Shown here piece after piece: positions 1 to 28,050 of a stretch of DNA of 28,050 nucleotides. Each line of letters begins with the position of its first letter. Position 1 is the stretch's first letter. The notes under the pieces were generated by a model. It made no database searches, had not been told where the DNA came from, and was given only the letters and a program-made list of their open reading frames with translations. The translations under genes and the position numbers were made by a program. The stretch comes from a virus: positions 1 through 28,050 of IMG/VR virus record IMGVR_UViG_3300020463_000105. One strand, given 5' to 3'.

Positions 1-14
1 AAGGAGAATAATCT

Positions 15-1292
15 ATGTTTGTACTAGGAAGTACTAATCTTACGCTACAACAGCGTTTGGCTAAAAATGTGATGCGTCTAATGAAAGACGCGCCTGAACT
101 ATCAGGCATAATTATTATCGGTGATCGTACGATTGATGACGATGATCCCTCGATGACTGCTTGCACTGATGGTCGTAACGAATGGTATGGTCGTAACTAC
201 TGTGATCCATTGGGTGACGGACAGCTACGCTTTGTCATCATACATGAGAACTATCACAAGATGCTAAAACATCTTACCACATGGGCGCACCTCTGGAAGA
301 TAGATCCTGAGTTGGCGAACATGTCTATGGACTACTACATCAACTATCTGATCTGGCATTTGTACAGTGACAAGTCTAAGTACGGTGATCTTATCGACTG
401 GATTGATGGCGCACTGTATGATCCTAAGTATGATGACACGTGGGATACCGCTCGGATCTTCTGGGATCTGTATGATGACAAACAGAAAGGTAAACCACCA
501 CGTAGACCCACTAATCCTAAGACAGGACAGCCCTCAGATATTATCGATAATAACAAGGGCAATGGTCAAGGTGTACCACAGGGGTTTCGAGACAAGCATG
601 ACTTCGAGAAAGCCAAGGACATGTCTATAGACGAAGCCAAGGAGAACGCCAAGGAGATCGACGAAGCTATACGTCAGGGGGCTATCGTCGCAGGTAAAGT
701 GGGAACTGGTGGTGCAAGACACCTTAAGGAATTGCTCAAGCCACCCATTGATTTCCGTGAGCAGATACGTGACTTCGTTACGACTTACTGTTCGGGCAAA
801 GACTTTGGTACGTACAGCAAACCTAATCGTAGGTACGTGCAGTATGATATGATCATGCCGTCTACGGTCAGCGAGACTGTAGAAAGCTTGGTGTGTGCCA
901 ACGACATGTCTGGCTCTATCGGTGAGAGCGAAATCAAGGTTGTGGTTGGAGCAACAGCCAAGGCCGCAATGGACGTTACACCGGAAGAACTGCACGTTAT
1001 CTATTGGGATACAAAGGTGTCTGGACACGAACGCTACGAGAGGGACGAACTGGACAAGGTAGAGGATACTACAAACCCTTGTGGCGGTGGCGGTACTGAT
1101 GTGCGCTGTGTGCCACCGTTCCTACGTGAACATCACGTCAATCCAACCGCGTCCATTGTTGTTACCGATGGTGAAATGTGGAATGGGTTCGGTGATTGGG
1201 ATCATCCAGTGTTGTGGGTTATCGTGAACAATCCGTCTTGTGTACCGCCCGTAGGCAAACACGTTCACGTAACAAGTGGAGATCTACGGTAA
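15..1292 (+). CDS. VWA-like protein with N-terminal zincin motif (DUF2201-type)
   Basis: This 425-residue protein joins a metallopeptidase-like N-terminus to a C-terminal von Willebrand A-like domain. A zinc-binding HENYH motif (HExxH) lies at residues 77-81. The MIDAS motif DMSGS is at 297-301, and later GGGGTD and VVTDGE segments fit the other metal-coordinating loops. A hydrophilic Asp/Lys/Gly-rich linker (about 150-220) separates the halves. This layout matches the DUF2201 family (putative metallopeptidase plus VWA-like). Such proteins are usually encoded next to a MoxR-type AAA+ ATPase and are thought to act as chaperone pairs that remodel protein complexes. No ATPase gene is inside the window, but one could lie just upstream. 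AAGGAG at 1-6 sits 8 bases before the ATG and supports the start. Family call fairly sure; role in a phage is unknown. Confidence 0.8.
   Translation: MFVLGSTNLTLQQRLAKNVMRLMKDAPELSGIIIIGDRTIDDDDPSMTACTDGRNEWYGRNYCDPLGDGQLRFVIIHENYHKMLKHLTTWAHLWKIDPELANMSMDYYINYLIWHLYSDKSKYGDLIDWIDGALYDPKYDDTWDTARIFWDLYDDKQKGKPPRRPTNPKTGQPSDIIDNNKGNGQGVPQGFRDKHDFEKAKDMSIDEAKENAKEIDEAIRQGAIVAGKVGTGGARHLKELLKPPIDFREQIRDFVTTYCSGKDFGTYSKPNRRYVQYDMIMPSTVSETVESLVCANDMSGSIGESEIKVVVGATAKAAMDVTPEELHVIYWDTKVSGHERYERDELDKVEDTTNPCGGGGTDVRCVPPFLREHHVNPTASIVVTDGEMWNGFGDWDHPVLWVIVNNPSCVPPVGKHVHVTSGDLR
537..554. promoter_or_regulatory. 18-bp palindrome-like site, copy 1 of 3 (inside the VWA gene)
   Basis: GATATTATCGATAATAAC differs from the perfect palindrome at 3005 by one base and is a 14-bp perfect palindrome at its core (539-552). 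It lies inside the linker-coding part of the VWA gene. AACAAGG continues after the core, as in the copy at 7639. Confidence 0.45.
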
Positions 1293-1498
1293 TGGAGTTC
1301 TGGACTTTACTAACTATAGGTTACTCAGTGATGGAACACCAAATGCAATTCAGTGTTTGGTTTCCTAGCGAGGACGCCTGTTGGAGCGTACTACTAGATA
1401 GCGGTGCGCTCTACGATAAAATCAATGCAACAGAAGGTCATTGTGACGTAAGCGAGGTCGCGTCACATATTGTACGGCCTAAACTTAGACCTTGGTAA
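1292..1498 (+). CDS. small hypothetical protein, 68 aa
   Basis: I do not recognise a function. The ATG at 1292 shares a base with the TAA of the preceding gene (TAATG), which suggests translational coupling. I therefore prefer it over an in-frame start at 1196 that would overlap the VWA gene by about 100 bases. The product starts with a moderately hydrophobic stretch (MEFWTLLTIGYSVM), which may be a buried helix rather than a clear signal peptide. It is otherwise rich in aromatic and acidic residues, with two Cys. It belongs to the same run of tightly spaced early genes. Confidence 0.6.
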   Translation: MEFWTLLTIGYSVMEHQMQFSVWFPSEDACWSVLLDSGALYDKINATEGHCDVSEVASHIVRPKLRPW

Positions 1499-1508
1499 GG
1501 AAAAACAA

Positions 1509-2417
1509 ATGGCAATAATTAAAGCAATATACACACCGATCTGTGACTTGGATCTTAGTTACGAGACTCATGGTGATGGTGAACTAAACCAAAGTGTCGA
1601 GACTACTAACTTTCGCAAGGCTGTGGAGAAAGCACTGAATTGCAAGACGTGTTTTCGTAGCAACACCACCGCGTGGGTGTATCGTGAAAATGATAACTAC
1701 ACGATGGGTTATGTTGGGTTCTGTGACATGACACACTCAGGCACAGGTGGAGACAAGTACTACGTTGTTTCTAAAAACATTGAGAACAAAAAGTACAGTT
1801 CGGGTCAGTCTAACTATCATGCGTCATCTGCATTGCGTATAGACAAGGCTGTGAAGAATGCCCAAAGGTATCTGCGCCCGTGGTCACCTATCGAACATAT
1901 CGCCATAAGCTTTGATGATTTCAAAAGAGACTGGCGTGACGTAGGCTATCAAGCCGATAACGAGTACACCAAGAAATTAAATGCGATGACTAATGACATT
2001 CGAGAGCGAGGTAACACGTTCAAGGAGTTGGGTCACTTGCTATCTAGTGGGTACGAGTTTCTGTATGCCGACGTACGTAGCATGATCGAAGAGATACATG
2101 AAGCATTGTCGGAGTTGAACGAGACTAAGAAGCGTCCAAAGATACACAAGTTTATCTACATACGTGAGTATCTTGGTGAGCAACAGGCGGCTAGGTTCCC
2201 AATCAATGCAGATGACTATTGGTTCGATCTCAAATCGTTTCAACAGCAACACAGAGATATTCAGTGGGTCAAGGCTGATGATCTGGACGAAAACGATAAA
2301 CGTAAGATATCGTCTTTGTCGTTCTTGGAGAACGGTCAGTACATCGATGGCGTTGGCTTCAAAGCCGCAAGTAACTGTTACTACGTTGTGCCAGAAGAAG
2401 GGAGGTGTGTAGTATGA
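1509..2417 (+). CDS. hypothetical phage protein, 302 aa
   Basis: The function is not recognised. The open frame extends to 1470, but the ATG at 1509 has a Shine-Dalgarno-like AAGG at 1497-1500 and avoids overlap with the preceding gene, so I start there. The protein is soluble-looking with no membrane segment. The N-terminal 130 residues contain several Cys (for example NCKTC) and many Asn/Tyr. The central part (about 145-220) is predicted mostly helical and charged, and the end contains an aromatic beta-rich segment (NCYYVVPEEG). Its TGA overlaps the next ATG by four bases (ATGA), so the two are probably translated together. Confidence 0.7.
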   Translation: MAIIKAIYTPICDLDLSYETHGDGELNQSVETTNFRKAVEKALNCKTCFRSNTTAWVYRENDNYTMGYVGFCDMTHSGTGGDKYYVVSKNIENKKYSSGQSNYHASSALRIDKAVKNAQRYLRPWSPIEHIAISFDDFKRDWRDVGYQADNEYTKKLNAMTNDIRERGNTFKELGHLLSSGYEFLYADVRSMIEEIHEALSELNETKKRPKIHKFIYIREYLGEQQAARFPINADDYWFDLKSFQQQHRDIQWVKADDLDENDKRKISSLSFLENGQYIDGVGFKAASNCYYVVPEEGRCVV

Positions 2418-2620
2418 AGATCGAGAAAAATATACCGTTACCAAAGGATAGGAACAGATGGGTAAAACTAGCGAAGGATATGGAGGTTGGGGATAGTGTT
2501 CTTCTTAAAAACCCTGCCGAAGCCCTTTCTCTTGGGTTAGCCGTGAAACGATTATTTAAAGGCAAAGTGGTCACTGCAAAACAAGCTTGTGGCGGCATAA
2601 GAGCTTGGAGAAAAACATAA
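2414..2620 (+). CDS. small basic protein, 68 aa, related to the 13283 gene product
   Basis: ATG at 2414 overlaps the upstream TGA (ATGA), and GGAGG at 2401-2405 is 8 bases upstream, so this start is well supported over the in-frame one at 2405. The protein is basic and compact, with the pattern VGDSVLL near the middle and IRAWRKT at the very end. The 75-residue product at 13283 shows the same order of elements (VGYSVFV, then LRIWRTT), so the two look like distant members of one small family. Function unknown; the size and charge would fit a nucleic-acid or protein-binding accessory factor, which is inference only. Confidence 0.65.
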   Translation: MKIEKNIPLPKDRNRWVKLAKDMEVGDSVLLKNPAEALSLGLAVKRLFKGKVVTAKQACGGIRAWRKT

Positions 2621-2630
2621 GTAAAATAAT

Positions 2631-2680
2631 GAGGGGCGCGGTGGATTTAATATCGAAAAAAAGGAAACGCCGCGCCCCTC
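2631..2680. promoter_or_regulatory. GC-rich 13-bp hairpin with A-rich loop
   Basis: Arms 2631-2643 and 2668-2680 pair over 13 positions (11 perfect Watson-Crick pairs from GAGGGGCGCGG to its complement, then one G-T wobble and one G-C pair). They enclose a 24-base A-rich loop. It is far more GC-rich than its surroundings. No T-tract follows on either strand, so it is not a classical intrinsic terminator. It lies just after the stop at 2620, so it could protect or stop the upstream transcript, or be a structured RNA or protein-binding element. Confidence 0.65.
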
Positions 2681-2711
2681 GCTCTGATATCACAGATCTA
2701 AGCAATTTATT

Positions 2712-2746
2712 TATAGGTTGTAATTAAGTATCAGTCAACCTATATT
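2712..2746 (+). promoter_or_regulatory. sigma70-like promoter overlapped by a 9-bp inverted repeat
   Basis: TTGTAA (2718-2723) and TATATT (2741-2746) are separated by 17 bases, matching sigma70 -35 and -10 boxes at 4/6 and 5/6 positions. The arms TATAGGTTG (2712-2720) and CAACCTATA (2736-2744) form a perfect inverted repeat with a 15-base spacer covering both boxes. That is a layout typical of a repressor operator. The expected start of transcription is at about 2752-2754, at the ATG of the next gene. Confidence 0.55.
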
Positions 2747-2752
2747 TTACGC

Positions 2753-2995
2753 ATGAATGAAACATATCGCGTAAAAGTAAACCCAGACAACTCTACGTTC
2801 GAAATTACAAGTTTGGACATATTTACTCTTGAAATCGATGTTTCGGGGGTATATATGTCAGAAACTGATTTGCCTGAATGGGTCAAAAGAAAATTGTCGG
2901 CACTCTCATTTTGTGACTGGGGGGAAAGATCGACAAACTCTTTAGTTGGTGTTGGGAAGCGTATTAATGAACACATATTTTGGATATACAAATAA
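2753..2995 (+). CDS. hypothetical protein, 80 aa, possibly leaderless
   Basis: An 80-residue soluble protein of unknown function. The N-terminal half reads as beta-strand rich (TYRVKVNPDNSTFEITSLD) and is followed by a helical PEWVKRKLSAL segment. No Shine-Dalgarno sequence precedes the ATG. The -10 box ends only six bases upstream, so the transcript probably begins at or next to the start codon. It is the first gene after the 2630-2750 regulatory stretch, so it is a candidate early gene controlled by the overlapping palindrome. The antisense open frame covering it is a shadow. Confidence 0.65.
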   Translation: MNETYRVKVNPDNSTFEITSLDIFTLEIDVSGVYMSETDLPEWVKRKLSALSFCDWGERSTNSLVGVGKRINEHIFWIYK

Positions 2996-3004
2996 TCGCT
3001 CTGT

Positions 3005-3022
3005 GTTATTATCGATAATAAC
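3005..3022. promoter_or_regulatory. perfect 18-bp palindrome, copy 2 of 3
   Basis: GTTATTATCGATAATAAC is a perfect palindrome in the 159-base gap between genes. Two other sites in the replication arm (537-554 and 7639-7656) match it at 17 of 18 positions. This makes it a good candidate for a protein-binding operator. Downstream in the same gap are a T6 run after a G-rich stretch (about 3058-3076) and a small GTTTTC/GAAAAC inverted repeat, neither of which I can assign. Confidence 0.6.
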
Positions 3023-3154
3023 CGATGCCAGTTTTTTTGATTACGGTAGCCCCAGACAGCGGTGGGTGGGTTTTTTGCCAGTAGGTTGTTTTCCCGAAAA
3101 CACTGTCAGTGCGGAGAATTGGATTGGTTTGTTCATTGCCAAGGAGACCGCACA

Positions 3155-3826
3155 ATGAATTCTCTACGTGTAGAACTTGAGGATGAAGAAGAGAGACTAC
3201 GTAACATTCGTGTTAGGTGGTACAGGTCTAAGGCCAGTAGCAATAGACATGGCCCGTCCGTATTCGTAACTAACAAAGAACTAGAAAACTGGGATGACGT
3301 AGATCTGGATGAAGTAGACGAATATACTTCGGCGGCAGTCATAGACAGAAACTTTGATAGTATTGCCGAAGGAGAGATAGACAACATTGTCGCGTGTCTG
3401 AAGTCTGGTCTAGATGTGTCTGTGTGTGACAATGCTTTCACGATACCGGCGAACGCACCTCTGCATGATATAGAAATCACAGTAGGTAAGAGACACAAGT
3501 ATGAGAGAAAATTAGCAAACGTAGTATCTGCTCGCCAAGCCAAAGGCATAGAGACATGGCAGAAGATGAAGCCATACATTATGTTGAGAAAGCGTTTGAA
3601 CAGAGATAAGCAGTACGCTTTTCGTCAATTCCCCGACAAAGATAAAAGGAGAGCAACAGGTATGAAGTATGCACTTATTATGAGCAACGCGCCTATAGGT
3701 AAGGAAGGCAACACAGTGTTGTATTTCCATACATTAAAAGAAGCTAGAGCAAAGATGCGTGAGTACATAAACGACTATGGGTATGAACCGAAACATTTAG
3801 AAACGATGAAAGTAGTGGGGGATTAA
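3155..3826 (+). CDS. hypothetical phage protein, 223 aa
   Basis: The function is not recognised. The ATG at 3155 has AAGGAG at 3141-3146 eight bases upstream, which decides the start over the longer frame from 3062. The protein begins with a charged, probably coiled helix (EDEEERLRNIRVR), has an acidic middle (NWDDVDLDEVDEY) and ends with a strongly basic half (KRLNRDKQYAFRQFPDKDKRR). No membrane segment or catalytic signature is visible. Its stop is followed after one base by the next ATG, so it probably sits at the head of the operon leading into the replication genes. Confidence 0.7.
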   Translation: MNSLRVELEDEEERLRNIRVRWYRSKASSNRHGPSVFVTNKELENWDDVDLDEVDEYTSAAVIDRNFDSIAEGEIDNIVACLKSGLDVSVCDNAFTIPANAPLHDIEITVGKRHKYERKLANVVSARQAKGIETWQKMKPYIMLRKRLNRDKQYAFRQFPDKDKRRATGMKYALIMSNAPIGKEGNTVLYFHTLKEARAKMREYINDYGYEPKHLETMKVVGD

Positions 3827-3827
3827 A

Positions 3828-3977
3828 ATGGTAAAAGAGAAACATCAACACGCAAAAACTCAAAAAAGAATGGGTTTTGGTAAACTTAAAGAACATCAGC
3901 CCCAAAGATTTGCTAAACCAAGCAAAGCTGAATTAGTAAAAAGGCTAAAAGAAATAGCCGAAAAAAGGGCGAGATAA
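3828..3977 (+). CDS. very small basic protein, 49 aa
   Basis: A 49-residue frame fills the gap between the 223-residue protein and the VRR-NUC gene exactly: one base after the upstream TAA and one base before the next ATG. GGGGG at 3817-3821 is six bases upstream. About one third of its residues are Lys or Arg, with a C-terminal helix (AELVKRLKEIAEKRAR). The perfect fit and purine-rich composition support a real gene. Function unknown; nucleic-acid binding would fit the charge. Confidence 0.6.
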   Translation: MVKEKHQHAKTQKRMGFGKLKEHQPQRFAKPSKAELVKRLKEIAEKRAR

Positions 3978-3978
3978 A

Positions 3979-4311
3979 ATGACACCAGAAGCAAAAGTAA
4001 AACGTAGAGTTACGAACAAGTTAAAAGAAATGGGTGCGTACTATTTCTTTCCGATGACAGGTGGGTATGGACGTAGCGGTGTACCCGATATTATTGGATG
4101 CTACAGAGGTAGGTTCTTTGGTATCGAAACAAAAGCGGGAAATAATAAACCTACAGCGTTACAGATGAAGAACCTGAAAGATATTGATAGTCAGGGAGGG
4201 ATAGCTCTGGTTATAAATGAAGATAATCTATCCAGTATAAATGAACTATTGAGGGAAGATAATGCAGAGTTTAACGAAAGCGGAGGAAGCGGAGTTACGG
4301 TTTCTACGTAA
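3979..4311 (+). CDS. VRR-NUC family nuclease
   Basis: This 110-residue single-domain enzyme matches the VRR-NUC branch of the PD-(D/E)XK nucleases. The signature is seen as GVPDIIG (catalytic D37), FFGIETKAG (E50 and K52) and TALQ (Q62), in the order and spacing expected for this fold. Stand-alone phage VRR-NUC proteins are about this length and are thought to be structure-specific DNA nucleases acting with helicases in replication or recombination. The SNF2-type helicase at 7669 is a plausible partner. The last 20 residues (Ser/Gly/Glu-rich) look disordered and overlap the start of the next gene by 50 bases. Confidence 0.88.
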   Translation: MTPEAKVKRRVTNKLKEMGAYYFFPMTGGYGRSGVPDIIGCYRGRFFGIETKAGNNKPTALQMKNLKDIDSQGGIALVINEDNLSSINELLREDNAEFNESGGSGVTVST

Positions 4312-4450
4312 CGAAGTAGACAAGTATGTAGTAGAAGAAGGTAGGTTGGATAGACATCCAAACGTCAAGAACGATCTAGCAAGAGCAAGACGTGAATTGA
4401 AAGAATACGTAAAGAAACTGCAAAAAGCAGGAAGACACATATACTGTTAA
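4262..4450 (+). CDS. small charged helical protein, 62 aa
   Basis: A 62-residue protein made of heptad-like charged helices (EEAELRFLRNEVDKYVVEE and ARRELKEYVKKLQK), so probably a small coiled coil. It overlaps the end of the VRR-NUC gene by 50 bases. GAGGGA at 4251-4256 lies five bases before its ATG. No other frame fills the 150 bases after the VRR-NUC stop, which supports it. Function unknown; it may be a small partner of the neighbouring nuclease, by position only. Confidence 0.6.
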   Translation: MQSLTKAEEAELRFLRNEVDKYVVEEGRLDRHPNVKNDLARARRELKEYVKKLQKAGRHIYC

Positions 4451-4462
4451 TGGGAGACAAGT

Positions 4463-4894
4463 ATGGGTAAGAAACAAGAAAAAGCGTGGAAGTATTTATT
4501 AGAAAACAAAAGCGCAACAGCTAGAGAACTAGCAGATGCCGTAGGTATATCTTATGGGTATGCACTGAGCATTAAGAAAAAGATTGGAACACCACAAGAA
4601 ATATTAGATGCGCCAGATAAATTAACTAGATCCGATGTACTGGATACAGCAAAGAATTTAGTTAACGGAGACAGAGCCGAACAGCATGGCGATGCTACAA
4701 ACAACTTTGTACTCATGGCGGCATACTGGAATGCTCATCTTGGACTTAGAGATTTTATATCTGTCGATGACGTACCGATCATGTTGGCCTTGATGAAAGT
4801 AGCGAGGTTGCACGGCGACGGCACAAAGAACATAGACAACTACGTAGATGTCTGTGGGTATATGTCACTGGGTGGTGAGATTTCTCAACTGTGA
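4463..4894 (+). CDS. HTH plus DUF6378-like domain protein
   Basis: The N-terminal 45 residues form a winged-helix or helix-turn-helix (TARELADAVGISYGYALSIK). Residues about 65-143 carry the pattern GDRAEQHGDATNNF, then a W and a DVPIMLALMKVARL helix, then DNYVDVCGY. I recognise this as the phage DUF6378 family. The conserved Glu/Asp/His and all-helical pattern resembles MazG-like nucleotide pyrophosphohydrolases, but that resemblance is inference. GGGAG at 4452-4456 supports the ATG. Its TGA overlaps the GTG of the polymerase gene (GTGA). The fusion of a DNA-binding-like domain to this domain is unusual in my recollection. Confidence 0.75.
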   Translation: MGKKQEKAWKYLLENKSATARELADAVGISYGYALSIKKKIGTPQEILDAPDKLTRSDVLDTAKNLVNGDRAEQHGDATNNFVLMAAYWNAHLGLRDFISVDDVPIMLALMKVARLHGDGTKNIDNYVDVCGYMSLGGEISQL

Positions 4895-6714
4895 ACTTTG
4901 TAACCCTAGACTTCGAAACCTATTACGATAGAGAGTATTCGTTACGCAAACTAACGACAGAAGAATACGTGCGCGATAAAAGGTTCGAGGTCATAGGACT
5001 TGCGATAAAGATAGGTGACAGACCTACGTTTTGGATAGAGGGTGCTGCACGAGTCGAGCGTTTCTTATCAGAAGCAGACTTCTCTGGGTGCGGCGTTCTC
5101 TGTCACAACACGATGTTCGACGGTGCGATATTGGACTGGCTATATGATGTACGTCCAAAGGTTTGGCTTGATACCCTGTGTATGGCGAGAGCATTACATG
5201 GCGTAGATCAAAGTGTATCGCTGAAAAACGTAGCCGAAAGATATGGTGTTGGAGTCAAAGGTACAGAAATACAAAACACAATGGGTAAACACATAGATGA
5301 ATTCACTGCCGAGGAGTTATCTCGATTTGCTGAGTATGCTATAAACGATGTTGATCTGACATATGACATATTCAAGCTGATGTTGCCCAACTTTCCCCAA
5401 GAAGAGTTAGAACTAATAGACCTTACATTAAGAATGTATATTGAGCCAACGCTACGTTTGGATCTAGCTGGGCTACAAGAACACCTTACCGAGACACGTT
5501 CACGTAAGGAGACGTTGTTGGATGAAGCAGGAGTAGCGAAAAAGGAGTTGATGTCCAACCCCAAGTTTGCCGCACTGCTAGAGAATCTTGGTGTAACGCC
5601 CCCGATGAAAATAAGTCCGACAACAGGGAAAGAGACATTCGCATTTGCAAAGTCAGATGAGGGGTTCAAGGCGTTAGCAGAACATGAGAACGACAAGGTG
5701 CAATCTTTAGTTGCCGCTCGACTGGGTACTAAAAGCACTTTGGAAGAAACACGTACAGAGAGGTTTATATCTATTGCGAAGCGTGGGCTGCTCCCTGTAC
5801 CCGTCCGTTACTATGCCGCACATACAGGGAGATGGGGTGGAGATGACAAGATAAACCTACAAAATTTACCAAGCCGTGGGGTCAACGGTAAGAAGTTAAA
5901 AAAGAGTATCAAGGCTCCAGTTGGTCACACTCTTATAGATGCAGATAGTTCTCAGATCGAGGCAAGGGTATTAGCTTGGCTATCCGAACAAGACGACTTG
6001 GTTGATCAGTTTGCCAACGGTGAAGATGTCTATGTAAAGATGGCTAGTTCCATTTACGCCGTCCCCGAAGATCAAGTTACCAAAGACCAGAGATTTGTAG
6101 GAAAGACTACAATCTTGGGAGCAGGGTATGGTATGGGGTATCTGAAGTTTGGAGCGCAACTCAAGACCTTTGGGTATGAAGTACCCGAGGCGGAAGCGAA
6201 GCGGATTATATCTGTATACAGAGAGACGTACCCATATATTGGAGATTTATGGCAAGCGGCAAATAGGTGCATAAAAGAAATGCACAACGACAGTTTGTTC
6301 AGGTTTGGTCGGTCTGGAGTTTTAGACATCAACGTGGCAGCCCGGGCAATCGTGTTGCCGTCACAGCTAGAGATGTCTTACACTGACCTAGATGCTACGA
6401 CGGAAGGCGGGCGAACTGAGTATCATTACAAAACACGCCAAGGTCGCACTAGAATATATGGTGGCAAGGTAGTCGAGAATGTATGCCAAGCTATTGCTCG
6501 TTGTATTATAGGGCATCAAATGTTACAAATAGCTAAAAAATATAGAGTAGTATTAACCGTCCATGATAGTATTGTATGTTGCGTACCTGACCCGCTGGCT
6601 GCGGAAGCACAGGAATATATAGAGAGCTGTATGCGTACGACACCTGACTGGGCCGGTGGATTACCCATAGACTGTGAGAGTGGTCTGGGTAAGAGTTATG
6701 GAGATTGCGAATGA
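4891..6714 (+). CDS. polA: family A DNA polymerase with 3'-5' exonuclease
   Basis: The phage replicative polymerase, 607 residues, without the 5'-3' nuclease of bacterial Pol I. The N-terminus has a DEDDy proofreading exonuclease: LDFET (D7, E9), a CHNTMFDGAILDW segment, and YAINDVDLTYD. The polymerase domain has motif A DADSSQIEAR (catalytic D352), motif B RFVGKTTILGAGYG (R401, K405, L409, Y413) and motif C VHDS (H558, D559). The residue matching E. coli Pol I Phe762 is leucine (L409), the marine-virus Leu type. The start is GTG at 4891, overlapping the upstream TGA. The stop overlaps the next ATG. Full set of catalytic residues present; sure. Confidence 0.96.
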   Translation: MNFVTLDFETYYDREYSLRKLTTEEYVRDKRFEVIGLAIKIGDRPTFWIEGAARVERFLSEADFSGCGVLCHNTMFDGAILDWLYDVRPKVWLDTLCMARALHGVDQSVSLKNVAERYGVGVKGTEIQNTMGKHIDEFTAEELSRFAEYAINDVDLTYDIFKLMLPNFPQEELELIDLTLRMYIEPTLRLDLAGLQEHLTETRSRKETLLDEAGVAKKELMSNPKFAALLENLGVTPPMKISPTTGKETFAFAKSDEGFKALAEHENDKVQSLVAARLGTKSTLEETRTERFISIAKRGLLPVPVRYYAAHTGRWGGDDKINLQNLPSRGVNGKKLKKSIKAPVGHTLIDADSSQIEARVLAWLSEQDDLVDQFANGEDVYVKMASSIYAVPEDQVTKDQRFVGKTTILGAGYGMGYLKFGAQLKTFGYEVPEAEAKRIISVYRETYPYIGDLWQAANRCIKEMHNDSLFRFGRSGVLDINVAARAIVLPSQLEMSYTDLDATTEGGRTEYHYKTRQGRTRIYGGKVVENVCQAIARCIIGHQMLQIAKKYRVVLTVHDSIVCCVPDPLAAEAQEYIESCMRTTPDWAGGLPIDCESGLGKSYGDCE

Positions 6715-7376
6715 CAACTTGGTCGTTTAGCAGATTAAAGTCTTTCGAGACTTGCCCCAAACAGTTTTACCATGTGACTGTATTAGGTGAATACCCTGTC
6801 GTTCAGACAGATGCGATGACGTATGGAACTGCAATGCACAAAGCGGCAGAAGATTATGTCGGGGAAGATAAGCCACTTCCAGACAAGTTTATGTACGTTA
6901 AAGGAGTCCTAGACGAGCTGCTGGCGTTCAGGGGTACGAAATTAACCGAGCAGAGATTAGGACTTACCAGAGACCTGAAACCTTGTGGCTTCAAAGACAA
7001 AGATGTCTGGTTCCGTGGTATTGTAGATCTCGCTATCGTAGATACGTTAGGAGAGCGAGCTTGGATCGTAGATTATAAGACAGGCAAGTCTACAAAGTAT
7101 GCCGATAAAGGACAGCTAGAGCTTATGGCTTTGAGCATCTTTAAAAAATTTCCAGATGTAAAACATATCAATGCCGCGCTGTTATTTGTTGTTGCCAACG
7201 AAATAATAGAGGCTGAGTATAAAATAGAGAGTAGTTTCGATTTGTGGGGGAAATGGTTAAAGAAGTATGCTAGAATGGAAAAAGCATATGAGACAGATGT
7301 ATGGAACCCGAGACCTTCAGGGTTGTGTTACCATCACTGCCCCGTACTAGAATGTGTCCACAACGGAAGGAACTAA
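6711..7376 (+). CDS. Cas4/RecB-type PD-(D/E)XK nuclease with probable Fe-S cluster
   Basis: A 221-residue exonuclease-like protein. It opens with WSFSRLKSFETCPKQFY (C15), typical of RecB/AddB/Cas4 nucleases. Next come GTAMHKA (H43), GIVDLAIVD (D106), IVDYKTGKS (D121, K123) and GQLELMA (Q135). The C-terminus has C206, C210 and C215, which with C15 would hold a 4Fe-4S cluster as in Cas4 and AddB. Such phage proteins are thought to process DNA ends in recombination or replication. There are no cas genes nearby, so this is not a CRISPR component. The ATG at 6711 overlaps the polymerase stop (ATGA) and has GGAG at 6700-6703. I prefer it to the TTG two codons upstream. Confidence 0.88.
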   Translation: MTTWSFSRLKSFETCPKQFYHVTVLGEYPVVQTDAMTYGTAMHKAAEDYVGEDKPLPDKFMYVKGVLDELLAFRGTKLTEQRLGLTRDLKPCGFKDKDVWFRGIVDLAIVDTLGERAWIVDYKTGKSTKYADKGQLELMALSIFKKFPDVKHINAALLFVVANEIIEAEYKIESSFDLWGKWLKKYARMEKAYETDVWNPRPSGLCYHHCPVLECVHNGRN

Positions 7377-7378
7377 CC

Positions 7379-7639
7379 ATGCCTTACAAAAATAAACCAC
7401 GACCATATAAGAAAGAGTACAAACAACAGAAAGCCAGAGGCGAACACGCGGACCGCATGGAACGTCAACGTGCGAGGAGAAGTCTGGATAAGAAAAAAGT
7501 AAATCGCAAAGGTAAGGATATTGCACACAAGAAAGCATTAAGTAAAGGTGGCTCAAATAAAGACGGTTACACTCTACAAAGCCCAAAGAAAAATAGAGCC
7601 GCTGGTGGGCGTATGAGTAAACCAAAAAAGAAGAAGTAG
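7379..7639 (+). CDS. small highly basic protein, 86 aa, possible degenerate HNH
   Basis: An 86-residue protein with an extreme Lys/Arg content, ending in SKPKKKK. The segment GKDIAHKKALSKGGSNKDGY followed by KNR is reminiscent of the HNH fold core (H, GG, N), but Cys pairs and the usual second His are absent. It may be a DNA-binding protein or an HNH relative rather than an active nuclease. GGAAGG at 7365-7370 lies eight bases before the ATG at 7379, so I reject the longer in-frame start at 7301 that overlaps the nuclease gene. The stop codon TAG shares its last base with the palindrome at 7639. Confidence 0.65.
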   Translation: MPYKNKPRPYKKEYKQQKARGEHADRMERQRARRSLDKKKVNRKGKDIAHKKALSKGGSNKDGYTLQSPKKNRAAGGRMSKPKKKK

Positions 7640-7656
7640 TTATTATTGATAATAAC
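7639..7656. promoter_or_regulatory. 18-bp palindrome-like site, copy 3 of 3
   Basis: GTTATTATTGATAATAAC matches the perfect palindrome at 3005 at 17 of 18 positions. It fills the short gap between the basic-protein stop and the helicase ribosome-binding site. It could be an operator or, in RNA, a weak hairpin that masks or presents the AAGGAG immediately after it. Confidence 0.6.
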
Positions 7657-7662
7657 AAGGAG
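7657..7662 (+). promoter_or_regulatory. ribosome-binding site that selects a TTG start
   Basis: AAGGAG ends six bases before TTG at 7669 but 18 bases before the first ATG at 7681. The helicase gene is therefore best read as starting with TTG. Confidence 0.6.
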
Positions 7663-7668
7663 AACAAT

Positions 7669-9075
7669 TTGGGAAATACAATGGCAAAACCAGTTACCAC
7701 GCTCATGGATGAGTTATATGACTGGACGGGGGAACACAAACCGTTTCAACATCAAAAGAAGACGGCAACTTTTCTGACTGAAAATAAAAAAGGTTTTTGT
7801 TTTAACGAACAAGGCACAGGAAAAACTGCCAGTGCTATTTGGGCGGCAGACTTTTTGATGAAGCAAAATATTCTACATAGGGTACTAGTGATATGCCCTC
7901 TGTCAATTATGGATAGTGCATGGCAAGAAGACATACAGACCTTTGCGCCGCATAGAACATCAAACATAGCACATGGAGACAAATCTAAGAGAGAAAAAGT
8001 ACTGTTCAGCAGTGCGCGTTTCGTAATGATAAACTACGACGGCGTTAAGATTGTAGAAGACTCCATAAAGAAAGCAGGGTTTGACCTGATAATCGTAGAC
8101 GAAGCTACACACTATAAGAACTCACGATCACAACGATGGAAAGTGTTGAACCGTATTGTCGAAAAGACAGGATGTGGTCTGTGGATGATGACAGGTACAC
8201 CTGCGGCACAAAGCCCATTGGACGCGTACGGGTTAGCCAAACTTATTAACCCACTGAGTGTGCCGAGGTTCTTTACTGGATTTAGAGATCAGGTGATGCA
8301 ACAAGTATCTAGGTTTACTTGGGTTCCAAAGCCATCGTCTATAAATGTAGTTCATGCTGCTTTACAACCTGCGATTAGGTTTACAAAAGAACAGTGCATG
8401 GACTTACCCGATATGCTGTATACAAAACGTAGGGTGGCACTGACCCCACAACAAAAGAAGTACTACGACAAATTAAAACGGGAAATGGTACTAGAGTTGA
8501 CGGATGATAGTGTAACGGCAGTAAACGCTGCGGTAGCACTCAACAAACTCCTACAGATAAGTTCTGGTGCGGCATACACTGACGATGGAGGAGTCATAGC
8601 GTTTGACATAGACAATAGATATAAAGTGTTAAAAGAAGTCATAGACGAAACTGAACACAAGGTGCTTATCTTTGTACCTTTCAAACATACTATTCAAATA
8701 CTAACTGACCGTTTACGGAAAGATGGTATAAATACAGAGATCATTCAGGGGGCCGTGAGTGCTACAAAACGTGCAGACACGTTTAAGAGATTTCAAGAAG
8801 ATAAGAATCCCCGGGCCTTGGTTATCCAACCACAAAGTGCCGCGCACGGGGTAACTCTTACAGCAGCAAATACTGTGGTGTGGTGGTCGCCAACACCCTC
8901 TCTAGAGACGTACGCACAAGCAAATGCTAGGGTGCATCGCGCAGGTCAGAAAAACAGATGTACAGTTATTCAGTTAGAAGGCTCTGTGGCAGAGCGTAGA
9001 ATGTACGCATTACTCGATAAGAAGATAAACGTACACTCACAGATAATAAACCTTTACCAAGATCTACTTGACTAA
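7669..9075 (+). CDS. SNF2-type superfamily 2 DNA helicase/translocase
   Basis: A 468-residue two-domain SF2 ATPase. The N-terminal domain has the Walker A motif EQGTGKT (G49-T53), the DEAH-box equivalent VDEATHYKN (D144, E145) and motif III MTGTPAAQ (T175). The C-terminal domain has SAAHGVTLTAANTVVWW (motif V) and QANARVHRAGQ (motif VI, R421 and R424). The HRAGQ ending is typical of the SNF2 group. Phage members are thought to unwind or remodel DNA in replication or recombination and often sit near a VRR-NUC nuclease, as here (3979). No fused nuclease domain is seen. The start is TTG, chosen from the ribosome-binding site. Confidence 0.92.
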   Translation: MGNTMAKPVTTLMDELYDWTGEHKPFQHQKKTATFLTENKKGFCFNEQGTGKTASAIWAADFLMKQNILHRVLVICPLSIMDSAWQEDIQTFAPHRTSNIAHGDKSKREKVLFSSARFVMINYDGVKIVEDSIKKAGFDLIIVDEATHYKNSRSQRWKVLNRIVEKTGCGLWMMTGTPAAQSPLDAYGLAKLINPLSVPRFFTGFRDQVMQQVSRFTWVPKPSSINVVHAALQPAIRFTKEQCMDLPDMLYTKRRVALTPQQKKYYDKLKREMVLELTDDSVTAVNAAVALNKLLQISSGAAYTDDGGVIAFDIDNRYKVLKEVIDETEHKVLIFVPFKHTIQILTDRLRKDGINTEIIQGAVSATKRADTFKRFQEDKNPRALVIQPQSAAHGVTLTAANTVVWWSPTPSLETYAQANARVHRAGQKNRCTVIQLEGSVAERRMYALLDKKINVHSQIINLYQDLLD

Positions 9076-9136
9076 TGCGCGTTTGCTCACTATATGACGT
9101 ATAGAACAATAACAAGCGTATAATGGAGAATCAATC

Positions 9137-9532
9137 GTGTCTGTATCCATAGAGAACTTAACTAGTGCGTACTTAAACATTAGAGCGAAGCGATCAGAGC
9201 TTTCTGCTAAGTTTAAAAAAGAGGACGCCGAACTTTTAGAGGCGCAAACTCAACTCAAATCAGCATTACTCAACTACTGTGATGAACATGGTGTTGAGAG
9301 TGTTAGGACTGCCGAAGGTCTAGTATATAAAACAAGCAAGGAGAAATACTGGACATACGACTGGGATCATTTCCATGCGTTTGTCTTAGAGAATAGAGTC
9401 CCCGAATTGCTTGATCGTAGGATAAACCAGTCCAACCTACGAGAATTTCTTGAAGATAACCCTGATAAACTACCAAAGGGTCTAAACAAATCTGTAGATG
9501 TGTCAGTAACAGTAAGGAAGCCAAGCAAATGA
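9137..9532 (+). CDS. conserved phage coiled-coil protein, 131 aa
   Basis: A 131-residue protein with an N-terminal coiled coil (about 10-50, RAKRSELSAKFKKEDAEL), a middle segment on the pattern CDEHGVESVRTAEGLVYKT, and a C-terminal YDWDHFHAFVLENRVPELLDRR region ending in a beta-strand (DVSVTVRKP). I have seen this architecture in phage replication neighbourhoods next to ssDNA-binding proteins. No catalytic role is apparent. The start is GTG at 9137 with GGAGAA at 9125-9130. The stop overlaps the next ATG (ATGA). Function unknown; likely an accessory to replication or recombination. Confidence 0.75.
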   Translation: MSVSIENLTSAYLNIRAKRSELSAKFKKEDAELLEAQTQLKSALLNYCDEHGVESVRTAEGLVYKTSKEKYWTYDWDHFHAFVLENRVPELLDRRINQSNLREFLEDNPDKLPKGLNKSVDVSVTVRKPSK

Positions 9533-9747
9533 CAGATAAAGTAGGATTTCAATCTATCACAAATAAATATGTTGATTCATCAACATTAGCAGAGTACTTT
9601 GGTGTTTCACCATCGACGGTACGAGGGTGGGTTAGAGATAGTAAAATACCTCGCAACTCGTATATTAAGGCGGGAAAAGAAACGTACCGCTACAACCTAG
9701 CGTCCATAGAGGCGCATTTTATAGAAGGAGAACAAAATGGCGAATGA
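9529..9747 (+). CDS. excisionase-like helix-turn-helix DNA-binding protein
   Basis: This 72-residue protein is nearly all one HTH domain of the HTH_17/excisionase (MerR-like) type. VDSSTLAEYFGVSPSTVRGW is the HTH, DSKIPRNSYIKAGKETYRYN is the wing, and a final helix follows. No integrase gene is in the window, so a role as excisionase is not supported. A small regulator or DNA-architectural protein is more likely. It could be the protein that reads one of the palindromes in this arm, but nothing proves that. The ATG overlaps the preceding stop, with AAGGAAG nine bases upstream. The end overlaps the next gene by 11 bases. Confidence 0.8.
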   Translation: MTDKVGFQSITNKYVDSSTLAEYFGVSPSTVRGWVRDSKIPRNSYIKAGKETYRYNLASIEAHFIEGEQNGE

Positions 9748-10459
9748 GACGTTTATCATCGCAAATGTAACCGCAATGTACCCGAAGATCGATAAGACAT
9801 ATCGGTACGATGAAAAAGCGGGTGAGAAAGGTGGTTGGGTCGAATGCAAACCCACCGATGCGGGCGCACAGTACAAGGTAAACTTTATTATGGAGCAGTC
9901 CGTAGCTGAAGACTTGTACACACGTATGGAGAAAATCTATGCGGGTAGTCGCAGATCAAACTGGCCTGAAGAATTAAAGGCTCCTACTGATATATTTAAG
10001 GAGACTGATGAAGGCACTTGGGAAGGGTCTGCTAATATCAAAGGTCAGTACAGTAACAGAGTTGTACCTGTGCCAGATCAGTTCGACTCTAATGCTAACT
10101 TACTACCAGAAGGCTTTCAGCTTACTAGTGGTAGCACCGTTAATGTTATGGTCGAGTTTGTACCCTACGCCATGACTAAAGAGAACTACGGTGTATCTTT
10201 AAGACTACGTCAGGTACAGGTTGTCAAGCTTGCAGAACGTCAAGCATACAATCCGTTTAAGAAAGTTGAGGGGGGTTTCGTTGCAGGTAATGAGACCACA
10301 CCATCCTTTGGCGCACTTCCAGAAATCGAAGACGGTATGGAAGATGTCAAGGAACCAGAGAAGGTCGTCAAAATAAAGTCTAAGGAGCAAGCTACGGCTC
10401 CTGCGACTGAAGAAGACCTTAGTGGATTAGTCAACAAATGGGGAACCAAGAAAAAATAG
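9737..10459 (+). CDS. putative single-stranded DNA-binding protein (DUF2815/gp2.5-like)
   Basis: A 240-residue beta-rich protein. Several features recall phage ssDNA-binding proteins of the DUF2815 / T7 gp2.5 type: an opening NETFIIANVTAMYPKI, a middle GSTVNVMVEFVPYAM and a closing strand YGVSLRLRQVQVVKLAE. The last 60 residues form a low-complexity acidic then basic tail (EIEDGMEDVKEPEK, ending NKWGTKKK). Such proteins use their tails to contact polymerase and helicase. AAGGAG at 9725-9730 is six bases before the ATG. Position between the helicase and primase-helicase fits the role. It is followed by a strong terminator. I am moderately sure of the family. Confidence 0.65.
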   Translation: MANETFIIANVTAMYPKIDKTYRYDEKAGEKGGWVECKPTDAGAQYKVNFIMEQSVAEDLYTRMEKIYAGSRRSNWPEELKAPTDIFKETDEGTWEGSANIKGQYSNRVVPVPDQFDSNANLLPEGFQLTSGSTVNVMVEFVPYAMTKENYGVSLRLRQVQVVKLAERQAYNPFKKVEGGFVAGNETTPSFGALPEIEDGMEDVKEPEKVVKIKSKEQATAPATEEDLSGLVNKWGTKKK

Positions 10460-10472
10460 ACTAACCACAACC

Positions 10473-10505
10473 ACGGTGGGCTTCGGGTGGGAGTCCACCG
10501 TTTTT
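10473..10505 (+). terminator. strong intrinsic terminator
   Basis: A 12-bp stem (10473-10484 with 10490-10501, including two G-T wobbles), a five-base loop and a T5 run (10501-10505). It stands 13 bases after the SSB-like gene and 16 bases before the next ATG. The other strand lacks a T-tract, so it works for + transcription. Confidence 0.85.
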
Positions 10506-10521
10506 ACCTGAAAGTAGCATA

Positions 10522-13302
10522 ATGAAAACAATAGACTTTTTAAAGTCAGTTTTGGGAGACAATGGACTATACTGTGCTTGGGGGTTTAAAGGAAACAAAA
10601 GAGTACAGCAGTTCTACAAAACTGTAGAAGAATTAGAGACCGCTGCGTATGAATACGACAGAGACGGTTACGATATATACTATGCACTAGCTACCTATAA
10701 AGAAGCAGGTGAGCAAAAATCACCGGAGATGGTGCTTGGTAGAGAACAAATTAACGTACAAGAAATGCGTTCTTTCTTTTTAGATTTAGATTGTGGTGAG
10801 AAAAAAGACTATCCATCACAAGAGGCGGCAGTCGGCGCATTAGAAGAGTTTCTTGTGGAGGCTTGTCTACCTGAACCTATACTGGTCAACTCAGGCAATG
10901 GTGTACACGTATACTGGCCTCTAGATAATCCTGTGTCCCGTGAGGAGTGGGAGCCAGTAGCTAACAAACTCAAACGTGTCTGTAGGAGATTGGGACTTAG
11001 GGCAGATCCGGTCCGTACGTCCGATGCCGCTAGTATCTTACGTATACCCGCAACGCATAACCACAAGAGTGACGTTCCTAAAGAGGTGGTTGTAGTTGAT
11101 GAAGAGATCACAGAGACAACCTCTCTTGAAGGGTTCAGCAGTGCGCTTGCGCCAGATGAAGAAGATAAGACAGACGAGGGGTATACATTCGGTTCGGCAG
11201 AGGCGTTTGCCCCACATAGAAGTAACAAAGAATATCTATTCGAGACCATCATGCACAAGACTATGGATGGTGTGGGGTGTAGTCAGCTAGGCTATATTGC
11301 ATCGTATCAGTCTCTTGTTGATGAACCTTTATGGGTGTCAGGGCTATCCATAGCTAAACACTGTAAGGACGCAGAGTATGCGGCAAAAGCCATATCAGAC
11401 GAACACCCCGACTTTGATGAAGAGGTGCTGCAGAAAAAGATTGAGGGTATTAGCCACAGACATACCTGCATAACCTTTGATGACAGACGCCCGTATGTAT
11501 GCGGTAGTTGCCCACACTGGGGAAAGATACGATCACCATTAGACCTTGGGGAATACATAGCAGAGGCAGAACCAGAGCCAGATATGCCTACGTATCCCGC
11601 CCCATACTTCAGGGGAAAGAACGGCGGCGTATATAAAAGAGTACAAGATGCTGAAGGTAATCCAGAGGATTTAGAGATATATAAAAACGATCTCTTTATA
11701 ACAAAACGGCTACACGATCCCGATCAGGGAGAGATAGCGGTATATAAACTGAAGCTGCCCAGAGATGGCGTGAGAGAATTTAGCATACCGCTATCCTCTG
11801 TGTCGTCTACTGAGGAGTTTCGTAAACACATGTCTGCACAAGGCGTAACAGCTATGGGAGCAGGACTAAAATTATTAATGGAGTATTCTATGAGATGGGT
11901 TGATGAACTACAGACACAAGGGCCAGCAGATAAGGCGCACCAACAGTTTGGGTGGACAGATGATACACTAGAGGAGTTCGTACTGGGCGACCGACTGGTG
12001 GTAGAAACAGATATAAAGTTCAGCCCACCGTCTGCAAAAACTTCGGGGTTAGTGAGTGCATTTGTCCCTGCAGGTACTGCTGATAGGCAGAAAGAACTGT
12101 TTAACTTTTACAATCAAGATGGGTTTGAATTGCACAGGTTTATTATTGGTATGGGTTTTGGCACTGCGCTGATGCCCATGACAGGTATAAATAGTATGTT
12201 GGTGCATTTGTTTGGTGGCACAGGGGTGGGTAAAACTACGGCTCAGATGATGGCGTTGTCTGTGTGGGGTCATCCCGAACTTTTGATGAACCAGAGAGAC
12301 GATACCTACAACTCTATGATGAACCGTGGAGAGGTCTTACATAACATACTCCTATCTATGGATGAGATGACAAACATAACAGGGCTAGAGTTTTCTAAGT
12401 TTGTGTATCAATTATCTGGCGGTAGGCAGAAAAACAGGTTGACCGTTAGCGGTAACCAAGAAAGGACAAGAGGTAGACCTTGGGAGTTACTCAGTGTTTC
12501 GTCAGCTAACACAAGTGCATGGGAATTACTTAGACAGGGTAAAGCTGAACCTAAAGCAGAAATGCAGAGGCTACTAGAGATAGACGTGCCTAGCATGATT
12601 AAGCCCGATCCAAAACTAAAGATCGTCACGGACGCTTTGTTTGAAGATGTAAAGAAGAACTATGGGTGGTTTGCTGAAGACTATGTACAGTGGGTGATAG
12701 CTAACAAAGATACCGTACGCGGTCTGATGCAACAAGCTAGACAGAGAATAGACGAAGCGGCAGGGCTTACTTCTGAGAACAGGTTCTGGAGCGCAGGGTG
12801 TTCGGCGTCTATGGTAGGACTTCTTATAGCATCTAAACTAGGTATTGTAGACTACCCTATGGACAAGCAGTTTGACTGGATCGTAGACTTGCTACGAAGA
12901 CAGCGTAACACTGTAAACGACATAGGCGCGTCTGTGACTGAGACCATGAATGATTTTATTGCAGAACACTGGAGTAACATCCTACATATACGAAGTAGTC
13001 AGGATAAAAGAACTGACGGTGTAGAGGAGATAGTCATACCTGACTTTAATCCAAGGTCTTTGGTTGCACGGTACGAGACGGACAGAAGAAAGTTATATAT
13101 TCGCCCGACGCCCTTACGAGAGTGGTGTGCCAAACAGCAGATAAACTATGCAGAACTTGTTAAGAGTTTAAAAGCAGACATGAATGCAAAATCAAATGTA
13201 GTTGTGCGGTTTGGTAAAGGTACAAAGTTTGACATCCCACCATGCAAAGCACTCGAATTAGATTTTAGTATTGATAGCGCAAATGAATCAGAAAGTACTT
13301 AA
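10522..13302 (+). CDS. primase-helicase: AEP-like primase plus DUF927/P-loop helicase
   Basis: A 926-residue fusion. Residues about 60-200 carry an archaeo-eukaryotic (RepB-like) primase signature: FFLDLDCG (metal ligands D88, D90), SGNGVHVYW (H129) and SILRIPATHNHK. Residues 316-332 hold C316, C327, C330 and H332, a likely zinc site. Residues about 380-760 form a DUF927-like P-loop ATPase with GGTGVGKT (565-572) and Walker B LLSMDEM (D614, E615), plus SSANTS as a probable sensor. The C-terminal 150 residues look like a winged DNA-binding segment. The protein would unwind DNA and lay primers for the polymerase. Shine-Dalgarno is weak (GAAAG), and a terminator lies just upstream. Confidence 0.87.
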   Translation: MKTIDFLKSVLGDNGLYCAWGFKGNKRVQQFYKTVEELETAAYEYDRDGYDIYYALATYKEAGEQKSPEMVLGREQINVQEMRSFFLDLDCGEKKDYPSQEAAVGALEEFLVEACLPEPILVNSGNGVHVYWPLDNPVSREEWEPVANKLKRVCRRLGLRADPVRTSDAASILRIPATHNHKSDVPKEVVVVDEEITETTSLEGFSSALAPDEEDKTDEGYTFGSAEAFAPHRSNKEYLFETIMHKTMDGVGCSQLGYIASYQSLVDEPLWVSGLSIAKHCKDAEYAAKAISDEHPDFDEEVLQKKIEGISHRHTCITFDDRRPYVCGSCPHWGKIRSPLDLGEYIAEAEPEPDMPTYPAPYFRGKNGGVYKRVQDAEGNPEDLEIYKNDLFITKRLHDPDQGEIAVYKLKLPRDGVREFSIPLSSVSSTEEFRKHMSAQGVTAMGAGLKLLMEYSMRWVDELQTQGPADKAHQQFGWTDDTLEEFVLGDRLVVETDIKFSPPSAKTSGLVSAFVPAGTADRQKELFNFYNQDGFELHRFIIGMGFGTALMPMTGINSMLVHLFGGTGVGKTTAQMMALSVWGHPELLMNQRDDTYNSMMNRGEVLHNILLSMDEMTNITGLEFSKFVYQLSGGRQKNRLTVSGNQERTRGRPWELLSVSSANTSAWELLRQGKAEPKAEMQRLLEIDVPSMIKPDPKLKIVTDALFEDVKKNYGWFAEDYVQWVIANKDTVRGLMQQARQRIDEAAGLTSENRFWSAGCSASMVGLLIASKLGIVDYPMDKQFDWIVDLLRRQRNTVNDIGASVTETMNDFIAEHWSNILHIRSSQDKRTDGVEEIVIPDFNPRSLVARYETDRRKLYIRPTPLREWCAKQQINYAELVKSLKADMNAKSNVVVRFGKGTKFDIPPCKALELDFSIDSANESEST

Positions 13303-13510
13303 AATAGATGACTTAAACCCAGATGGCGTTGGTATAAGCGTCAACTGGGAGGCTATGGACGTGGGTTATTCTGTGTTTGTACCCTGCGTGAATACAGAAA
13401 AAGCGAAAGAACAAGCCAAAAATGTTGCAAAAATGAAGTACTGGGAGATAGAAACGCGAGTTTTAGAAGAAGATGGCAAATTAGGCTTGCGTATTTGGAG
13501 AACCACATGA
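13283..13510 (+). CDS. small protein, 75 aa, related to the 2414 gene product
   Basis: The frame opens at 13271, but ATG at 13283 is the best start; it overlaps the primase-helicase end by 20 bases. There is no clear Shine-Dalgarno, so it is probably coupled. The protein has DVGYSVFVP, a Lys/Ala helix (NTEKAKEQAKNVAK) and a C-terminal LRIWRTT. This small fold, in the same order of elements, recurs in the 2414 product. Function unknown. It is the last gene of the left arm. Confidence 0.65.
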   Translation: MNQKVLKIDDLNPDGVGISVNWEAMDVGYSVFVPCVNTEKAKEQAKNVAKMKYWEIETRVLEEDGKLGLRIWRTT

Positions 13511-13580
13511 TATGGGTGAGACATACAGTATATAGTACTCCATAGTCTGGAATTACGCTATAGATTGTTCTCCCAACACT

Positions 13581-13608
13581 GCCCCTACCTAGAGTAGGGG
13601 CTTTTTTT
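13581..13608 (+). terminator. intrinsic terminator between the converging arms
   Basis: GCCCCTAC (13581-13588) pairs perfectly with GTAGGGGC (13594-13601) around a five-base loop, followed by seven T (13602-13608). It stops + transcription and overlaps the stop codon of the - strand giant gene (13607-13609). The - strand side after the stem is not T-rich, so it is not clearly bidirectional. Confidence 0.92.
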
Positions 13609-16600
13609 AATCAAAGATAGTAGGGTCTCCGTATCTTTCGGCTTGCTCTACTAACATATTTTTTAACCTTGGATTTAAGGTGAGGCCATTGTATGCCCCG
13701 GCCCGCTGCCGTATCCTACCACGTATAGACTTGTCTATGTTATCTTGTAGAATCGGATATCCCGGGTAACGTTGATTATATTCTGCTATCCTTTGCGCCG
13801 TCCTTTGCATCCCTTCAATATCCCCATCAAAATACGCTCTAGCATACATGTTGTAGATTTGACGTCTTTTTCTTAGTACAGCCGCTTGTCTTCGCATAAC
13901 CTTAGAGTTAGCTTCCATAGTAGCAGAATATGATGCAGGGCTAAAACCAAAGAATTGAGCAATCAGGTGTCCGTCTGCAAGATCTTGAACGATTGGTTTA
14001 CCGTCCATAGTATACGCACCGCCCTCCCGTGCAAACCTAGCCGCCTTCTGCATATTCTTTATAGCTGCAGGGGATATGGTCTCTATACCACGTCTTAGTT
14101 TTTCTGTGTCTCCGTCAGCAGCGCCTTCTAATATCTGATTTAATCCGCGCTCTGTGTTTAAGGCTATACCTATGACAGGACCACCAAGCTGTTCTGCCAT
14201 CCTAAACAACAGAGGCCAATCTCTGTCCATCATAGAATCTCTGTAGATTAATTCGCTGAGTCCAACACGAGAGGATATATTAACACCTGTAAAGTAGTTT
14301 ACAGCTCCTCTATACGGTCCCTCTTGTACGTAGGCGCGTACCATTGTCTTTGCATCATCATCTTCTCCACCGGGGTCCATTCCCATAGCAGCCATGATCG
14401 TGTCTGCAACTGTTGTTGCTAATCCAAACCCGGGCATACCATATACACCTGCTAATAGACCAGACGATCCATACAAACCTATTAGTTGAAATAACGCCAT
14501 ACGTCGATCTGCAGGAGATCCTTTTGTTATTTTCATAACCATCTCGGTAAGCATACCGATCATTGATACGCCGTATCGTTTATACATAAAGATAACCGCA
14601 CCTAAGTTTCTTCTGCCAAGTTCAGGAGCAGCGGCAGCGGCTATACCACCGTTCGTAGTTTCTGTATCAAAAACTGCATCTTGTGCTGCCTTGAGCAGTA
14701 AATCAGGATTAGCCCTTTGTTGTGGTGATAGCTTGTTTAATGCCCCGCGATATGCGGCAAACAAGGCCGCTTCTCTATTTACACGTTCTGTGTGGTGTTG
14801 GATAAACCCAGAGAATTTATTAAACTTAGACCAGAAACCCCCCATTCTATCTACATCCAGTATTTCATGATCGAGAGATCTTTTGAACTGCCCTAGATCT
14901 ACGCCAGTATCTATGAACACTTGCAACTCTTCCGGGGTTATACCCATTTTGTTGAGGATACGTCTCTGTACACGTGTCAAGTTTCTGGGGTTCACGTTAC
15001 TGATCGAATATCCCGAACCCACTTCGGTCTCAATAGCTTGATTGTTAGCATCTGTGCCATACCCCATGATTGTACGAGTACCACCGCTATTTTTCATGAG
15101 GGACATAGCGCCTTTTATACCCCTCATAGTGGTTCCATATCCGTACTTAGCACCAAGATATGGAAAGGTAACTAACGGCACTTGCGTTAAGTTAACGAGA
15201 CCGCCTGATATGTTCATACCCAGTGTCATGTTAAATCCAATACCTGTTAAAGCCCTAGAAGTTTTACTACGTTCGGGTATTGGACCATCGCTTACAGTGC
15301 TGCGTAAAGAGTTGAGTAGTTCGTTTTTGTTTATACGGTTACCACCGCTCTCATTCATCTCGTTTTCAACTTTGCTAAGTGCTTGTTGCATCTTTGCTTT
15401 GTATTTTATGTTAACAGACTGTCGTATCAGAGACCTAGAGCGATCTGCGATAGCTTTCATGGAGTCTTCGTTATAACCCATACGTGCTTTGATAAGGTCA
15501 CCACCTTTACGCATTCTAAACGACTGTAGGTAAGATGTCTCAGGTAAGGTTTTAAGTATGACGTTGGCTATCTCGTCTTTTGTTTCAGCAGTTAGCTCAC
15601 CGCTACCTTCTAGTTTAGCCATTAGCTCATTAACAAAGGACGCGTTTGGCGCACGTCTCATAAAACTTGTAGCATCTAGTTCTTGTGTAGATTCTACAGC
15701 AAGCATGTCATTTAATGCGTCTGCTTCAGACATCTGAGACATACCCTGAGTACGAGATTCAAGAGCAATTCTTGCAGGTGAACCTTCTGGAGCGGCTAGT
15801 ATATTTTGTTTGGCATCTGCTACTATAGCTTCTCTGGCCCGATCCCTAGCCTGTTCTCCTTGGAACGAGTCTGAGTATCTTTCTATACGTCCTGTTACCG
15901 GGTCAATAGCATTGAGGGATAGCCAGTAGTCTCCACCGTCACGTTGTAATGGAGTATAAGGCTCTAACTTACCTTTCTTTATAAGGTTAGTATAGAAAGT
16001 ATCTCGTATAGCGGCTCTAGATTGTTCAGGTACACCAGATGCCTCTAGTCGTGTGTCTATGGCTTTTATCAGGTCTTCTACCAAACCCTTAAACATATTT
16101 TGAGACTGATGATAAAGTCGTATAGGTTCACCTCTGTCTACACGTTGTAGTCTCTTGTAATCTTTTCGTATAATCTCATACACTTTATACATATCAGGAG
16201 AGTAATTATCTCTAGCTTCTCGCTCTGAAAGTGCAGGGTTTACTTGATAAGAAGTACCTATGTTATTCAAACGATTCCATGCGGATATGTTCTTTTTACT
16301 AGATTTGTTAGCCCACTTAACAATCCCATCATTCACTTGATTTACTTTGTCGTACCCTGACTGAAGTTCTCCACCAGATTGGTTTACTAGATTATTTATA
16401 TCTGCCGCACTTGGAGCAAACTTCTCAGCCATGCGTGTGACGTAGTGTAGAGGAGTGGCCTTGAGTACCCAACCTTTCACCGTGCCTAACTTGTCCTGAC
16501 TCCAGTCTTTGGGTGTTTGTTTTGTTAGCTCTTCAAATTTGTTGTATGCCGTCTCATCAAACACAGGACTATTTGTTGTCGCATCTTGGAACAGTCGGTC

Positions 16601-19600
16601 TACTGCGGCAGGGTTGTGGGCAATCTGAAACAATGGAGCAGCATCCCTAGAAGTCGGTGCAGGTTCCATAAGTTTATATACAAGTGGGTCTATCACCTCT
16701 AAGAGAGACTTCTGCACTGGGGGCTTACCGCCAAGCTCAAATCCGATCCTCTGGAATATACGACGTATTGCTTCCATAACTCTTTGGTAGGCTGTGCCGT
16801 ACCTGTTAGGGTCTAGTAGCTCAGATAGAGTAGTTCGCATCTGTCGGTTGGAAGGCACTTCAGCGATAAACTCGTCAAAGTTATAGGCACTAGGAAAAGC
16901 TTCTCTAACATCGTCGTATATTTTACGAAGCGTTTTTACAGGTGCAGCTTGTGGGTTATTTGCTATGTACGAAGACATGACAGCGTGACCCACTTCGTGT
17001 AAGAATGTGTGTTCTGTTGTCGGTACATTTGTGTTGAATGTTATTGTGTTTGTTCGGGGAGCAAATAATCCTGCAATCTGCTCGCCCTTATCTTCGAAAC
17101 GCACTTGCGTGTTTCCTGCGTACTTAGCAAAAGTTTTTGCAAACATTCTAGAGGCGGGGTCTGCATCTGCAGCATACTGCCTCAATGCATCGGCTAAGTT
17201 GTTGTCCTCCAACATAGTCATAACTGTAGGATCTAAAGGTCGATGTCGATCCGTAACAAATTGAGTAAGGAGAGCATCTTTTTTATTAAACAAATCTGGG
17301 AGACCTAGAGAGCCGTCTCTGTCTTGAGTTAGGTCTTTGTAAGTAAGCCCTTCTCCCGGATACAGACTTGCTAATAAATTTTCATCTTCTCTAATCTTTG
17401 CTCGATGAGCGTTTCTAAAGTACTCTAGTTTTGCTATCGCATTTTTAGTTAGATCGTCAGATTTTAGAGATTGAGCATCTTTAAAGTTTAATGAACGTTC
17501 TTCCGCTTTTGTGAGAAACTCTGTTCTGTCTAGTTTAGATAGCGCAGATTCTGTATCTAAATCTACTACGTCTGTGCTTAGTCCTTCTATCTCTGAAGGT
17601 AATGAGATACCAGTTGTTAGTCTTTCTTCTCTTTCTTGTTCTACTTGTTCTTTATCTAGTTGTTCGTTTAGACGCTCCGTCGCTCTTTGTTCGTCTGCCT
17701 TTACTTTAGCCTCCATTGCTTCAGCTTGTGTAGGCTTGGGTTTACCATCTCTAGTATACGCATCTGCAAATTGAGCGTCCCACTCAGCCTGTGCTGCTGC
17801 TGTCTCAGGATCACGACCAACAGGTCTAGGATCTACATCCTGTAGTTTTGTTTTAATCTTATACTGCTTACGACTTTTTGGGTTTAGACGTTCTAGTACG
17901 TCAGCCTTCTGTTCGTTGTAACGGTTGGTGGTTTCTGGAGCTAAGTTATCAGTAACCCACTTCTCTGCTAATTTTGCTGTATCTTGATCAAAAGGTTCTG
18001 CAAACGCAGCGGCGCGAGCGGCCTGACCCTCGCCAGACTGCTTGGTTATCTCCATCCCACCAAGCGTCCCTTTTACAGACGCAGGGGCAGTATCGCCTAT
18101 TCTTATCTGTGTGCGTGAGGCTATCTCGTCTAAAGCTGTCTCGGGTCGTTCAAACCTTTCAAAAAAAGTAAACGCGGCTTGTTCTTCAGGTGTCAGAGCA
18201 ATCTCGTCAGGATCATCACGCCGTTCGTATTTCCTTGATAGGGTGTTGAGTTTTGCAAGATCTCTCGTAGAAAGGTAGTTTTCTGGGCTTGACGCTTCTC
18301 TGTCACCAACAAGCTGATCATGAAAGACTCCTAGCTCTGGATTCTTCTGCTTCCATCCCGCGAACTTACCAACAAGAACATCACGTTCTGCCTGTTGCAT
18401 TATCAGGTCATTCTGTAGTCCCGCAGGGTCGTTGGGGTCTATGAACCTAGTGCCTTGTGGACCACTAATAGTTGTAGCCTGTGCTAGTAGAGTGTCTGTT
18501 GTTATTTCGCTGAATTTATTCTTTTTACGTACGCCACCTGCTGCTGCAGGGTCAGGTACACCTTTACCCTCAGACTTGTCTGTGACTTCCTCTGTAGTGT
18601 CATCTAACTCTGCATCGTCTTTCTTACCAACCAGACCACTCATATCTACAGACTCGTCTGTGGCTTCTTCCTCTTTGGCTTCTTCCTCTTTGGCTTCTTC
18701 CTCTACACTTTGTACTTTAGCTTTAGTTTTTATATCATCGGCTAGTGTATCTGAGCTATCTCCTGTTGTGTCTGTAGCACCATCAGTAGACAGCACACCT
18801 CCTCCCACTGGTCCATCGTCAGATGATACAGCGTCTTCGGTACTCTCAACTCCACTTCCAACCCCTTCGCCTCCAGCCACGCTAGATTCACCACTTCCAT
18901 CGCCTGTTCCAGTTCTTGCGCTGTCAGCATCATCTGTGGTGGTATCAGTTGCATCTGTCGCTCCTTGGTTTTGTTCTAAAATATTTTGTAATACACCTTC
19001 AAGTTCAGTCTGTTCTGTATCTCTTTCCTGACTACTTGCCGAAGCAGTAGAGCCTCCAATAGTTTCGTTAAAGCTAGTAGTGCCACGCGCTCGTCCGGGT
19101 CTTATTAAATCAACCAAGAACTGCACAGTACCACCTGCGGCTCCACCATAACCTGCTGCCTCTAAATTACCTTCTCCAAGCTCTTGTTCTAAATTATATC
19201 CTTGCTCTATAAGGTTCTGCAGTACGTTCGCCGCTGTTTCCTGTGCGCCTTCTATACCACCCTGTGCAAGCGCACGTTTTATGCGGTTAAGTCCACCTGT
19301 ACTTCTTATACGCCTCATTATAGGGCCACCAAGAGGAATAAGTTCAGTAGCGCCTACACCTGCGCCTTGTAGTGTAGATAAGTCTCGTTCTTCTTTAGTA
19401 GCACCTGCAGCTAACGCTCTTTCACTTGCCTCACCACTACCCGCTGTAACTGCCGTACCAAACGCTAACGGTATACCAACATACGGTATAAACGCGGGGG
19501 CATACGTACCTGCTACAGATCCTAACGTCTCACCAAACTTACCTGCCTTTGAGTCTTCTAGACCAATGTCTGGTTGTATATTTCGTTGTGCGCCGTAAGA

Positions 19601-19930
19601 CAAACTACGAATAAACTCTCGTGCAGACATCTCTGTCTTATCGTCTAAAGGTAATAGCGCTGCAGTACCAAGTGCTGAAGTTTCTGCAAGGCCTATACCG
19701 CCTCGACCTATACCTTTAAAGAACTCACCTACCTGATTAGAAAACCCAGAACCCTCGCCGGGCGTAGCAGATTTACCATATTCGGCTTCATATTCTGCCG
19801 CAAACTCTGCATCGTTTCGCCTGATTATAGCATCTATCTGTCGTTGTTCATCTGTAGTGGGTTCATCTCCAGCGATAGTAAAACTGTATTTACGTCCGCT
19901 AAGTTCACTAGCTTGGATGACATTACCCAT
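13607..19930 (-). CDS. giant polyvalent virion protein with zincin motif, 2107 aa
   Basis: A 2107-residue protein ending the late operon. In order: a short hydrophilic start; a Gly/Ala-rich hydrophobic region (about 70-280) that could contact membranes; an acidic Asp/Thr/Ser/Gly low-complexity stretch with three EEEAK repeats (about 300-450); charged helical segments; a metallopeptidase motif TFLHEVGHAVMSSY (H978, E979, H982); and a long helical C-terminus. There NMTLGMNISGGLVNLTQVPL (about 1566-1585) and later HHTERVNREAALFAAYRGAL resemble LPD-type large polyvalent domains. Proteins like this are thought to be packaged in virions and ejected with the DNA. Protease activity is plausible but unproven. 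The stop overlaps the terminator. Confidence 0.75.
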   Translation of the reverse strand: MGNVIQASELSGRKYSFTIAGDEPTTDEQRQIDAIIRRNDAEFAAEYEAEYGKSATPGEGSGFSNQVGEFFKGIGRGGIGLAETSALGTAALLPLDDKTEMSAREFIRSLSYGAQRNIQPDIGLEDSKAGKFGETLGSVAGTYAPAFIPYVGIPLAFGTAVTAGSGEASERALAAGATKEERDLSTLQGAGVGATELIPLGGPIMRRIRSTGGLNRIKRALAQGGIEGAQETAANVLQNLIEQGYNLEQELGEGNLEAAGYGGAAGGTVQFLVDLIRPGRARGTTSFNETIGGSTASASSQERDTEQTELEGVLQNILEQNQGATDATDTTTDDADSARTGTGDGSGESSVAGGEGVGSGVESTEDAVSSDDGPVGGGVLSTDGATDTTGDSSDTLADDIKTKAKVQSVEEEAKEEEAKEEEATDESVDMSGLVGKKDDAELDDTTEEVTDKSEGKGVPDPAAAGGVRKKNKFSEITTDTLLAQATTISGPQGTRFIDPNDPAGLQNDLIMQQAERDVLVGKFAGWKQKNPELGVFHDQLVGDREASSPENYLSTRDLAKLNTLSRKYERRDDPDEIALTPEEQAAFTFFERFERPETALDEIASRTQIRIGDTAPASVKGTLGGMEITKQSGEGQAARAAAFAEPFDQDTAKLAEKWVTDNLAPETTNRYNEQKADVLERLNPKSRKQYKIKTKLQDVDPRPVGRDPETAAAQAEWDAQFADAYTRDGKPKPTQAEAMEAKVKADEQRATERLNEQLDKEQVEQEREERLTTGISLPSEIEGLSTDVVDLDTESALSKLDRTEFLTKAEERSLNFKDAQSLKSDDLTKNAIAKLEYFRNAHRAKIREDENLLASLYPGEGLTYKDLTQDRDGSLGLPDLFNKKDALLTQFVTDRHRPLDPTVMTMLEDNNLADALRQYAADADPASRMFAKTFAKYAGNTQVRFEDKGEQIAGLFAPRTNTITFNTNVPTTEHTFLHEVGHAVMSSYIANNPQAAPVKTLRKIYDDVREAFPSAYNFDEFIAEVPSNRQMRTTLSELLDPNRYGTAYQRVMEAIRRIFQRIGFELGGKPPVQKSLLEVIDPLVYKLMEPAPTSRDAAPLFQIAHNPAAVDRLFQDATTNSPVFDETAYNKFEELTKQTPKDWSQDKLGTVKGWVLKATPLHYVTRMAEKFAPSAADINNLVNQSGGELQSGYDKVNQVNDGIVKWANKSSKKNISAWNRLNNIGTSYQVNPALSEREARDNYSPDMYKVYEIIRKDYKRLQRVDRGEPIRLYHQSQNMFKGLVEDLIKAIDTRLEASGVPEQSRAAIRDTFYTNLIKKGKLEPYTPLQRDGGDYWLSLNAIDPVTGRIERYSDSFQGEQARDRAREAIVADAKQNILAAPEGSPARIALESRTQGMSQMSEADALNDMLAVESTQELDATSFMRRAPNASFVNELMAKLEGSGELTAETKDEIANVILKTLPETSYLQSFRMRKGGDLIKARMGYNEDSMKAIADRSRSLIRQSVNIKYKAKMQQALSKVENEMNESGGNRINKNELLNSLRSTVSDGPIPERSKTSRALTGIGFNMTLGMNISGGLVNLTQVPLVTFPYLGAKYGYGTTMRGIKGAMSLMKNSGGTRTIMGYGTDANNQAIETEVGSGYSISNVNPRNLTRVQRRILNKMGITPEELQVFIDTGVDLGQFKRSLDHEILDVDRMGGFWSKFNKFSGFIQHHTERVNREAALFAAYRGALNKLSPQQRANPDLLLKAAQDAVFDTETTNGGIAAAAAPELGRRNLGAVIFMYKRYGVSMIGMLTEMVMKITKGSPADRRMALFQLIGLYGSSGLLAGVYGMPGFGLATTVADTIMAAMGMDPGGEDDDAKTMVRAYVQEGPYRGAVNYFTGVNISSRVGLSELIYRDSMMDRDWPLLFRMAEQLGGPVIGIALNTERGLNQILEGAADGDTEKLRRGIETISPAAIKNMQKAARFAREGGAYTMDGKPIVQDLADGHLIAQFFGFSPASYSATMEANSKVMRRQAAVLRKRRQIYNMYARAYFDGDIEGMQRTAQRIAEYNQRYPGYPILQDNIDKSIRGRIRQRAGAYNGLTLNPRLKNMLVEQAERYGDPTIFD
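18661..18705 (-). repeat. three tandem 15-bp repeats coding EEEAK
   Basis: Three 15-base units (18661-18675, 18676-18690, 18691-18705), the first two identical and the third differing in its last base. On the - strand they encode Glu-Glu-Glu-Ala-Lys repeats in the acidic linker of the giant protein. Copy number could vary by slippage. Confidence 0.9.
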
Positions 19931-19934
19931 GCAA

Positions 19935-22775
19935 CTACCCCGTTAGATTATAGTTCGCAAATACGTCGCCACCTGTACCCGTGCTGCCAAAAGACGCGGT
20001 CATTATCATTGAGTTTAACTGATCGTCTGTCTCTCTAATCGCTCGTTTTAGTTCTTTAACTCTATCCGCAAATTCTGCTTTTGGTTCAGTTCCAAATGGA
20101 GCTAGTCTTTCAAGCTGATCTGCTAGTTCTTCTCTTCGTTTTAATAAGATACGAGAAGATAGCGTTGCTCCTGATATTGCAGACCTGTTTGCAGCGGCGG
20201 CTTTAGCTGCATCTATGCGGCCTTGTAGTGCAAGTACCTGTAGTTTGCTTTTGTTGTAGCTATCTTTACCTTTTTGTAGGGTCTTCGTCCCTGCTTTTAT
20301 AGCTTTACCAAAACCCTCGCCAATCGTAGCAGAGGGCATCATGAGTGCTGCACCTGCATTAGCCAAAGCCATAGCCTTATCAAACTCTCTATCTTTCTCT
20401 AGACCACCAAGAAATTTGGACAACGCTGCACTAGATGTTCCAGACTGCTTATCTATAGCGCCCTGTTGTTTACTAAGTAGCTCCATTAGTTTGTCTATCT
20501 GTGACTGAGTAGCTGTATCTGTTTGGTCTTGATCTCCTTTAGATCGTTCCGCAGTTGCTTTATCTATCGCTCTAAAGTCTACTGGTTCGCTACCAACACC
20601 TAGCGTATCAGAGTCAAATGCTGCTGACGCCTTGTTATTAGCTCTGGTTGTTCTAAAGTCTGCTATTTTCTCTGCTGCAAGATCAGTGCCTGTCTCAAAG
20701 AGATCTACAGCTTTCATTCCAAGGCTCTTAGCAAGATCGATGACATCTTCTTGTGTCATGTTGCTTATGTCTTGACCTAGACCTTCAAGATATAGTCTAG
20801 CCCTATCGAATCTAGACTGAAGAGTAGGTTTAGCATTCGGATCAGCCCCACCGGGTATGCCTTCTTGTTGATTTTCCAATGTCTGTGCGAACAACGCTCC
20901 AAGCCCTGAACGACCTCCCCCGCCGGGCATAGCCTTTTGTTGATTTTCTATTGTTTGTGCAAAATAATCTCGCACGGATGATGGTAGATACGCAGTAGAA
21001 GGATCGCCATATACTTCTTCTGGGCTTTGATCGAGGCGACCTGACCGTGCATCTTTGAAATAGTCTGCCGCCCTACCTGATAAGTCAGCCATAGCATCGC
21101 CATAGTCTGGTAGTTGACTCCTTGGCATGTTACTGATTAGCTCGTTTACACTAAATGGACTTTCGTTTACAATTTTAGGGTCTCCAAATTCATCAAAACT
21201 ACGCTTGGAGCCAAGGAAACGATCACCAAAGTTTAGAGCTTCAAGATCAGTTTTAGGTGTAAGACCTGCTCTTATCATAGCAAGTTCGTTATTAAGATCT
21301 GGTCTATAAACATCACCCTCTTGAGTTCTAGGTCTTACTACCCTATCTGATGGTCTAAAAGAAACCTCTTCTGGCCCATAAACAAAAGGAAGGTCTGTTG
21401 CTTCAGAAGCAAGTAACTGTTTAATTTGCGCTGCCTTTTTAGCTTCTGCCTCTTCTAGTGCCTTACCACCTAATTTAAACGGTTGATCCGCACTGGCTAC
21501 ATTAAAAAATAGTGTATCATCTGAATCTCCCTCGGGATTGATAGCTGGTGGTTGTGATACATTAGTCTGAGCTGGACCACCCAACCGTGAAATTTCTTCA
21601 GCCACGCTTGATCGAACTGCGGATTCTGAACTTACAGGAGGCACGTTTACAGCATCCGTATTCTGACTCAATAAAAGTTTATTTGAATTATCAGTCATTG
21701 GATTGCCAACCAGATCAGGGTTGCGAGGAAAACCTTTAGTAAACCTAGAACGTGCGGGATCTCCAAATGGGTCAAAACTATCTTTTGGACCAAAAGGTAA
21801 GGTCTTCGGAACATTTTTTGGTGTGCCTTTTAAGAACTCAACAGGAGTACCTTCCGCGAATAGTGATGCGAAAGACGCTGGTCTATCACCAAACTCATCA
21901 TAAGTATCTGCCTTGGCAATGGCAGCTTCTGAACTCTTTCTAATACCTTCTAATTCTTCTACGCTAAGCTGCTCTGCTACTTTTTCTCTGTCATCAAAGG
22001 TATAAGCAAAATTAGGGTTAATCCTAGGAAGATTTCGTTGTAACCAATTACCATGTTTTTTAAATAGTTTATCTGTTTGCCTGTCTTTTAGGGTTTGCGC
22101 CATGTCAAAAATTACACGGGCGTCATCATCATCAAAAAGAGTGCCTATAGCGTTTAGAGTCTTGTACCCGGTATCTAGACTTATGTACGCCCCTGCCCCC
22201 GCTACTAGATTTAATGCTTCTAAACCTGTTAATCCTGCTTCTTTTAAAACCTTTTTGACGCTCTTACCTACTTGTATCTTTTTAGATATCTCTAAAGCCC
22301 TTGCAGCATCTGGGGGTATTACCTCCAGTGCTTCTAAAGCTGTCATTTCAGGTTCTTTTGCTACGGTTGGATTATAATCTGTTATATTCTTGACACTATA
22401 CGGGTTCATTAAAGACAGAATATTACTCATTACCGAGGGCGGTTTACCTGCGTTTTGCATTTTTACTACGCCACCCTCTGCCATTTTTTGGATGCCTGTG
22501 TTCTGTGTATTATCTGTCTTTGCGTTCATAGCGCTAGCTAGTTGTGCTATGCCACCTTGTGGCACTCCTGCAGCGTTGACTACTTCTTGAGCGACAGTTT
22601 TTGTATTATCAGCCGCTTCTCTCCGTGCTTGATCGTCGTTTATCCGCTTTCTACGCTGTAATTCAGTAAGCACAAGATATTGCTCGTATACACCAGAGGG
22701 CATTTGCATTTCTTTGATAAGCTGTTGCTCTGGCAAACCCTTTAGCTCAGTTTTCTGCTGTATAACATTTTTCAT
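19935..22775 (-). CDS. large virion-type protein with repeated linear motifs, 946 aa
   Basis: Function not recognised; by position and style a virion or DNA-ejection protein. The N-terminus (GLPEQQLIKEMQMPSG, VLTELQRRKRIND) is of a kind I associate with marine phage structural proteins. It contains MAEGGVVKMQNAG (98-110), a Gly motif shared in form with the 412-residue neighbour. Three copies of an [FY]DxFGD motif occur (TYDEFGDRP at 291, SFDPFGDPA at 333, SFDEFGDPK at 526), plus an internal 16-residue duplication at 604-619 and 628-643. The C-terminal third is helical, with a coiled coil near 880-920. The start shares a base with the upstream TAA, and the product is translated just before the giant protein. 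Confidence 0.72.
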   Translation of the reverse strand: MKNVIQQKTELKGLPEQQLIKEMQMPSGVYEQYLVLTELQRRKRINDDQARREAADNTKTVAQEVVNAAGVPQGGIAQLASAMNAKTDNTQNTGIQKMAEGGVVKMQNAGKPPSVMSNILSLMNPYSVKNITDYNPTVAKEPEMTALEALEVIPPDAARALEISKKIQVGKSVKKVLKEAGLTGLEALNLVAGAGAYISLDTGYKTLNAIGTLFDDDDARVIFDMAQTLKDRQTDKLFKKHGNWLQRNLPRINPNFAYTFDDREKVAEQLSVEELEGIRKSSEAAIAKADTYDEFGDRPASFASLFAEGTPVEFLKGTPKNVPKTLPFGPKDSFDPFGDPARSRFTKGFPRNPDLVGNPMTDNSNKLLLSQNTDAVNVPPVSSESAVRSSVAEEISRLGGPAQTNVSQPPAINPEGDSDDTLFFNVASADQPFKLGGKALEEAEAKKAAQIKQLLASEATDLPFVYGPEEVSFRPSDRVVRPRTQEGDVYRPDLNNELAMIRAGLTPKTDLEALNFGDRFLGSKRSFDEFGDPKIVNESPFSVNELISNMPRSQLPDYGDAMADLSGRAADYFKDARSGRLDQSPEEVYGDPSTAYLPSSVRDYFAQTIENQQKAMPGGGGRSGLGALFAQTLENQQEGIPGGADPNAKPTLQSRFDRARLYLEGLGQDISNMTQEDVIDLAKSLGMKAVDLFETGTDLAAEKIADFRTTRANNKASAAFDSDTLGVGSEPVDFRAIDKATAERSKGDQDQTDTATQSQIDKLMELLSKQQGAIDKQSGTSSAALSKFLGGLEKDREFDKAMALANAGAALMMPSATIGEGFGKAIKAGTKTLQKGKDSYNKSKLQVLALQGRIDAAKAAAANRSAISGATLSSRILLKRREELADQLERLAPFGTEPKAEFADRVKELKRAIRETDDQLNSMIMTASFGSTGTGGDVFANYNLTG

Positions 22776-23638
22776 TACATCATTCCACGATAGAGACCTA
22801 ACCCTGCTATACCTGCACCTAGTGCTTGCTGCATTGGGTTATAGTTTTGAAAGTTAGATACTTCCCTATTAGGTTGTATAGGCACACCCTGTAGTATGTT
22901 GGACAAGAACCCTAACTGATCTTTGTTAAAGTTTTGTTGTGTTAAGAAATCTTGATAGTTCATATCCAGACCCGCCTGTTGTTCGCCAAGCTGTGCTTTA
23001 CCTATACCTTCAAGTAGTTGTGCGCCTTGAATGTCACCAGCTCTACGAGAACCACCCATTGTAGCCAACTGTCCAAGACCTGTCATACCTACAGACCTGT
23101 CTGTCTCAAACCCTGCTCTAGCATCTCTGAATGCAGCCTCTCTACCTGCGGCGTCTATGTCGCCTAACTGTTGTTGCAAACCTTCTTGCGCTAGGTAATC
23201 ATTCACGGCTTGTCTAGACCCACCGAACGCCCCCGCATTTACCGCATCTGCTGCTCTGGCTGCACCCATACGGTTAAAATCTCGTATCGCGCCTTGCTTC
23301 TGCCTGTCTACAACCTGCTCCATGTACGGGTTCATATAGTCTTGTGCTACTTGCCCTGTGAACTGACCGCGTCGTGATATATCTCGCATACCGCCGATTG
23401 CTTCATCTAGCTCGGGTAGTCCTCTGTTTGCAACGTTCCTGACCATATTTCTAGAGTCAACTATATCTTGGAAATCGCCAGACTGAGCTATTCTTTGACC
23501 TTGAAAAGGTTGATATTGATTAAGAGATTCAGCTTCTGTACGCTTTAATAGGTTATCTACATACGGACGTGCATACTCTGGTAACTCATTAATGTTTGTC
23601 TGCGTACTGGACTGCGCTTGTTTATTACCCTTGCCCAT
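22775..23638 (-). CDS. virion-associated protein, 287 aa
   Basis: A Gln/Gly/Ala-rich 287-residue protein with YMNPYMEQVVDRQKQGAIRDF, then RAADAVNAGAFGGSRQAVND and a Gln-rich helical second half, ending in a short hydrophobic Gly-rich tail (GAGIAGLGLYRGMM). I recognise the style from podovirus and marine phage structural modules but cannot give a defined role; an internal or tail-associated protein is likely. It overlaps both neighbours by one base (TGATG and TAATG), so translation is coupled. Confidence 0.7.
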   Translation of the reverse strand: MGKGNKQAQSSTQTNINELPEYARPYVDNLLKRTEAESLNQYQPFQGQRIAQSGDFQDIVDSRNMVRNVANRGLPELDEAIGGMRDISRRGQFTGQVAQDYMNPYMEQVVDRQKQGAIRDFNRMGAARAADAVNAGAFGGSRQAVNDYLAQEGLQQQLGDIDAAGREAAFRDARAGFETDRSVGMTGLGQLATMGGSRRAGDIQGAQLLEGIGKAQLGEQQAGLDMNYQDFLTQQNFNKDQLGFLSNILQGVPIQPNREVSNFQNYNPMQQALGAGIAGLGLYRGMM

Positions 23639-24078
23639 CAGTCTATCTCCATCTTATAAGCAATATAGTCTGGCTTCCATCCATACTTTCTGAGCCAACG
23701 ACCCCAACCTTTTCTACCATAACCTTCTAAATATTTGCAGTTATGGATTTTAGCGTAGTGAGTTATTCTTTCCTGTGCCATAGACAACCATTCTTTCATT
23801 CTTGTACCACCTATCCAATCCATAGCCATAGCGTTGCCTTGTGGGTACTCAATAAGCCTAGTTGTTATAGCTGCTACAACATCATCATTAGCGGTATCTA
23901 TTACAACCCACAACACCAACTCATCTTTTAGTATGCAGTCTAGTACATCATCTACTTCGTACTTACCTTTTGCTGTACTAACTGACTTTTTTAGCACTTT
24001 TGCTACGCTAGGCCATATACCTTTGGCATAGTCCTTTGGTATTGGAGAAAATATCAGACCTGTCTGTACATCTTTCAT
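23638..24078 (-). CDS. GNAT-like protein, possibly T7 gp13-type internal protein
   Basis: A 146-residue protein with the look of an acyltransferase fold: DELVLWVVIDTANDDVVAAI (strands 2-3), a helix AQERITHYAKIHNC, then YLEGYGRKGWGRWLRKYGWK near the C-terminus, matching the last GNAT motifs. In T7-like phages a small GNAT-like protein (gp13) is an internal virion protein in the same kind of neighbourhood, and that parallel drives this call. No clear acetyl-CoA loop (Q/RxxGxG/A) is visible, so enzymatic activity is doubtful. ATG overlaps the upstream TGA by four bases. Confidence 0.55.
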   Translation of the reverse strand: MKDVQTGLIFSPIPKDYAKGIWPSVAKVLKKSVSTAKGKYEVDDVLDCILKDELVLWVVIDTANDDVVAAITTRLIEYPQGNAMAMDWIGGTRMKEWLSMAQERITHYAKIHNCKYLEGYGRKGWGRWLRKYGWKPDYIAYKMEID

Positions 24079-25313
24079 GATAAAGCAGTTCTCATAATCT
24101 TTTCAGCGTCTATTTGTTTTGGTTGTTCAGGAGAGCCAGTAGCCTTTTTACGGATTTCTTTGCGAAAATTATCCAATTTCTCTGCCCCTGCGTCAGGGTC
24201 GCCATTACCAATTAAGGACATAGTAGGGGAATCTACCACATACTCTTTTGAACTCAATAATAAGTCTTGCTTGCCGTCTATAGTTGCAGGGATTGAATCA
24301 CTCATACCATCACCGCCACCTTTTATTTGACCGTCAGCTTTACCGCCGATGTTGTCGTATTCACCGTCACGTACGTCTGCGACTAAATCTTTTAGTGCTT
24401 CTTCGCCGTATTCGTTTACAAACATAGCGAGTGCTATGGATGCTTGTTGTTCGGGTATGTTTCCTTTTAAGGCGTTTACAGCGTTTACGATGATGTCTTT
24501 TTCGTTAACGTCAGGCATACCCATCTGCTCTTCTGGCATGTCTGGCATATCCCCGCCCTTGGCAAAGGTAGCTATACCGCCCTTAGATAACATTGTAGGA
24601 TTTACGTAGTCTGCCATACCGCCTTGATTTAAGAACTGTGTTTGTAGTTCTCCTGCGGCGGGGTTGCGGAACCCGTAGTTAAATTCTGGGTCCACACCCG
24701 GCCTGTACCCTGCAAAAGGTGTATTTATATTTTGTTGGATGGGTACTGTCTCTCTTGGTTGAAAAGGTGTTTTTGGCTCAACACCACCTTGTTGATTAGA
24801 AGCATCGGCAAACATTGCGCCACCTGCTGTACCTGCTGCAGCTAGTGGGTTAGCCATTGCTGTTTTAGCGCCTTGTGACAGAGCGCCCATTATGTTTTGC
24901 CCTGCTGATTGTAAACCTTCTTTTGTAAATCCCTGATCAAACAACGTTGTAGGAGTTCCTGTAGGCACTGCTAACTTTGTAGCGAAACCTGCGGTAGTAT
25001 CTCCGCCTAAGTTTTCGGCTAATTGCATAAAACCTTCAGGTGCTTTTCGTAGACCTGCATCTAGAGCCGCAGAACTTGCTTGTGCAGATGTAGCCACAGG
25101 TTTTGCTAGACCACCTAGTAACTTACCGCCAAAGTAAGAAGTAAGCCCTGTGCCTAGAGCTTCTTCAAAAGAATCCCCTTGTAGTAAACTACCAATTCCA
25201 GAACCAAAAGCCCCTGCCACAACAGGATTAGCTAGAGCTGCTGTTATTCCTGTCCCTGCTAAACTTGGTAGTAATGCTGAACCTAAAAAGCTACCTAAAA
25301 GGGGAAGTACCAT
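24075..25313 (-). CDS. conserved phage GG-motif protein, 412 aa
   Basis: The protein opens with a long hydrophobic Gly/Ala-rich segment (about 1-70) able to insert in membranes. In the middle it has KGGIATFAKGGDM (244-256). The end carries GDGMSDSIPATIDGKQ, SKEYVV and DAGAEKL (332-380). I recognise this end as a widespread, functionally undefined pattern in marine phage structural proteins. The first possible start is TTG at 25328, but GGAG (25320-25323) lies six bases before ATG at 25313, so I use the ATG. It probably acts in the virion, perhaps in DNA delivery; that is inferred from its position. Confidence 0.72.
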   Translation of the reverse strand: MVLPLLGSFLGSALLPSLAGTGITAALANPVVAGAFGSGIGSLLQGDSFEEALGTGLTSYFGGKLLGGLAKPVATSAQASSAALDAGLRKAPEGFMQLAENLGGDTTAGFATKLAVPTGTPTTLFDQGFTKEGLQSAGQNIMGALSQGAKTAMANPLAAAGTAGGAMFADASNQQGGVEPKTPFQPRETVPIQQNINTPFAGYRPGVDPEFNYGFRNPAAGELQTQFLNQGGMADYVNPTMLSKGGIATFAKGGDMPDMPEEQMGMPDVNEKDIIVNAVNALKGNIPEQQASIALAMFVNEYGEEALKDLVADVRDGEYDNIGGKADGQIKGGGDGMSDSIPATIDGKQDLLLSSKEYVVDSPTMSLIGNGDPDAGAEKLDNFRKEIRKKATGSPEQPKQIDAEKIMRTALS

Positions 25314-25355
25314 ACTTATCTCCAACAAGTCTGTGTGTATAATAGCATCTGTGTG

Positions 25356-25973
25356 CTAAGATATCCACTCATAAATCTTCTTTGTTTCCTTCGCACGATG
25401 GTCAAGCCCAGTATAGCCACCGTTTATACGTTTTGTCAGTTTTTTTATAGCGTCATCGTTGACACCTTCGTCACATATTTTCCATAAGTTATTCTTCTTA
25501 AAGAACCACAGAGCCGTGTCCATTGCATAGTCTTCTTCTAGTAACTGCGGGTTCTCTAAAACTTCTGGTATACGCATGTCTGAAGCAAAGGCTCGGACGT
25601 TGTTATATCCGGTTAATTGTAAAAATCCTCGGCCTATGTAGGCGCTAGATTTTTCTTTCGTGTCGTTCCCCATCCTGCCAAAATACACGTTCTCAGCCAG
25701 TGCTTTTGGGTTTTTGGCAAACGGCTCCGCGCTCTCTTCTGTAGGGAAACGGCTAGGCCATACTTTCATCATAGCCTCTACGGAGTAGTTTAGGTTCTCT
25801 CTTGTGTATCTAAACGTACCGCTTTCATGTACCACCTGCCCTAGCAAATGTGCGCCTCTTTCTGGAGACAACTCGTAGTGTGTTACTATTGCCTTTGCTG
25901 TATTGGGGCCAAACGCGCCATCAGGAGTTACCCCACACTTTTCCTGTAACTGTTTTAAGGCTTCAAACGCCAT
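25356..25973 (-). CDS. GH19 endolysin (lysozyme/chitinase-like)
   Basis: The cell-wall lytic enzyme, 205 residues. A short N-terminal peptidoglycan-binding-like helix pair (LQEKCGVTPDGAFGPNTAK) precedes the GH19 domain. The first catalytic Glu is E50 in VVHESGTF, with RENLNYS (E59) following. GRGFLQLTGYNNV and the terminal RINGGYTGLDHR are the other GH19 marks. It would cut glycan strands after the holin opens the membrane. No signal peptide is seen, so release depends on the holin. AAGGAG precedes the ATG inside the end of the holin gene, and the two overlap by one base. Confidence 0.94.
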   Translation of the reverse strand: MAFEALKQLQEKCGVTPDGAFGPNTAKAIVTHYELSPERGAHLLGQVVHESGTFRYTRENLNYSVEAMMKVWPSRFPTEESAEPFAKNPKALAENVYFGRMGNDTKEKSSAYIGRGFLQLTGYNNVRAFASDMRIPEVLENPQLLEEDYAMDTALWFFKKNNLWKICDEGVNDDAIKKLTKRINGGYTGLDHRAKETKKIYEWIS

Positions 25974-26353
25974 TACTTTCTCCTTACAAACTGCTTGTAC
26001 CCTTTCACACCGAAAGAGGCTGAAATTGCAATACCCAAGCTGTAAAAATACCAGTCTGGTGCTTTTTGAAGTTGTTCAAAACCTCTATCTACAATACCCT
26101 CTGCACCCGGAATAAATGCAAGCACAAGTGGAATTGACAGCACAATAACGAAAAATTCGTCTTTCCAGCTTGATCCGCTGTTCTCTGCCATGACCCGCTC
26201 CCAATCGGCAACGCTTGTCTTTTCAGACAGTAATATCTTTGCTTTCGCTTCGGCTTCTGTAAGTTTTAACTTGGCTTCAGCAGCTTGCTTTGTAGTCTTA
26301 GCATCAATCCATGACCCTGCCAAACTTGCTAGTGGTGTTAAAAACTGTAACAT
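25973..26353 (-). CDS. holin of the three-TM gene-transfer-agent type
   Basis: A 126-residue membrane protein next to the endolysin. Its pattern matches the GTA_holin_3TM family: a helical N-terminal part, then SWKDEFFVIVLSIPLVLAFIPG (TM about 67-82) and PDWYFYSLGIAISASFGVKG (TM about 101-117), with a basic tail (KGYKQFVRRK). The Ala/Lys-rich segment at 17-45 is a coiled coil. The third TM is not evident from sequence alone. It probably forms the membrane lesion that releases the endolysin. Confidence 0.85.
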   Translation of the reverse strand: MLQFLTPLASLAGSWIDAKTTKQAAEAKLKLTEAEAKAKILLSEKTSVADWERVMAENSGSSWKDEFFVIVLSIPLVLAFIPGAEGIVDRGFEQLQKAPDWYFYSLGIAISASFGVKGYKQFVRRK

Positions 26354-26658
26354 TATTTGTTACTCCCCATATTTGTAAAACCAAAATAGGCTGCGGTTAC
26401 ACCTGACACGGCAACAACATACACAGCAGCTATATCTGCCAGTAGTTTAGACGCTTGTTCCAAGCCTAGCCAAGAGGACACGACAATAGCAAAAGGGTAT
26501 AGAACCATACCACTTAGAGCAAACCACGTCATTCGTAGCTGTGCATCTCGCTTGGCATCGGCGTCTTCCATCATCCTGCGCCTGTCTTCGAGCATTATTT
26601 GACGCTCATCTGGGTCAATCTTGCCGTTGTCGTTCAAGTCGTATTTTGCTTTGGGCAT
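26353..26658 (-). CDS. EF-hand two-TM protein (holin-like)
   Basis: A 101-residue protein with a textbook EF-hand loop, DLNDNGKIDPDE (D7-E18), and two hydrophobic segments (about 44-64 and 71-94). The ATG at 26658 has AGGAG (26666-26670) seven bases upstream. The earlier ATG at 26664 is only one base from it, so 26658 is the start. It lies beside the holin and endolysin, so a role in lysis as a second holin, antiholin or calcium-responsive membrane factor is plausible but unproven. The start overlaps the preceding ORF by 44 bases. Confidence 0.75.
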   Translation of the reverse strand: MPKAKYDLNDNGKIDPDERQIMLEDRRRMMEDADAKRDAQLRMTWFALSGMVLYPFAIVVSSWLGLEQASKLLADIAAVYVVAVSGVTAAYFGFTNMGSNK

Positions 26659-26836
26659 CTGCATACTCCTGTATTATCCGTCTATTATAACCCAGTATAA
26701 TTAATTTACCATTTTTATCATAAGCCGCAAACTTCTTACCGTGTTCTACTATTGTTGGCTGTTCACTTCTAGGCAAGTCACCTTCATACTGTTGTGTGTT
26801 ACCATTATTTTTGCCTGTTCTGCTTGTTCTAGGCAT
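26615..26836 (-). CDS. small overlapping protein, 73 aa
   Basis: A 73-residue soluble protein (KFAAYDKNGKLIILGYNRR in the middle) that overlaps the 57-residue gene upstream by 88 bases and the EF-hand gene by 44. About 90 bases (26659-26748) are covered by no other gene, which supports coding. No strong Shine-Dalgarno is seen, and no in-frame ATG or GTG removes the upstream overlap. Function unknown. Confidence 0.55.
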   Translation of the reverse strand: MPRTSRTGKNNGNTQQYEGDLPRSEQPTIVEHGKKFAAYDKNGKLIILGYNRRIIQEYADAQSKIRLERQRQD

Positions 26837-26922
26837 TCCTGTTTATCCGAATATGTGCCAATCTGATAGTATTGCAGTCGATCTGTACTAACAAAATGTA
26901 AAAAAACTAAGACGTAAATCAT
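26749..26922 (-). CDS. small membrane-anchored or exported protein, 57 aa
   Basis: ATG at 26922 overlaps the TGA of the preceding gene (ATGA), which I take as the start over TTG at 26949. The N-terminal MIYVLVFLHFVS is a short hydrophobic segment, followed by a hydrophilic stretch with two Cys (C30, C50). The size, single N-terminal hydrophobic segment and position near the lysis genes would fit a spanin-like or small secreted protein, which is inference. Confidence 0.55.
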   Translation of the reverse strand: MIYVLVFLHFVSTDRLQYYQIGTYSDKQECLEQAEQAKIMVTHNSMKVTCLEVNSQQ

Positions 26923-27374
26923 GGAAAGTAATCCCAAATGTCCAACCAACCCATATAATGCAAGTATCCTGCTGCTCCTATAAATGTCATAATAAGAAGT
27001 ACAATTATACCTACTATCGTAACCATTAATTCCTGTTGTTGTATAGCATCACGCCTTGCCTGTGCTTCTGCTTCACGTTTTTCTGCTAAAACTTCTCTTC
27101 TAATCTTTAAAAGTTCTAAGTATTTTGATCTTCCGTAGGTTTGAGTAATCCACTCTTTGAGTTCTTCTTCAGCCTCTGCTGCCTGTCTAACTTTCGCCCA
27201 GCGATCCAACGCCGTAGCATTTGCACTTTTGCCTGATACACCTTTTTTCTGTAACGTTTTCTTAGCGTGGTCAGTTGCATCAAAGAATTGTCCAATCTGC
27301 TTGCTAAGTCCAGCTACGGTTTTACCTGCAGCTAGTCCTGTTTTGATACCCGCAAGGATTGTAATAGGGTCCAT
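26919..27374 (-). CDS. amphipathic plus C-terminal TM protein, 151 aa
   Basis: A 151-residue protein with an amphipathic N-terminus (MDPITILAGIKTGLAAGKTV), a long charged coiled-coil region (about 55-112) and one strong C-terminal TM segment (about 117-140, VTIVGIIVLLIMTFIGAAGY). I recall the opening from proteins in marine phage genomes, but no role is established to my knowledge. It begins two bases after the stop of the neighbouring coiled-coil gene. Membrane function near the lysis genes is likely. Confidence 0.65.
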   Translation of the reverse strand: MDPITILAGIKTGLAAGKTVAGLSKQIGQFFDATDHAKKTLQKKGVSGKSANATALDRWAKVRQAAEAEEELKEWITQTYGRSKYLELLKIRREVLAEKREAEAQARRDAIQQQELMVTIVGIIVLLIMTFIGAAGYLHYMGWLDIWDYFP

Positions 27375-27376
27375 TG

Positions 27377-27793
27377 CTATCTACCATCAGACATTGTTGG
27401 GCGTCTTGCCAAAAACTCTATTGTATTTTCTAAAGTTTTAACTCTAGCTTGTAACTTCACGATTTGATTGAATTGTAAAATAAACCCTTCTTGAGTTTCG
27501 TATACATCTTCAAACTCTTCGTAAATCTCATCAATCGTGTCGCCACCATCCTCCTCGACTTCGATGATGTATTCTATAATTTCATCTATTCTTTCGCTGT
27601 TTTCCTCTACATCACGAATAAGGTTTGTTCTGTCAGTAGCATTGTTCTCAATGGTTAAAGTCTCAACCTGTTCTGTTAGCCCCTCAATAATTGATGCTTG
27701 GGAAGAGGCGTACCAAATACCACCTCCAACCGTGCTAACTATGGCTACAACTGCGCTAGCAGCGACAGCGATATTTACCTTGGGCAGATCCAT
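27377..27793 (-). CDS. TM plus coiled-coil protein, spanin-like topology, 138 aa
   Basis: One TM segment at the N-terminus (about 8-28) followed by a long acidic coiled coil (about 35-85, EENSERIDEIIEYIIEVEED) and a second helical part (ARVKTLENTIEFLA). This is the topology of an inner-membrane spanin (Rz), but no lipoprotein partner (Rz1) is seen overlapping it. A different envelope role remains possible. The start shares one base with the stop of the zinc-ribbon gene. Confidence 0.55.
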   Translation of the reverse strand: MDLPKVNIAVAASAVVAIVSTVGGGIWYASSQASIIEGLTEQVETLTIENNATDRTNLIRDVEENSERIDEIIEYIIEVEEDGGDTIDEIYEEFEDVYETQEGFILQFNQIVKLQARVKTLENTIEFLARRPTMSDGR

Positions 27794-28020
27794 CAGGTAT
27801 CACCATTTATCTGTGCAGGAGCTGTTACTGTTATAGTTGTAGCTCTAACCTCACCACCTTTCCAAGCCTCACCGCAATCTGGACAATTTCCTTCAGGATA
27901 TGACGCTATCTCTGCGGGTGTGTCTACCAAGTTTCCACAGCTCTCACACTGCACAACATCTACAGAGGTGGACGGTGACCACTTTGAGCCATCGGGCATA
28001 TTTATTACTGTATCAGACAT
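27793..28020 (-). CDS. zinc-ribbon phage protein, 75 aa
   Basis: The first gene of the late run inside the window. Two CxxC pairs (C25/C28 and C46/C49, in CESCG and CPDCGEAW) form a zinc ribbon, followed by an ATTITVTAPAQ beta-strand. I associate this type of small protein with phage late modules. No catalytic function is apparent; zinc ribbons bind nucleic acid or protein. AAGGAG (28028-28033) is seven bases upstream of the ATG. A TATAAC (28036-28041, - strand) further up could be part of a promoter, but its -35 region is outside the window. Confidence 0.75.
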   Translation of the reverse strand: MSDTVINMPDGSKWSPSTSVDVVQCESCGNLVDTPAEIASYPEGNCPDCGEAWKGGEVRATTITVTAPAQINGDT

Positions 28021-28050
28021 AACAAAACTCCTTATGTTATACTAACTGTT

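Follow-up and report, generated by a model that had tools for sequence, protein, structure and literature searches.

The window, a linear fragment of 28,050 b from an IMG/VR virus record, has a VWA gene as its first gene, so the upstream part of the early operon is missing. Its gene order starts with the DUF2201/VWA gene, a VRR-type endonuclease-like gene, a DUF6378 gene and a family A polymerase gene, and continues with genes for a PD-(D/E)XK nuclease, an SNF2 helicase, a Gp2.5-like SSB and a primase-helicase, after which the late arm runs leftward. Three palindromes, termed class I sites below, lie along the early part of this sequence, and the features that bear on them are as follows.

15 to 1292, plus strand: DUF2201/VWA-like gene with an in-gene site (PF13203, PF09967)
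537 to 554, no strand: class I site within the VWA gene, one mismatch, GATATTATCGATAATAAC (sequence search)
3005 to 3022, no strand: class I site, palindrome without mismatch, in the g2753–g3155 gap (sequence search)
4463 to 4894, plus strand: DUF6378 protein (PF19905)
7639 to 7656, no strand: class I site, one mismatch, GTTATTATTGATAATAAC, between g7379 and the SNF2 helicase gene
7657 to 7662, plus strand: AAGGAG ribosome-binding site of the helicase gene, directly 3' of the site (sequence)
7669 to 9075, plus strand: SNF2-type helicase gene, 3' of the final array site (PF00176, PF00271)
9529 to 9747, plus strand: HTH_17/excisionase-like protein (PF12728)

The initial annotation had reported three near-identical 18-bp palindromes at these coordinates, which proved correct, with no mismatch at 3005 and one each at 537 and 7639. 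The site at 7639–7656 overlaps the final G of a TAG stop codon and adjoins the ribosome-binding site. No further match to the 18-mer with three or fewer mismatches was found in the 28,050 b. That such a set would not be expected by chance was also upheld, as dinucleotide shuffling gave a mean of 0.01 matches and none of 100 shuffles reached three; similar palindromes are thus rarer after shuffling.

Scanning 2.9 million viral contigs for exact 16-mer matches returned 63 stretches, and those with at least two copies (L018, L023, L044, L048, L058 and L059) were all relatives of the window. Their contigs hold 4–8 sites each, spanning the start of the early operon to the SNF2 helicase gene, with none in the late arm. 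In longer relatives there are 7–12 sites each, the outermost lying shortly ahead of the first early gene and shortly ahead of the SNF2 helicase gene. The earlier remark that the late arm lacks a copy holds for the window and extends to longer relatives of classes I–V (defined below), which have essentially no late-arm sites. De novo palindrome clustering found 7–12 family-like members per array contig compared with 1–3 in shuffles, and the site families ranked top in nearly every array contig; applied to the window alone, with only three sites, it did not single out the palindromes. Because the window is a linear fragment, most of the array falls outside it, and its three palindromes are the visible corner of a larger array of about ten sites across the early genes.

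The positions of these sites are conserved in relatives, and the palindrome found there changes by class: relatives that are 90–98% identical in adjacent genes have other palindromes at the same positions. The sites are palindromic, 17–18 bp long and of five classes.

Class I site: GTTATTATCGATAATAAC
Class II site: GTTATCGAnnTCGATAAC
Class III site: GTTAGTrnnnnyACTAAC
Class IV site: TTTACGGAATTCCGTAAA
Class V site: TGTTAGTGACwCACTAACA (core GTTAGTGACwCACTAAC)

All five start with [GT]TTA and end with TAA[CA], the class being specified by the inner bases. Class II sites of the GTTATCGAnnTCGATAAC type occur in L067, L069, L070 and L074 (polymerase 93–97% identical) in the three positions that the window sites occupy, namely within VWA, in the g2753–g3155 gap and in the gap from g7379 to SNF2; at the place of window positions 3005–3022, class II relatives have GTTATCGTGGTCGATAAC. 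Class III sites were found in G013, a 54.7-kb relative (polymerase 78%), class IV sites in the more distant relative G026 (11 copies of TTTACGGAATTCCGTAAA, 10 of them exact) and class V sites in L135 and G029, also more distant. The gap before SNF2 holds a site in all of classes I–V, always next to the SD. The in-VWA site falls between conserved PKTG and KHDFE, and the same codons encode VINGNN, VIDPDN and VSGDTN in classes I, II and III, respectively; as the VWA residues differ by class at the codons of the site, the protein sequence follows the site. Before MoxR, the flanks of the site are identical across classes at 29/30 in G001/G014 and 30/30 in G026/G029.

Site class is tracked by a single gene position. 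It is that of the first early gene, 5' of VWA and absent from the window fragment, which encodes a protein of about 170–270 aa of no known family. Examples, all on the plus strand, lie at 1704–2345 of L127 (class I), 14014–14658 of L115 (class II), 6980–7585 of L134 (class IV) and 3304–3831 of L135 (class V). In a gene-by-gene comparison from G001 (class I), it was the only early gene to follow class; between G001 and G014 (class II), TerS is 99%, MoxR 80%, the polymerase (PolA) 96% and the helicase 92% identical. First-gene proteins are 64–95% identical within class I, 73–95% within class II and 31–68% within class IV, compared with 27% for class I versus class II. Between other classes they are unrelated at the BLAST level, and the class I version was undetected in classes III–V. 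Site class equals first-gene family in all contigs showing both. As a blind test, a search was made for exact copies of the full class V site, which gave 32 stretches. Of these, 31 belong to the same phage family and one, of 2.6 kb, was unassignable; wherever a stretch extends to the first-gene locus, the first gene is of class V and never of another family.

The first-gene proteins gave no credible match and no recognisable DNA-binding domain in searches against Pfam, PHROGs and PDB sequence, and AlphaFold models of the class I/II and class IV proteins were poor (pLDDT 53 and 52). Class V proteins are 26–62% identical to the L135 protein, and most keep a basic core, RYWQQQIGAKRNDFK. Profile comparison matches class IV with class V (probability 86.5%, E 4.6e-6), suggesting that these two specificities, at least, probably stem from one protein family; no link was detected between the class I/II family and the class IV/V family.

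A TerL+TerS tree covering 18 contigs requires at least eight changes of site class; the classes are polyphyletic, with I, II, IV and V each rejected as a clade. Four pairs of neighbours with 98–99% TerS DNA identity differ in class (G003/G032, G001/G014, L015/L157 and G026/L135). DNA is 96–98% identical until about 70–120 bp before the first gene, unrelated through the gene and homologous again afterwards, which is the signature of a first early gene swapped as a cassette. Hybrid arrays also occur: G029 combines class V sites with two class IV sites, exactly at the class IV positions of G026, and in G003–G005 one or two sites of class II accompany those of class I. From these hybrids, the sites appear to be re-tuned following replacement of the first gene, an order of events that we infer from the mixed arrays. 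That the first-gene version changes with the palindrome in close relatives suggests that this gene encodes an undescribed DNA-binding silencer, the specificity of which has been repeatedly swapped. We consider it highly probable that the palindromes are the cognate sites of its product.

The HTH proteins encoded at 9529 and 4463, which the initial annotation had put forward as binders, do not covary with site class. The DUF6378 protein at 4463 keeps 95–98% identity from class I to class II phages, and identity of the HTH_17 protein at 9529 (71% within class I, 56–61% to class II and 55% to class III) shows no break at the class boundary. Because only the first early gene covaries with site class, neither protein fits. 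An HTH_3 gene of G004/G005 was also rejected as the regulator, as it is absent from other array-bearing phages: PF01381 scored above cut-off only in G004/G005 and was absent from G014, G013, G026, G029 and G001. With no HTH_3 repressor alongside the sites in G014, G013, G026, G029 and G001, an operator system of the lambda CI/Cro type was likewise rejected.

The first site of the array lies just 3' of a sigma70-like promoter sequence, TTGACT-16-TATAAT (11/12), and just 5' of the first gene, as seen in G014 (promoter-like sequence at 13911–13938, first site at 13970). Overall, the sites lack promoter association (mean score 7.29 versus 7.19 at random positions); being no nearer to promoter-like sequences than random positions, they were rejected as promoter elements. 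The sites after the first are strung along the operon, mostly in short gaps. Many lie between a stop codon and the following ribosome-binding site, several of them immediately 5' of AAGGAG, a placement that favours a block to elongation over activation, and their symmetry implies a dimeric binder. Mismatched pairs on the sense strand comprise 20 G.U and 30 A.C; with no G.U bias on the transcript strand, recognition is probably of DNA rather than RNA. Of the earlier description of a dispersed repressor or silencing site, the dispersed regulatory site is strongly supported by the conserved positions, the concerted change of specificity and the intergenic or ribosome-binding-site-abutting placement; silencing itself we infer.

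Taken together, we favour, as rather more probable than its alternatives combined, a reading in which the palindromes are dispersed stoperator-like or CIR-like operators bound by a dimeric first-gene product that silences the early operon. The first-gene protein, made first, would bind its own leader as well as the sites further along the operon, and the bound protein would be a roadblock to RNA polymerase. It would thereby turn down its own early operon and, likewise, that of a co-infecting phage with the same site class. Silencing of transcription by the first-gene product is, on balance, probable; that the product serves exclusion of related phages is possible, although we lean against it. 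What such phages would gain from silencing is not obvious, since lysogeny genes were not found. A tentative proposal, which we think less likely than not, is that phages with a wholly lytic gene set run an immunity-like system, in which an early DNA-binding protein of a new family silences same-class operons and excludes co-infecting kin, its specificity being under frequency-dependent selection. Specificity would then have been swapped repeatedly by replacement of one gene, followed by re-tuning of about ten scattered sites.

The first-gene product might instead be the immunity repressor of a temperate phage, maintaining lysogeny (perhaps non-integrated) with the sites as its operators and stoperators. 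The nearest functional precedent, the cluster A mycobacteriophages, has stoperator motifs and repressors that change together (PMC6550527), and diversification of specificity is typical for immunity. Against this, Phage_integrase was found in none of 17 contigs, and resolvase, ParB (PF02195) and ParA (PF13614) in none of 7 records, which are mostly fragments but include the 62-kb G029. In G029, the helicase gene is divided between the two ends of the contig, which is what a complete permuted genome would show; G029 is probably whole. The first gene also heads the early lytic operon without a separate promoter. A lytic life is likely for these phages, and we regard an immunity repressor as improbable.

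Less probable again is a positive regulator, with the first-gene protein activating or antiterminating early transcription from the sites. DNA-bound antiterminators exist, lambda Q among them, and one site is near the sole strong promoter-like sequence; most sites, however, are promoter-less and abut ribosome-binding sites, which is the wrong place for an activator. It is very unlikely that the sites serve genome maintenance, through replication initiation, segregation (parS-like, on the pattern of the dispersed centromeres of N15) or compaction: the palindromes are dispersed near replication genes, but the sites track the gene boundaries of one operon and leave the other half of the genome without any, and the absence of PF02195 and PF13614 from the 7 records led us to reject ParB/parS partition. 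RNA hairpins recognised by a translational repressor or an RNase would suit the several sites directly 5' of AAGGAG but are scarcely credible, given that sense-strand A.C mismatches are as common as G.U, that the class IV site at 9100 in G026 is upstream of the putative promoter region of the first gene and that some sites lie inside genes.

Known examples of dispersed operators come from a few temperate phages. In the present case, predicted operators are dispersed in a large uncultured environmental phage family in which no lysogeny genes were found; their specificity classes number at least five and go with a single orphan gene position, and a hybrid, G029, is caught midway through a class switch. 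Unannotated genes thus gain a testable function, natural matched pairs make it possible to study the joint change of a regulator and ten dispersed sites, and the question of superinfection control arises for lytic phages.

Among known systems, the stoperators of cluster A phages (L5, Bxb1 and Trixie) are the nearest in concept; these number 20–30 and are dispersed, mostly in short intergenic spaces rather than at promoters (PMC6550527, PMC9283540). The arrays described here resemble them in having many dispersed non-promoter sites, 7–12 per contig, and in the joint change of motif and regulator. The sites of L5, a temperate phage, are 13 bp, asymmetric and active in one orientation (PMC9283540, PMC6550527); they are monomer-bound, orientation-dependent (aligned with transcription) and genome-wide, whereas those here are palindromes of 17–18 bp confined to the early arm. 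In the cluster A system, the bound repressor stops transcription elongation, the action predicted here for the first-gene product. Cluster A repressors have a recognisable N-terminal HTH, whereas the candidate regulator here is of no known family (Pfam, PHROG and PDB), and lysogeny there relies on integrase or parABS, neither of which was found here (17 contigs for Phage_integrase, 7 records for ParA and ParB), including in the probably whole G029. The likeness to L5 stoperators drawn in the initial annotation is therefore apt for the dispersed, mostly non-promoter placement and breaks down at symmetry and lysogeny genes. Phage P1 has about 22 C1 operators dispersed over its genome (PMC8546580), differing in their 17-bp asymmetric consensus and in belonging to a temperate plasmid prophage. 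Symmetry sets the present sites outside both groups, and the repressor and lysogeny genes also separate them from cluster A.

In form, the sites look most similar to the CIRs of the Streptomyces phage phiC31, which are inverted repeats some 17 bp long that occur scattered through its early region and are bound by the phage repressor. That phage is temperate, with a serine integrase and its c repressor, whereas searches here returned no resolvase domain (7 records) and no recognised repressor (Pfam/PHROG scans), and several site classes occur among near-identical phages.

No comparable arrays were seen in the regions read of the closest isolates by terminase (HTVC027P, HTVC023P, 023Pt_psg01 and DSL-LC04), and bacterial genome contigs with related polymerases gave no clear array. 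AT-rich clusters that slightly exceed the null occur in two of these four isolates and resemble low-complexity sequence. The Synechococcus phage MinM2 and the Planktothrix phages Pag-Yong1 and Pra-JY27 have MoxR and VWA genes, with TerL 40% identical. Their first-gene protein has no detectable relation to those described here, a class V first-gene profile found no match in the genome that carries the class VI first gene, MM2_92, and their array differs in its 15-bp palindrome and in having late-arm copies too. Their early arm repeats GGTTCAGnCTGAACC in at least 14 close copies, often placed in pre-gene gaps, an array of which we found no description in the literature searched, and the cultured cyanophage MinM2 could serve as a test system.

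The 62,058-base contig 3300025127_000028 (G029), from a class V relative with two class IV sites, carries part of the helicase gene at each of its ends, and so it probably represents the whole genome, circularly permuted, of a member of the window's phage family. One annotation in the window itself calls for comment:

15-1292, VWA/DUF2201 gene; PHROG 1314, HNH endonuclease; Pfam, metallopeptidase-like DUF2201 and VWA-like domains.

Given these Pfam domains, the endonuclease label looks wrong. In two other contigs, 3300017991_000689 and 3300018080_000865, an insertion of ~0.9 kb interrupts the match to the polymerase and another likewise interrupts that to the SNF2 helicase; introns, inteins or homing elements may thus have entered both of these genes in the same phage.

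Palindromes were also seen in other sequences. Five ATTAGynnrrCTAAT-like palindromes lie close to a related polymerase gene in a Planctomycetaceae MAG (PAPJ01000001), compared with at most three in the null, and are possibly another site class. In a distantly related contig, 3300038485_000059 (MoxR, 46%), exact GTTATCGAATTCGATAAC sites occur three times at the contig start (positions 32, 677 and 2338); no first gene, which would encode the proposed site binder, was detected on this contig.

MinM2 (OQ594354; L226/L228), a phage with its own dispersed palindrome, shares both its length of 65,014 bases and a 100% identical first-gene protein with two other phage records, OL906435 and PP438419. 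The hosts given for the trio are Synechococcus, Planktothrix and Planktothricoides. The GC content of the genome, 69%, is odd for such hosts, so a heterotroph present in the cultures may be the real host. The product of MM2_92, the first gene of MinM2 (L226), also matches a second place in the same genome, perhaps a duplicated regulator.
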